A stretch of 52,349 bases of DNA, taken from Deltaproteobacteria bacterium (lineage in GTDB: Bacteria > Myxococcota_A > UBA796 > GCA-2862545). The translations under genes were made by a program, and so were the position numbers. Shown in pieces: positions 1-52,349 of this stretch. Location: NCBI GenBank assembly GCA_006226595.1, contig SBGP01000084.1:1-52349 (forward strand), given 5' to 3'. The notes beneath the pieces were generated by a model. The model had not been told where the DNA came from. It did not search any database and saw only the letters and a list, made by a program, of their open reading frames with translations. How positions within the stretch are numbered: the stretch's first letter is position 1; every line of letters starts with the position of its first letter.

Positions 1-14
1 TCCTCCGCGGAGGA
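1..14. repeat. 14-bp perfect palindrome at window edge
   Basis: The first 14 bases (TCCTCCGCGGAGGA) are a perfect inverted repeat lying 19 bp past the stop of the leftward nucleoside transporter gene. It could be half of a terminator stem or an operator of a gene outside the window. No T-tract is visible, so its function is undecided. Confidence 0.4.
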
Positions 15-33
15 GCCTATGCCGGGGAGTCGT

Positions 34-1467
34 CTAGAGGAAGATGCCCGCGACCGCGCCGGTCATGCACGCTGCGATCACGCCGCCCCACATCGCTCGG
101 AAGCCAAGCTCGGCGAGCACGCCCATCTTCTTGGGAGCGATGCCGCCGATGCCGCCCAGCTGGATGCCGATCGACGCGAAGTTCGCGAAGCCGCACAGGG
201 CATAGGACGCGATGACCGCCCCGCGCTGCGAGATCATCGGCGTCTCGCCATTGATGAGGGCGCCGAGGTTGATGTACGCGATGAACTCGGTGAGCACGAT
301 CTTCTCGGCCAGCAGACGGCCGACGACCGTGGCCTCGCCGAAGGGCACGCCCATGACGAGTGCGATGGGCGCGAACAGCCAGCCGAAGATGCGCGCGAGC
401 GACATCGGCTCCGCGGCGACGCCCGGGGCGCAGGAGTAGCCGGCCGTCACGCCGCTCTCGCAGAACCCGATGGGCACGAGACCCACGGCGAAGTCGGCCA
501 TCGCGACCAGGGCGACGATGGCGATGAGCATGGCCGCGACATTGAGCGCGAGCTTCATGCCGTCGGCCGCGCCGTTCGCGGCGGCCTCGATGGCGTTGGT
601 CGCGGTCTGCTCGAACTCGACCTTCACGTCGCCGGCGGTGAGGCTCTCTTCGGTCTCGGGGACGATGACCTTGGCGATGGCCAAGGCCGCCGGGGCCGAG
701 ATGATGCTCGCGGTGACGAGGTGCCCGGCGATGTCCGGGATCGACGACAGGAACGAGACGTAGGCGCCGAGCACGCCACCCGCCACGGTGGCGAAGCCGC
801 CCGTCATCACCGCCATCAGCTCGCTGCGGGTCATGTTCGCGACGAAGGGCTTCACGAGGAGCGGGGCCTCGGTCTGACCGACGAAGATGTTGCCAGCGGC
901 GGACAGGCTCTCGGCCCCGGAGGTCCCGAGGGTGCGCATCATCACCGCGGCGAGCGCCTTGACGATCACCTGCATCACACCGAGGTGGTAGAGCAGGCTC
1001 ATCAGCGCCGAGAAGAACACGATGGTCGGCAGGATCGAGAACGCGAAGTTGTTGATCGCCGGCCCGAGCGTGCCCCCGTTGACCCACTGCACCGCGCCGT
1101 TGCCGGCCACGACGTCGGCCTCGCTGCCGACGAGGATGCCGTGAGGCTGGAAGCTGCCGAAGACGAAGTTCGTGCCTTCCTGCGAGAACGCGAGCAGCTG
1201 GTTCACGCCGCCATTGACGACGGTGAACACGAAGCTCGACACGACCGGCGAGAGCACGACAGCGCCGAAGACGAGCTGAAGACCGACACCCCAGGCCACC
1301 GGACGCCAGTTCACCGCCTTGCGGTTCTCGCTGATCAGCCAGGCCAGAGCCACGAGGATGAAGATGCCCGCGAAGCTCGTCAGGCGCTCGACGATGGTGG
1401 TCTCGTGGGGGATGAAGTTGCCGCCCTCCTGTGCGAAGGAGGCAGCGGCCAGAGCGAACCAGAGCAT
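34..1467 (-). CDS. NupC/CNT-family concentrative nucleoside transporter
   Basis: Inner-membrane cation-coupled nucleoside importer, 477 aa, a normal length for bacterial CNT proteins. Most of the chain is hydrophobic helices. The family core is easily read: GTSGAESLSAAGNIFVGQTE around residue 145-175, followed by MTRSELMAVMTGGFATVAGG, and near the C-terminus INGETPMISQRG and FASIGIQLGGIGG. These regions hold the nucleoside- and cation-binding residues of the family. The start is ATG at 1467 with a GAGGA ribosome site 8 bases upstream. It lies 128 bp downstream of thymidine phosphorylase on the same strand, so it probably supplies that enzyme with substrate. Which nucleosides it prefers cannot be told from the sequence. 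Confidence 0.93.
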   Translation of the reverse strand: MLWFALAAASFAQEGGNFIPHETTIVERLTSFAGIFILVALAWLISENRKAVNWRPVAWGVGLQLVFGAVVLSPVVSSFVFTVVNGGVNQLLAFSQEGTNFVFGSFQPHGILVGSEADVVAGNGAVQWVNGGTLGPAINNFAFSILPTIVFFSALMSLLYHLGVMQVIVKALAAVMMRTLGTSGAESLSAAGNIFVGQTEAPLLVKPFVANMTRSELMAVMTGGFATVAGGVLGAYVSFLSSIPDIAGHLVTASIISAPAALAIAKVIVPETEESLTAGDVKVEFEQTATNAIEAAANGAADGMKLALNVAAMLIAIVALVAMADFAVGLVPIGFCESGVTAGYSCAPGVAAEPMSLARIFGWLFAPIALVMGVPFGEATVVGRLLAEKIVLTEFIAYINLGALINGETPMISQRGAVIASYALCGFANFASIGIQLGGIGGIAPKKMGVLAELGFRAMWGGVIAACMTGAVAGIFL

Positions 1468-1595
1468 GAGTGTCGTCCTCGCAGCAGCGAAGCGGCCCGG
1501 GGGAGGCCGCCGAGGCGTCGACGAAGCCGCATCCGGCGAGGAAATGCCGCGATGAGGCCGTAGAGCCCGCGGGGGTTAACGCGCGAAGTGGCCGA

Positions 1596-2861
1596 TCAGC
1601 CAGTGACCTCCTCGATCACCAACGGGAAGGCCTCGTCCGGGCCGTCGAACACGAAGGCCTGGTTCAGCGACTCGAGCGCGTTGCCGAGCCCGTGTCCGTC
1701 GCGATGGAGCACGCGAGCAAGCGCGTCCCCTGGCTTCACCTCGCTCCCGAGTGGGGCGAGGATCTCGACGCCGACTCCGAAGTCCACGGGATCTTCGGCG
1801 CGCAGGCGCCCGGCACCGAGATCGAAGGCGGCCCGGCCGACGGGCAGGGCGTGGAGCATGGTCACCCGGCCAGTGCGGTCGGCGCGCACGACGTGCTCGG
1901 TGCACCCACCGCCGAGCAGGCGCTCCGGCTCGTCGACGACCCGCGGATCGCCGCCCTGAGCCTCGACCATGCGCTGGAAGGCCTCGAGCGCCCGGCCGTC
2001 GTCGAGGGTCGCTTCGGCGGCGGGATCTCGGGCCAGCGCGAGGACCAGCTCGCGGAGCTCGGCGGGTCCCCCACCCTTCAGACAGTCGATGGCCTCGCGC
2101 ACCTCGTTCGCGTTGCCTACCGCCCGGCCGAGCGGGCGGTCCATGGCCGTGATCAGCGCGGTGCAGTCGACGCCGTTGGCGATCGCGGTGTCGACGAGTG
2201 TGCGCGCCTGGTGCTGTGCCTTGTCGAGGGTCTTCATGAACGCACCCGAGCCCACCTTGATGTCGAGGATCAGCGTGTGCACGCCCTCCGCGAGCTTCTT
2301 CGAGAGGATGGAGCCGCACACGAGCGGGGTGGAGGGCACGGTCTGCGTCTCGTTGCGGAGCGCGTAGAGGACCTTGTCTGCGGGGGCGACCTCACCGGTC
2401 TGGCCGCTGATGAAGGCGCCGGCGCTCGCGAGCACCTCGCGAAGCTCCTCCTCGCTGAGATCCGTGCGAAAGCCAGGGATCGCCTCGAGCTTGTCCAGCG
2501 TGCCACCGGTGTGGCCGAGGCCGCGTCCGGAGATCATCGGCACCCGCTTACCGAGCGCCGCCCACACCGGCGCAAGGACCAGCGACACCTTGTCGCCGAC
2601 CCCACCGGTGCTGTGCTTGTCGATGAGCTCGGGCCCCTCAGGCCACGTGAGCACGTCCCCGGAGTCGGTCATCTCGCGGGTGAGCGCCGCGGTCTCGGCG
2701 GGCGTCAGGCCGCGTGAGTAGGCCCACGCGAGCCAAGCGGCAGCCTGCGGCCGCGTCACGCTGCCGTCGACGATGCCGCGCACGAAGAAACGCAGCGCTT
2801 CTCGCGATTGCTCCTCGCCTTCGCGCATGGACTCGAGGATGCGGTCGATGGTCAGCTGCAC
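1596..2861 (-). CDS. deoA: Thymidine (pyrimidine-nucleoside) phosphorylase
   Basis: Cytosolic enzyme that splits thymidine or deoxyuridine with phosphate into base and 2-deoxyribose-1-phosphate. The 421-aa product has the family signature KHSTGGVGDKVSL, the SGRGLGHTGGTLDKLE glycine-rich phosphate region, and DIKVGSGAFMKT further on. The reading frame is open far upstream, but homology begins at the GTG at 2861 (product begins VQLTIDRILESMREGEEQ), which has GGAGG four bases upstream; I chose that start. The product could be the pyrimidine-nucleoside phosphorylase (Pdp) type rather than strict DeoA. It sits between the kinase and the nucleoside transporter, all leftward, consistent with nucleoside salvage. 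Phosphopentomutase, needed to link it to DeoC, is not in the window. Confidence 0.93.
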   Translation of the reverse strand: MQLTIDRILESMREGEEQSREALRFFVRGIVDGSVTRPQAAAWLAWAYSRGLTPAETAALTREMTDSGDVLTWPEGPELIDKHSTGGVGDKVSLVLAPVWAALGKRVPMISGRGLGHTGGTLDKLEAIPGFRTDLSEEELREVLASAGAFISGQTGEVAPADKVLYALRNETQTVPSTPLVCGSILSKKLAEGVHTLILDIKVGSGAFMKTLDKAQHQARTLVDTAIANGVDCTALITAMDRPLGRAVGNANEVREAIDCLKGGGPAELRELVLALARDPAAEATLDDGRALEAFQRMVEAQGGDPRVVDEPERLLGGGCTEHVVRADRTGRVTMLHALPVGRAAFDLGAGRLRAEDPVDFGVGVEILAPLGSEVKPGDALARVLHRDGHGLGNALESLNQAFVFDGPDEAFPLVIEEVTG

Positions 2862-2947
2862 GGTGCCTCCGGAGCCGGGACGAACCACGGCGGGCGGCCA
2901 CTCTAGCAGGGTGCTCGGCCGGACACCCGTCGCGAGGAACCGGCCGG

Positions 2948-4486
2948 CTAGCGCGTCGCGTTCGCGACGGCCTGGACCGTCTTCTCGCCGACGTACGGGG
3001 TCGCGCCAAAGGCCTCGATGCTCGCGAACGGGCGCTGCTCGAGGATGATGCTCACGCCGCGGCCGTACACGCCTGCCGCACGGACCGCGGCCTCGTCGGC
3101 GGTGTTCACCCAGGCCAGCGCGCGCGCAGCATGCTCGGCATCGAAGGACACGCCATCGACCACGGCGGCGGTGGCCGCCTGCGGAGCAGGCTTCGGAGCG
3201 GGCTTGGCCACCGGCACGGGAGCGGGCTTCTCGACGGGCGCGGGCTTCGGCGCGGGCTTCGAGATCGCGACCGGCGCAGGCTTCGGTGCCGCGACGGGAG
3301 CTGGCTTCGGTGCGGGTGCCGGAGCGGGTGCCGGAGCCACGGGCTCGACCTCGAGGGGCTCCGGTTCGACCGCGTCGATCAGCTCGTCGCGAAGCGGCAC
3401 GATCTGCAGCGGCACCGGCTTGGGAGCCTCGACGACCATCGTCGTCGGTGAGGTGTTCAGCGACTGGTTCAGCCCCACCGCGGCCAGGCACACCGACACG
3501 CCGACCGCGGCGATCGCGAGAGTGCCGAAGGCGCCGACCCACATCCACGGCGAGCCCAGACCTCCTCGCGGCGGCTTGGGCGGCTCCACCTGGCGAAAGG
3601 CCAGGCTCGACATGGACGCCGAGGCCCCGCTCCACTCCTTGAGGGCACGCGCCATCTCGGTCATGTCCGCGAAGCGCTGCGACGGCTCCTTGGACATCGC
3701 GCGCTGCACGATGGACTCGAGCACGGGGTCGACGAGGAGCTCGGGCGCGCGCTCGATCATCGGTGGGTAGGGCTCCTGGATGTGCGCCAGCGCCGTGGCC
3801 ATGGGCCCATCCCCGTGAAACGGCACCTTGCCGGTGAGCATCCGATACATCACCACGCCGAGGCTGTACTGGTCGGCGCGGTGGTCGATGTCGGTGCGTC
3901 CCCTGGCCTGCTCCGGCGCGACGTAGCTGGGCGTGCCCATGTACGTGCCGCTGCGCGTGACATCGACGTCGCCGCCCTTCACCAGGCCGAAGTCGAGCAC
4001 CTTGGGCTGCAGCTCGCCGTCGTCGTCCTCCACGAGGATGACGTTGGAAGGCTTCACGTCGCGGTGCACCAGGCCCTGGGCGTGCGCGTGGCGCAGCCCA
4101 CGGGCGATGCCGATCGCGAGGCGCGCCACCTCGTGCCCGTCGAGGGAGCGCCCCTTCATGTGCCGCTTGAGGGTCTGGCCTCGCAGCAGCTCCATGACCA
4201 CGAAGCGCTCGCCGTCGTCGGTGGTGCCGAAGTCGAAGACCGTCACCACATTCGGGTGCGACAGCTTGCTCGCCACCGCCGCCTCGCGGAGGAAGCGCGC
4301 GTTGAGCTCCTTGCTCGCCGCGGCCGAGAGGTCGGTGCGCAGCATCTTCACCGCGACCGCGCGCTCGAGCGGGTGCTGCACTGCCGCGTACACGTAGCCC
4401 GCGCCGCCAGCTCCAATGGCTTCGCGCAGCTCGTACTTCCCGGCGAGGAGCGTACCGATACGGTCGAGTGGAGAGGGGTTGCTCAC
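2948..4486 (-). CDS. Membrane Ser/Thr protein kinase with C-terminal ComEA-like helix-hairpin-helix domain
   Basis: 512-aa Hanks-type kinase. The catalytic domain spans about residues 18-285: glycine loop GAGGAGYV, Lys47 in VAVK, HRD at 141-143, DFG at 166-168, and APE-type VAPEQ at about 189-193. One transmembrane helix follows at about 313-338, then a Lys-Pro-Ala-Pro linker (383-435), so the C-terminus should be periplasmic. Residues about 455-510 read like the ComEA-type tandem helix-hairpin-helix fold (VNTADEAAVRAAG, then II-E-R-PF-SIEAF, then VGEKTVQAV). This fold binds DNA in competence proteins; its presence on a kinase is my inference from pattern. Start GTG at 4486, chosen because the kinase domain begins 17 residues later. 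It is divergent from deoC and upstream of deoA and nupC. Confidence 0.9.
   Translation of the reverse strand: MSNPSPLDRIGTLLAGKYELREAIGAGGAGYVYAAVQHPLERAVAVKMLRTDLSAAASKELNARFLREAAVASKLSHPNVVTVFDFGTTDDGERFVVMELLRGQTLKRHMKGRSLDGHEVARLAIGIARGLRHAHAQGLVHRDVKPSNVILVEDDDGELQPKVLDFGLVKGGDVDVTRSGTYMGTPSYVAPEQARGRTDIDHRADQYSLGVVMYRMLTGKVPFHGDGPMATALAHIQEPYPPMIERAPELLVDPVLESIVQRAMSKEPSQRFADMTEMARALKEWSGASASMSSLAFRQVEPPKPPRGGLGSPWMWVGAFGTLAIAAVGVSVCLAAVGLNQSLNTSPTTMVVEAPKPVPLQIVPLRDELIDAVEPEPLEVEPVAPAPAPAPAPKPAPVAAPKPAPVAISKPAPKPAPVEKPAPVPVAKPAPKPAPQAATAAVVDGVSFDAEHAARALAWVNTADEAAVRAAGVYGRGVSIILEQRPFASIEAFGATPYVGEKTVQAVANATR
3182..3340 (-). repeat. Pro/Ala/Lys-rich linker repeat inside the kinase gene
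   Basis: Codons for residues about 383-435 of the kinase encode irregular PAPAPAPKPAP and KPAPV units. It is a rigid, disordered-type spacer between the membrane helix and the C-terminal HhH domain. A DNA-level periodicity of GCGGGCTTCGG-like units is visible on the plus strand. Confidence 0.8.
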
Positions 4487-4582
4487 ATGCGGAGTTTCAC
4501 CCCGACACGCGTGAGCGGCAAACGCGCCTGTGTAGCGCTCCGGTGATATCCTGCGCTTTCCCGCCTGACCGACGAGGATGTC
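4487..4582. promoter_or_regulatory. Divergent intergenic spacer, kinase | deoC
   Basis: This 96-bp spacer separates the start codons of the kinase (leftward) and deoC (rightward), so it must contain promoters for both arms of the nucleoside cluster unless they start inside genes. A TGATATCCT stretch near 4544 resembles a -10 element for the rightward arm, but no convincing -35 is visible. Assignment rests on geometry, not on recognised elements. Confidence 0.45.
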
Positions 4583-5503
4583 GTGACCCCCACCTTCTCG
4601 CCCGCAGCGGCCCGGGAATGGCGTTCGGTACGCGTCGACGACGCGACCGTGAACGCTCGCATCTCCCGAGCCCGCAAGCGCAGCATCAAGACCGAGTCCA
4701 AGGAGCGACTGCTCCGCCTGGCCCTGTCGATGATCGATCTCACCACTCTCGAGGGCGCCGACACGCCCGAGAAGGTGCGCTCCCTGTGCCGCAAGGCCGT
4801 CACCCCGCTCGCCGAGCGCCCGGACTTCCCGCATACCGCGGCCGTCTGCGTGTACCCGAACCTGGTGCCCATCGCCGCGGCGGCCCTCGGCCCGAACCGA
4901 GAGGTGAAGATCGCCTCGGTGGCCACGGGCTTCCCGTCCGGCCACGTGCCGCTGCGCCTCAAGGTCGCCGAGACCGAAGCCGCCGTGAAGGCGGGTGCCG
5001 ACGAGATCGACATGGTCATCGACCGTGGCGCGTTCCTCTCGGGCGACGACGAGAAGGTGTTCTCCGAGATCGCGGCGATCAAGGCCGCGTGCGGAGACGC
5101 CCGCCTCAAGGTCATCCTCGAGACCGGCGAGCTCGGCACGCTCGACAACGTCGCCGCAGCGAGCCGCCTCGCCATCCACGCCGGCGCCGACTTCATCAAG
5201 ACGTCGACCGGCAAGATCAGTCCGGCCGCGACCTTTCCGGTGGTGCTCGTGATGCTCGAAGCCATCCGAGAGCACTACCTCGAGACCGGCGTGATGATCG
5301 GCATGAAGCCCGCCGGCGGTATCCGCGACGCGAAGTCCGCGATGCACCACCTGGTGCTCGTCGCCGAGACCCTCGGTGCGGCGTGGATGACCCCCGAGTG
5401 GTACCGCTTCGGCGCCTCGAGCCTCGCCAACGACCTCCTCCGCCAACTCACGCGTCGCGAAGACGGCTACTACCAGTCGCCGCGCCGCTTCTCCGTCGAC
5501 TGA
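4583..5503 (+). CDS. deoC: Deoxyribose-phosphate aldolase
   Basis: Cleaves 2-deoxyribose-5-phosphate to acetaldehyde and glyceraldehyde-3-phosphate through a Schiff base. The 306-aa protein carries the catalytic set: Asp143 in EIDMVID, Schiff-base Lys206 in FIKTSTGK, and Lys242 in GMKPAGGIR, plus the conserved ATGFPSGH phosphate-site segment. It is longer than the roughly 220-260 aa short bacterial form, with an N-terminal extension of about 50 residues (INARISRARKRSIK-type region), as in the longer DeoC subgroup. GTG start at 4583 with GAGGA upstream. Its TGA overlaps by one base the ATG of the following aldehyde dehydrogenase, which would consume its acetaldehyde product. Confidence 0.96.
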   Translation: MTPTFSPAAAREWRSVRVDDATVNARISRARKRSIKTESKERLLRLALSMIDLTTLEGADTPEKVRSLCRKAVTPLAERPDFPHTAAVCVYPNLVPIAAAALGPNREVKIASVATGFPSGHVPLRLKVAETEAAVKAGADEIDMVIDRGAFLSGDDEKVFSEIAAIKAACGDARLKVILETGELGTLDNVAAASRLAIHAGADFIKTSTGKISPAATFPVVLVMLEAIREHYLETGVMIGMKPAGGIRDAKSAMHHLVLVAETLGAAWMTPEWYRFGASSLANDLLRQLTRREDGYYQSPRRFSVD

Positions 5504-6996
5504 TGAGCAACACGATGAACAAGCGCAAGGACGACAAGCCGACGCTCGACCTCGCGGGGGCCCTCGACCTGTCCCCCGCTCCCGAGAGCTGTCCGGTCAC
5601 CATCAAGCCGCGCTACGGCCACTTCATCGACGGCGAGTTCGTCGACGGCGAGGGCGGCTTCGCGACGATCAACCCCGCGACCGGCGAGCACCTCGCCGAG
5701 ATCGCCGAGGGCACCCAGGCCGAGGTGGACCGCGCCGTGAAGGCCGCCCGCAAGGCCTTCGAGGGCCCGTGGGGCAAGATGAGCGGGCTCGACCGAGGCA
5801 AGTACCTGTACCGCCTCGCCCGCCGCATCCAGGAGAAGTCTCGCGAGCTCGCCGTGCTCGAGACCATGGACAACGGCAAGCCGATCCGCGAGACCCGCGA
5901 CGTCGACATTCCGCTCGCCGCGCAGCACTTCTTCTACTACGCCGGCTGGGCCGACAAGCTCGCCTACGCCTTCCCCGGTGGCGTGCCGAAGCCGCTCGGC
6001 GTCGCCGGCCAGGTCATCCCCTGGAACTTCCCGTTCCTGATGGCCGCGTGGAAGCTCGCGCCCGCCCTCGCCACCGGCAACACCGTCGTGCTCAAGCCGG
6101 CCGAGACCACGCCGCTCACCGCGATGTACCTCGCCGAGCTCATGCAGGAGATCGACCTGCCGCCCGGTGTCGTGAACATCGTCAACGGCATGGGCAAAAC
6201 CGGTGCGGCCGTCGTCGGCCACAGCGACATCGACAAGGTCGCGTTCACCGGCTCGACCCAGGTCGGGCGGATCATCATGCGCCAGATCGCCGGCTCGAAG
6301 AAGCGGGCGACCATGGAGCTCGGCGGCAAGGGCGCACACCTCGTGTTCGCCGATGCCCCGCTCGATCAGGCCGTCGAGGGATGCATCAACGGCATCTTCT
6401 TCAACCAGGGCCACGTGTGCTGCGCCGGCTCCCGTCTGCTCATCGAGGAGTCCATCGCCGAGGAGTTCATCGAGCGCCTCAAGCGCCGGGTCGAGGTCCT
6501 GCGCATCGGCAACCCGCTCGACAAGAACACCGATATCGGCGCGATCAACTCCGCCGAGCAGATGGGCACCATCGAGCGCTACCTGTCGATCGGCAAGGAA
6601 GAGGGCGCGACGACGTGGCAAAGTTCCTGCCCCGTGCCGGACCAGGGCTTCTTCATCCGCCCGACCATCCTCACCGGCGTGTCGCAGACCGACACCGTCG
6701 TGCGCGAGGAGATCTTCGGTCCGGTGCTCTCGGTGCTCACCTTCCGTACACCTGCCGAGGCGGTGAAGAAGGCGAACGACACCGAGTACGGGCTCGCTGC
6801 CGGCGTGTGGTCCGAAAAGACCAGCAAGCTCTTCGAGGTCGCACACGCGCTCAACGCGGGCGTGGTGTGGGCCAACGGCTACAACCTCTTCGACCCGGCG
6901 AGCCCGTTCGGCGGCGTGCGTCACTCCGGCTTCGGCCGCGAGGGCGGCATCGCGGGCCTGTGGCCCTACCTGGCCGATCAGGGAGGTGCCGCGTGA
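5503..6996 (+). CDS. NAD(P)-dependent aldehyde dehydrogenase (probably acetaldehyde oxidising)
   Basis: 497-aa ALDH-superfamily enzyme with the complete catalytic apparatus: PWNFPF near 173-178 (oxyanion Asn), ELGGKG with Glu272, and NQGHVCCAGSR in which Cys306 aligns with the catalytic Cys of the family. The FTGSTQVG cofactor motif is at about 248-255, and the C-terminal PFGGVRHSGFGREGG is present. A 30-residue charged N-terminal extension precedes the fold. Start ATG 5503 overlaps the deoC stop, and the stop overlaps the next gene's GTG, so the three genes are translationally coupled. Given the neighbours, the likely substrate is acetaldehyde from DeoC, giving acetate; this is inferred from context, not from substrate-pocket residues. 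Confidence 0.94.
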   Translation: MSNTMNKRKDDKPTLDLAGALDLSPAPESCPVTIKPRYGHFIDGEFVDGEGGFATINPATGEHLAEIAEGTQAEVDRAVKAARKAFEGPWGKMSGLDRGKYLYRLARRIQEKSRELAVLETMDNGKPIRETRDVDIPLAAQHFFYYAGWADKLAYAFPGGVPKPLGVAGQVIPWNFPFLMAAWKLAPALATGNTVVLKPAETTPLTAMYLAELMQEIDLPPGVVNIVNGMGKTGAAVVGHSDIDKVAFTGSTQVGRIIMRQIAGSKKRATMELGGKGAHLVFADAPLDQAVEGCINGIFFNQGHVCCAGSRLLIEESIAEEFIERLKRRVEVLRIGNPLDKNTDIGAINSAEQMGTIERYLSIGKEEGATTWQSSCPVPDQGFFIRPTILTGVSQTDTVVREEIFGPVLSVLTFRTPAEAVKKANDTEYGLAAGVWSEKTSKLFEVAHALNAGVVWANGYNLFDPASPFGGVRHSGFGREGGIAGLWPYLADQGGAA

Positions 6997-7832
6997 GGAC
7001 CACCGTCGAAAAGACCCTGAAGATGTACGTGGGCGGCAAGTTCATCCGCTCCGAGTCCGGGCGAGTGCTGCCCGCCACTTCCGCGAAGGGACGCCCGATG
7101 AACGTCGCTGCCGCCAGTCGCAAGGACCTCCGCGACGCCATCCAGATCGCGCGCGGCGCCCAGAAGTCGTGGGCCGGACGCTCGGCGTACAACCGCGGGC
7201 AGATCTTCTACCGCCTCGCCGAGATCCTCGAAGACCGCGTCGATGCCATGCCGACCTCCGGGGCGGACGTGCTGGCCGCGACCGACCGCGCCGTGCACTT
7301 CGCGGGATGGACGGACAAGATCACCGCCCTGCTCTCGTCGCTGAATCCTGTCGCGCACACCTACGTGAACTACTCGATGATCGGCCCGATGGGCGTGGTC
7401 TTCGCGGCGCCGGACCCGGCGGACGGGCTCACCGGCATGGTCGAGGCCATGCTCGGCGCACTGCTCATGGGGAACAGCGTGGTGCTCATGGTGCCGACCG
7501 CCTCCGCGGAGCTCGCGGTCGCCCTGTCCGAGGCCCTCGCGGTGAGCGACTTCCCCGGTGGCTGCATCAACGTGCTCACCGGTGACGTCGACAGCGTCGT
7601 GAAGGTGGCGATTCGCCACGACGATCTCGACGCGCTGTACCTGCTCGGAGACGCCGTGAGTGCCGACCTCCTCGAAGAGATCGGTACCGAGAACGCCCGC
7701 GTGATGCGACGCCTCGTGCTCGCGCCCCGCAGCGCACGCCCTGCCCCGCCGAGCCGCCTCGCGAAGCTCGCCGAGGTGAAGACGGTCTGGATGTCTTCCG
7801 CACTCATGTCGGGCGGCGGGGCGGCGTACTGA
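6993..7832 (+). CDS. Truncated aldehyde-dehydrogenase-like protein, catalytic half missing
   Basis: 279 aa with the N-terminal half of an ALDH fold (YVGGKFIRSESGRVLP, then ASRKDLRDAI, AYNRGQIFYRLAEIL, FAGWTDKI, then FPGGCINVLTG), but ending before the region that would carry the catalytic Cys and the C-terminal oligomerisation strands. The usual ALDH length is about 480-500. The Glu-bearing ELGGK motif is also absent. The GTG start overlaps the upstream ALDH stop by three bases (GTGA), so co-translation is likely. The frame is clean, so it does not look like a decaying pseudogene. From memory, similar short ALDH-like partners occur beside DeoC/ALDH genes in actinobacteria, and animal ALDH16 proteins carry a second non-catalytic ALDH domain; both comparisons need checking. 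Confidence 0.8.
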   Translation: MRTTVEKTLKMYVGGKFIRSESGRVLPATSAKGRPMNVAAASRKDLRDAIQIARGAQKSWAGRSAYNRGQIFYRLAEILEDRVDAMPTSGADVLAATDRAVHFAGWTDKITALLSSLNPVAHTYVNYSMIGPMGVVFAAPDPADGLTGMVEAMLGALLMGNSVVLMVPTASAELAVALSEALAVSDFPGGCINVLTGDVDSVVKVAIRHDDLDALYLLGDAVSADLLEEIGTENARVMRRLVLAPRSARPAPPSRLAKLAEVKTVWMSSALMSGGGAAY

Positions 7833-7888
7833 TCTTCGCCACGGACGCGCTGCTGCCGCTGTCCTTCTGGACAGCGGTTCACGCGATC

Positions 7889-8911
7889 TTGCTCGGCCTC
7901 GACGTCGCGTGCCTCGCGCTGATCGCGAAGCGCGACGAACTGGTTCTCGGCATCGTCCTGTGGGGCTGGGGCGCCGTCCTCGGCGGCATCCTCGTCGCCG
8001 CCTTCACGGGGAGCCAGTTCGCCACCATGTCGGTGCTCGGGCTCGCCCTCTTCGTACATGGCCCGGTGAACCTGCTGGTCGCAGGCTACCTCACCGATGA
8101 CGGCCGACGGCGCGTGCTAGGCGCGATGGCCGCGGTCCTCGCGCTCGTGGGCCTGGACGCCTACTGGATCGAACCCGCCTGGATCGAGGTCAGCGAGACA
8201 ACGGTCGTGCTGAGGGACGCGCCGCGACCGCTGACGATTGCTGTGCTCTCGGACATGCAGACGGACGGCGTGACCGGCCACGAGGCCCGGGCCCTGCGCT
8301 ACGCGATGGACGCGAGGCCCGACCTCGTGCTCTTTCCCGGCGACTTCGTGCAGGTGCCAGACCCGACGCTGCGAGAGGCAGTTCGCGCGGACCTGCGTGC
8401 CGTCTTCGAGGAGGCTGAGCTGTCCGCGCCGCTCGGCGTGTATGCCGTCGACGGCAACGTCGAGCAGTGGCAGCAGGGCGAGTGGACCGCGCTCTTCGAT
8501 GGGATCGCCGCAGGGGCGACCTGGAAGTCCCGGGAGCACTTCAGCCCAGAGGACGGCATCCACATCACCGTGCTCCCCTTCCTCGAGGGCTTCGACACGA
8601 GCGCGCAGGTCCCAGACCACGATGGCCTGCACATCGTGATGGCGCACGCACCGGACTTCGCGCTCGGCGAGGTCGACGCGGACCTGCTCGTCGCGGGACA
8701 CGTGCACGGGGGACAGGTCCGCCTGCCCTTCGTGGGCCCGCTGATCACCTTCTCCCGGGCCCCCCGGGCATGGACGGTCGGCCACACAGAGATCGAGCCC
8801 GGCAAGCACCTGTTCGTGAGCCGCGGCGTCGGCATGGAGCGCCGCAACGCTCCTCGGCTGCGCTTCAACTGTCGTCCGGAGGTGATGATCCTCCACGTGG
8901 TGCCCGAGTAG
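7889..8911 (+). CDS. Membrane-anchored calcineurin-like metallophosphoesterase
   Basis: About four hydrophobic helices fill the first 110 residues (LVLGIVLWGWGAVLGGILVA and others). A metallophosphoesterase domain follows: LSDMQTD (variant of the D-H metal motif), FPGDFV, DGNVEQ (where GNHE is usual), MAHAPDF and GHVHGGQ. It resembles the YkuE/YaeI-type membrane phosphoesterases. Asn-Val replacing Asn-His and Gln replacing the first His suggest altered metal chemistry. The TTG at 7889 is the first formal start, but it lacks a ribosome site and cuts into helix 1. The frame stays open through about 7829, so a non-canonical start near 7829-7832 overlapping the ALDH-like stop is possible. It ends only 3 bp from the convergent neighbour. 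Confidence 0.75.
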   Translation: MLGLDVACLALIAKRDELVLGIVLWGWGAVLGGILVAAFTGSQFATMSVLGLALFVHGPVNLLVAGYLTDDGRRRVLGAMAAVLALVGLDAYWIEPAWIEVSETTVVLRDAPRPLTIAVLSDMQTDGVTGHEARALRYAMDARPDLVLFPGDFVQVPDPTLREAVRADLRAVFEEAELSAPLGVYAVDGNVEQWQQGEWTALFDGIAAGATWKSREHFSPEDGIHITVLPFLEGFDTSAQVPDHDGLHIVMAHAPDFALGEVDADLLVAGHVHGGQVRLPFVGPLITFSRAPRAWTVGHTEIEPGKHLFVSRGVGMERRNAPRLRFNCRPEVMILHVVPE

Positions 8912-8914
8912 GGC

Positions 8915-10390
8915 CTACCCGTCATCCGGCGCCGGTGCCTGCGGAAAGCTTCGGTAGCGGTCCAGCGCCCGGGCGCGGGCCCGGAGTCGATCCGGGAAGC
9001 TCTCGAAGGTGACGCGGTCGTCGCGCGCGAACCAGTCCTCCTCCACCCGCCTCGCCTGCTCGATGAGCTCGGTCGGCGGGTGCTCGCACCCCAGCGGCGC
9101 GATGCGGGACACCACCTCGAACACGGCAGCCTGGTAGTGCGCCGGCAGGCCCACGGGGTCGTCGACCATGCCGCACATCTCGGCGAGCGCGACCGCACCT
9201 CCAGGCTCGGACGCCGACGCGAGGTAGGCGCTGGCCTCGGCCCTCGCCCACTCGGAGAGCCCGTCTTCGCACTCAAGACAGCCGTAGTTGCCGTCCCGGA
9301 GGTGCCCGCCGAGCCCGTCGGCCACGTGACGAGCCTCGTGCACCACAACCCCGCGCGCGACCCAGGCCACGAGCTCCTGGAGGGCGTCCTCGAGGTCCCG
9401 AGCCTCCTGGAGGGACTGGCTGGTGCGATCGACGACCACGGCTTCCGGGTGCGTCACCGTCGGACAGCGGCTGCCCGTCGAGGCCTCGGCGTAGTCGAAC
9501 AGCCGAGAGCGGGTCGTCGGGTCGTAGCCATCCCACGGCACACTCGGCATGACGAAGCGACTGCCGCAGGCGCGACGCGAGCGGATGCCGCCGACCGCCG
9601 AGACGAGCGCGGCCCGATCCCCCGCCGCCTGGACGAGCACCGCCGCGGCTTCGCGGGACAGGGCACCGAGCGCTTCCTCCTGCACCGCGTCCGCATGCGG
9701 GTCCTCAGACGCCGGGTCGAGCAGCGGCCACACGACGTCGAGGGCGACCTCGCGCACGCGATCGACCACGATCAGCGCGCCCTCGTGGGGGTCGGACACC
9801 TGACCCAGGTAGCGCTCGACCACGTTGGTGCTGTCCACCCGCTCGACGAGGCGAGCCCGCACGGGCTGCTCTCCGACACGCACGTCGAGGTCGGCGACCA
9901 CCTCGTAGTTCTTGGTATAGAACAGGCCGCCGCCATCGGCATCGAGGCGTACGGAGCCCTGCACCACCCACGGAAGCCCGGCGCGGTCCAGGTACGTGCT
10001 CCACGCCCACGTCAGGTAGAGCAGCCGGTCCGGGTCCCGCGAGGGCCGAGCCGCAAGGGTGGCCATCTCCTGAACCAGCGCGGTGAGGTTCGCGTCCGGG
10101 GCCACCGCGAGCTCCAACGCGTGGAGCGCATCGCGGGTCGACGTCGCGTCGGGTCCGTGCCGGGCGAGGCGTGACTGCCACACGGGCATCAGCTCTCCGT
10201 GCACCGCCGCAAAGTCGATGTCCTCGAGCGCGTCGGCGCGCACCGGGTACGGCGGCTCGTAGACCACCTCTCCGGACCAGTCACGCTCACCGTTCGCCAT
10301 GTGGAAGAGCCGGGGCCCAGCCCACACCGCGGCACCGAGCGCGAGTGCGCCCGAGGCGATGCCCAGCCAGAGCCGAAAGCCGTCCGCCAC
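8915..10390 (-). CDS. Membrane-anchored HExxH putative zinc metalloprotease
   Basis: 491 aa. One N-terminal hydrophobic helix (residues 5-25) acts as signal anchor, leaving a large extracytoplasmic domain. HEARH at 351-355 is a zinc-protease HExxH motif, and Glu385 in RAEASAYLAS, 30 residues on, is well placed as the third ligand of a gluzincin-like site. CLECED at about 371-376 and other cysteines may form disulfides. I do not recognise the family, so protease activity is inferred from the motif only. GTG start at 10390 with AGGAG six bases upstream; the open frame upstream of it is not homologous-looking. Convergent with the metallophosphoesterase and divergent from acs. Confidence 0.7.
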   Translation of the reverse strand: MADGFRLWLGIASGALALGAAVWAGPRLFHMANGERDWSGEVVYEPPYPVRADALEDIDFAAVHGELMPVWQSRLARHGPDATSTRDALHALELAVAPDANLTALVQEMATLAARPSRDPDRLLYLTWAWSTYLDRAGLPWVVQGSVRLDADGGGLFYTKNYEVVADLDVRVGEQPVRARLVERVDSTNVVERYLGQVSDPHEGALIVVDRVREVALDVVWPLLDPASEDPHADAVQEEALGALSREAAAVLVQAAGDRAALVSAVGGIRSRRACGSRFVMPSVPWDGYDPTTRSRLFDYAEASTGSRCPTVTHPEAVVVDRTSQSLQEARDLEDALQELVAWVARGVVVHEARHVADGLGGHLRDGNYGCLECEDGLSEWARAEASAYLASASEPGGAVALAEMCGMVDDPVGLPAHYQAAVFEVVSRIAPLGCEHPPTELIEQARRVEEDWFARDDRVTFESFPDRLRARARALDRYRSFPQAPAPDDG

Positions 10391-10591
10391 GCAGAACTCC
10401 TGCTCAAAGGGTAGCGCGCGACGAGGCCGGTCGCGCCGGAGCCCCGCGCACGACCGTCGCGAAGCATGCGAGGCCACAAGTCAGGCCGACTCAGCGCCTG
10501 TCCCGGTTTGTCGCGGCGACACGCCGACAGCGGGTTGTTCGCGGGCATGGCCGCAGCTGGTAGCCTCTCCGGCCCAGTGACGGAGAATGCC

Positions 10592-12547
10592 ATGACGACC
10601 TACGAAGTGCCCGCCCGCGTTCGCGAAGGCTCCCCGAACCCGATGGCGACCCTCGAGGGCTACGAGGCCCTGTACGGCGAGGTGTCCAGCGACCCCGACG
10701 CCTTCTGGGTGGCTGAGACCACCCGTCGCATCGCCTGGGCCAAGCCTCCGACCCAGGGGCTCGGCGGCGGCTTCGATCAGATTGCCGACGCGCCGCTCAC
10801 GTGGTTCGCCGACGGGCAGCTCAACGCAACGGTCTCGTGCATCGACCGCCACCTGGCGACCCGCGCCGACAAGACCGCCATCCTGTGGGAGGCGGACCAT
10901 CCGGGTGAGGACACGAGCTGGAGCTTCGCCGAGCTCGCCGCTCAGGTGAACCGCTGCGCGAACGCGCTCAAGGCCCGCGGCATCGGCAAGGGCGACCGCG
11001 TGCTCATCTACATGGGCATGGTCCCCCAGGCCGCGGTGGCGATGCTCGCCTGTGCCCGCATCGGCGCCATCCACAGCGTCGTCTTCGGCGGGTTCTCCGC
11101 GGACAGCCTCCGCTCGCGCGCCGTCGACTGCAAGGCGACCGCGGTGATCACGCAGGACTTCGGCATGCGCGGCGGCAAGCGCATCGAGCTCAAGCGCGTC
11201 GCCGACCAGGCCCTCGTCGGTATCGACGAGGTGCACACCGTCCTCGTCTACCAGCGAACCCAGGACGCGGTGGAGATGGAGGACGGTCGCGACGTGTGGT
11301 GGCACGACCTCGTCGATGGCCAGTCCGACGAGTGCGCGCCCGAGATCGTCGACGCCGAGCACCCGCTGTTCATCCTCTACACCTCCGGATCGACGGGCAA
11401 GCCGAAGGGTCAGGTGCACACCCACGGGGGCTACATCACCTGGACCTCGTTCACGCATCAGCACGTGTTCGACCTGCGCGAGGACGACGTCTACGCCTGC
11501 GTCGCCGACGTCGGATGGATCACCGGACACAGCTACATCGTGTACGGCCCGCTCGCGAACGGTGCGACGACGCTGATGTTCGAGTCGATCCCGACCTACC
11601 CCGACGCGGGCCGCTACTGGGACCTGGTCGAGCGCCACAAGGTCACGATCTTCTACACGGCGCCGACCGCGATTCGCGCGCTCGCCGCGTGCGGCGACGA
11701 GTTCGTCACCCGCCGCGACCTCTCCAGCCTGCGCGTGCTCGGCACCGTCGGAGAGCCCATCAACCCCGACGCCTGGGAGTGGTACCACCGCGTCGTCGGC
11801 GAGGGCCGGTGCAACATCGTCGACACCTGGTGGCAGACCGAGACGGGCGGCATCTGCATCTCCCCGATCGCACCCGCGACCCCGACCAAGCCGGGCTCCG
11901 CCACCCTGCCCGTCCCCGGGATCGAGCCCGTGCTGCGCGATGCCGAAGGTGTCGTGCTCGACGGCGCCGCCGAGGGCCTGCTGTGCATCCGCCGTCCGTG
12001 GCCGGGCATGTCCCGCACGATCTGGGGTGACCACGAGCGCTACGTCGACACGTACTTCTCGATGTTCCCCGGGGCTTACTTCACCGGTGACGGCTGCCGC
12101 CGCGACGCCGACGGGTACCACTGGATCACCGGTCGCGTGGACGACGTGATCAATGTCAGCGGCCACCGCATGGGTACCGCCGAGTTCGAGTCTGCACTCG
12201 TCCACCACGACGCCGTCGCCGAGGCAGGCGTGGTCGGCTTTCCCCACCCCATCAAGGGTCAGGGCGTGTACTGCTACCTCGTGCTCTCCGAAGGACACGA
12301 CATGGACGACCGCGGCGAACTGGAGCGCGAGCTGCAGGGCATCTTGCGGAACCACATCGGCGCGCACGCGCGTGTCGATTTGTACCAGGTCGTGCCCGGC
12401 CTCCCGAAGACCCGATCCGGAAAGGTGATGCGACGCATCCTCCGCAAGGTCGCCGAAGGCCAGCCCGAGGCGCTGGGAGACATCTCGACCCTCGCAGATC
12501 CCGGTGTAGTCGAGGCGATCAAGGCGGGAGCCCGCTCGCTGGCCTAG
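10592..12547 (+). CDS. acs: Acetyl-coenzyme A synthetase (AMP-forming)
   Basis: Makes acetyl-CoA from acetate, ATP and CoA through acetyl-AMP. 651 aa, the standard length. Core motifs are all present: YTSGSTGKPKG (phosphate loop), WWQTETGG, YFTGDGCRRDADGYHWITGR (hinge region) and the C-terminal PKTRSGKVMRR containing the lysine that is acetylated in the family to switch off the enzyme. ATG at 10592 with GGAG six bases upstream. A 201-bp divergent spacer separates it from the HExxH gene. A propionate-preferring synthetase cannot be excluded. Its location within 4 kb of deoC and ALDH lets acetate from deoxyribose breakdown enter central metabolism. Confidence 0.95.
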   Translation: MTTYEVPARVREGSPNPMATLEGYEALYGEVSSDPDAFWVAETTRRIAWAKPPTQGLGGGFDQIADAPLTWFADGQLNATVSCIDRHLATRADKTAILWEADHPGEDTSWSFAELAAQVNRCANALKARGIGKGDRVLIYMGMVPQAAVAMLACARIGAIHSVVFGGFSADSLRSRAVDCKATAVITQDFGMRGGKRIELKRVADQALVGIDEVHTVLVYQRTQDAVEMEDGRDVWWHDLVDGQSDECAPEIVDAEHPLFILYTSGSTGKPKGQVHTHGGYITWTSFTHQHVFDLREDDVYACVADVGWITGHSYIVYGPLANGATTLMFESIPTYPDAGRYWDLVERHKVTIFYTAPTAIRALAACGDEFVTRRDLSSLRVLGTVGEPINPDAWEWYHRVVGEGRCNIVDTWWQTETGGICISPIAPATPTKPGSATLPVPGIEPVLRDAEGVVLDGAAEGLLCIRRPWPGMSRTIWGDHERYVDTYFSMFPGAYFTGDGCRRDADGYHWITGRVDDVINVSGHRMGTAEFESALVHHDAVAEAGVVGFPHPIKGQGVYCYLVLSEGHDMDDRGELERELQGILRNHIGAHARVDLYQVVPGLPKTRSGKVMRRILRKVAEGQPEALGDISTLADPGVVEAIKAGARSLA

Positions 12548-12624
12548 CGCTGGCGAGAATCCGCCTGGGGCGTCGCTTTCCCATCAGCGCGACATTAATG
12601 CCGCGCAAATGTCAGGAGCACGTT

Positions 12625-12646
12625 CCATACGCTCCCGTACGGTTTT
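12625..12646 (+). terminator. Candidate intrinsic terminator after acs
   Basis: A 7-bp stem with one mismatch (CCATACG / CGTACGG) and a CTCC loop is followed directly by TTTTAATT, 78 bp after the acs stop. The surrounding 12585-12700 stretch is conspicuously AT-richer than the rest of the window, so it may instead belong to the leader or promoter of the following lipoprotein gene. Confidence 0.4.
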
Positions 12647-12810
12647 AATTGCTTGCCAGGATGCGTGACTTTGCGATACCAAACACCGGTTCGCAAATCT
12701 CACGCGCTCCCAGCGAGAGACCTGCGTCTTCTTTCTTGCTCGAAGGACCAGCTGCGGTCCGAGAGACAACGTCCGGTTCAGCACGGCCCTATGGTCACTG
12801 GAGCCCCCAC

Positions 12811-14175
12811 ATGCGCAACGCTCTGACTCTCCTCCTCGCACTCGGCGTTGGCTGCTCCGACTACAACGTCGGCACCGACGAAGGCACCAACACCGGTACC
12901 GACGACGACGACACCGGCATCATCGTCGACCCCGGCGCGCCCGACATCCTCGTCGAGCCCATGACGCTGAGCTTCGGCACCCGTCCGGTCGACTGCGCTG
13001 CCGACACCCAGACGGTCACCGTGACCAACGTCGGCGAGGACCTGCTCGAGGTGTACAGCCTCGACCTGATGGGTGCCGGTGCCGGCCAGTACACGGTCAC
13101 TGGCGCGCCGATCAATCTCGCCTCTGGCGAGTCCTTCACCTTCGATGTCGACTTCGTGCCTAGCGCGATGACCAACTTCCAGGGTCGCGTTCAGATCACG
13201 AGCAACGACCCCGACGAGGGCGAGGTGGACGTGAGCCTCGACGGCTCCGGCGGCGAGAACGCGACCAACGCCGACACCTTCGACCAGGGCTACCCCGAGG
13301 CCGTCGACGTCCTCTGGGTGCTCGACAACTCCTGCTCGATGTCCGACGAGATCACCGCCGTGGAGCAGGGCCTCGACGCATTCATCGCCAACTTCGTGAC
13401 CATGGGCCTCGACTACCAGATGGGCGTGGTCACCACCGACATGGACGACGCGGCCCAGTCCGGTCGCCTGCAGGGTCCGACCAAGGTCATGGCGAGCGCG
13501 ACCATGAGCCAGGCGGAGATCATCACCGCCTTCGACGCCGCAGTGGACCCGAACTCCGCGGGTTCCGGCACGGAGCGCCCCATGGCTGCCGCCGAGGCCT
13601 CGCTGACCAACAACAGCGCCGGCTTCGCCCTCGGCGAGGGCCTCATCCGCTCCAACGCCCACCTCTCCGTCATCGTGATCACCGACGAGGACGACTCGAG
13701 CAGCGGAAACGTGCAGCACTACGTGGACCTCATCAACGGCATGAAGCCCTCCGAGAGCATGTCCAACGTCTCCGGGCTCATCGATCAGGCCGAGAGCCTG
13801 TTCAGCACCAACTGCCCCGGCGGCATCGGCTTCGACAAGCTCAAGGACATCATCGACCAGACGGGTGGCCTGCGCGACGGCATCTGCGAGCTCGTGGACC
13901 CGAACACCGGCAATGCCGACCCAGCCACCGTGGACCAGCTGCTGCAGTGGCTGTCGTTCACCGCCGCGGGCCTCGAGACCAGCTTCGAGCTCTCGGACGT
14001 GCCGACCTCCCGAGCTCAGATCCGGGTCACGGTCAACGGCGTGCAGGTGCCGCCGGACTTCACCGATGGCTGGTACTGGGACGAGGCAACCAACACCGTC
14101 ACGTTCTACGGCGACAGCGTGCCCGGCTCCGGCGATCAGGTGGTGATCACCTACCCCGTGGCCGCCGAGTGCTGA
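12811..14175 (+). CDS. VWA-domain lipoprotein with an ASPM/SPD-2/HYDIN-like Ig domain
   Basis: 454-aa predicted lipoprotein: signal peptide MRNALTLLLALGVGC with the lipidated Cys at 15, then an Asp/Thr/Gly linker (residues 18-40). Residues about 48-150 form an Ig-like HYDIN-type domain (LSFGTRPVDC, VTVTNVG, FVPSAMTNFQG, ITSNDP). Residues from about 165 are a von Willebrand A domain: VLWVLDNSCSMSDE is a DxSxS metal-site variant with Cys inserted, and VIVITDEDDSS fits the later metal-site acidic residues. A C-terminal beta-rich part follows. Start ATG 12811 with GGAG seven bases upstream. Likely a surface or periplasmic binding protein; partner unknown. Confidence 0.88.
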   Translation: MRNALTLLLALGVGCSDYNVGTDEGTNTGTDDDDTGIIVDPGAPDILVEPMTLSFGTRPVDCAADTQTVTVTNVGEDLLEVYSLDLMGAGAGQYTVTGAPINLASGESFTFDVDFVPSAMTNFQGRVQITSNDPDEGEVDVSLDGSGGENATNADTFDQGYPEAVDVLWVLDNSCSMSDEITAVEQGLDAFIANFVTMGLDYQMGVVTTDMDDAAQSGRLQGPTKVMASATMSQAEIITAFDAAVDPNSAGSGTERPMAAAEASLTNNSAGFALGEGLIRSNAHLSVIVITDEDDSSSGNVQHYVDLINGMKPSESMSNVSGLIDQAESLFSTNCPGGIGFDKLKDIIDQTGGLRDGICELVDPNTGNADPATVDQLLQWLSFTAAGLETSFELSDVPTSRAQIRVTVNGVQVPPDFTDGWYWDEATNTVTFYGDSVPGSGDQVVITYPVAAEC

Positions 14176-14200
14176 TGCACTAGCGCGTGCACTTGTCGCA

Positions 14201-14232
14201 AGGGCCGCCCTTCGGGGTGGCCCTTCGTGTTT
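14201..14232 (+). terminator. Intrinsic terminator with UUCG tetraloop
   Basis: A 10-bp stem AGGGCCGCCC / GGGTGGCCCT (one G-U pair) closes a TTCG tetraloop and is followed by TCGTGTTT, 25 bp after the VWA lipoprotein stop. The next rightward gene starts 22 bp further on, so read-through may be partly allowed. Confidence 0.85.
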
Positions 14233-14253
14233 CTGAGCGGATAGTCGGCAGCC

Positions 14254-15969
14254 GTGCTCTTCTTCCTCGCCAGCGCCGCGCTCGCCGCACCTCCGGACAC
14301 CGCCACGGCCCTCGCCGTCGCCGAGTCGTTCCAGGAGTGGGCGCTGGAGTCGCCCCGGGCCGCGGACGTTCCCGCTCAGCTCGTGCACAGCGACGTCCCC
14401 GCCGGCGTGACCCCAGAGTTCGCCGACGCGGTCGTCCACAGTCTCGGGCCCGACGGCGCTCTGGGTCGGGTACTCCGCCAGTCACGCCCCGAGCTCGCCC
14501 TGCCCGGTCCGGACTACACGCGCGTCGTGTTCGGAAGCGAACCGATCGTGTCCCTCGTCATCCGGGACTTCGAGGGCGAGGCCAAGGTCGACCGCATCGA
14601 GCAGACGAGCTGCCGCTTCTGCGACGAGCCCTCGCGAGCCGTGCGCGACCTGCTCGCGCGGAGCGCCGCGGGCGAAGCCGTGCTGTGGCCGCACCAGGAC
14701 CTCTCGGTCACCTCGGCACGTGAGGCGCGAGAACTGCCTGCCCAGCGCATCGCCGCCCTCCAGAAACGCGCCGTGAACCGCGACCTGGCTCCCCTGCTCG
14801 CGGAGGTCGAGGTCCTCGCCACCGAGGAGCAGACCGTGCACGTGCGCATCGGCGAGCGCGACGAAGCCTGGCCGCTGGTCTACGAGCACCATCGCTGGAT
14901 GGTGGACTACGGCGGCCTCGCCAAGGACTCGCTGCTGCGCCTGTCGCGCCGAGACGCCGAGGACTTCCGCCCGAGCTGGAAGCGCACGGTCAAGCTGCTC
15001 GCCGGATACGAGCCGGATCCTGGCCGGGTGCGCGGAGGTCGCCGCCTCACGACCCGGGTGGTCGGCGCGGCCTTCGACCCGCGCGACGGCACGGTGCTCA
15101 CCGCCGTGTTCGACGTGGACCGCGCCACCTCCGGACTGCTGCGCATCGACCCGAACAGCGGCGAGGTGCTCGACCGCTGGGACATGCGCGCCGCGCCGCG
15201 GATTCCCATCGACCTCGAGCGATGGTTCGACACGTGGCACCTGGCCCTGTCGCCGGACGGCTACCAGGTCGCGCTGTCCTCCCCCGGGCAGATCGACGTC
15301 ATCGACCTCGTCAGCGGCAAGCGGCAGCTGGTGTTCGCCTTCGACGAGGCCTCTCACCTCGCATGGGTCGACACCGACGTGGGTGCGGTACTGGTCATCG
15401 GCCAGCGCAGCGCCGTGCACATGGTCCACCGCGGCTCCCACCACAGCGCGCGCGTGGACGGTCCCACCGTCGGCGCCTACGGAGCGGGCACTGGCGTCGG
15501 CATCCTCACCGAGTCCGGAACGCTGTTCCACTACGAGCTGCCCACCCGTGACGTGACCGAGGAGCGCTCCGTGTGCTGCGGAGCGGCCCGCGGTGTCGCC
15601 GCTTCCGAGAACCGGAGCGAGGTGGTCGTCACCTGCCCGCAGACCTGCGAGCTCGCGGGCGAGCGCTTGCCCTACCACGGGGCCGGCATGACCCCACTCG
15701 AGGGTGCCGGGACCTTCGGCGAAGGCGTCGCCTGGTCGCCGGACGGCACCTTGCTCGCCACCGCGGCCATGGGCGAGCACGAGGGCTTCCTGCTGTGGAA
15801 CTCCCGCGGAGAGCCCATCGCCGCCGCCGGTGAAGGTCGCGTGCGCTCGCTGTCCTTCGACCCCTGGGGCGAGCGCATCCTCGCTGTGACCAGCGACGGC
15901 GAGGTCCACCTCTTCGAGCTCGACGAGGTGCGCCGGCGCGGGCTGGCCGACCCGACGGCGCCAGAGTAG
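14254..15969 (+). CDS. Secreted beta-propeller-like (WD40/YVTN-type) protein
   Basis: 571 aa with a short signal peptide (MLFFLASAALAAPP). Residues 1-240 are unrecognised and contain a CRFC motif near residue 123. From about residue 255 onward, blade-like repeats such as VGAAFDPRDGTVLTAVF, LALSPDGYQVALS, VAWSPDGTLLATAA and LSFDPWGERILAVTSDGEVHLFELD look like WD40/PQQ-type beta-propeller strands. A CCGAA pair and CPQTC suggest disulfides and an extracytoplasmic location. GTG start at 14254 lies just after a UUCG terminator and has no clear ribosome site. Ten bases separate it from the phosphatase gene, which is probably co-transcribed. Function unknown. Confidence 0.8.
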   Translation: MLFFLASAALAAPPDTATALAVAESFQEWALESPRAADVPAQLVHSDVPAGVTPEFADAVVHSLGPDGALGRVLRQSRPELALPGPDYTRVVFGSEPIVSLVIRDFEGEAKVDRIEQTSCRFCDEPSRAVRDLLARSAAGEAVLWPHQDLSVTSAREARELPAQRIAALQKRAVNRDLAPLLAEVEVLATEEQTVHVRIGERDEAWPLVYEHHRWMVDYGGLAKDSLLRLSRRDAEDFRPSWKRTVKLLAGYEPDPGRVRGGRRLTTRVVGAAFDPRDGTVLTAVFDVDRATSGLLRIDPNSGEVLDRWDMRAAPRIPIDLERWFDTWHLALSPDGYQVALSSPGQIDVIDLVSGKRQLVFAFDEASHLAWVDTDVGAVLVIGQRSAVHMVHRGSHHSARVDGPTVGAYGAGTGVGILTESGTLFHYELPTRDVTEERSVCCGAARGVAASENRSEVVVTCPQTCELAGERLPYHGAGMTPLEGAGTFGEGVAWSPDGTLLATAAMGEHEGFLLWNSRGEPIAAAGEGRVRSLSFDPWGERILAVTSDGEVHLFELDEVRRRGLADPTAPE

Positions 15970-15978
15970 GTCGGCACC

Positions 15979-16443
15979 ATGACGCATCACCTGCTGTTCG
16001 TGTGCACCGGCAACATCTGCCGCTCTCCCATGGCCGAGGGCATCGCACGCGACGCGGGGTCGCGTATGGGCCTGGACCTCGAGGTGAAGTCGGCCAGCGC
16101 CCTGGGACTGGACGGCGACCCGGCCGACCGCAAGGCCATCGCCGTGTGCGCCGAGCTCGGCATCGACATCGCCGAACACGAGGCGCAGCCGGTCACGGCC
16201 GAGCTCATGGAGTGGGCAGATCAGGTGCTGGTCATGGAGATGCGCCACGCCATGGACCTACGCTTTCGCTTTCCCGAGCACGACGAGAAGATCGTGCTCC
16301 TCGGACCCTTCGGCGGAAAGATGGAGATCGCCGACCCCATCGGCGGCTGGAAGTTCACCTTCCGCCGCATTCGCGACCAGCTTCGCGCGGCGGTCGACGG
16401 CTACCTGCGCCAGCTCGTCGTGCCCGATCGTCACCGCCGCTGA
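15979..16443 (+). CDS. Low-molecular-weight protein tyrosine phosphatase
   Basis: 154-aa cytosolic phosphatase. The active-site loop VCTGNICRSP (Cys9, Arg15) sits at the extreme N-terminus as in all LMW-PTPs, and the general-acid Asp119-Pro120 is present in IADPIGG. Family members dephosphorylate phosphotyrosine, for instance on exopolysaccharide kinases, and related arsenate reductases share the fold. It is convergent with, and 3 bp from, a receiver gene that is coupled to a Ser/Thr kinase, an arrangement that could bring opposing phospho-signalling enzymes together. ATG start 15979. Confidence 0.92.
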   Translation: MTHHLLFVCTGNICRSPMAEGIARDAGSRMGLDLEVKSASALGLDGDPADRKAIAVCAELGIDIAEHEAQPVTAELMEWADQVLVMEMRHAMDLRFRFPEHDEKIVLLGPFGGKMEIADPIGGWKFTFRRIRDQLRAAVDGYLRQLVVPDRHRR

Positions 16444-16446
16444 CGC

Positions 16447-16899
16447 TCAGCCGAACGGGTTGTTCTCGCGGCGAATGTCGTCGAGCACTTCCATCACGTT
16501 GTGGAGCAGCGTGTCCATCGGTGATGGCTTGGGAAGGCGTCGGGCGACGCGGTCTCCGAAGAGCTCGAGCAGGACGTGGTCCGTGCACGCCGTATGGCTG
16601 ATGACGACCGGGCGGTCGTCCTCGTCGATGCGGTCGATCTCTTCGAGCAGCACCAGGCCACCGAGGTGGTCGACCTGGTCCTGGTAGCGGCGCGCGCGAG
16701 GCCCGAGCACTCGATCGGGATGGGCACCGAGCGGGATGAACAGGTCCATGATCACGAGCTTCCACTCGTCGGTGTGCAGCGCCTCGACCGCCGCCTCGAC
16801 GCTGTCGACGACCTTGACCGGCTGGCCCAGCGCGTCGGCGAGGATCTCGGCGGCGAGCTGCACGTTCTCGGGTTCGTCGTCGACGAAGAGCAGGCTCAT
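16447..16899 (-). CDS. Stand-alone response-regulator receiver (CheY-like)
   Basis: 150-aa single receiver domain. Acidic pair Asp7/Asp8 (LFVDDE), phospho-acceptor Asp52 (VIMDLF), a Ser/Thr switch region ISHTA at 100-104 and Lys124 in LPKP are all present, so it should be phosphorylatable. There is no output domain. The ATG at 16899 overlaps the upstream kinase stop (ATGA), making translation coupled. The loop after Asp52 is enlarged (GAHPDRVLGPRARRYQ), which is unusual. A histidine kinase is not nearby; cross-talk with the Ser/Thr kinase is a hypothesis. Confidence 0.88.
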   Translation of the reverse strand: MSLLFVDDEPENVQLAAEILADALGQPVKVVDSVEAAVEALHTDEWKLVIMDLFIPLGAHPDRVLGPRARRYQDQVDHLGGLVLLEEIDRIDEDDRPVVISHTACTDHVLLELFGDRVARRLPKPSPMDTLLHNVMEVLDDIRRENNPFG

Positions 16900-18644
16900 C
16901 GGCGCTTGAACTCCTGTCGGTCGAAGTCCCAGTTCCAGCGCGTGGACTCGCCGGCAACGACCATGACCCGGAAGCGATGCGACAGGCCGTTCGGCGCAGT
17001 GATGCCGACAGTGTGCTCGCCGGCCGGCAGCTCGTGCTCGATCAGCGGCACCTTCCGGACGAAGCGCCCGTCGATGTACACCTCGCTGCCGGGAATCGTC
17101 GCCGACACGGTGATCACACCAGGTCCGGTCGCCGGCGCGGGCTCGGGTTCCGGCTCGGGGGCGGGCGCGACGACCGGGGCAGGCGCGGGGGCCGGCGTCG
17201 GCGCCACCACGACCACCTTCGTCGGCTCGGGAGCAGGAGGCTCGGGCACCTCTGCACGCACGACCTTGACCGGCTCGGGCAGCGCGGGCTTCGGAGCGGG
17301 CGCCGGTGCGGGCTTGGGCTTGGGCTTGACGGCCTGGACCGGCTCGGGCGCCGGAGCGGGTTCCTCGATGGCCTCCGGCTTGGGCGTCGGTGCTCCCGGA
17401 GGTGGACGGCTGGGCTCGATGACCTGCGAGACCTGGGGCGTGGCGCTCGTGCCCTCCTGGTCGAGCACCGTGACCAGCGCCGCGAGTCCAGCCACGAGCA
17501 GTAGCGCGAACATGCCCACGCCAGCGAGCGTCACCAGCCCGAGCAGCATGCCCCCACCGCGAGAACTCTCGGAGGTCGCCTCCTCGGTGGGCAGCACGAT
17601 GGAGTTGCCGGTCGCCGAGGTGTTGGCGGTGCCGGAGGTCGCGCCCGTCGCCGGGTTGTTGGTGCCGGTACCGCCGTAGCTGCGCATCGCCGGCACGGGA
17701 CGCCCCGCCTTGAGCGCCGAGACCATGTCGTAGAAGTGCGAGAGCTGCTCGCGCACGGTGACCGGGTCGGGAAGCAGCGACGACAACTCGCGCCCGAACT
17801 CGGCCGCGTTGCGGTAGCGGGCTGCAGGGTCGCGCTGAAGGGCGCGCACCAGCACGCCGACGAGCGGGCGGTACTCCGGGTCCAGCGTCGCGGCCATACG
17901 GGCCGCGTGGTCGTCGTCGAGCAGTCGCTTGACCGTCTCGGGGTCCTTCTTTGCGAACAGCGGCCCGCGACGGGCGAGCTCGAGGAGCACGGCGCCAAGC
18001 CCGAAGATGTCGGCTTGCGAGTTGACCACCCGCCCCGCCGCCTGCTCTGGCGCCATGTAGCCCCAGGTGCCGCGCACAGCGCCCTTGGACTCGGGCATCA
18101 GGTTCGCCAGCGCGATGCCGAAGTCGAGGATCTTCACCACCCCGTGGGGCGTGAGGATCAAGTTCGACGGCTTGATGTCGCGATGCACGAGGTCGAGCGG
18201 GTCTCCGTCCGGGTCCCGCACGGTGTGCGCGTAGTCCAGGCCATCGCATGCCTGACGACCGAGCTCGGCGATGACCTCGAGGGGCACCGGCTTGCCGAAC
18301 TGCTGGCACACGCGAATCGCCGTCGAGAGCGTGATGCCCTCGACGTACTCCATGACGATGAAGAAGCCGTTCTCGTCCTGGTCGAAGTCCTGGATCTGCA
18401 CCAGGTTCTGGTGGTGCATGGACGCGCCGACGCGCGCTTCGTTGATGAACAGGTCCCGGAACGTCTTCGACGACGCGTGCTGCGGAAGGATGATCTTGAT
18501 CGCCACCCGAGGCGAGACGCCGGCCAGGCTCTTGCGCCGCGCCTCGAACACCAGCGCCATTCCGCCCTTGGAGAGCGGACGCACGACCTCATAGCGCCCG
18601 ATGCGCTTGAGGTTCACTGGGAGGGGGGGCTGCTGAGACGCCAT
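16896..18644 (-). CDS. Membrane Ser/Thr protein kinase with C-terminal PEGA domain
   Basis: 582 aa. Kinase domain about 16-290 with glycine loop SKGGMALVFEA, Lys50 in VAIK, HRD at 154-156, DFG at 174-176 and MAPEQ at about 197-201. A Gly/Thr/Asn-rich segment (323-348) leads to one membrane helix (366-393), then a Pro/Ala/Glu linker. A periplasmic PEGA-type domain (about 505-575) closes with SEVYIDGRFVRKVPLIEHELPAG-like strands; PEGA modules are beta-sandwich, often cell-wall-associated. ATG start at 18644. The stop overlaps the receiver gene start. Its Gly loop is GGMAL rather than GxGxxG, but the rest of the site is complete. Confidence 0.93.
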   Translation of the reverse strand: MASQQPPLPVNLKRIGRYEVVRPLSKGGMALVFEARRKSLAGVSPRVAIKIILPQHASSKTFRDLFINEARVGASMHHQNLVQIQDFDQDENGFFIVMEYVEGITLSTAIRVCQQFGKPVPLEVIAELGRQACDGLDYAHTVRDPDGDPLDLVHRDIKPSNLILTPHGVVKILDFGIALANLMPESKGAVRGTWGYMAPEQAAGRVVNSQADIFGLGAVLLELARRGPLFAKKDPETVKRLLDDDHAARMAATLDPEYRPLVGVLVRALQRDPAARYRNAAEFGRELSSLLPDPVTVREQLSHFYDMVSALKAGRPVPAMRSYGGTGTNNPATGATSGTANTSATGNSIVLPTEEATSESSRGGGMLLGLVTLAGVGMFALLLVAGLAALVTVLDQEGTSATPQVSQVIEPSRPPPGAPTPKPEAIEEPAPAPEPVQAVKPKPKPAPAPAPKPALPEPVKVVRAEVPEPPAPEPTKVVVVAPTPAPAPAPVVAPAPEPEPEPAPATGPGVITVSATIPGSEVYIDGRFVRKVPLIEHELPAGEHTVGITAPNGLSHRFRVMVVAGESTRWNWDFDRQEFKRR

Positions 18645-18665
18645 TGTTCGCCTGCATTGTAGCCA

Positions 18666-18690
18666 GGATCCGCGAGAAGCGAGCGGATCC
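18666..18690. repeat. Inverted repeat between argS and the PEGA kinase
   Basis: GGATCCGC and GCGGATCC are separated by nine bases, giving a perfect 8-bp stem. It lies 24-48 bp downstream of the leftward argS stop and 22 bp upstream of the kinase ATG. It has no T-tract, so it could be a weak terminator, an attenuator or an operator. Confidence 0.45.
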
Positions 18691-18713
18691 GCGACGTTTC
18701 CCGACTGCGGGAG

Positions 18714-20444
18714 CTACATGCGCTCGAGCGGAGTGAGGCCGAGCAGCTCGAGGCCGCTGGACATCGCCACCGCCGTGGCGTGGGCGAGGGTCAGCCGCGA
18801 CTGGCGAGTCGCGGGATCGACATCGTCCTTGAGAACCGGGCAATCGCGCCAGAACGCCGCGAGCGCACCGGCCAGACCGTACAGGTGATCGGCCAGCGCG
18901 TTCGTCTTCCAGGTGCCGGCGCACTGGAGCACGACCTCGGGCGTCCGCGAAATCTGCAGCGCCAGCGCGCGCTCGGATTCGTGACCGAGCACGAGCCCGC
19001 CGGGCTCGAAGTCGCCGGCCTTGCGGAGCAACGAGTGACAACGGGCCAGCGCGTACATCAGGTACGGCGCCGTGTTGCCCTCCATCGCGAGCATCTTCTC
19101 CCAGTCGAAGATCACGTCGGACTGGGGGTTCTGCGACAGGTCGTTGTACACGATGGCGCCGACGCCCACCGCCTCGGCAATCGCCGCGCGCTCTTCCTCG
19201 GGCAGGTGGGACGACTTGTCGTCCACGCGCTTGCGGGCCTCGTCGCGGGCCGTGTCGAGCAGGTCGACCAGCGTGATCGCGCTGCCGTCCTTGCGGCTCG
19301 CCATGATGCTGCCGTCGGGGTTGCGGACCATGCCGAACCACACGTGCACGTACTCGGGCGCGGTGTGGCCCATCTTCTTGGCGGCCGCGAACACCTGGCG
19401 GAAGTGCAGCTGCTGGCGCTGATCGGTGACGTAGACGATGGTCTCGGGGTTCCACGTCGCCATGCGGTGCTCGACCGTAGCGAGGTCGGTGGTCCCGTAC
19501 AGGGCCGCGCCGTCGGACTTGCGCACGAGCAGCGGCGACTTGCCGAGGCCCTTGCCGTCCTCGGGGGAGAACTCGACCACGGCGGCGCCCTCGCTCATCG
19601 TCGCGATGCCCTGGTCGAGCAGGCGGTCGACGAGGGCCTGCAGCCCGTCCCGGTAGTAGGACTCGCCGTGCACGACGTCGAAGGACACGCCGAGGCGCTC
19701 GTACACGCCCTCGAACTCGACGAGCGACTCCTTCACGAAGCGCTCCCACAGAGCGAGGTTGTCCGCGTCGCCCGCCTGGAGCTTCGCGGTCTCGGCGCGG
19801 GCAAGATCCTCGAGGCTCGCATCCTCCTTGGCCTCTTCACGGAACAGGCGGTACAGCCGCTGAAGCTCGGCAATCGAGTCCTCGGCAAACGCCGCCTCGT
19901 CCCGCCAGCGGTGCCAGGCCACGATGAGCATGCCGAACTGGGTGCCCCAGTCCCCGATGTGGTTGTCGGCGATGACCGTGTAGCCGAGCATGCGGTGAAT
20001 GCGGTCGATGGCGGCGCCGATGATGGTGCTGCGGAGGTGGCCGACGTGCATGCGCTTGGCGATGTTCGGGGACGAGTAGTCGATGACCATCGTCTTGCCC
20101 TCGCCGATGCGCGGGGCGCCCAGCGTCGCGGAGCCGATGCGCTCCATCAGGTCGGCGGCGAGCGCGGCGTCGGCGATGCGGAAGTTGATGAACCCGGGTC
20201 CGGCGACCTCGGCCGACGCGACGAGCTCGCTGTCTCCGAGCGCATCGACCATCGCCTGGGCCACGGCGCGCGGGTTGGTGCGGGCGGCCTTGCCGACGCG
20301 AAAGGCGTAGTTGCTCTGGTAGTCGCCATGCCGCGGGTCGTTGGTCGGCACGCAGGGCTCGAGCGGGATGGGCGAGTCCCCGTATCCAGCGGCTTCGGCG
20401 GCCTGGGCCACGAGGGCGGTGAGCTTGTCGGCGAGAGTGGACAC
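18714..20444 (-). CDS. argS: Arginyl-tRNA synthetase
   Basis: Class Ia enzyme charging tRNA-Arg, 576 aa. The HIGH motif is HVGH within SSPNIAKRMHVGHLRST, followed by NHIGDWGTQFG, both highly diagnostic of ArgS. The KMSKS region is divergent (ASRKDGSAITL), as is common for ArgS. The C-terminal anticodon-binding domain ends with the expected LGLTPLERM. GTG start at 20444 with GGAG five bases upstream. Divergent from the YjbQ gene with a 104-bp spacer. Confidence 0.97.
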   Translation of the reverse strand: MSTLADKLTALVAQAAEAAGYGDSPIPLEPCVPTNDPRHGDYQSNYAFRVGKAARTNPRAVAQAMVDALGDSELVASAEVAGPGFINFRIADAALAADLMERIGSATLGAPRIGEGKTMVIDYSSPNIAKRMHVGHLRSTIIGAAIDRIHRMLGYTVIADNHIGDWGTQFGMLIVAWHRWRDEAAFAEDSIAELQRLYRLFREEAKEDASLEDLARAETAKLQAGDADNLALWERFVKESLVEFEGVYERLGVSFDVVHGESYYRDGLQALVDRLLDQGIATMSEGAAVVEFSPEDGKGLGKSPLLVRKSDGAALYGTTDLATVEHRMATWNPETIVYVTDQRQQLHFRQVFAAAKKMGHTAPEYVHVWFGMVRNPDGSIMASRKDGSAITLVDLLDTARDEARKRVDDKSSHLPEEERAAIAEAVGVGAIVYNDLSQNPQSDVIFDWEKMLAMEGNTAPYLMYALARCHSLLRKAGDFEPGGLVLGHESERALALQISRTPEVVLQCAGTWKTNALADHLYGLAGALAAFWRDCPVLKDDVDPATRQSRLTLAHATAVAMSSGLELLGLTPLERM

Positions 20445-20548
20445 GGCGTCTCCGGTGCGAATGCCGCGTCTATCCGGACGGAGGCGATGCCGCGACCCCG
20501 GGACGACACGAGGTTATCCACGCACTCCCTCGTCGTCGTGGAGCTCAC

Positions 20549-20959
20549 GTGCACCAGGAAATCCTCACCGTGTCGACGCCAGGTCGCGGGCTGGTCGACT
20601 TCACCGCGGACATTCGCCGCGTGGTCCGCGACAGCGGCGTCGCCACGGGCATCGCCCACGTGTTCGTGCTCCACACCTCGGCGTCGCTCACCGTGCAGGA
20701 GAACGCCGACCCCGACGTGCTCTTCGATCTGAACGGCTGGTTCACGCGCACGGTCGAGGACGGTGATCGGCACTTTCGCCACACCGAGGAGGGCCCCGAC
20801 GACATGAGCGCCCACGTGCGCGCCTCGCTGACCGACACGAGCCTCTCGCTGCCCGTCCGCGACGGCAGCCTGCTTCTCGGCACCTGGCAGGCGGTGTACC
20901 TGTTCGAGCACCGCACTCGACCGTACGAGCGCCGGGTCGTGGTCACCGTACAGGGCTGA
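20549..20959 (+). CDS. YjbQ / UPF0047 family protein
   Basis: 136 aa, full length for the family. The signature HTSASLTVQENADPDV occurs at about residues 42-57, and GTWQAVYLFEHR near the end completes the fold. E. coli YjbQ has been linked to weak thiamine-phosphate synthase activity; the physiological role is unsettled. GTG start with GGAG five bases upstream. The stop lies inside a palindrome shared with the stop of the convergent gene. Confidence 0.92.
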   Translation: MHQEILTVSTPGRGLVDFTADIRRVVRDSGVATGIAHVFVLHTSASLTVQENADPDVLFDLNGWFTRTVEDGDRHFRHTEEGPDDMSAHVRASLTDTSLSLPVRDGSLLLGTWQAVYLFEHRTRPYERRVVVTVQG

Positions 20960-20966
20960 TCAGCCC
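20953..20966. repeat. 14-bp palindrome holding two convergent stop codons
   Basis: GGGCTGATCAGCCC is a perfect inverted repeat containing the TGA of the YjbQ gene on the plus strand and the TGA of the opposite gene on the minus strand, which end on adjacent bases. A very small bidirectional hairpin could form, with no T-tract. Confidence 0.7.
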
Positions 20967-21451
20967 GGTTCCTCCTCGCGCGCGTCCGGGAACGTGTCGG
21001 TGAGGAAGCCACGAATGTGCGCCATCTGCGACGCGCCCCTCGCCCGCCCCACCAGGTCGACCGAGCACGAGCCGGCCAGGCCTGCGAGGGCAGCGGCGCA
21101 CACGTACAGGCCTTCGTGCCCGAGGCCGAGCGCGACCTGCACGCTGCCATACACGGAGCCCGCGAGCAGCATCACGCAGAAGCTCGCGTAGATCGCCACG
21201 AACAGCGTCCACAAGTGGGGCTCGGGTCCGAAGCGGCCCTTGAGTCGGCTCCCCTCACCCTCCGGTCGCACCTCGAGCGACAGATACGGCGAGAACACGT
21301 GGCGGTGCTTCTCGGAGAGCAGGAACGAAGCCTCGGCGCGGCCGACATGTCCGACGCAGTCGACGCACTCCACCAGGCCCTTCTCCAGGCGAACCAGTGC
21401 TTCGGAGGGGGGAATCGCGACATGGAGATCGACTTCGGGACGCTCGCGCAT
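20960..21451 (-). CDS. Hypothetical protein with a cysteine pair and two membrane helices
   Basis: 163 aa, not recognised. The N-terminal 70 residues are soluble and contain CVDC at about 29-32 (VECVDCVGHVG), a possible half of a metal site. Two hydrophobic helices follow at about 82-102 (LFVAIYASFCVMLLAGSVYG) and 112-130 (EGLYVCAAALAGLAGS). The C-terminal tail is charged and acidic (DAREEEPG). The ATG at 21451 has no clear ribosome site. It stands alone, convergent with the YjbQ gene. No function can be assigned. Confidence 0.75.
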   Translation of the reverse strand: MRERPEVDLHVAIPPSEALVRLEKGLVECVDCVGHVGRAEASFLLSEKHRHVFSPYLSLEVRPEGEGSRLKGRFGPEPHLWTLFVAIYASFCVMLLAGSVYGSVQVALGLGHEGLYVCAAALAGLAGSCSVDLVGRARGASQMAHIRGFLTDTFPDAREEEPG

Positions 21452-21566
21452 GCATGGATTCTAGGCTGCCGAGCACACGCTTCCCGCCTGGTTCGACGCG
21501 GGGACCGATGTGGCCTCACCGGCATGCAACTTTCGGCTGCACCCCGCCCGGGCTGTGGCTCCGACC

Positions 21567-21935
21567 TCAGTCCGTGCAGTCCCGGCCGGTAGTCACCACC
21601 TTCTCGAGGGCCGCATCGTGCGCGACCCAGGCCTCGATCACCTCGGCCGGCAAGCCTTGTTCCCCGAGCACGTGCCGGAGGATGGCCAGCCGCCGGCGAA
21701 AGTGGCCCGTGTTGATGCGCAGGGGCCCGTGGACCGCACCGATTGGGCGACCAGAGTACGCAGAGGGCCCACCGAGATGGGCTCTGGCCAGCTCGAGCTC
21801 GTGGCGGACGATGCGGGCGCGGTCCTTGCCCTCGAACAGGAAGCCGATCACGAAGTCGCGGAAGAACGCGTCCACGAATGCTTCGACCGCGCGTGCGAGC
21901 CGCGCTTCGCCCACCTGTTCGTAGGCTGTGCTCAC
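21567..21935 (-). CDS. Truncated (2/2) haemoglobin
   Basis: 122-aa haem protein of the truncated globin family. FFRDFVIGFLFEG at about 24-36 matches the B/C helix region, GGPSAY at 55-60 fits the E-F loop, and His69 in AVHGPLRI is the expected proximal (F8) haem ligand, followed by FRRRLAIL of helix G. Family members bind O2, NO or sulfide. The GTG start at 21935 overlaps the stop of the lytic transglycosylase gene (GTGA), so it is the last cistron of that operon. The distal-pocket residues are atypical, so ligand preference is open. Confidence 0.82.
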   Translation of the reverse strand: MSTAYEQVGEARLARAVEAFVDAFFRDFVIGFLFEGKDRARIVRHELELARAHLGGPSAYSGRPIGAVHGPLRINTGHFRRRLAILRHVLGEQGLPAEVIEAWVAHDAALEKVVTTGRDCTD

Positions 21936-24241
21936 TCGGTCGGCCGGGCGACGTGGTTCAGCGCGGACAGGTCCGCGAAGGCCGGCCCCTCGTCGAACTG
22001 GTAGCGGAGCAGGGTCCACGTGCCGCTCACCCGCTTCACGTAGCCGCGGGTCTCCCGGTACGGGATGCGCTCGACGTACTCGTCCGTCGGCACGTTTCCG
22101 TGCCGCTCCAGCCACTGGTTCACGCGTCCTCCGCCGGCGTTGTATGCCGCGAGCGAGAGGAACGGGCTGCCGAACTGCTTGTGCAGCGCATCGAGGTAGC
22201 GCGCGCCGATCTGCGTGTTGTTCACGGGGTCGTACAGGTCCCCCACCGGTCGTCCGAGCCAGCCCGCGACCTGCTTGGCGGTGGGCGGCATCAGCTGCGA
22301 CAGGCCCTTGGCCCCGGCGAAGGACACGATGCGGCGGTTGAAGTTCGACTCCTCGCGGACCAGGGCGTGGAACAGCCGCGGGTCGTAGCGGTCGCCATCC
22401 GCGGCGGTGCGGACCTCTTCCCAGTACCGATCGGGGTACGCCACGCGCAGGATCTCGGGCTCGCGCTCTCCAAGGGTTCCCGGGGGATGATGCGCGAGCC
22501 AGCGGCGCATGCCGTCGTGCGCGAGCAGCCAGTCGCCAGCCCCCACCCGAAGCTCGGTCATCCACGCCATCGCATCGCCGTCGACGGCGACCTCGGCGCG
22601 GTCCCACTCGGCGCGCGCCTCCTGGATCAGCCCCAGGCGCGCGAGGGCCACGCCTCGCACGAACGCCGGGTCCTCGACCAGCTCGGCCTCCAGCCGCCAC
22701 GGCGTGCTCAGGTCGGCACGACGCTGGGTGCGCTCGTCGAGAGCCTTGGCCACCTCGGGAGCCAGCTCGCGGAGCCGCTGCTGAGCGAGCAGCGCGTAGT
22801 AGCCGGTCGGCAGTTCCTCGATGAAGGCCTTCCACTCGGCAACGGCCATCCCCACGGCGGCGGCGTCCTCGTTGAGCTCGGTCGGCGCCTCGACGTTCGG
22901 GTACGCGAGCCAGCGAGCCGCCCAGTAGCGACCGGCGGTCACGTGGCGCTCGTCGCTGCCGAGCGGGAGCTTGGAGAGCTTCTGGGCGATGGCGCGGGCC
23001 TTCTCGGCGTCTCCGTCCTCGTAGTACGACCACGCGAGCCGGAAGGTGCTCTCCGGCACCGTGTCGCCCTCGGGGAAGGCTTCGAGGTTCTTTGCCCACA
23101 TCGCGCGGGCGCCGTCCTTGTCCTCGGCCTCCCACAAGGCGATGCCCGCGTGGGTGTAGCCGTCGTCGGCGTAGCTGGACTTCGGGAAGTGCTCGGGAAT
23201 CGCCGCCATCTCGCGCGCCGACTCGGTGAAGTTGGACCGGCGGAACTGGGCGAGTCCCTTGATGTAGAGCGCCTTCGCGCCGTAGTCCTCTTCGACCTCG
23301 GCGCACTGCGACACCACGTCGCCGAAGGCGGCGACCGACGCGGACAGGCGGTTGCGCTTGTAGTTCGAGCGACCCCGGACGAAGACGATGCGGCAGGCGT
23401 CGAGGCTGCCCTTCTCCATCTGCCCGAGCACGGGCTCGGTCTCGGCGAGGGCGGCGTCGTACTCGCCATCGCCCATGAGCACCTCGGCGCGGCGGCCCAC
23501 CTCCTGCCAGGTCGGCGACTTGCCGTAGGACTTGAGCTCGTCCCAGGTCGCCTGGCTGTGCTCGGACTTCGGGTACTCGACCCAGATGCGCCGATACAGC
23601 GGGTAGGCCTCCTCACTTCCGGCGCCTGCCCGTCGCGCGAGCGCAATGAGCGCCTCCGGGTTGCCTGGCGACGGGTCGGGACGCGCGATCATCGACTCGT
23701 ACACCGCGTAGGCCTCCTTCGTTCGCGAGAGCTCCTTGAGCACCTCGGCACGCAGGACCTCGGCGCGCGGGGCGACCGCGACGTCCGCGGGCACAGCTTC
23801 GAGGGCAGCCAGCGCGTCGACGTTGCGCTCCTCTTCGCGGAGGATCTCGCCGCGAATCGCCTGGACGTAGGCATCGGGCGCAAGCGACGCCTTGTCGAGA
23901 GCATCGAGCAGCGGGGCGGCTTCGTCGGCACGATCCGCGTGCACCAGCGCCCAGGCCGCGACGAAGGCGGTGTCGCCGTGGGCGAGTCGCTCCTCACCCA
24001 GCTTGAGCAGCCCGGTGGCCGCGGCATCCCACTGGCGACCCGCCAGGTCCTCGCGCACGGCATCGGGAAGGTCCAGCGCGGGCTCGCGGAGCTCGGGTCC
24101 GATGGCCACCCGGCCATCGCCCTCCGGCTCGGAGGGCGCGGTCGCCGCATCGGCCGTGTGCTCTCCGACCGGAGTGAGCACCGCGCCGACGGCGAGCAGC
24201 GGAGCGAGGGCGAACAGAGCGAGGCGTCCAGTCAGGCGCAT
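21932..24241 (-). CDS. Soluble lytic murein transglycosylase, Slt70 type
   Basis: Periplasmic enzyme that cleaves peptidoglycan glycan strands, forming 1,6-anhydro-muropeptides. 769 aa: signal peptide MRLTGRLALFALAPLLAVGA, a long alpha-helical repeat region (about 60-570) typical of the doughnut-shaped Slt family, and a C-terminal catalytic domain from about 600. It has the catalytic Glu in REESNFNRR, then GAKGLSQLMPPTAK, NIGARYL-like TQIGARYLD and LAAYNAGGGRV. I chose the ATG at 24241 because it begins the signal peptide; a GTG nine codons upstream (24268) is also open. The gene lies 144 bp after DUF4340 and overlaps the globin. Confidence 0.93.
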   Translation of the reverse strand: MRLTGRLALFALAPLLAVGAVLTPVGEHTADAATAPSEPEGDGRVAIGPELREPALDLPDAVREDLAGRQWDAAATGLLKLGEERLAHGDTAFVAAWALVHADRADEAAPLLDALDKASLAPDAYVQAIRGEILREEERNVDALAALEAVPADVAVAPRAEVLRAEVLKELSRTKEAYAVYESMIARPDPSPGNPEALIALARRAGAGSEEAYPLYRRIWVEYPKSEHSQATWDELKSYGKSPTWQEVGRRAEVLMGDGEYDAALAETEPVLGQMEKGSLDACRIVFVRGRSNYKRNRLSASVAAFGDVVSQCAEVEEDYGAKALYIKGLAQFRRSNFTESAREMAAIPEHFPKSSYADDGYTHAGIALWEAEDKDGARAMWAKNLEAFPEGDTVPESTFRLAWSYYEDGDAEKARAIAQKLSKLPLGSDERHVTAGRYWAARWLAYPNVEAPTELNEDAAAVGMAVAEWKAFIEELPTGYYALLAQQRLRELAPEVAKALDERTQRRADLSTPWRLEAELVEDPAFVRGVALARLGLIQEARAEWDRAEVAVDGDAMAWMTELRVGAGDWLLAHDGMRRWLAHHPPGTLGEREPEILRVAYPDRYWEEVRTAADGDRYDPRLFHALVREESNFNRRIVSFAGAKGLSQLMPPTAKQVAGWLGRPVGDLYDPVNNTQIGARYLDALHKQFGSPFLSLAAYNAGGGRVNQWLERHGNVPTDEYVERIPYRETRGYVKRVSGTWTLLRYQFDEGPAFADLSALNHVARPTE

Positions 24242-24385
24242 GGAGACTTCGGGGGCAGCGGGGGACACCGCGCGGGGTGCGCGGCGAGGAGGGATGCCCG
24301 AAGGATAACGCGCCGCCGAGGTCGGATCTGCCGCCCGGAAGGTCGCGAGTTGTCGTCTCGCGTCGCCAGGCGCCAGGGCCGGGGC

Positions 24386-25645
24386 TCACTCGGTGGCGAA
24401 CGCTCCGATCACCGCCTGTACGCCGGCATCGAGCACGAAGTAGGGCTCGCCACCCGCCTGGTCGACCGCCACCCGCTTGTCGCCGACGAGCTGGCCGAAG
24501 GCGATCACCCTCTCCCCTCCAGTCTCGGGCGTGAGGGTGATCGTGCCGTACGACTCGGTCGGTGCGGGCACCGGCTCGAGCTGTGGCGCGGTCTGGACGT
24601 TGCGCACGAGCTCCGCGGCGGCGAACGCGTCGCGATCCTCCTCGCCGGTTCGCGTCCACCCGTGCTCACCGAAGTCGATGGCCCACGTCGTGTCGCCGAG
24701 GTCGACGGCGATACGCGTGGGCTTGGTCTGCCGAATGGGCACGGCGTGGGGATCCGCCACGCTGCTCGGCGGCTGACCCAGCACGCGCAAGGTGTCCGCC
24801 GGTACCGCACCGGTCGTGCCGCCGACCACCTGCACAATCTGGCCAAGCGGAGTGACGTCCCCGACCCGGAGCTCGATCGGCGGAAGCTCGGTCCGCTCGA
24901 TGGTCACGAAGAACAGCGGCTCCGGCACGCCGTCCGGAAGCGCATCATCGAGGAAGGTCTCGACCTGCAGGTCGAGCAGACCGGCGACGAGCTGCTCGAT
25001 CGCATCGAGGTCCGCACGGGCGTAGCCGTCGACCCACCACTCACGCCCCTCCCCGTGCAGCGCGAGCGTGCCGGGCTCCGAGGTGATGCGGACCGCGCGA
25101 ACGGTGGCCGGGTCGTAGTCGAGCAGGTGCCGGTCGCGCAGGTCGTCAGGATCGAGCCACACGCTGGACTCGAGCTCGCCGTCGATGATCGCCATGCCCG
25201 CGTCACTGCGCACGTACGTCCGCCAACCACTGGGCGCCGCGCGTCCCACGTCGAGGGACAGCTCGCCGGCGCCGTCGCGCAGCACGTGCACGCTGAACTG
25301 CGGCACCGCGCCGAGGCCGAAGCTCTCCGGGTCGTCCACCTCGAGCGGCTCACCCTTGTCGATCTCCGCGAGCACCCGCGCGATGCGGCTCGCGACGCGC
25401 TGGTTGGCCTTGCCCTGGAACGGGGCGAGCACCCACCAGCCCTCGTCACGGCGCTCGAGCACGAGCGCGCGACCATCCGAGTGCACGGCCTCGATCCGCG
25501 TGATCGTCGGCTCCTCGAGCTGCCACACCTGTCGCGTGGCATCGGGGTTGCCGAGCGGGTCCTCGGGGGTCCAGAAGCGATCGAGAGCGACGAGACCGAT
25601 GAGCACGGCCACCAGTACGAGCAGCAGCCGGGTCTGGCGGTCCAT
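24386..25645 (-). CDS. DUF4340 family membrane-anchored protein
   Basis: 419 aa with one N-terminal helix (residues 6-22, LLLVLVAVLIGLVALDRF) and a large periplasmic domain of repeated beta segments. The opening WQLEEPTITRIEAVHSDGRALVLERRDEGWWVLAP matches the DUF4340 pattern, whose members are often found beside gliding-type ABC transporter genes. No such transporter is in this window. The ATG at 25645 overlaps the grpE stop by one base (TGATG), so the two are coupled. Function is unknown. Confidence 0.82.
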   Translation of the reverse strand: MDRQTRLLLVLVAVLIGLVALDRFWTPEDPLGNPDATRQVWQLEEPTITRIEAVHSDGRALVLERRDEGWWVLAPFQGKANQRVASRIARVLAEIDKGEPLEVDDPESFGLGAVPQFSVHVLRDGAGELSLDVGRAAPSGWRTYVRSDAGMAIIDGELESSVWLDPDDLRDRHLLDYDPATVRAVRITSEPGTLALHGEGREWWVDGYARADLDAIEQLVAGLLDLQVETFLDDALPDGVPEPLFFVTIERTELPPIELRVGDVTPLGQIVQVVGGTTGAVPADTLRVLGQPPSSVADPHAVPIRQTKPTRIAVDLGDTTWAIDFGEHGWTRTGEEDRDAFAAAELVRNVQTAPQLEPVPAPTESYGTITLTPETGGERVIAFGQLVGDKRVAVDQAGGEPYFVLDAGVQAVIGAFATE

Positions 25646-26298
25646 CAGGCCTCCGCGGCGGGAGCCTCGTGCTTGCCGATCACGACCTGTGCGGGCTGGA
25701 TGACCTGGCCGTTGAGCTGGTAGCCCGAGCGGTGGACCATGAGGATCATGCCGTCCTGGGAAGGATCCTCGACCGGCGCCAGCGCCAGCGCCTCGTGAAG
25801 CTCGGGATCGAACGGAGCGCCGACACCCGGGAGCTCGGCGAGGCCGAGGTGGGCCATGGTGTCGTGGAACTGCCGCGACACCATGGTGAGGCCCTGCTGG
25901 AGCGTCTCGGCGTCACCACCGGCCTCGGCGGCGCGCTTGAGATTCTGGATCGGCTCGAAGAAGGTGCGCACGATCTCGGCGGCCTTGTTCTGAACCTGGA
26001 GGTTCGCGCGGGCCTCGAGGCGCTTCTTGAACTCCTCCATCTCCTTCTGGAGATCGGTGTAGGCCTTGGACACCGCACGCAGACGACCCTCGGTGTCCTC
26101 GCGGCGCTTGCGCTCGGCGGCGAGCTTCTCTTCGGCGGCGGCCAGGGCCAGCTGCTCGGGGGACGGCGGCTCGACGATCTCGGGCTCGACGACCTCGGGG
26201 GCCTCGGGGGCCTCGTCACCCGCGGGGGCCGACGCTTCGGCCTGCTCGGTACCGGCGGTCTCGGTCTCTTCGACCTCGGGGGTCTCGTCACCAGGCAT
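25645..26298 (-). CDS. grpE: GrpE-type nucleotide exchange factor for DnaK
   Basis: 217 aa. A disordered acidic N-terminus (ETPEVEETETAGTEQAEAS) is followed by a long coiled coil (about 50-125) and the small beta-wing domain with the C-terminal family motif MVHRSGYQLNGQVIQPAQVVIG. The product promotes ADP release from DnaK. dnaK and dnaJ are not adjacent, so this copy is uncoupled from the usual heat-shock operon and instead heads a DUF4340-transglycosylase-globin run. ATG at 26298. Confidence 0.9.
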   Translation of the reverse strand: MPGDETPEVEETETAGTEQAEASAPAGDEAPEAPEVVEPEIVEPPSPEQLALAAAEEKLAAERKRREDTEGRLRAVSKAYTDLQKEMEEFKKRLEARANLQVQNKAAEIVRTFFEPIQNLKRAAEAGGDAETLQQGLTMVSRQFHDTMAHLGLAELPGVGAPFDPELHEALALAPVEDPSQDGMILMVHRSGYQLNGQVIQPAQVVIGKHEAPAAEA

Positions 26299-26392
26299 CG
26301 CTCTCGCTCCTGTCTAGGACGCGGAGACTAATCCCCAGAGCCCCAGCGGCAACCCCCGCCAAGCCACCGCGAACCCCGCCGGGTCACACGGT

Positions 26393-27715
26393 TCAGGCGA
26401 ACTCGGGCAGCGTCTCGGTCGCGCGACGGGCGCGCCGCAGGCCACGACCCATCGGCTCGACGCGGTCCGGGACGAGCAGCGTATGCAGCGGAGGCCACGC
26501 GTAGAGCAGCATCGCCGTGGCGACGGCGAGTCCACCCGCCGCGAGTAGCGCGATGTGCAGGCCGGTCTGCATCGCGACGGCGGCCATGACGATAGCGGCG
26601 GCCGGAAGCACCGAGATCACCATGCCCCGGAAGGCCACGGCACCGGTGAGCAGGTTCAGTCGCCGATCGTGGCCCTGGTGAGCGCGCAGGCTGCGAGCCG
26701 CGGAGCGGTACTGCGCGGCATCGAGCAGGAGCAACACGTGGAGTACGCGCGCGGAGACGTCGCTCGGCGAGAGCTCGAGGGCGCGCTCGAGCGACTCGAG
26801 GGCCTCCTTACGGCGCCCCTGCTCGGCGCGACCGACTCCGGCCAGGTAGTGCATGTCCGCGTCGTCGGGGAAGTACATGCTCCCGACGAGGCCGAACTCC
26901 TCGGCGCTGAACCCGTCGCGGAGGTGTGCGGCGACGACGCCGCCGATCACGTAGGCGTTGCGGTGCCAGGGCTGCTCGCGAACGATGTCCTCGGCACGAT
27001 GGACCGCCGTCCGGTACTCCTGCTTGCGCGCCGCCTCGACGAGGCGCTCGTAGGCGGTGGGCTCGGAGTCGACCCAGGCGTCTTCTTCCGCCTGCCAACG
27101 CTCGAGAGCCTCGACGTCCTCACCGCGCGCGGTGATCACGAGACCGCAGTCCGCGGTGTGGTGGAACGCGACCAGGCGCTCGTCGGGGTCGGTGCTCGAC
27201 TCCATCGCCTTGAGCTGCGCAAAGAAGGCGTCGCGGCGCGGATCGGCGGGCCCGAAGGCGTGAACGTACAGCGTCATCTGCGCGTCGCTGCGCAGCGGGC
27301 GCACGAGGTAGCAGCCGACCTCGGAGTCGTCCGAGTCGATCGCGCTGACGCTGACCTCGGGGCGTCCCTGCACGCGGAGCACGCGACACAGGAACGCGGC
27401 GATCTCTCCGGCGACGGGTCCGAACACGGACAGCGGATCGGGCTCGCCCGGGGGCGTGCCCCAGCCGTGCCGATGGAAGTAGCTCCGGCGCAGCTGATCG
27501 ATGCGCGAGCGGCAGTGGTCCACCTCGGCGAGCACGAGCTCGTCGTCGCGGTAGCGGATCGGCGCGAAGGTCACCCGACGCTGGTACAGACGGATGGAGT
27601 CCTCGAAGGAGTACCGGCGAACCACACCATCGCGACCGACGATCTCCACGGGGAAGTCGACGATCTCGGTGTAGTCCTTACGACTGTATCGCTGTAGCTT
27701 CTGGCTCTTGTCCAT
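26393..27715 (-). CDS. TPR-containing protein with two C-terminal membrane helices
   Basis: 440 aa, family not recognised. The opening segment SRKDYTEIVDFPVEIVGRDG and RRVTFAPIRYRDDELV looks like a conserved N-terminal domain. A helical repeat region follows (about 230-340, including YLAGVGRAEQGRRKEALESLERALELSPSD, a clear TPR), then two membrane helices at about 368-388 and 390-412. I chose ATG 27715; TTG/GTG codons open at 27749-27751 are alternatives. It is divergent from the sigma factor gene with about 180 bp between. A role in protein-protein assembly is the most that can be said. Confidence 0.75.
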   Translation of the reverse strand: MDKSQKLQRYSRKDYTEIVDFPVEIVGRDGVVRRYSFEDSIRLYQRRVTFAPIRYRDDELVLAEVDHCRSRIDQLRRSYFHRHGWGTPPGEPDPLSVFGPVAGEIAAFLCRVLRVQGRPEVSVSAIDSDDSEVGCYLVRPLRSDAQMTLYVHAFGPADPRRDAFFAQLKAMESSTDPDERLVAFHHTADCGLVITARGEDVEALERWQAEEDAWVDSEPTAYERLVEAARKQEYRTAVHRAEDIVREQPWHRNAYVIGGVVAAHLRDGFSAEEFGLVGSMYFPDDADMHYLAGVGRAEQGRRKEALESLERALELSPSDVSARVLHVLLLLDAAQYRSAARSLRAHQGHDRRLNLLTGAVAFRGMVISVLPAAAIVMAAVAMQTGLHIALLAAGGLAVATAMLLYAWPPLHTLLVPDRVEPMGRGLRRARRATETLPEFA

Positions 27716-27886
27716 GAAACCGAGGTCCGCCTGTTCACACTCTAGCACCAACTCGAGGCGGGACGCCTGTCACTCTTGTACTCAGTGTTCCATCGCTCTG
27801 AACGAGCGCCAAGCCCTCCCCGACCAGCGATCTTCAAAGAGGTGAAATAGCAAGAGCAGGTGCGGCGTATGCGGCGTGAACCCTTC

Positions 27887-27894
27887 AGGAGGAG
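27887..27894 (+). promoter_or_regulatory. Strong Shine-Dalgarno site deciding a CTG start
   Basis: AGGAGGAG is a near-perfect ribosome site. It lies 3-6 bases before two in-frame CTG codons (27898 and 27901), but 12 bases before the first canonical start, TTG at 27907, with no ATG or GTG in range. Initiation at CTG is therefore the likelier reading for the sigma factor. Confidence 0.6.
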
Positions 27895-27900
27895 ACCCTG

Positions 27901-28464
27901 CTGGCCTTGCGACTCCACGACGGACGAGACGAGCTTCCAGCCCGCATTCGCCTTGCGAGGGCTGGAGACGCGGGCTCGCGCGCCTGGCTGGTCCAGCGCT
28001 GGCAGGAACCGGTGTACCGGTTCTGTCGCCGGATGCTGTCCTCCGACGAAGATGCGCTCGATGCCACCCAGGACACGCTCGTCAAGATGCTTCACCACCT
28101 CGAACAATTCGACGAGCGCCGAAACTTCTCCTCCTGGGTGTTCGGCATCGCGCGCAACCGGTGCATCGACGAGCATCGCCGCCGAAAGCGGCGCTCTCCC
28201 GACGAGCCGGGCGAGATCGTCGACTCCGGGCCAAGCCCGGTCGAGCTCACCGCGCGCTCGCAGCGCGCAGACCACCTGCTCTCGGCGCTGGACGAGATCC
28301 CGCCGATGTACCGCGAGGTACTGGTGCTCTACCACTTCGAGCACCTCAAGTACGGAGAGATTGCCGAGGCCCTCGACCTTCCGATGGGCACGGTGATGAA
28401 CCGAATCTTCCGCGCACGCAAAAAGCTGCGCGAAGCCTACGAAGCCATGGGAGGCACGCAATGA
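27901..28464 (+). CDS. ECF-type RNA polymerase sigma factor
   Basis: About 187 aa. Region 2 includes DATQDTLVKMLHHLEQFD, then FSSWVFGIARNRCIDEHRRR, the core and -10 recognising segment. Region 4 includes ALDEIPPMYREVLVLYHFEHLKYGEIAEALDLPMGTVMNRIFRARKKLRE, a helix-turn-helix. There is no region 1 or 3, as expected for extracytoplasmic-function sigma factors. I place the start at CTG 27901 because of the ribosome site; TTG 27907 is the conservative alternative. Its stop overlaps the ATG of a zinc-finger anti-sigma factor, which presumably holds it at the membrane until a signal arrives. Confidence 0.92.
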   Translation: MALRLHDGRDELPARIRLARAGDAGSRAWLVQRWQEPVYRFCRRMLSSDEDALDATQDTLVKMLHHLEQFDERRNFSSWVFGIARNRCIDEHRRRKRRSPDEPGEIVDSGPSPVELTARSQRADHLLSALDEIPPMYREVLVLYHFEHLKYGEIAEALDLPMGTVMNRIFRARKKLREAYEAMGGTQ

Positions 28465-28940
28465 GCGCGCATGTACCCGAGGACCTTCTGGTCGCGTTCG
28501 TCGAGGGAGAGCTCGACGAATCGCTCGGCATCCACATCGCCGAACACCTCGACGGCTGCCCGGCCTGCGCCACGCAGGTTGCCGCCCTCGAGCCTCTCGC
28601 GGTCGCGTTCGCCTCCGTCGACGATCCGGTGCTGCCCATCGATCTCGTCGATCAGGTGCTCGCCGCCGCCTCGGAGCAGCCCGCGCAGGCTCCGGTCACC
28701 GAGGTCACCCTCGGTCTGGGACTGCTCGCCGCCGCCGCCGCGACCTTCGCCCTGTTCGGCGATCCGGTCGGCAGCATGATCCACCTGTCGATGGTCCTCG
28801 AGGCCGTCGCGAAGATGGGTACCGTTGCCAACGGCACCGTCGCCACCTCGGTCGCTGCGACCGCCACCGCCGGCGCCACCGCGCTGGCCTGCAGCTGGGC
28901 GGCGGCTCGCGCCACCGTGCCCGGATGGAAGCACGCATGA
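28461..28940 (+). CDS. Zinc-finger anti-sigma factor
   Basis: 159 aa. The zf-HC2/ZAS pattern His25, His29-x3-Cys33-x2-Cys36 lies in IHIAEHLDGCPACATQ. Two hydrophobic stretches follow, at about 80-100 and around 140-152, so the protein is likely membrane-bound with a short periplasmic tail. Such proteins bind the cognate ECF sigma factor. ATGA overlaps at both ends join it to the sigma gene and to the bactofilin-like gene, an unusually tight three-gene unit. Confidence 0.9.
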   Translation: MSAHVPEDLLVAFVEGELDESLGIHIAEHLDGCPACATQVAALEPLAVAFASVDDPVLPIDLVDQVLAAASEQPAQAPVTEVTLGLGLLAAAAATFALFGDPVGSMIHLSMVLEAVAKMGTVANGTVATSVAATATAGATALACSWAAARATVPGWKHA

Positions 28941-29959
28941 GGCCCCTCGCCGCCATTGCGCTCGGGTGTGCGCTCGCCGGACCGGCGTTCGCTGCCCCCT
29001 CCCCCGAGGAGGTCGAGGCGCGTCAGGAAGCACTCGAGGCTCGCGCCGCCGAGCTCGAGGCCCGCGCCGCCGAGCTCGAGGCGATGTTCGAAGAGCTCGA
29101 GGCCCAGCGCGAAGCCGTCACCGAGCTGCGCGAGGAGGCCGAGGCCCTGCGCGAGAAGCCCGAGGTCGTCGAGCTACACGAGGTCGAGGGCGAGCGCATC
29201 GCCATCGGCGACGACACGGTCGTCGGTGCCGACGAGGTCGTGGACGAGGTCGTCTCGCTCGGTGGCGACGTGCACGTCTACGGACGCGTGCGCAAGGACG
29301 CCACCAGCTTCGGCGGTCGCGTGCACGTGCACCCCGGCGGCCGCGTCGACGGCAACGCCATCGCCATCGGCGGCAAGGTCATCGTCGAGGACGGCGCCAA
29401 GGTTGGCGGGCGCGTGCCACTGTCGACCACCGGAGAGCTCTACGTCGAGATCGACGAGGACGAGCCCGAGCCCGAGACCCCGTCTCGGGGAGCGTTCGCG
29501 AGCGCCCTGTACGAGATCTACAGCCACCTGATGTTCATGCTCTCCTTCGCGGGCATTGGCGTGCTCACGGTCGGGCTGTTCCCGCAGCGGGTCGGGCGCA
29601 TCGCCAAGGCCATCGAGGAGCGACCGGTCCGTGTCGCCGTGCTCGGCGGCTTCGTGAACCTGATGCTGTTCGCCGCGACCTTCTTCATGGCGATCACGAT
29701 CATCGGCCTGCCCGTTGCCGCGCTGCTCGGCGTGTTCCTCGCCCTGTCGTGGCTGTTTGGCTTCGTGGGTCTGTGCCAGGCCATCGGCGACCGTCTGCCC
29801 ATGCAGACTCCCGGCCACGGTCGCTGGCTCGCGTTCCTCGTCGGCACCGTGGTCGTGACCTTCGTCGGGGCCCTGGGCACGCTGGGCGTGCTCACCGTGC
29901 TCGCCGCGAGCGTCGTCGGCATGGGTGCGGCATTCCACACGCGACTCGGCGGCGCCTAG
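28937..29959 (+). CDS. Secreted/membrane bactofilin-like (polymer-forming) protein
   Basis: 340 aa. A signal peptide (MRPLAAIALGCALAGPAFA) precedes a heptad coiled coil (about 24-75, repeated EARAAELEAR units). A beta-helix segment of the bactofilin/DUF583 type follows (about 88-160: DVHVYGRV, ATSFGGRVHVHPGGRVDGNAIAIGGKV). Four membrane helices lie at about 195-335. Bactofilins are normally cytoplasmic and polymerise; here the signal peptide would put the polymer domain in the periplasm, if the prediction is right. ATG at 28937 was chosen because it starts the signal peptide and overlaps the anti-sigma stop; ATG 28925 is possible. Confidence 0.85.
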   Translation: MRPLAAIALGCALAGPAFAAPSPEEVEARQEALEARAAELEARAAELEAMFEELEAQREAVTELREEAEALREKPEVVELHEVEGERIAIGDDTVVGADEVVDEVVSLGGDVHVYGRVRKDATSFGGRVHVHPGGRVDGNAIAIGGKVIVEDGAKVGGRVPLSTTGELYVEIDEDEPEPETPSRGAFASALYEIYSHLMFMLSFAGIGVLTVGLFPQRVGRIAKAIEERPVRVAVLGGFVNLMLFAATFFMAITIIGLPVAALLGVFLALSWLFGFVGLCQAIGDRLPMQTPGHGRWLAFLVGTVVVTFVGALGTLGVLTVLAASVVGMGAAFHTRLGGA

Positions 29960-30012
29960 TAGAGCACTTCGGATTGCGGGCACTAGCCCGCGACGCAAAC
30001 CTCGAATGCGAC

Positions 30013-30040
30013 ACGGCCCCGGTCAGGTACCGGGGCCGTT
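30013..30040. terminator. Bidirectional hairpin terminator between convergent genes
   Basis: An 11-bp perfect stem ACGGCCCCGGT / ACCGGGGCCGT surrounds a 5-base loop, in the 86-bp space between the rightward bactofilin-like gene and the leftward TPR gene. A short T-rich stretch (TCTCGTT) follows on the plus strand. Confidence 0.85.
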
Positions 30041-30045
30041 CTCGT

Positions 30046-33000
30046 TCACAGCTCCAGGCGCTCACGAATGCGCGCGAGCACCGGCTCCGGGTCCTCGACA
30101 CCCATGAGACCCTCGAGCGCGGACGCATCCACCTTCTCCGCGGTCTCCCAGGCCTCGGCCGCCTCGGACGCCATGCCCTTGGCCTTGAGCGTCACCGCGT
30201 GCAGCAGGGACAGCGTCGCCCGCAGCGGGGTCGGGCCCTTGGCGACGCGAAGCCCACGCGCCGTGTTCGCAGCGGCGCGGTCCCAGTCCCCTTCCCTCGC
30301 GCGGATCTCGGCCAGGCGCAGCAGTGCCCGCGGCTGGTTCGCGTCGAAGGCGAGAAGCCGGTCGTAGTGCTGTGCCGCCTTGTCCGGGCGCTGGAGGCGC
30401 TCATCGAGCACGCGACCCTTGGTGAGGTACGCGTCGACCACATCCTGCGACGAGGTCGCGTGGTAGATGATGTTGTTGTAGAAGTTGAGGAGGTTGTTCC
30501 AATCCTCCTTTTCCTCGAGCAGCACGGCCATGCCCTTCAGCGCGCCGACGTGGGCCGGGTTGAGCTCGAGCGCCTTCGAGAACCGCTTGGACGCCTTCTC
30601 GGTGTTGCCGAGTGCATGCTCCACCACGCCCAGCTGAGTGTAGTAGTAGGCGATCTTCTCCTTGTCGCCGTGGCCGCCGGTGAGCTGCAGCAGCTGACGC
30701 CACACGGACTGTCCGAGCTTGTGCTCGCGGCGCTGCATGTACAGCGGCCCCACGGCCTCGAGCGACGGCAGGTGCGCCGGGTTGAGCTCGAGGGCCTTCT
30801 GGTAGCGAGACAGGGCCTCGTCCGAGCGTCCGGCCGCGCGCAGGAGCTCGGCGTAGCGGTAGAAGAAGCCGGAGACCTCGAGGCGAACATCGAAGTCGTC
30901 GAAGTCGACATCATCCTCGTCGAGCGTGCTCTCCAGGCGGTCGTACACCGGCAGCGCCTCGTTGAAGTTGCCATCGGTGAACAGGTGCTCGGACTGGTAG
31001 AGCAGCGCCGCGCGGTGATCGGGCTCCCACTCGAGCAGGCGCGCGTACAGCGCGCTGGCGGCGGCGGAGTCGTGCCGCTGCTCGGCCTCGATGCGGGCTG
31101 CCTCCTCGAGGTGCCGCACCTTGTCGGCATGATCGGTGGCCGCCTCGGCCTGGGTCACGAGCATCTGCACCGCCCCCGACCAGTCGCCGAACTTGCGGCG
31201 CAGCTTCTCGAGGCGCTTGGCCGCCACCCCGTCGGGCGCGGCTTCGAGCGCCTGGGTGAAGTAGCGCTCGGCATCCTTTCGCCCGAGCTGCTCCTCGCAG
31301 GCGATGCCCACGCGACGGAGGAGCACGGCCTTCTCCCGACCAGAGAGCTGCTCGGCGAGTCGGGCGCCCACGTCCACGAACAGCGCCCAGTCCCCGACCT
31401 TCTCGGCGAGGGCCAGCGTTCGCTCGAGGCCCTGGGTGTCCTCGGCGTCCTCTTCGAGGACATCGCGCCACCGTTCGACGGCCAGCGTGTCGTCGCCGAG
31501 GCGTTCCTCGGTGACGGTCGCAATCTCCCGGAGCACTTCGACCCGGCGCTGGGCCCCGGCCACACCCGCCTCGCGCTGGAGGACCTGGATGAGCGACGCC
31601 CAGTCCTCTTCCTTCTCGGAGAGGCGGCGTAGACCGGAGAGCGCTTCGGTGTCGTCGCGCACGTGATCGAGGGCATCGAGGTAGGCCTGGCGGGCCTCGC
31701 CCACGTTGCCAGCCACCTCGTGCACGCCCGCGATCTCGCGCTGGTACGCCGCCGCCTCCTCGGCGTTGGCCGCAGACGACGCGAGCTCGCGCAGGTACTG
31801 GATGCCCAGCGTGGTCTCGCCACGACGGCCAGCGATGCGCGCGAGCGCGCGGGTGACCTCGCGGTCGTCCGGGTTGGACTCGTGCAGGGACTTGTAGGCC
31901 TCCCACGCCGCGTCGGTCTCGGCGAGGTGCTCGGCGAGGACCCAGCGCTTGCGGGCCGCGAGCGCGGCGCGGACAGTCTCGTCGGCCGCCACCTGCTCCT
32001 GGGCCTCGATCGCGGTGAGGACCTGGTCCCACTGCTCGGCCGCCGCCCGCAGTCGCTCGACGGTGACGAGCGAGGCGAGATCGTTCCGATCCGCGTACAG
32101 ATCCGCCGCAGCGGCCGGATCACCGGCCGCCTCGAGGGCCTCGGCCAGTCCCGAGAGCTCCTCGGGACGATACGCGTTGTAGAGCGCGCGAAGTCCCTCG
32201 ACATCGCGATCCGCCACGCGGATGCCACGCAGCTTGCGGAACACACCCTCGGCGCTCGGACGCGCGGCAAGCGCGGCCTCGAGCTCAGGCACCTGGGCCG
32301 AGGGCGACTCCTCGAGCAGGCGCAGACGGGCGGTGCCCGCGATGGGGCCCTCCTCGACGGAGAGCACCTGCAGCGCCTTGAGACGCGCGGCACCCGTGGC
32401 GCCGATCACCAGCGCTCGCTCGGCCGCCGCGCCTGCGACGGGGGTCTCGTACAGCCCCTCGAGCTCGCGAACGGCGCCCTTCGGGTCGATCTCGGCCTGC
32501 TGGGTCGCGCGCGCGAGCACCTCGGCCGGCTCTTCGAGTCCTGCGAGGAGCGCGGACGCGGTCTTGTGAGCCCCGTGGCCGGACGCGAGCACCGCCATCG
32601 GCTGGGATGCCGCCTCCGCGGCCAACCGCTCGAGCACGGTCTGGACCTCGGCAGTCTTGCCCTGTCGCGCGAACAGGTCAGCGAGCGCCGTGCCGAGACG
32701 TACGCTCTCGGCCTCGCTCTCGGCCAGATCGAGCGCGCGCTGGTACGCCTTGGTCAGCGCCTCGACATCGCCGGTGGCCGCGGCGTGGCGCTCGAGCTCG
32801 GCCATGCCCGCCGCGTGCGCGGGTTCGTGCTCGAGCAGCTTGGCGAGGTGTTCGCCCGGCCGGCCCTTGGCCTCGCCACGCGCCGCATCGGCCGCAGCGA
32901 GCAGCAGCCACTGCTGTGCACGCCCGGACGCCGTCGCCGCCTCGCCCGCGAGGTCCTTGGACGTGCGACCACCCACGAGATCGGCCATCAGCGCTCGCGC

Positions 33001-35109
33001 CGGACCGAAATCTGGCGAGAGCTGGAGCACCTGCTTGAGCAGGGCCTCCGCCTTCTTCGGGTTGTCGACGCGGTCGACGAGCACGCGCGACGCCCGGTAC
33101 AGCAGGCTGACCTTGCTCGCTTCGTGGGTCGCCGCCTGTCCCGCCTTGAACAAGCGCATGGACAGGGCCTTCCAGTCCTCCTTGCGCTCGAGCAGCGCGA
33201 GGAGTGCATCGAGGCTGGACGCCTGGTCCGGCACCAGCTTCAGCGCCTCTTCGTAGCGAGCCTGAGCCTCGTCGAGGTCCTGAAGTCGATGCTCGAGTAC
33301 CGAGCCCGCACGGTGAAGGAACAGCGCGCGCTGGGGCTTCTCGGTGGACAGCGCCGCGCGGCGGTCGTGCAGAGCGGCCAGCTCGGCCCACGCATCCGTG
33401 CGGTTGTAGATCCGCTGGAGAGCTTCGATCGCGGGAATGAAGCCCGCGTCGACCTCGAGCAGGGACTCCATCGCCTCACGCGCTTCCTGCTGCTCGCCTG
33501 CGGACTCGGCCTCCTCGCCGATGCGGTGGAGCAGCGACACCCGGGTCTTCGGCGCGACGTCGCCCTCGAGCTGCTTGCGCCAGAACGCGCGCAGTCCCGC
33601 GCTGTCGCCCTTGGCACGCAGCACCCGCTCCACGGCGGACGCGGCGGGACGGCTCTCGGGGTCGAGGGTCGCCGCCTCGCGGTACGCGTCGAGCGCGCCA
33701 TCGTGGTCACCAGCTTCCTCGAGCGCCCGCGCCAGGCGGTACACGGCGAAGGCACGCCCACGCTCGGTGCTGGCCTCGACCTGCGCGCGCAGCGCCTCGA
33801 CGAGTGCATCGTGACGCCCGGCGCTCGCGAGCCACGCGACGTGCTCACGCGCCGCCTGACCCGATCCGAGGGTCGCGGCTTCGCGGTACAGCGCGTCGGC
33901 CGCATCGTCCTGGCCTGCTTCACGCCGCGAGCGCGCCGCCATCCACAGCCAGTACGCCGGCTCGGGCTGCGCCTCGCGACGAGCCTCGGCCTCGTAGAGA
34001 TCGGCGAGCTCGTTGTGGAGACCCACCCGCTGCAGCAGCCCGGACAGGCCAACCAGCGACGGCAGGTGGCTGGGAAGCGCCGCGCGTGCCGCGACCCAGG
34101 CGGCCTGCGCGTCGACGTCGCGCCCCTTCGCCGCGAGCAGCTCGGCACGCTCGTGATGCAGCGCCGCGGCAGCCGGACCCTGGGCGAGCTCGCCCATCAG
34201 CCCCAGCGCGTAGATCAGGTTCTCGACCTGCTCCTCGTCCCCTCGGAGCAAGGAGACCAGATCGGCGAGTGCCGTGAAGTCGCTGGGATCGGCCTCGATG
34301 GCCTCGTTGAGCGCCGCGACTGCGTCGTCGTTGTCCTCGCCAGCCAGGGCTGCCACGGTGCGCCAGGCCTCGGCGGCGGCGGCACCTTCGAGTCGCTTCG
34401 CCAGCTCCCTCGCGGACTCCAGCGCGAACGCGGCATCCGCCGTCGCCTGGCCGATCTGCATGCGCATCGCGTACACGCCCGGCTCGTCGAAGCCCGCCGC
34501 GAGCGCATCGTCGCTAAGCGCGCGCGCGCCGACATCATCGCCGAGTCGGCGGCGGTAGATGCGCGCCGCTTCGAAGAGCAGTGCACCGCGGCGCGCCTCG
34601 TCGGAGGCCGCCTCGCTCACCAGCGCCACCGCCGCCTCGCGCCAGGCGTCGGCATCCGAGGAAGGCTCCCACTTCTCGACCGGCGGAGCGACCGGGCGCT
34701 CGGGCTTGGGCGCGACCTCGGTCTCTTCGGGCTCTTCCTCGGGAGGCTCGATCGGCGCCGCGTCGAGCGCCGGGAAGTCCATCGAGGCCGACTCGACCTC
34801 TTCGGAGGTGGGGTCGACCTCGAGCGTCGGCGGATCCACGTCGGAGATGCTCACCAGCGGTTCGGCGCTCAGCGGCATCGGCTGCAGCTCGTCGAACTCC
34901 CCCGCTGTCACCCGCGTCGTCGGCGCGTCCTCGTCGGACTCCTCCTCGACGGGCGGCATGATGGTGATGGCGCCCCCCAACGCAGCAGGAACCGGCTCCT
35001 CGGGGACGATGGACTTGCGCGACACCTCTTCGCTGTCGGCGTCGAGCCAGTCCATGTCCTCGTCGCCAAAGAAGTTCGCGACGGCGTCATCCACCTTCTT
35101 GTTGCCCAC
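30046..35109 (-). CDS. Giant TPR-repeat protein
   Basis: 1687 aa, soluble, with no signal peptide or membrane helix. Residues 1-150 are acidic and Pro/Glu-rich and likely disordered (VPEEPVPAALGG, EEEPEETEVAPKPERP). From about residue 150 to the end, helical repeats dominate, with many TPR units such as YEEALKLVPDQASSLDALLAL, FTQALEAAPDG and FSKALELNPAHVGALKG. The last 250 residues hold the best TPR consensus (YQKALELNPAHLPSLEAVG). GTG start at 35109 with GGAG five bases upstream. It probably acts as a large scaffold; no partner gene adjoins it. It stands alone, flanked by the terminator and the MCE gene. Confidence 0.9.
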   Translation of the reverse strand: MGNKKVDDAVANFFGDEDMDWLDADSEEVSRKSIVPEEPVPAALGGAITIMPPVEEESDEDAPTTRVTAGEFDELQPMPLSAEPLVSISDVDPPTLEVDPTSEEVESASMDFPALDAAPIEPPEEEPEETEVAPKPERPVAPPVEKWEPSSDADAWREAAVALVSEAASDEARRGALLFEAARIYRRRLGDDVGARALSDDALAAGFDEPGVYAMRMQIGQATADAAFALESARELAKRLEGAAAAEAWRTVAALAGEDNDDAVAALNEAIEADPSDFTALADLVSLLRGDEEQVENLIYALGLMGELAQGPAAAALHHERAELLAAKGRDVDAQAAWVAARAALPSHLPSLVGLSGLLQRVGLHNELADLYEAEARREAQPEPAYWLWMAARSRREAGQDDAADALYREAATLGSGQAAREHVAWLASAGRHDALVEALRAQVEASTERGRAFAVYRLARALEEAGDHDGALDAYREAATLDPESRPAASAVERVLRAKGDSAGLRAFWRKQLEGDVAPKTRVSLLHRIGEEAESAGEQQEAREAMESLLEVDAGFIPAIEALQRIYNRTDAWAELAALHDRRAALSTEKPQRALFLHRAGSVLEHRLQDLDEAQARYEEALKLVPDQASSLDALLALLERKEDWKALSMRLFKAGQAATHEASKVSLLYRASRVLVDRVDNPKKAEALLKQVLQLSPDFGPARALMADLVGGRTSKDLAGEAATASGRAQQWLLLAAADAARGEAKGRPGEHLAKLLEHEPAHAAGMAELERHAAATGDVEALTKAYQRALDLAESEAESVRLGTALADLFARQGKTAEVQTVLERLAAEAASQPMAVLASGHGAHKTASALLAGLEEPAEVLARATQQAEIDPKGAVRELEGLYETPVAGAAAERALVIGATGAARLKALQVLSVEEGPIAGTARLRLLEESPSAQVPELEAALAARPSAEGVFRKLRGIRVADRDVEGLRALYNAYRPEELSGLAEALEAAGDPAAAADLYADRNDLASLVTVERLRAAAEQWDQVLTAIEAQEQVAADETVRAALAARKRWVLAEHLAETDAAWEAYKSLHESNPDDREVTRALARIAGRRGETTLGIQYLRELASSAANAEEAAAYQREIAGVHEVAGNVGEARQAYLDALDHVRDDTEALSGLRRLSEKEEDWASLIQVLQREAGVAGAQRRVEVLREIATVTEERLGDDTLAVERWRDVLEEDAEDTQGLERTLALAEKVGDWALFVDVGARLAEQLSGREKAVLLRRVGIACEEQLGRKDAERYFTQALEAAPDGVAAKRLEKLRRKFGDWSGAVQMLVTQAEAATDHADKVRHLEEAARIEAEQRHDSAAASALYARLLEWEPDHRAALLYQSEHLFTDGNFNEALPVYDRLESTLDEDDVDFDDFDVRLEVSGFFYRYAELLRAAGRSDEALSRYQKALELNPAHLPSLEAVGPLYMQRREHKLGQSVWRQLLQLTGGHGDKEKIAYYYTQLGVVEHALGNTEKASKRFSKALELNPAHVGALKGMAVLLEEKEDWNNLLNFYNNIIYHATSSQDVVDAYLTKGRVLDERLQRPDKAAQHYDRLLAFDANQPRALLRLAEIRAREGDWDRAAANTARGLRVAKGPTPLRATLSLLHAVTLKAKGMASEAAEAWETAEKVDASALEGLMGVEDPEPVLARIRERLEL

Positions 35110-35307
35110 GTCCGCTCCGATCGGTGAGGGGTCGCCTGAGCACGGCGAACACCGAGCAAGCCGCCCCCCCGGCGACCGGCCCCGAAAACCCCTGGATAGG
35201 GAGGGATAGCACCCCGGCGACCGCACCGACAAGACCTGCCTGAGGATGCAGACACAAGCGTCACAGGCAGGCGTCGAAAGCCCGCGACCGAGCGACGCGA
35301 CGGCGCG

Positions 35308-36780
35308 TCAGAAGCCGAGCGGCAGCGTCGCGAGCAGGAGCTTGATGTCGTCGTCGGTGAACCGGAAGCCGACGCCGGCGAAGGCGGACATGTAGCCGTG
35401 TCGCGCGCCGAGCAGGATCTGCTCGCCGCCGACCTGCATGTAGATGTGGTGCACGGGCTCGTAGTGCGCGAACACGCGGAGGTTCGGGATGCCCGAGTCG
35501 GTGACCATCGGGTAGCTGCCGAACTCGAAGTCGAAGATGTCGCCCTCGAGCCGCAGGCGGTCGTCGAGCGTGTACCAGGTCATGCCGACGCCGCCGCCGT
35601 TCTCCTTCACGCCGAGGCGGAAGCCGAAGTCACCCCAGCGCTTGGCCATCTGGAACGTGAACCGGTAGTCCGCCTCGTTGCGCCACTCGGTGTAGACCTC
35701 GCCGAGCTCGGGCAGGTAGCGCGTGGTGCGGTAGACGGTGCCGGTCGGGTAGTCGTTGATCTCGAACACCCACCAGAAGTCTTCCTGGGGCTTGAGCTCG
35801 ATGCCGATGGTGTTCGAGCCCGTGTTCGCGAGCGGGTTGCCGGTGAACGCCGGGTTGTCCGCCTGGATCGCCGCGAGGTTGGCAGGCTGGCTGCCGACGT
35901 ACCACCGACCCGTGTAGTACACGTCCGCGTGCAGGCCCGAGAAGCTCTCGATGACGCCGTTCGCGTTCTCGATGGTCTCGTTGATCTCGCGGATGGTGGT
36001 GTCGTCGTTGACGAGGGCACCGATGGTCCCCTCCCCGTTGTCGATCTTCGACGTCACCGACTCGATGTCGTCCATCGCCGCCTGCAGCGTGTCGGTGACC
36101 TCCTTGATCTTCTCGAGCTCCTCGTCGACGTCGGAGGAGGTCTCGGCGGCCATCTTGTCCATGGTGTCGGTGAGGCGACGGACGGAGTCGACGATCGCGT
36201 CCACATCCGCGCGGTTGCGCTCGGCCATGAACCGCAGCTCCGCGGACAACGCCTCGACATTGGCGATGGTCGCCTCGATGGCGTCGGTGTTGCGGTCGTC
36301 CTCGATCATCTCGCGGAGGACCTCGGTGATCGCCGCCACGTCCTCGGTGATGTCCTCGACCTGCCGCGTGATCTCATCGAAGGAACCGGGCTCGTTGCCG
36401 AGATCGATCCATCCACCGTCCGGAATCAAGGACTCCTCGGTGCCGACGCGGATCGCGATGAACATGTCGCCGAGCATGCCGCTCGAGCGGATCTCGGCCG
36501 TCGAGTCGGTCGGGAACTGGTGCTGGTCGCGAACCTTCATCGTGATGTGGGCACTGCGCCCCTCGATCGCGATGTCCTCGATGGCGCCGACGTCGACGCC
36601 AGCCACCCGTACGGGCGTGCCGGACCACAGCCCCTGCGCGGTGGGTGCGCGGAGGTTGAGGATGTACGCCGCCTCGCCGCGCTTCACCCCGTCGAAGCTC
36701 CACCAGTAGCCGCCGATCACCAGCACGGCGCCGATGAGGACGAAGAGTCCGACCTTGAACTCGGTGGTGATGCTGTGCAT
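35308..36780 (-). CDS. mlaD: MCE/MlaD lipid-transport protein with C-terminal barrel-like domain
   Basis: 490 aa. N-terminal anchor helix (about 11-26), then an MCE domain (about 35-115) with the family opening TEFKVGLFVLIGAVLVIGGY and VRVAGVDVGAIEDIAI. A long coiled-coil-like helix region (about 135-270) follows. The C-terminal 210 residues are beta-strand-rich, with alternating aromatics (DVYYTGRWYVGS, FWWVFEINDYP, YRFTFQMAKRWGDFGFRLGV) and end on Phe, which is typical of outer-membrane beta-barrels. That would let one chain reach from the inner membrane to the outer membrane; this is an inference. ATG at 36780 with GGAG close upstream. It is encoded 64 bp after the ATPase. Confidence 0.88.
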   Translation of the reverse strand: MHSITTEFKVGLFVLIGAVLVIGGYWWSFDGVKRGEAAYILNLRAPTAQGLWSGTPVRVAGVDVGAIEDIAIEGRSAHITMKVRDQHQFPTDSTAEIRSSGMLGDMFIAIRVGTEESLIPDGGWIDLGNEPGSFDEITRQVEDITEDVAAITEVLREMIEDDRNTDAIEATIANVEALSAELRFMAERNRADVDAIVDSVRRLTDTMDKMAAETSSDVDEELEKIKEVTDTLQAAMDDIESVTSKIDNGEGTIGALVNDDTTIREINETIENANGVIESFSGLHADVYYTGRWYVGSQPANLAAIQADNPAFTGNPLANTGSNTIGIELKPQEDFWWVFEINDYPTGTVYRTTRYLPELGEVYTEWRNEADYRFTFQMAKRWGDFGFRLGVKENGGGVGMTWYTLDDRLRLEGDIFDFEFGSYPMVTDSGIPNLRVFAHYEPVHHIYMQVGGEQILLGARHGYMSAFAGVGFRFTDDDIKLLLATLPLGF

Positions 36781-36844
36781 GCGTCTCCGGGCCTGAGCAG
36801 CGTTCTCGGGGCACAGGGTAACCGAGGTCACCGCCCGAGGTGCG

Positions 36845-37660
36845 TCAGACCTTCATCGGGCCCTCGAGGGAGCCGGTCACGAACTGGTGGATGAGGGGGT
36901 CGGTGTGGTCGCGGAAGTACTCGGGCGGCCCTTCGTCGTAGACGACGCCATCGACGAGGAACGCGACCTTGTCGGCGATGTGCAGCACCGCGTGCATGTC
37001 GTGGGAGATGACGACGCTGGTGATGCCCGGGCGCGAGTCCTGGGTCTCGACGATGAGCTGATCCATGGCCGCGGCGAGGATCGGGTCCAGACCGGTGGTG
37101 GGCTCGTCGTAGAGGATGAACTCGGGGTCGCGGACCAGTGCGCGCGCCAGCCCGACGCGCTTGCGCATGCCGCCCGAGAGCTCGCTCGGCACCTTCTTCT
37201 CGGAGCCCGACAGGCCGACCTGGGCGAGCAGGGTCGCGACCTTGGTGTCGATCTCCTTCCGCTTCATGCGCGTGTGCTCGTACAGCGGGAACGCGATGTT
37301 GTCGTACACGGTCATCGAGTCGAACAGGGCCGCGTTCTGGAACACCACCCCGAAGCGGTTGCGGACGGTGCGCAGCTTCTTGTCGGTGAACGAGGTCAGT
37401 TCCTCGTCGCCGAGGAAGATGCGGCCCTTGTCCGGGCGAAGCAGGCCCATGACGTGCTTGAGGGTCACCGACTTGCCGGTGCCGGACCGGCCGATGATCA
37501 CGGTGATCTTGCCGGCGGGAATCAGCAGGTCGAGCCCGCGGAGCACGTGATGCTCGCCGAAGCTCTTGTAGACGCCCTCGTAGCGAATCGCGACCGGCTG
37601 CCCGGTGACGGGATCGATGGGCACGGGCTCCGGCTCTTCGTAGCGGTGACGACGACTCAC
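36845..37660 (-). CDS. mlaF: ABC transporter ATPase of the Mla/MCE system
   Basis: 271 aa cytosolic ATPase powering lipid transport by the MlaE-type permease. Walker A is GRSGTGKS, the signature is LSGGMRKRVGLARAL, Walker B is FILYDEPTTGLDP, and the H-loop is SHDMH. These match the MlaF/Ttg2A subgroup. A roughly 25-residue N-terminal extension (RRHRYEEPEPVPIDP) is present. GTG start 37660 overlaps the permease stop (GTGA), so the two subunits are translationally coupled. Confidence 0.94.
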   Translation of the reverse strand: MSRRHRYEEPEPVPIDPVTGQPVAIRYEGVYKSFGEHHVLRGLDLLIPAGKITVIIGRSGTGKSVTLKHVMGLLRPDKGRIFLGDEELTSFTDKKLRTVRNRFGVVFQNAALFDSMTVYDNIAFPLYEHTRMKRKEIDTKVATLLAQVGLSGSEKKVPSELSGGMRKRVGLARALVRDPEFILYDEPTTGLDPILAAAMDQLIVETQDSRPGITSVVISHDMHAVLHIADKVAFLVDGVVYDEGPPEYFRDHTDPLIHQFVTGSLEGPMKV

Positions 37661-38430
37661 GGTAGCGCCCACGCGATGAAGAAGTTCGACACGAGGATGG
37701 CCACGCTGGACACGACCACCGAGCTGGTGGTGGCCCGACCGACGCCGGCGGCGCCACCGCGGGTGTAGTAGCCCTTGTAGCAGGCCACCGTGCCGATGAT
37801 CGCGCCGAACACGAGCGCCTTGAGCAGGCCACTCCAGATGTCGTCCCAGTCGATCCACTCCTGGGTGCGCTTCATGTACTCGGGCTCACTCATGTTGAGC
37901 ACGTACATCGCGATGTACCAGGACCCGACCATGCCCACGAAGTCGTAGATTGCGGTGAGCAGCGGCGTGACGATGACCGAGGCGAGCAGGCGCGGCTTGA
38001 CGAGGTAGTTGATCGGGTCGACCGCCATCGCGTCGAGGGCATCGATCTGCTCGGACACCCGCATCGAGCCGATCTCGGCGGCCATCGCGCTGCCCGCGCG
38101 TCCGGCGACGAGCAGACCGGTGAGCGTCGGGGCGAGCTCGCGGGTGAGCGCCACGCCGACGGTGCCGCCGACCATCGCCTGCGCCCCGAACATGGCGAAC
38201 GCGCGGTGCGACTGCAGGGTGAACACCGCCCCGGTGAAGAAGCTCGTAAGGAGGATGATCGGCAGGCTCTGCACCCCGATGAACTCCATCTGCTTCACCG
38301 TCTCGCGAAAACGAAGGGGGCGAATGAAGATGTTCGCGGTCCCGAACGCGAAGATGCGCGACACGCGACCGACCTCTTCGATCGGCTCGAGAACGCGGCG
38401 TCCCAGCGCTTCGATTGCGCCCCGGATCAC
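37657..38430 (-). CDS. mlaE: MlaE-family ABC permease
   Basis: 257 aa inner-membrane permease. Recognisable family stretches are MEFIGVQSLPIILLTSFFTGAVFTLQ, the conserved RELAPTLTGLLVAGRAGSAMAAEIGSMRVSEQIDALDAM, and GYYTRGGAAGVGRATTSSVV near the end. It carries about five helices. GTG start at 38430. First gene of an mlaE-mlaF-mlaD-type operon; with the MCE protein it probably moves phospholipids between the membranes. No MlaA, MlaB or MlaC gene lies in the window. Confidence 0.94.
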   Translation of the reverse strand: MIRGAIEALGRRVLEPIEEVGRVSRIFAFGTANIFIRPLRFRETVKQMEFIGVQSLPIILLTSFFTGAVFTLQSHRAFAMFGAQAMVGGTVGVALTRELAPTLTGLLVAGRAGSAMAAEIGSMRVSEQIDALDAMAVDPINYLVKPRLLASVIVTPLLTAIYDFVGMVGSWYIAMYVLNMSEPEYMKRTQEWIDWDDIWSGLLKALVFGAIIGTVACYKGYYTRGGAAGVGRATTSSVVVSSVAILVSNFFIAWALP

Positions 38431-38463
38431 GGTGCTTCCAGCAGTTGGCGATGGCAGCCTGAG

Positions 38464-38488
38464 ATGGCGTTCCTCTTGCGAACGCCGT
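38464..38488. repeat. Inverted repeat in the mlaE / 38542 divergent spacer
   Basis: ATGGCGTTC and GAACGCCGT are separated by seven bases in the 111-bp spacer between the divergent mlaE and secreted-protein genes. The symmetry and location suit an operator or a leader hairpin; there is no T-tract. Confidence 0.45.
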
Positions 38489-38541
38489 GGGTGTATCACG
38501 GATGCTTGTAGACCGGCCGTTGGGGCGGTAGGAAGGAGGCC

Positions 38542-39924
38542 ATGCGCTCCCTCCTCCTCACGCTGCTGTGCGCGCCCGCATTCGCGGGTGAGCCTCTTCT
38601 CGTCCCCGACTTCACGCCGCACACGCCGAGCGAGGTCGCGCTCTCGGCCATGCTCGAAGGTCTCGTGGCCGACGAGCTGGCCAAGGACGGGCACGTGCTC
38701 ATCCACACGGATGCGGCAAAGCCGGTCGTCGGCGACATCATCGATCGCTGCGGCGAGCGGCAGGGCTGCCCCTACGTGCCCCTGCAGAAGCTGCCGACGC
38801 GCTTTGCCGTCGTCGTCACCGTGTCGCGCTTCGAGGACCAGGGCCTGGTCGGTACGGTCGAGTTCTACGAGCAGGCCGATCCCACGCCGATCGCCATTCG
38901 CGAGATCCCGATCGAGCCGGGCAACGAGGGCGACTTCGCACAGGAGATCCGCCATCAGGTGCAGGATCTGCTCGGGCTGCTCGGCCCGGCCTCCCGCGAC
39001 GACCTGGTCGAGGCGGTGAAGCTCGTCGAGGGCGCAGGCGGCACGGTCCAGGTCGAGGTGCCCGTGCCCGTGCCCGTGCCCGTGCCGGTCCCCGTCCCGC
39101 AGCCCGTACCCGCGCCCGCTCCCGAGCCGGTCACCCCCGCCCCCCCCGTTCCGGAGCCCATTCCGCTCACCGGCACGCCTCTCGAGCGCAAGCTCGCCGG
39201 CTCCAAGGTCGCGGTCCGCCACGTGCGCGGCAACGAGGGCCACTTCGTGCGCTACGACGGCACCCCCGAGGACTGGGTGTACAAGATGACCCCGCACGCG
39301 GGGCGCTTCTTCTTCGAGGTGCGCGGCGGTGTCGGCATGGGCGACGTGAGCCGCCACGCGGACTCGCGCTTGATCTCCGGCGACCCGGTCACCGAGTGGT
39401 TCCAGGAGGGCCCCGCCACCGGCCTCGGCGCGCGCGGCGGTGGCGCGGTGGGCTACTCCCCGGTGACCTGGTGCGACCTCGGCGTGCTCGTCGAGATCCA
39501 GACCGGCACCAAGACCCTGACCACCGCCTACGACGATGGCGAGGCGGGCACCGCCAGCGGCCCGGCGATCCAGGCCGTGGTCCAGCCGCGCTTCCGCTTC
39601 TACCTGGCACCGCTCGGCCCCGTGAAGCCCGCCGTCATCGTGGCGGCGGAGATCCGGGGCTTCGACGCCTACCACATCGATCCGAACCCGGATCAGTTCC
39701 CCGAGCCTCCGGGTGGCGTGGTTCCCGGCGCGGTCGGCGGGCTCGCCCTGGTCATCGATCCGGCGCCCATCGTCGGCGTCGTGCTCGAAGGCGCGTACAC
39801 CCAGCACTTTGGCCTGCGTGCTCAGGCCGCCCAGGACGGGCGAGCGCCGGACAATGCACCGGCCGCCCCCTCGGGCGACATGCGCACGCTCGCGATTACC
39901 GGCGGACTGCAGTTCCGGATCTGA
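38542..39924 (+). CDS. Secreted protein with Pro-Val linker and probable C-terminal beta-barrel
   Basis: 460 aa. Signal peptide MRSLLLTLLCAPAFA. Residues about 20-160 form a domain with strands and helices (LLVPDFTPHTPSEVALSAML) that hints at a TolB/FlgO-like function, not firmly. A Pro-Val linker follows (about 173-200). The C-terminal 220 residues have alternating amphipathic strands (RFFFEVRGGVGMGD, RFRFYLAPLGP, LAITGGLQFRI) typical of outer-membrane beta structures. Two Cys (CGERQGC, residues 71-76) may pair. ATG has AAGGAGG only two bases upstream. It is divergent from the Mla operon and followed by tRNA-Thr. Confidence 0.8.
   Translation: MRSLLLTLLCAPAFAGEPLLVPDFTPHTPSEVALSAMLEGLVADELAKDGHVLIHTDAAKPVVGDIIDRCGERQGCPYVPLQKLPTRFAVVVTVSRFEDQGLVGTVEFYEQADPTPIAIREIPIEPGNEGDFAQEIRHQVQDLLGLLGPASRDDLVEAVKLVEGAGGTVQVEVPVPVPVPVPVPVPQPVPAPAPEPVTPAPPVPEPIPLTGTPLERKLAGSKVAVRHVRGNEGHFVRYDGTPEDWVYKMTPHAGRFFFEVRGGVGMGDVSRHADSRLISGDPVTEWFQEGPATGLGARGGGAVGYSPVTWCDLGVLVEIQTGTKTLTTAYDDGEAGTASGPAIQAVVQPRFRFYLAPLGPVKPAVIVAAEIRGFDAYHIDPNPDQFPEPPGGVVPGAVGGLALVIDPAPIVGVVLEGAYTQHFGLRAQAAQDGRAPDNAPAAPSGDMRTLAITGGLQFRI
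39058..39099 (+). repeat. GTGCCC tandem hexamers encoding a Pro-Val linker
   Basis: Five to six near-identical GTG-CCC hexamers give PVPVPVPVPVPVP between two folded domains of the secreted protein. The near-uniform codons make it prone to copy-number change by slippage. Confidence 0.85.
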
Positions 39925-39969
39925 TCGCGGCATTGACGCGACGCCGGAAGCGGATATGAGGCCGGGCGC

Positions 39970-40045
39970 GCCGAGGTAGCTCAGTCGGTAGAGCAGCTGA
40001 TTCGTAATCAGCAGGTCGTGGGTTCAAGTCCCATCCTCGGCTCCA
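39970..40045 (+). tRNA. tRNA-Thr (anticodon CGT)
   Basis: 76-nt cloverleaf. Acceptor stem GCCGAGG/CCTCGGC, D-arm GCTCAGTCGGTAGAGC, anticodon stem GCTGA/TCAGC with loop TTCGTAA (anticodon CGT at 40003-40005), T-arm with GGTTCAAGTCC, discriminator T, and an encoded CCA end. It reads ACG threonine codons. Located 45 bp after the secreted-protein gene. Confidence 0.97.
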
Positions 40046-40050
40046 CATCA

Positions 40051-40081
40051 AGCCCCGAGAGTTCCGCTCTCGGGGCTTTTT
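40051..40081 (+). terminator. Strong intrinsic terminator of tRNA-Thr
   Basis: An 11-bp perfect GC-rich stem AGCCCCGAGAG / CTCTCGGGGCT with a 5-base loop is followed by five T residues, 5 bp after the tRNA CCA. On the opposite strand it would also follow the leftward esterase gene, though without a good T-run. Confidence 0.95.
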
Positions 40082-40092
40082 GCGTCTGCGGA

Positions 40093-41229
40093 TCACTCTG
40101 CGGAGAGCCGGCTCTCTACGGGCTCGTCCCCGAGCAGGGCCGCGGTGACCCAGTCCGCGACGAGCTGACCGCCGATCTCCGTCTGGTCGAAGCTGCCGAG
40201 CACCCGGTCGAGCGTGTCCGAGCTCGCGTCGATCGGCAGGCCTGCCGCCTCGCCAGAGAACTCCACGGTCGAGTCCACCGCGACGGAGGTGTGCTTGTTG
40301 CCGTTGAACACGTACGAGCCGTAGCGCTGGGGCCAGCTCTCCTCGACCGCCGCGGTGTGCCCGAGCACGGCCCCCTCGTAGTCCTCGAAGTCGAGGTCGA
40401 GGAACAGGGTCCCGATGATGAAGTCGCCTCGACTGGTGAGCTGGAAGATGCGCAGGTTGCGGTCGCGCCGGAGCAGCCACGCGACATACGCCGTGAGGTG
40501 GCCGTCGGCGGTGCAGTCCTCGCACGACTCCGGGATCAACCGCTGGATGTTCCACTGGTCGAGGAGATCCTCGATGAACTCGGGCTCGTCGGGTCGGGCC
40601 AGCCCGAGCCCCGCGTCCGCGACGATGTCGATCGGCACGTCCGGATACAGCTCGCGGACGAGGACGACGGCGATGAGGCTGCCGTAGGCGCCGCCTGAAA
40701 TGCCCGAGATCACGATGCGCTCGGGGTCCGGCCAGCGATCGTGGATGACGTCGAGCGCCGCCGAGGTGTTGACCAGGCCCCGGTGGATGCGGTCGACCTC
40801 GCCATCTCCGTCGTCGTCGTGGTCGGCGTGCCCCGCGAACAGCGAGCCGTCGCAGTACGGGATCCACCCGACGTCCCAGTCGCGCAGCGGGTTGAGGGTG
40901 AGGTTCGGGTTGAGGATGCCGCCGCCAGGCACCCCACCGTCTCCGGGCGTGTCGAAGGCCGTGCATGCGTCGTCCCAGCACGCTCCCCCACCCTGCATCG
41001 CAATGTGCAGCGGCCCCTGTGCCGGTCCTTCACGCAGGGCCATGCGGTACGGGGCGCCGTGCAGGCACATCGGGCCATCGGCCGGGTCGAAGGTCACGTC
41101 GGTGACGCCATCCGCCTCGACCTCGCTGTCGGGAGTGATCGTGCCGAGGTGCTCGGTCGCACCGTTGTCGACCAGCTCGGCGAAGGGCGCGCTGCACGCG
41201 AGCAGCAGGATCAGGGGTGCGTAGCGCAT
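40093..41229 (-). CDS. Pectinacetylesterase/Notum-like lipoprotein hydrolase
   Basis: 378 aa. Lipoprotein signal MRYAPLILLLAC with the Cys at 12. QGGGACWD at about 79-86 is the oxyanion-hole GGGxCW-type motif of the PAE/Notum family. ISGISGGAYGSL supplies the nucleophile Ser in GxSxGG. Candidate Asp lies in DIVADAGLGL and His in GNKHTSV, making a Ser-Asp-His triad. Cys pairs (CWDDAC, CEDC) fit the family's disulfides. Family members deacetylate pectin or remove protein acyl groups; the bacterial substrate is unknown. ATG at 41229. It lies 136 bp downstream of the LDLa-repeat lipoprotein. Confidence 0.85.
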   Translation of the reverse strand: MRYAPLILLLACSAPFAELVDNGATEHLGTITPDSEVEADGVTDVTFDPADGPMCLHGAPYRMALREGPAQGPLHIAMQGGGACWDDACTAFDTPGDGGVPGGGILNPNLTLNPLRDWDVGWIPYCDGSLFAGHADHDDDGDGEVDRIHRGLVNTSAALDVIHDRWPDPERIVISGISGGAYGSLIAVVLVRELYPDVPIDIVADAGLGLARPDEPEFIEDLLDQWNIQRLIPESCEDCTADGHLTAYVAWLLRRDRNLRIFQLTSRGDFIIGTLFLDLDFEDYEGAVLGHTAAVEESWPQRYGSYVFNGNKHTSVAVDSTVEFSGEAAGLPIDASSDTLDRVLGSFDQTEIGGQLVADWVTAALLGDEPVESRLSAE

Positions 41230-41365
41230 GGCGACTCCAGCAGGAGGCGCATCCTACGCGTCGCTCGAGCCGCCTGCGCATCACCCTGGTGACGTGTGGC
41301 CTGGACCCGGACCATACGCGCCCCGGAGGCTGGCCCACCAGGGCGCGGACGCCGGAGTCAGCCGA

Positions 41366-41989
41366 TCAGTTGCAGCTGGCCTCGTCGCCGCCATCCGGGC
41401 AGTCGGCGATGCCGTCGCACTGCCAGGAGGTGACGATGCTGGTCACGCCGTCCGAGCACGTGAACATCTCGCAGGTGCTCTCGTCGGAGGCATCCGGGCA
41501 GTCGTCGTAGCCGTCGCACTCCCACGCCTGCGGGACCGTGCTCTGGTCGGCGCACACGAAGTCCGTGCAGTCAACCTCGTCGGAGGAGTCCGTGCAGTCG
41601 GCCTCGTCGTCGCAGACCCACTCCGCGCGGATGGTGGAGCCATCGCCGCAGGTGAACAGGTCGGGGCACGTGGCCTCGTCGGAGCTGTCCGCACAGTCGG
41701 CCTCGGTGTCACACACCCAGGCGCTCGGGATGGGCGTGCCGTCGCCACAGGAGAAGCACAGCTCGTCGGAGGTGTCGGGACAGTCGGCCGTTCCGTCGCA
41801 GAACTGCGTGAGGAGGACCGTGTCGACGCCGTTGTGGCACTCGAACTGCGCGGGAGCGCCCGTGTCGTTGGTGTCCCCGCTGTCCGTGGTCTCACCGGTG
41901 TCAGTGGTCGCGCCGGTATCGGTCTCGTCGCTGTCGCCGGCACAGGCGGAGAGCGTCAGAGCGAGCGCAAAGACGAAGAAGGTACGCAT
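41366..41989 (-). CDS. Lipoprotein with five LDL-receptor class A-like repeats
   Basis: 207 aa. Lipobox LTLSAC with Cys16, then a Thr/Asp/Gly linker (20-46). Five repeats follow at about 49-78, 79-108, 112-141, 144-173 and 176-206, each ending in a C-D-x-x-x-D-C-x-D-x-S/G-D-E-x-x-C calcium-type motif. Each repeat has four Cys where the eukaryotic domain has six; the missing two are the first and third. Those two pair with each other in LDLa, so two disulfides could still form. Likely a surface calcium-dependent adhesion or binding module. ATG at 41989. Confidence 0.88.
   Translation of the reverse strand: MRTFFVFALALTLSACAGDSDETDTGATTDTGETTDSGDTNDTGAPAQFECHNGVDTVLLTQFCDGTADCPDTSDELCFSCGDGTPIPSAWVCDTEADCADSSDEATCPDLFTCGDGSTIRAEWVCDDEADCTDSSDEVDCTDFVCADQSTVPQAWECDGYDDCPDASDESTCEMFTCSDGVTSIVTSWQCDGIADCPDGGDEASCN
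41372..41845 (-). repeat. Five tandem LDLa-like units
   Basis: Tandem protein repeat of about 30-33 residues per unit, each of form F-x-C-x-D/N-G, W/Q-x-C-D, DC-x-D-x-SDE, C. DNA identity between units is moderate, mostly in the calcium-motif half, indicating old duplications rather than recent slippage. Confidence 0.85.
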
Positions 41990-42100
41990 ACAGGACTCCC
42001 GTCATGAAAGCCCACCCTCCTACCCCCGAACCATCGCGTCGTCACGTTCCGCACAGGACGTTGGCCGCTCTCGACGCCCGCATCTGCCACACTGCGGCCA

Positions 42101-42105
42101 AGGAG
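42101..42105 (+). promoter_or_regulatory. Ribosome site fixing a TTG start
   Basis: AGGAG five bases before TTG 42111 supports that start for the MBL-fold hydrolase. No ATG or GTG in frame is better placed, and upstream in-frame codons overlap the divergent LDLa gene. Confidence 0.7.
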
Positions 42106-42110
42106 CACAC

Positions 42111-43127
42111 TTGGAGCGTTGGCAATACACGCGCGGGCTACACGAGCTCGGCAATGGGTTGTTCGCATGGCTTCAGCCGGACGGCTCGTGGGGCTGGTCC
42201 AACGCTGGACTGGTCGCCCACGGCGGGCAGAGTCTGCTCGTCGACACCCTGTTCGACCTCGCCCTGACCCGGGACATGCTCGACGCGATGCGCGCCGCGA
42301 GTCCCGTCCCCATCGACACCGTCGTGAACACCCACGGCAACGGCGACCACTGGTACGGCAATACCCTCGTCGCCGAGGCAGAGATCATCGCGACGTCCAA
42401 GGCGCTCGCCGAGATGCGGGACCTGCCTCCCGGCAAGCTCGCGACGCTGATGAAGGTCGCCTCGGTCCTCGACCGCCTCGGTCCCCTCGGACGCGGACTC
42501 GGCAAGGTCGGTGGCGCCGTCGGCCTGACGAAGCTCCGCGACCTCGCCGAGGCCGCGCCGTTCGTGCACGAGATCTTCTCGCCGTTCGCCTTCGGCGGCA
42601 TCGACGCGACCTTCCCAAACCGCACCTTCGACGGCACGCTGAGCCTCGACGTCGGCGGCAAGCAGGTCGAGCTCATCGAGGTGGGCCCCGCCCACACCGC
42701 CGGCGATGCCATCGTGTGGGTGCCCGAGGACCGCGTGGTCTTCGCTGGGGACGTGCTGTTCTCCGGCGGCCATCCCGTGCTCTGGGAAGGCCCCGCCGCC
42801 GGATGGATGGCGGCCTGCGACCGGATCCTCGCGCTCGACCCGGTGGTCGTCGTGCCCGGGCACGGACCGATCGGTGGTGTCGAGCCGGTGAAGCGCCTGC
42901 GCGCCTACCTCGAGACGCTCGACACCGAGGTCACGGAGCGCTTTCGCGCGGGCATGGCGGTGGGAGACATCCTCGCCGAAGTGCAGCTCGCCGGCTTCGC
43001 AGAGTGGTCCGAGGCGGAGCGTCTGCACGTGAACATCGAGACCATCGTGCGGCACCTCGACCCGAAGGCCGTACCGCCGGCCAATCCGTTCGCCGACTTT
43101 GCCGGCATGGCGCGGCGAGCGCACTGA
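42111..43127 (+). CDS. MBL-fold metallo-hydrolase
   Basis: 338 aa. The metal motif is THGNGDHWYGN (residues about 76-86) in place of HxHxDH, so one His is an Asn. The other ligands remain: GPAHTAGDAIVW with His, FAGDVLF with Asp, and a late PGHGPIGG. A dinuclear zinc or iron site is therefore probable but altered. The C-terminal helices carry a hydrophobic SFAEWSEAERLHVN-type tail typical of a hydrolase subgroup related to lactonases and cyclases. TTG start at 42111. It is transcribed away from the LDLa lipoprotein with 121 bp between. The substrate is unknown. Confidence 0.85.
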   Translation: MERWQYTRGLHELGNGLFAWLQPDGSWGWSNAGLVAHGGQSLLVDTLFDLALTRDMLDAMRAASPVPIDTVVNTHGNGDHWYGNTLVAEAEIIATSKALAEMRDLPPGKLATLMKVASVLDRLGPLGRGLGKVGGAVGLTKLRDLAEAAPFVHEIFSPFAFGGIDATFPNRTFDGTLSLDVGGKQVELIEVGPAHTAGDAIVWVPEDRVVFAGDVLFSGGHPVLWEGPAAGWMAACDRILALDPVVVVPGHGPIGGVEPVKRLRAYLETLDTEVTERFRAGMAVGDILAEVQLAGFAEWSEAERLHVNIETIVRHLDPKAVPPANPFADFAGMARRAH

Positions 43128-43184
43128 CCCGCACTCCGGGCCGGCCCCCACCCGCGGCATCCGGGCGGAGGGCAGAGCGCTCTG

Positions 43185-43844
43185 CTACTTCTTGCGCTGC
43201 TTGTGACGCCAGCGGGCGTTCTTGTTCGAGCAGGCGCGGGAGCAGTACTTCGAGTTGCTGCGCGCCTCGTTCACGCACGGGCCCCAGCCACAGAGGTGAT
43301 GGCCCTTGTTCGGCGGCGTTCCCGGGGGGTACGGCAGACCTTCCTCGTCCAGACCAGGGTCCTCGTCACCGCCCACGGCCACCACCGTAAAGGCAGAGCG
43401 GCTCGGAGTGCTGTGGCTGTGGTCCCCATGGTCGTGGTCGTGGTCGTGGTCCTCGTCGTCCTCGTCGGTCGCGACGCGCTCACGCCAGCGGCGGTCCGCG
43501 TCCTCCTTGGCGGCACGAGCCTCTTCTTCCTCGATGGCCCGCCTCTCGCGGAGGTAGTTCTGCCGGAACTCCATCGCCTTACGCATCTTCTCGTCGCGCT
43601 CGCGCTCGGCGGCGACGCGCTCTTCACGCTCGCGCTCGGCAGCCATCCGCTCCTCGGCCTGGGCCTCGTAGGCGGAGCGCTGACGCTCGAATTCCTCGGT
43701 CAGCTGGTCGCCGAACATCTGCTTGCCGCAGCGGCAGCTGAAGATGAGCTCGCTCGAGGGACCGGTCCGGATGTACGAGCGCCCGTCTCGCTCCACGCTG
43801 TAGTTCAGCGAGCCACACTTCGGGCAGACCATCTTGAAGGCCAT
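43185..43844 (-). CDS. Zinc-ribbon, coiled-coil, His-rich protein
   Basis: 219 aa, soluble. The N-terminus has CPKC (about 7-10) and CRC (about 37-39), a zinc-ribbon pair. Residues 48-125 are a strongly charged helix (EEFERQRSAYEAQAEERMAAERE, repeated ERER) likely to be a coiled coil. HDHDHDHGDHSHS at about 133-145 is a metal-binding patch. A C-terminal cysteine module LCGWGPC, YCSRAC ends in a basic tail (NARWRHKQRKK), like nucleic-acid binding fingers. ATG at 43844 with AGGAG upstream. The combination is not one I can name; a metal store or RNA/DNA-binding regulator is speculative. Confidence 0.8.
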   Translation of the reverse strand: MAFKMVCPKCGSLNYSVERDGRSYIRTGPSSELIFSCRCGKQMFGDQLTEEFERQRSAYEAQAEERMAAEREREERVAAERERDEKMRKAMEFRQNYLRERRAIEEEEARAAKEDADRRWRERVATDEDDEDHDHDHDHGDHSHSTPSRSAFTVVAVGGDEDPGLDEEGLPYPPGTPPNKGHHLCGWGPCVNEARSNSKYCSRACSNKNARWRHKQRKK

Positions 43845-43960
43845 CGAAATTCGTCTCCTGGCTGGTTCCAGGGGGATCGACGCTGCGCCGTACAGCAAGC
43901 TGCGTCGCATGCAAAGTCCCCGACCTGCGCCTGATATGCCATCCGTACCCCTCGACGCAA

Positions 43961-43972
43961 GTCCGCGCGGAC
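43961..43972. repeat. 12-bp palindrome in divergent spacer
   Basis: GTCCGCGCGGAC is a perfect inverted repeat in the 213-bp spacer between the leftward zinc-ribbon gene and the rightward GT87-like gene. Possible operator; no other regulatory element is evident in this spacer. Confidence 0.4.
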
Positions 43973-44057
43973 ACGGCCAGCCGACCAACACGGGAAAAGC
44001 CAGGCGCTAGCACGTGGATGCCCGCCGAAGATGCCCGCACTCCGCAGGGGCGCTACC

Positions 44058-45197
44058 ATGCCGGCCGTGTCACGCACCCTGCTCCTGCTCGTCGCGGTCG
44101 TCGCTGCCGCTCTCGCCTTCGTGTTCTACGGCGGTGTGCGCTTCGACTCGGACTTCCTCGCGATGTACGCGGCGGTGCACGGACTCGTGAACGGCATCTC
44201 GCCCTATGACGAGGTCGGGCAGGCCGCGCTGCTCAATGCCGAGTACCCGGGACTCGCCGAGCCCATCGTCATCCTGCCCTTCGGCTATCCACCCTGGTAC
44301 GTGCTCCTCGCCTCCCCCCTCGGCTGGCTGTCTCCTGGGGAGGCGGGCCGCGGGTTCATGCTCCTCAACATCGGGTGGCTGCTCCTCGGGACCTGGGCCC
44401 TGTCGGCACGACTCGACAAGCCATCCCCGTACCTCGCCGGCCTCGCGAGCCTCTACCTGCCGGTCATCGGCCTCGTCACCATCGGGCAGTACACGCTCCC
44501 GGTGTACGCGGGCGGCGCGCTCGGGCTGCTCGCCCTCTCCCGTCGTCAGCCGTGGATGCTGGCACTCGCGTTCCTGCTGCTGTCGTTCAAGTGGCACGTG
44601 GGGCTGATTCCCGCCGTCGGACTGCTGGCGCTGGTCCTCCGCGACCGCGACCTCGCTCGCCGTGGCGCAGGCCCGACCGTGGCCGTGTTCGCCGCCGCCA
44701 GCGCGCTCGGACTGCTGCTCGACCCCGCGTGGCCGAGCACCTACACCCGCAGCGTGCTCGCCCTGTCCACCGCGGACGTGAACCTCGTGTGCGACACGTG
44801 CAGCAGCCTGTCGTGGACCGTGTCGCAGCATAGCGGCGTACCGGCGTCCCTTCCCGGAGCCGCGCTGCTCGCCGTCGGAGGCGTCGCCCTGCTCCTCCGC
44901 GGCATGCACCGCGACGCGGTCGGAGCATTCGCCGCCGTGGTGGCGCTCACCTTGATGGCGCTGCCGTACGTGCGTAACTACGACTTCGCCGTGCTCGCGC
45001 TGCCCCTGTTCGTCGCCGCCGAGCGCAGTGACACGCCCGCCGAGCGGCTGCTGGTCGGCGCGGTGTGGCTCGGGGCGACGCTGTCCCTCGCCGACCGAGG
45101 CCTGGCCGACGAAGTGCTGGGCACCAGCGCGCTGTTGGTCTTCGGTCTGCTACTCGCCGAGGGCCCGCGCCCGACGGCGGCCGACCCATCCCCGTAG
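44058..45197 (+). CDS. GT87-like (DUF2029) polyprenol-phosphate-sugar transferase family membrane protein
   Basis: 379 aa, about nine membrane helices. The early periplasmic loop FDSDFLAMYAAVHGLVNGISPYDE carries the acidic residues expected of the GT-C/GT87 glycosyltransferase active site, followed by FGYPPWYVLLASPL, a family feature. Family members transfer mannose or related sugars from lipid carriers, as in actinobacterial glycolipid synthesis. I chose ATG 44058, seven bases after AGGGG. Its 3-prime end overlaps the opposite PHP gene by 48 bp. Substrate unknown. Confidence 0.8.
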   Translation: MPAVSRTLLLLVAVVAAALAFVFYGGVRFDSDFLAMYAAVHGLVNGISPYDEVGQAALLNAEYPGLAEPIVILPFGYPPWYVLLASPLGWLSPGEAGRGFMLLNIGWLLLGTWALSARLDKPSPYLAGLASLYLPVIGLVTIGQYTLPVYAGGALGLLALSRRQPWMLALAFLLLSFKWHVGLIPAVGLLALVLRDRDLARRGAGPTVAVFAAASALGLLLDPAWPSTYTRSVLALSTADVNLVCDTCSSLSWTVSQHSGVPASLPGAALLAVGGVALLLRGMHRDAVGAFAAVVALTLMALPYVRNYDFAVLALPLFVAAERSDTPAERLLVGAVWLGATLSLADRGLADEVLGTSALLVFGLLLAEGPRPTAADPSP

Positions 45198-46751
45198 CGC
45201 CTCGGCATCGAGGCTGTTGAGGACGTGCTCGGGCCCAAGCCCCGCACGTCGCGCGAGCGCGAGTCCGTGGTGGAGGTTCGCGAGTGCCCGGGTGCTATGG
45301 GCGTCCGCGGCGACCGACACCATCACCCCGGCCTCCTTCGCGAGCGCCAGGCCCTCGAGACCGACGTCGAGCCGGTGCGGGCTGCAGTTGAGCTCGACCG
45401 CACACCCGCTCTCGGCGCAGGCCTCGACGAGCGCGGCCACGTCCAGACCATTGCTCGGGCGGCCGAGCAGCAGGCGCCCCGTGGGATGACCGATGACATC
45501 GACGAGCGGATGGCGGGCCGCGGCGAGCACGCGAGCGGTCATCACCTCGGGGGGCTGGCCGTAGCGGCGATGGACGGAGGCCACCACGTAGTCGAGGCGC
45601 TCGAGCAGTGCGTCCTCGTAGTCGAGGGAGCCGTCCTCGAGGATGTCGCTCTCCACGCCGATCAGCGCGGTCGCTCCAGGCCTCGTGCCCTCGCGGACGG
45701 CTGCGACCTGCGCGGCGAGCGCGTCCTCGGTGAGGCCACCCGCGTAGTTCGCGGACACGCTGTGCTCGCTGATGCCGAGCCACGACAGTCCGAGCTCGCC
45801 CGCGGCCTGGCACATCTGCTCGAGCGTGTGCGCACCGTCCGAAGCGACGGTGTGGTTGTGCAGGGCCCCGGCGAGGTGCTCCCAGCGCAGCAGTTCCGGC
45901 GCCGGCTTGCCGCGCTCCACGAGAGGCACGCCATCGAGGCGCCGCTCGCGCGGCGTGGCCACGAGCCCCAGCGCGGCGTACACCTCCTCCTCGGTCTCCG
46001 CGTCCACGAGCTCCCCGCGCTCGCGCAGGGCCGCGAGGTGCCCGGGCTCCGAGGTCTCCTCGACGAGGGCGCGTCCGCGTCCGACAGGCGCCACCCGCAC
46101 ACGCACTGCGACGCCCTCGACCTCGAACCGGGCCTCTCCGTCGACCACCGCGAAGCCCTCGGGTGCGGTAGCCGCGACGAGCACGACCTCGTGCACGAGC
46201 TCGGCCCCCATGGCCAGCTCCCCTGCGACCTCGGCGTCGACGCACTTCTCGCCGATGGCGATGGCCAGGGCCTGCGCGAGGTCCCGACGAACCAGGCCCT
46301 CGTAGCTCGCGAGTCGCGCAATCTCGGCGAGCACCTTCTCCTGCGTCTTCGCCCCGAAGCCCGCGAGCTCGACGAGTCGGTTCTCGGTGCACGCGTACTC
46401 GAGCTCGCCAAGGGTCGTGACTCCGAGCTCCTGCCACAGCGCGCGCACCTTCTTCGGACCGAGGCCCTTGATCTGGCTGATCGCGTACAAGCCCTCGGGA
46501 AGCTCGCCCTCCAGCTCGGTCAACGACGTGGGGATCTGCCCGGCGAGCACCTCGCCGATGACCGCGAGGGTGCCCTTGCCGACACCCTTGATCTCGGCGA
46601 GCTCACCCGAGTGGTACAGCTCCGAGAACTCTCCTTCCACGCCGCGGAGCGCCCACACCGCGCGCGACCAGGCACGTGCCTGCGGGCGGCCGAGCAGCTC
46701 GCAGGCAAAGGCGTAGCGGTTGAGCACGCGCATGACTTCGCGCTTGTCCAT
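45150..46751 (-). CDS. PolX-like HhH/PHP phosphoesterase with degenerate polymerase domain
   Basis: 533 aa. HhH motifs at about 54-60 (IKGVGKG), 94-100 (IKGLGPK) and 129-135 (LAGFGAK) match the 8-kDa and fingers regions of family X DNA polymerases. The palm region (about 175-215) should hold G-S-x-R-R-G and D-x-D; instead AMGAELVHEVVLVAA has no catalytic Asp pair, so polymerase activity is improbable. The PHP domain (297-520) keeps all nine metal ligands: His298, His300, Asp305, His330, Glu367, His394, His422, Asp483, His485. It is thus likely a DNA 3-prime phosphatase/exonuclease. ATG 46751 follows polA by 10 bp, suggesting one operon. Confidence 0.9.
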   Translation of the reverse strand: MDKREVMRVLNRYAFACELLGRPQARAWSRAVWALRGVEGEFSELYHSGELAEIKGVGKGTLAVIGEVLAGQIPTSLTELEGELPEGLYAISQIKGLGPKKVRALWQELGVTTLGELEYACTENRLVELAGFGAKTQEKVLAEIARLASYEGLVRRDLAQALAIAIGEKCVDAEVAGELAMGAELVHEVVLVAATAPEGFAVVDGEARFEVEGVAVRVRVAPVGRGRALVEETSEPGHLAALRERGELVDAETEEEVYAALGLVATPRERRLDGVPLVERGKPAPELLRWEHLAGALHNHTVASDGAHTLEQMCQAAGELGLSWLGISEHSVSANYAGGLTEDALAAQVAAVREGTRPGATALIGVESDILEDGSLDYEDALLERLDYVVASVHRRYGQPPEVMTARVLAAARHPLVDVIGHPTGRLLLGRPSNGLDVAALVEACAESGCAVELNCSPHRLDVGLEGLALAKEAGVMVSVAADAHSTRALANLHHGLALARRAGLGPEHVLNSLDAEALRGWVGRRRARALGE

Positions 46752-46761
46752 CGGTGTCCTC

Positions 46762-49404
46762 TCAGTGTGCTTCGGCCCAGGAGGCGCCGGCCCCGACGTC
46801 GACGACCAGCGGGACGTGGAGGTCGACCACCGACTCCATGTGCCGGCGGACGAGCTCGATGACCGCGTCCACCTCGTCCGGCGGCGCCTCGAACAGGAGC
46901 TCGTCGTGGATCTGCAGCAGCATGCGGGCCTGCAAGCCCTTGTCCGCCAGCTCCCGGGCGATGGCGAGCATGGCGAGCTTGCAGATGTCTGCGGCAGAGC
47001 CCTGAATCGGCGTGTTGGCCGCGATGCGCTCGCCGTAGGCCTGCTGGGAGAAGCCGGAGACCGAGAGCTCCGGGATGAGACGCCGCCGCCCGACCAGGGT
47101 GGTCACGAAGCCCGACTCGTGGGCGCTGGCGATGATGCCGTCCCGCCAGGTCTTCACGCCCGCATAGCGCTCGAAGTAGCGCTCGATCAGGTCCTTGGCC
47201 TCGCTCCGCGACAGGCCCAGCTGCTGTCCGAGCGCGGTCGCGCCCTGCCCGTAGATGGTCGCGAAGTTCACGGTCTTGCCGACATTCCGCTGCTCGCGGG
47301 TGACCTCTTCGACCGGCACGTCGTAGATGCGGCTCGCCGTGCGGCTGTGGACGTCCACGCCCTCGCGGAAGGCCGCGCAGAGCTCCGGGTCCTCGGTGAC
47401 GTGCGCGAGGATGCGCAGCTCGATCTGGCTCCAGTCGGCGCTGATCAGCCGCCAACCGTCGCGCGGCACGAAGGCTTCGCGGATGCGCTTGCCGTCGCCG
47501 GTGCGAATCGGCGTGCGCTGCAGATCGGGGTCGGTCGTGATCAACCGTCCGCTCGCGCCCGTGGTCTGCATGAACGTGCAGTGGATGCGTCCGTCGTCGG
47601 GCCGCACGGCCTTCTTGAGCACGTCGGTGTAGGTGTTGATGAGCTTCGCCAGCCCGCGCCAGTCGAGGATGCGCTCGGCGATAGCGTGCTTGGGTGCGAG
47701 GCGCTCGAGCACGTCCTGGGCCGTCGAGTAGCCGGTCTTGGTCTTCTTGATCACCGGCAGGCCGAGGTCTTCGAAGAGCACGTCGGCGAGCTGCTTGGTG
47801 CTGCCGATGTTGAACGTCTTGCCGGCGAGTTCGTAGATCTCGGCCTCGACCTCTTCCTTGCGGGCAGCGAACTCCTCCTCGAGCCTGGCGAGGTGCGGGA
47901 CGTCGACGCGAATGCCGATGACCTGCATCTCGGCGAGTACGCGCGCCATCGGGAGGGACAGGTCGCGGAGGATGTCGGCCTGGCCCTCTGCGGCGAGGCG
48001 CTCGCGAATCGGGCCCCAGCAGGCGGCGATGGCGGTGGCCAAGGTGCAGGCGTAGCCAGCGGCTTCTTCCTCGGTGACCTCGGACCAGCGCTTCCGCGAC
48101 TGCCCGGCGCCCAGGACCACCTTGTCCGCGGGCAGCACCTGGGAGTGGAAGGCGCGCGCAACCTGGTCCAGGCGGTGCGGGATCAAGCCGGTGGGATCGA
48201 GGAGGAAGCTGCCGAGCGCGGTGTCGCCCACCACCCCCTCCACAGTCATGCCTCGCCGCGTGCACGCTGTGTACAGCTCGCGCACGTCGTGGGCGACCTT
48301 GGGCCGCGAGGCATCGGCCAGGAACGCGCGAAGCACCGTCCAGTGGCCCTCCTTGCCGCGCACGTCGAGGTAGCGAGCCGATCCATCGGCGCGAGCGATG
48401 CCGAGCCCAGCGAGGTCGCCATTGGCGGCGTTCGGGTCCTCGACCAGGGCGATGAGCGCGTAGGGGCCGTCGTCTTCGGCAAGGAAGGCCGCAAAGCTCT
48501 CGGCGCTCTCGGCGACCTGCCAGTCATTGTCCGCGAGGTCCGCCTCGAGGTCGGCAGGCTCCTCGGCACCGAGGAGCGAGTGGAACTCGAGCTCCTTGAA
48601 CAGTGCGTTCACCCGCGCTTCGTCGGTCTCGGGCAGCACGAGGTCGTCGAGCCCGCGCTCGAGGGGCACGGCGCAGTCGATGGTCGCGAGCTCGCGCGAC
48701 AAGCGGGCCTGGTCCGCGGAAGCCTCGAGGTTCTCCTTGCGCTTGCCCTTCATCTCCCTGGTCGCGGCGAGGATGCCCTCGAGATCGCCGTACTGGTCGA
48801 GCAGCTGGGCGGCCGTCTTCGCGCCGATGCCGGGCACCCCGGGGATGTTGTCGATCTTGTCGCCGACGAGCGCGAGGTAGTCGATGAACCTCTCGGGAGG
48901 CACGCCCCACTTCTTGCGGACCACCTCCTCGTCGAAGGTGATGTCGCGCATCGTGTCGACCATGCGCACGCCCTCGCCGATGAGTTGGGCGAAGTCCTTG
49001 TCGCCGGCGATGATGTGGACCTCGTGGCCTGCGGCCCGCGCTTGCGTCGTCAGCGTGCCGATGACGTCGTCCGCCTCGTACCCGGGAACGGAGAGCAGCG
49101 GGAAGTCATGGGCCTCGACCACCTTGTGGATCCATGGGATCTGCTGCTTGAGCTGCGGATCCATGCGCGGGCGCTGGGCCTTGTACGCCGGAAACTTCTC
49201 GTCGCGGAAGGTCTTTCCTGGCGCGTCGAAGATGACTGCCCCGAACTTCGGCCGCTTTCCCGCGAGGATCTTGCGGAACATGATCGCGAAGCCGTAGGTC
49301 GCGTTCGTCGGCACACCCGCGCTCGTCCGAAAGTTCTGCGGAATCGCGAAGAAGGCCCGGTAGATCAGCGAGCTTCCATCGACGAGCACCACGCGGTCGG
49401 CCAT
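46762..49404 (-). CDS. polA: DNA polymerase I (5'-nuclease and polymerase; proofreading site lost)
   Basis: 880 aa. 5-prime nuclease domain (1-285) has VDGSSLIYRAFFA, GYEADDVIG, AGDKDFAQLI and IPGVPGIGAKTA. The intermediate 3-prime exonuclease fold (about 295-465) lacks its acidic residues: the DxE of exo I is replaced by ALIALVEDP (about 316-324), and the exo III Tyr-x3-Asp reads YACTL (451-455). Asp373 (exo II) remains. The polymerase domain is complete: Asp657 in SADWSQIELR, Asp834-Glu835 in QIHDELLFE, and O-helix KTVNFATIYGQG with Phe714. ATG at 49404 with GGAGG upstream. The product should fill gaps without proofreading, like Taq polymerase. Confidence 0.96.
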   Translation of the reverse strand: MADRVVLVDGSSLIYRAFFAIPQNFRTSAGVPTNATYGFAIMFRKILAGKRPKFGAVIFDAPGKTFRDEKFPAYKAQRPRMDPQLKQQIPWIHKVVEAHDFPLLSVPGYEADDVIGTLTTQARAAGHEVHIIAGDKDFAQLIGEGVRMVDTMRDITFDEEVVRKKWGVPPERFIDYLALVGDKIDNIPGVPGIGAKTAAQLLDQYGDLEGILAATREMKGKRKENLEASADQARLSRELATIDCAVPLERGLDDLVLPETDEARVNALFKELEFHSLLGAEEPADLEADLADNDWQVAESAESFAAFLAEDDGPYALIALVEDPNAANGDLAGLGIARADGSARYLDVRGKEGHWTVLRAFLADASRPKVAHDVRELYTACTRRGMTVEGVVGDTALGSFLLDPTGLIPHRLDQVARAFHSQVLPADKVVLGAGQSRKRWSEVTEEEAAGYACTLATAIAACWGPIRERLAAEGQADILRDLSLPMARVLAEMQVIGIRVDVPHLARLEEEFAARKEEVEAEIYELAGKTFNIGSTKQLADVLFEDLGLPVIKKTKTGYSTAQDVLERLAPKHAIAERILDWRGLAKLINTYTDVLKKAVRPDDGRIHCTFMQTTGASGRLITTDPDLQRTPIRTGDGKRIREAFVPRDGWRLISADWSQIELRILAHVTEDPELCAAFREGVDVHSRTASRIYDVPVEEVTREQRNVGKTVNFATIYGQGATALGQQLGLSRSEAKDLIERYFERYAGVKTWRDGIIASAHESGFVTTLVGRRRLIPELSVSGFSQQAYGERIAANTPIQGSAADICKLAMLAIARELADKGLQARMLLQIHDELLFEAPPDEVDAVIELVRRHMESVVDLHVPLVVDVGAGASWAEAH

Positions 49405-49454
49405 GCATCCTCCACGTGGGCAGCCTAGCCCACGCGGCGAGCCGGGCCCGTCCC

Positions 49455-50423
49455 CTACTGCGGCCCGCCGTCGACGATGTAGATGTCGTCGATGTAGACG
49501 GTATCGTCATTCGAGTCGACGCTTCCGTCCTTGGTGTACCGGAAGGTCAACGTGTGGCTGCCCGGGCTCAGGGTGTACGACGCCTGGGTCCAGCTACCGG
49601 CTCCAGACACCGTGATCACCTCGCTCCCATCCAGGAAGAAGCGGAAGTAGTCGAAGCTCGACTCGCTCGACACGCGGTACCAGAAGGTCAGCGACGAGCT
49701 CGCGCCGGCGTTGACGTTCAGCGTGGCGCTCGTGCTGCCGTTGGCGGTGATGGTCGCCGCCTTCATGCCGTACGAGCCCGCGTGCGCACCAGAGGTCGTC
49801 CGGCTCCAGGTGCCCCCGACATAGGAGAACTGGGTTGGCACGATCGCCTCGAAGTCCGCGGTCCAGTCCGAACACGCCGCGTTCTGGCTCACGTTCAGCG
49901 TCTCGGTCGACGAGCCGAGACCGAGCTGATCGAACAGCCGCAGGCTCACGTTGAACGTGCTCGCGCCGCACCCACCGAAGTCGCGGGTCAACGAGCTCGA
50001 CCCGCCCGGCGTCCAGCTGTCCAGCTGGCCCGGGATGGTGTAGTCGGTGTTCATGCCGTCGTGGGTGAGCCGCAGGTAGTCGAAGTCGTTGTTCGGGTCG
50101 GTGCCGGTGAACGTGAACGTGATGCGCCCGTCGCCGAGGTCGGTGTAGCCGACGTTCGACAGGGCCGGCGGCGTCGGCGGCGACGTGTCGGTATCCGTGT
50201 CCGCGTCGCTGTCCGCGTCCGTATCGCTGTCCGCGTCGGTGTCGCTGTCCGCGTCGGTATCGGTGTCGCTGTCCGTGTCGGTGTCCGTATCGGTGTCGGC
50301 CTCGATGGCACCCGTGTCGGACAGCACCCACGCGGTATCGCCCCACTCGTAGTCGGGGTTCAGCGGGTTGAGTCGCCCGCATCCCCCGAGCGCGAGGAGC
50401 GGGAGAAGCAGCCGAACGTGCAT
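49455..50423 (-). CDS. Lipoprotein with Asp-Thr/Ser repeat linker and Ig-like/choice-of-anchor modules
   Basis: 322 aa. Lipobox LLALGGC gives lipidated Cys15. Residues about 40-80 form an acidic Asp-Thr/Asp-Ser/Asp-Ala stretch, a flexible calcium-binding-type stalk. A beta-sandwich-like domain (about 88-190) and a second carbohydrate-binding-like sandwich follow (GSYGMKAATITANGSTSATL, LTFWYRVSSESSFDYFRFFLDGSEV, HTLTFRYTKDGSVDSNDDTVYIDDIYIV). The last resembles the choice-of-anchor family of cell-surface modules. ATG at 50423 with GGAGG seven bases upstream. No catalytic motif is visible; a surface binding role is likely. Confidence 0.85.
   Translation of the reverse strand: MHVRLLLPLLALGGCGRLNPLNPDYEWGDTAWVLSDTGAIEADTDTDTDTDSDTDTDADSDTDADSDTDADSDADTDTDTSPPTPPALSNVGYTDLGDGRITFTFTGTDPNNDFDYLRLTHDGMNTDYTIPGQLDSWTPGGSSSLTRDFGGCGASTFNVSLRLFDQLGLGSSTETLNVSQNAACSDWTADFEAIVPTQFSYVGGTWSRTTSGAHAGSYGMKAATITANGSTSATLNVNAGASSSLTFWYRVSSESSFDYFRFFLDGSEVITVSGAGSWTQASYTLSPGSHTLTFRYTKDGSVDSNDDTVYIDDIYIVDGGPQ
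50184..50303. repeat. GTGTCG/GTATCC hexanucleotide low-complexity repeat
   Basis: About 20 imperfect hexamers (GTGTCG, GTATCG, CTGTCC, GCGTCG on the plus strand) encode the Asp-Thr/Ser/Ala stalk of the lipoprotein. Interruptions vary every third to fourth unit, so it is a hypervariable, slippage-prone stretch. Confidence 0.9.
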
Positions 50424-50583
50424 GCACCTACCTCCCAGGCGCACGCAGCGTACACGAGCCAGCGCCGTTCGTCATCGCCGCCACACGTTCGTGGCAATCT
50501 TCGGACCTCGGAGCGCGCCCGGTTGGGGACCTGGCGGACAGCAGCACCCCTCACGGGCTAGTCTTGAGAGCGGAGGATTCTCG

Positions 50584-51684
50584 ATGCGTCGCCTTCCCCT
50601 CTTCCTGCTGTTGCTGCCGGCCTGTTCCGACTTCGGGAGCACCGCGCTCGTCGTGCGCGTGCCCGACGTCCGCGCCGATCTCGTCGATCGCGAGACCTTC
50701 AGGTCGAAGGTGCTCGACGTGGATGGCGACGGCCTGGTCGATCTGGTCACCTTCGCCTACGACGACGACGCGATCGGCGTCAGTCGCGGCCTGGCCGACG
50801 GCGGCTTCGACAGTGAGGAGCGCTGGCCGCTGCCGGCGAACGTGCGCTTCCTTCGCGACCGCTTCGCGTGGCGCGGATTCCGAGACCACAACGGGGACGG
50901 CATCGCCGACATCCTCGCCGCGGAGCCGTCGGGCAGCGAGCTCGTGTTCACCTTCTACCGCGGGCGCGACGGGTCCTTCGCAGCGGGTGAGCGCTGGGGT
51001 GTGCTCCCCGCGGATGGCGAGCCCACCGACATCGATGGCGACGGCCTCACCGACTGGGTGCGCCGCGGCGACTCCGCCAACGCGAACTACCCGGCCTTCG
51101 GCGACGCGAATGGTTGGTACTGGCGGGTGTGGCTCGGCGGCCCGACGAACTTCGCGACCTCGGCCATCGACTGGCCGGTTCCAGACAAGTTCACGCTCAC
51201 GGTCGGCGACTGGGATGGCGACGGCCGACACGACGCCATCGCGTGGGATGGCGAGTCGGACACGCCGTATGCGCCGGTGACGAACGCCGACGGTGCTTCG
51301 GTCATCGCGCTCTACCCGGGCTCGACGACGGGCTTCGCGACGGATGCCGTCGAGTGGACCGCGCCGGCCTCGTTCTCCGCACAGGTCGGCACCGAATACC
51401 GGACCCTCGACCTGAACTGCGACGACCGGGTGGACCTGCTCGAGCGCGTCGATCGCGAGGGCGCGTGGCTCACGGCGATGGAGCTGTGGACCAACACCGG
51501 CAGCGGCTTCTCCGCGGCGACCAACCTCAACCTCACCGTGCCCGAGGACCTCGAGGGAAGCGTTCGCCCGGTCTTCGTCGACCTCACCGGCGATGGCTGT
51601 CGCGATCTCGTGTACACGACGGTCGACGGCGCCGAGACCCTGGGCGGCGAGTCCGACCCGCAGTGGTGGGTCTACCCTGGCTGA
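50584..51684 (+). CDS. FG-GAP/VCBS-repeat lipoprotein with calcium-type motifs
   Basis: 366 aa. Lipobox LLLLPAC gives Cys14. Repeated acidic loops of form D-x-D-G-D-G-x-x-D (DVDGDGLVD, DHNGDGIAD, DIDGDGLTD, DWDGDGRHD and degenerate DLNCDDRVD and DLTGDGCRD) recur about every 45-70 residues in a probable seven-bladed beta-propeller, as in integrin-type FG-GAP domains. Two Cys lie in the last blades (LNCDDRV, DGCRD) and may pair. Start ATG 50584 with GGAGG seven bases upstream. Likely a surface adhesion or scaffold protein. The stop lies inside the next small gene's frame. Confidence 0.88.
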   Translation: MRRLPLFLLLLPACSDFGSTALVVRVPDVRADLVDRETFRSKVLDVDGDGLVDLVTFAYDDDAIGVSRGLADGGFDSEERWPLPANVRFLRDRFAWRGFRDHNGDGIADILAAEPSGSELVFTFYRGRDGSFAAGERWGVLPADGEPTDIDGDGLTDWVRRGDSANANYPAFGDANGWYWRVWLGGPTNFATSAIDWPVPDKFTLTVGDWDGDGRHDAIAWDGESDTPYAPVTNADGASVIALYPGSTTGFATDAVEWTAPASFSAQVGTEYRTLDLNCDDRVDLLERVDREGAWLTAMELWTNTGSGFSAATNLNLTVPEDLEGSVRPVFVDLTGDGCRDLVYTTVDGAETLGGESDPQWWVYPG

Positions 51685-51931
51685 CGAGCACGACACCCCC
51701 TGCCCGCACTGCGGCGAGCACGGCCACGAGCTGCTGAAGTGGTCGCTGTGGGGCGGATGGTTCACGCGCTTCACCGGCTGGCGCTACTGCCCGTGGTGCG
51801 ACAAGACCCACCATCCCGAGCCGGGGTCTCCGGCGGCGATGAGCTGGCTGGTGCTGCCGGTCCTCGGCCTTCCCTTCGTCGTGTTCGGGCTCGGCACGTT
51901 CTTCTGCTGCTTCCTGGGCGCCCTGGCCTGA
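51677..51931 (+). CDS. Small zinc-ribbon protein with one membrane helix
   Basis: About 84 aa. CPHC near residue 10 and CPWC near residue 40 make a treble-clef or zinc-ribbon pair; a hydrophobic helix (SWLVLPVLGLPFVVFGLGTFFCC) follows. The start is uncertain: no ATG/GTG lies near the motif. CTG 51677, overlapping the upstream stop, is my choice; ATG 51593 would overlap the FG-GAP gene by about 90 bp. Function unknown. Confidence 0.6.
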   Translation: MADEHDTPCPHCGEHGHELLKWSLWGGWFTRFTGWRYCPWCDKTHHPEPGSPAAMSWLVLPVLGLPFVVFGLGTFFCCFLGALA

Positions 51932-51938
51932 GCGCCAC

Positions 51939-52349
51939 TCAGCGGACCGCGACCCGATACGGCGCAGAGCGCGACCCGACCGTGTACGAGCCGGCGACGT
52001 AGTAGTACTCGATGCCGCTGGTGTAGCTGGGGTCGACCGGCAGCAGGAAGCGGTACTCGCCGAGCGCCTTGCTCATGACCTGCTGGGCCCACGCGCCGCC
52101 CACCGGACGGTAGTGCAGTATGACGTTGGTCTGGCCCGCCTCGGGGCAGAGGGTGGCGCGGAACAGTGCGGTCATGCCGACGGCGGCCGAGGTCGGGGGA
52201 ATCGACTTCAGGCACTGCACGACCTGGACGGGCTCCGGAGCGGGCGCCGGTGTGGGCGCAGGCGCGGGTGTGGGCACCGCGACGCGAACCACGACCGGCT
52301 GCGGCGCGGGCGCTGCCGGCGCGGGCACCGCGACGACCACGGGCTGGGG
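51939..52349 (-). CDS. Partial gene: protein with Pro/Ala/Val linker and C-terminal beta domain
   Basis: The last 136 codons of a leftward gene whose 5-prime end lies beyond the window edge. The visible part opens in a Pro-Ala-Val linker (VRVAVPTPAPAPTPAPAPEP) and ends in a small domain with a Cys pair (VVQCLKSIPP, ATLCPEAGQ) and strands ALGEYRFLLPVDP and GIEYYYVAGSYTVGSRSAPYRVAV. This resembles the extracytoplasmic tails of the kinases earlier in the window, so a membrane kinase or a similar TM protein is possible but cannot be shown. Convergent with the zinc-ribbon gene. Confidence 0.75.
   Translation of the reverse strand, partial: PQPVVVAVPAPAAPAPQPVVVRVAVPTPAPAPTPAPAPEPVQVVQCLKSIPPTSAAVGMTALFRATLCPEAGQTNVILHYRPVGGAWAQQVMSKALGEYRFLLPVDPSYTSGIEYYYVAGSYTVGSRSAPYRVAVR

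Follow-up and report, generated by a model that had tools for sequence, protein, structure and literature searches.

Deoxynucleoside salvage genes and a kinase with an unusual tail

The stretch of DNA analysed here (the window, 52,349 nucleotides of a deltaproteobacterial genome) encodes a Ser/Thr kinase next to genes for the uptake and breakdown of deoxynucleosides, which raises the question of what this kinase might sense. A sequence-only reading of the locus had noted a tandem helix-hairpin-helix (HhH) pattern like that of the DNA receptor ComEA at the C-terminus of the kinase, and had proposed that the protein senses DNA outside the cytoplasm and links this to the use of deoxynucleosides. 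Ser/Thr kinases are numerous in such bacteria, and the signals of nearly all of them are unknown; a well-folded outer domain combined with a conserved residue pair and an operon partner offers a concrete, testable ligand and pathway. The answer best supported by our analysis is a receptor kinase that appears to be specific to one order and has a putative ligand-binding HhH domain on the outside; in the family of the window (f1) it would have been recruited into a deo operon to tune deoxynucleoside salvage.

Domain architecture and predicted topology of the kinase

The kinase gene begins with a GTG start codon, and the features of its product and of the flanking genes are collected in Table 1. 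The protein scores 153.9 bits against the Pfam Pkinase model, for which the cut-off is 31.7 bits, and has the catalytic Lys and the HRD, DFG and APE motifs of Hanks-type Ser/Thr kinases all intact. As basic residues (KPPRGG) precede its one hydrophobic segment (about residues 317-340), the predicted topology places the kinase domain inside the cytoplasm and the C-terminus outside, which agrees with the periplasmic position supposed for the tail at the outset. The transmembrane segment is joined to the 68-residue tail by a linker of about 105 residues. By eye, several relatives carry a PEGA-like segment (SSEPSGAxVxxDxxxxGxTP) between the transmembrane helix and the HhH tail (L080, L081, L084, L088, L091 and other kinases of families f2, f4 and f6); the outer region of these proteins is variable, and the terminal HhH is retained. 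The source genome (7.2 Mb) contains at least 150 kinase matches, and a scan of its contigs with the whole kinase as query recovered generic kinases only. A second Ser/Thr kinase domain is encoded elsewhere in the window (17913-18593, minus strand).

Table 1. Features of the kinase and of the adjoining deo genes; positions are those of the window.
Feature	Position	Strand	Basis
HhH-tailed transmembrane Ser/Thr kinase, 512 aa	2948..4486	-	ORF and domain search
Hanks-type kinase domain, residues 18-273; AVAVK, HRDVKPSN, DFG and APEQ motifs	3668..4435	-	Pfam Pkinase E=7e-45 and motifs
Predicted single transmembrane helix, residues about 313-338	3473..3550	-	Hydropathy 2.2 over 19 residues
Pro/Ala/Lys-rich extracytoplasmic linker (predicted topology), residues 339-443	3158..3472	-	27% Pro; conservation poor
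C-terminal (HhH)2 domain, residues 445-512	2951..3154	-	Family profile, AF2, fold matches
HhH motif 1 (AAGVYGRGVSIIL); Gly 1 kept; Gly 2 and the Lys equivalent to ComEA K164/K166 lost	3035..3094	-	
HhH motif 2 (TPYVGEKTVQAV); invariant Gly; retains the Lys-Thr pair corresponding to ComEA K195/T196	2954..3019	-	
deoA-type pyrimidine nucleoside phosphorylase, directly downstream of the kinase	1596..2861	-	Glycos_transf_3, PYNP_C; GTG start inferred; synteny
nupC-type Na+-dependent nucleoside transporter	34..1467	-	Nucleos_tra2_N/C
deoC-type deoxyribose-phosphate aldolase, transcribed divergently to the kinase	4583..5503	+	Pfam DeoC E=7e-26

Relationship of the tail to the HhH fold

Taken singly, the tail of the window kinase is a borderline case. 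In isolation it matches HHH_3 (PF12836) with 13.1 bits (E=0.11; 12 bits in the genome scan), below the Pfam gathering cut-off of 27 bits. Likewise, a Pfam scan of the whole protein did not reveal an HhH domain, and a PDB search with the single tail sequence gave chance-level matches only. A family profile was therefore needed. Among 23 aligned homologous tails, 20 match HHH_3 (best E=3.5e-6), and a profile of all 23 retrieves from the PDB the ComEA-related protein 2DUY (4e-8) and ComEA itself (8DSS, 1e-6; 8DFK, 1.5e-4). The HhH similarity first seen by inspection thus holds for the family profile, whereas the tail alone remains sub-threshold.

The AF2 model of the tail (mean pLDDT 96.9) has five predicted helices (6-18, 21-26, 31-40, 46-50 and 57-67 in tail numbering) and shows the two packed HhH motifs of an (HhH)2 fold, matching the HhH of TEFM with a Z-score of 8.8 and 2DUY with 5.6. 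The E-values from Foldseek are weak (best 0.03), as expected for a domain of just 68 residues; the fold matches include the HhH proteins TEFM, 2DUY, PsbU and MUS81. The prediction thereby bears out the tandem HhH originally suggested for the C-terminus. A chance resemblance was ruled out by the family profile and the AF2 model together. As judged from the aligned family, the tail is related in fold to HhH domains, and the sequence of the window kinase is not a formal member of the HHH_3 family of Pfam.

Conservation and phyletic distribution

A tail search of 74 genomes found the domain on kinases from six families (f1-f6) of a single order. The window protein and the one from its congener (G001) share 82% identity in the tail, 71% in the kinase domain, 33% in the transmembrane segment and 52% in the linker; against the other genomes identity is 38-62% in the tail and 44-56% in the kinase domain, and the transmembrane segment and linker drift. 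As the identity of the tail is about equal to that of the kinase domain, the two appear to be under comparable constraint. In kinase-domain trees the tailed kinases group together, with a weak deepest branch (82/27). Three untailed rows fall inside this group; two of them (G036 and G042) run off contig ends, and the third (G014) is a kinase that genuinely lacks the tail and whose place in the tree is uncertain. In a sample of 379 genomes from the phylum, the 21 loci outside the order that were read by eye were all non-kinases, the weaker matches having been read in part, and within this sample the tailed kinase appears to be order-specific. One further ORF of 910 residues (L162, G284:C388:11776-11970) combines a P-loop ATPase-like stretch with a similar terminal HhH tail, which suggests that proteins of cytoplasmic type, too, may carry the module as a fusion.

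Nearest relatives and DNA-contact residues of the tail

The tail profile also matches secreted proteins that resemble lipoproteins and contain HhH repeats, both in the order and in the 379-genome sample, with scores of up to 64 bits as against 31-36 bits for the two best ComEA proteins. Kinase tails and lipoproteins have in common an N-terminal GVxFTxxEAxxxLxxxN extension (hhalign 99.4%, E 5.6e-21), and the tail, having both the HhH and this extension, falls within the secreted HhH-repeat family of the phylum. By these profile comparisons its nearest relatives are acidic secreted HhH lipoproteins and not ComEA itself. Mean net charge is +1.0 in the kinase tails versus -6.7 in the lipoprotein HhH domains, and none of 15 lipoprotein domains has the Lys of hairpin 2. 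The source genome encodes acidic HhH-repeat lipoproteins of this phylum-wide family at G000:C103:56112-56309 (L100), C85:62549-62755 (L099) and C1:147078-147281 (L101), and one of its HhH lipoproteins has a P/proprotein-convertase-like domain.

In ComEA of G. stearothermophilus, Lys166 of hairpin 1 (equivalent to K164 in B. subtilis and K63 in V. cholerae) is needed for DNA binding, which the K166A change abolishes in EMSA, and Lys195 and Thr196 of hairpin 2 make phosphate contacts in a docked model (PMC9747964). The hairpin-1 Lys is absent from all 23 kinase tails, its place being taken by Gln (11), Gly (10), Met (1) or Thr (1); an Arg lies one residue before this position in 16 of them. The hairpin glycines are only partly conserved, as had been observed for the window tail: the second Gly of hairpin 1 has given way to Tyr or Ala in 20/23 tails, and the first Gly of hairpin 2 is kept in just eight. 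Hairpin 2 nevertheless preserves its invariant Gly in 23/23 tails, its Lys in 20/23 and its Thr in 21/23, with Ser in the other two. By alignment, the kinase tails have kept one half of the DNA-contact set of ComEA and lost the other. Plain membership of ComEA, a dedicated uptake protein without an enzyme domain, was ruled out by the missing hairpin-1 Lys and the fusion to a kinase. The kinase tail is best read as a member of the secreted HhH family whose hairpin 2 would have stayed, or become again, more compatible with DNA.

The source genome also encodes a ComEA of its own (L001, G000:C94:55623-56099), which has a signal peptide and keeps the DNA-binding Lys in both of its HhH repeats, and a ComEC-type channel (L153, G000:C88:4234-5025). 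The presence of ComEC together with a normal two-domain ComEA suggests a capacity for DNA uptake, and outside DNA plausibly reaches the periplasm.

Gene neighborhoods of the tailed kinases

Pfam searches confirmed the gene order first read in the window, with deoC divergent from the kinase and deoA and nupC downstream of it. The tailed kinase is present in 9 of the 21 genomes of f1, and in all nine, which represent six genera, deoA lies directly downstream on the same strand. The stop codon of the kinase overlaps the start of deoA in three (ATGA in G006, TTGA in G012 and GTGA in G020), and the remaining gaps measure about 9 to 86 nt. Seven of the nine loci contain nupC, and deoC is found in five of the seven whose contig permitted judgement. 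This conserved co-directional adjacency, as in a deo salvage operon, is confined to f1: nowhere in families f2-f6 is the tailed kinase near deo genes. The expectation that relatives would keep the kinase beside deo genes is thus borne out within f1 and fails in the five other families. An order-wide deo link was ruled out, the neighbors in f2-f6 being dus, a 190-aa protein or unrelated genes. In f4-f6 the tailed kinase often lies near dus, which encodes tRNA-dihydrouridine synthase, and near the gene for a conserved protein of some 190 aa for which no Pfam match was found; these adjoin it in L079, L080, L081, L084 and L085. Other kinases whose genes lie no more than a few kb from deo genes have no HhH tail in their visible parts, some of them extending beyond contig or locus ends.

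In f1 genomes without the kinase, deoC and deoA are still divergent, which indicates that a deo locus already in place either gained the kinase or held on to it, and that the pair was then retained. The gap between deoC and deoA behaves as a gene-swapping site in f1: it may be empty (G002, L135) or hold a ClC-type channel (G013, L139), a deoB-like phosphopentomutase (G019, L141) or the HhH kinase, the channel and the deoB-like gene having been recognised by eye. Given the number of kinase matches in the genome, a single adjacency of a kinase and a deo gene is unremarkable, and it is the retention across six genera that constitutes evidence. As one ancestral event could account for the f1 kinases, the nine cases are not nine independent observations.

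Proposed function and alternative explanations

The explanation that we favor, with a rough probability of 0.4 for the whole, is a single-pass transmembrane receptor kinase that would bind nucleic acid mainly through hairpin 2 of a periplasmic HhH domain and would tune deoxynucleoside salvage. On the Pro-rich stalk the (HhH)2 domain, neutral to basic in charge, would be held out into the periplasm to bind the ligand, and ligand binding or clustering there would promote dimerisation of the kinase, which would then phosphorylate itself and its targets in the cytoplasm. In f1 the kinase gene would have been drawn in at the head of a kinase-deoA(-nupC) operon that runs divergently from deoC, and its product would most likely tune salvage through, for example, the activity of DeoA or NupC or the expression of the deo genes. 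Several lines of evidence point this way, namely the HhH profile and AF2 fold, the constraint on the tail, the Gly, Lys and Thr of hairpin 2, the charge of the domain, the synteny with deoA in f1 and the presence of ComEC and ComEA. Against it stand the loss of the hairpin-1 Lys and second Gly, the acidic lipoproteins as nearest relatives, the confinement of the deo link to f1, where the synteny may go back to one event, and the fact that HhH folds also mediate protein contacts, as in PsbU.

The likeliest single ligand class would be nucleic acid, as DNA or an oligonucleotide held mainly by hairpin 2. DNA is a plausible ligand of the tail and the leading single candidate, well below certainty, with a protein partner close behind in likelihood. 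Extracytoplasmic DNA sensing as originally proposed thus gains from the retained Lys-Thr of hairpin 2 and loses from the absence of the hairpin-1 Lys in every tail, which leaves a sensor of this kind as a candidate role. The most specific version, in which the kinase directly senses periplasmic DNA or oligonucleotides through the HhH domain and sets the uptake and breakdown of deoxynucleosides as a nutrient receptor for environmental DNA, is doubtful. We know of no kinase receptor for extracytoplasmic DNA, and the HhH kinase would be the first if DNA were its ligand; it would then link DNA scavenging to signalling.

The tail might instead be a protein-protein module that binds no nucleic acid, and either docks an envelope protein, such as a secreted HhH lipoprotein or the DNA-uptake or pilus machinery, or dimerises the kinase. 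This is a serious competitor, since the closest relatives of the tail are the lipoprotein repeats with the common extension, the hairpin-1 Lys used by ComEA is lost, and the photosystem II HhH protein PsbU is among the fold matches. However, the kinase tails keep the Lys-Thr of hairpin 2, are far less acidic than the lipoproteins, and in f1 are encoded in a probable operon with deoA that a protein partner alone does not explain. A general envelope-signal kinase that merely shares a transcript with deoA by historical accident, with neither DNA sensing nor nucleoside regulation, is improbable. The abundance of kinases in the genome, the location of such kinases elsewhere beyond f1, and the varied occupants of the deoC-deoA gap in kinase-free f1 genomes would fit an accident, but the tight or overlapping pair has been kept with every tailed kinase of f1, across six genera, even where deoC (missing in two of seven loci) or nupC (missing in two of nine) is not. 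Sensing of another envelope polyanion, such as lipopolysaccharide or polyphosphate, is very unlikely; the neutral-to-basic charge and conserved Lys-Thr would suit phosphate-rich ligands generally, but the deoA link favors nucleic acid, and to our knowledge there is no precedent for an HhH domain binding lipopolysaccharide or polyphosphate.

Comparison with known systems

Hanks kinases that span the membrane and carry a sensor domain on the outside are already known, and include those with PASTA, YARHG and other domains. The PASTA-type kinases (PknB/PrkC/StkP) resemble the window protein in their cytoplasmic Hanks kinase, one transmembrane helix and extracytoplasmic ligand-binding C-terminus, but Pfam finds no PASTA domain in it, and it scores 286 bits against the NCBIfam model PknB_PASTA, below the cut-off of 450. 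YARHG is likewise small, helical and extracytoplasmic, and occurs both on kinases and on secreted enzymes; going by its description it is a separate domain, with peptidoglycan as proposed ligand (PMC3355149). An HhH-tailed kinase was not found in the literature searched, most subscription papers lying outside its coverage, and is not mentioned in surveys of kinase architecture (PMC2877116, PMC1262709, PMC11032199). The suggestion of an undescribed kinase class thus holds for the architecture, which appears to be undescribed in these papers.

Among proteins without a kinase domain, the secreted HhH lipoproteins have the same domain and extension and are likewise extracytoplasmic, but often contain two or more repeats, are strongly acidic and lack the hairpin-2 Lys; some carry a proprotein-convertase P-like domain. 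Compared with ComEA (PDB 8DSS, 8DFK, 2DUY), the tail has an extra N-terminal helix, is fused to a kinase and is without the essential hairpin-1 Lys. The two are alike in their tandem HhH, in an extracytoplasmic location that is predicted for the kinase, and in a common NTA...EL...GI...R...PF...GxKT pattern in which the Lys-Thr of hairpin 2 is retained.
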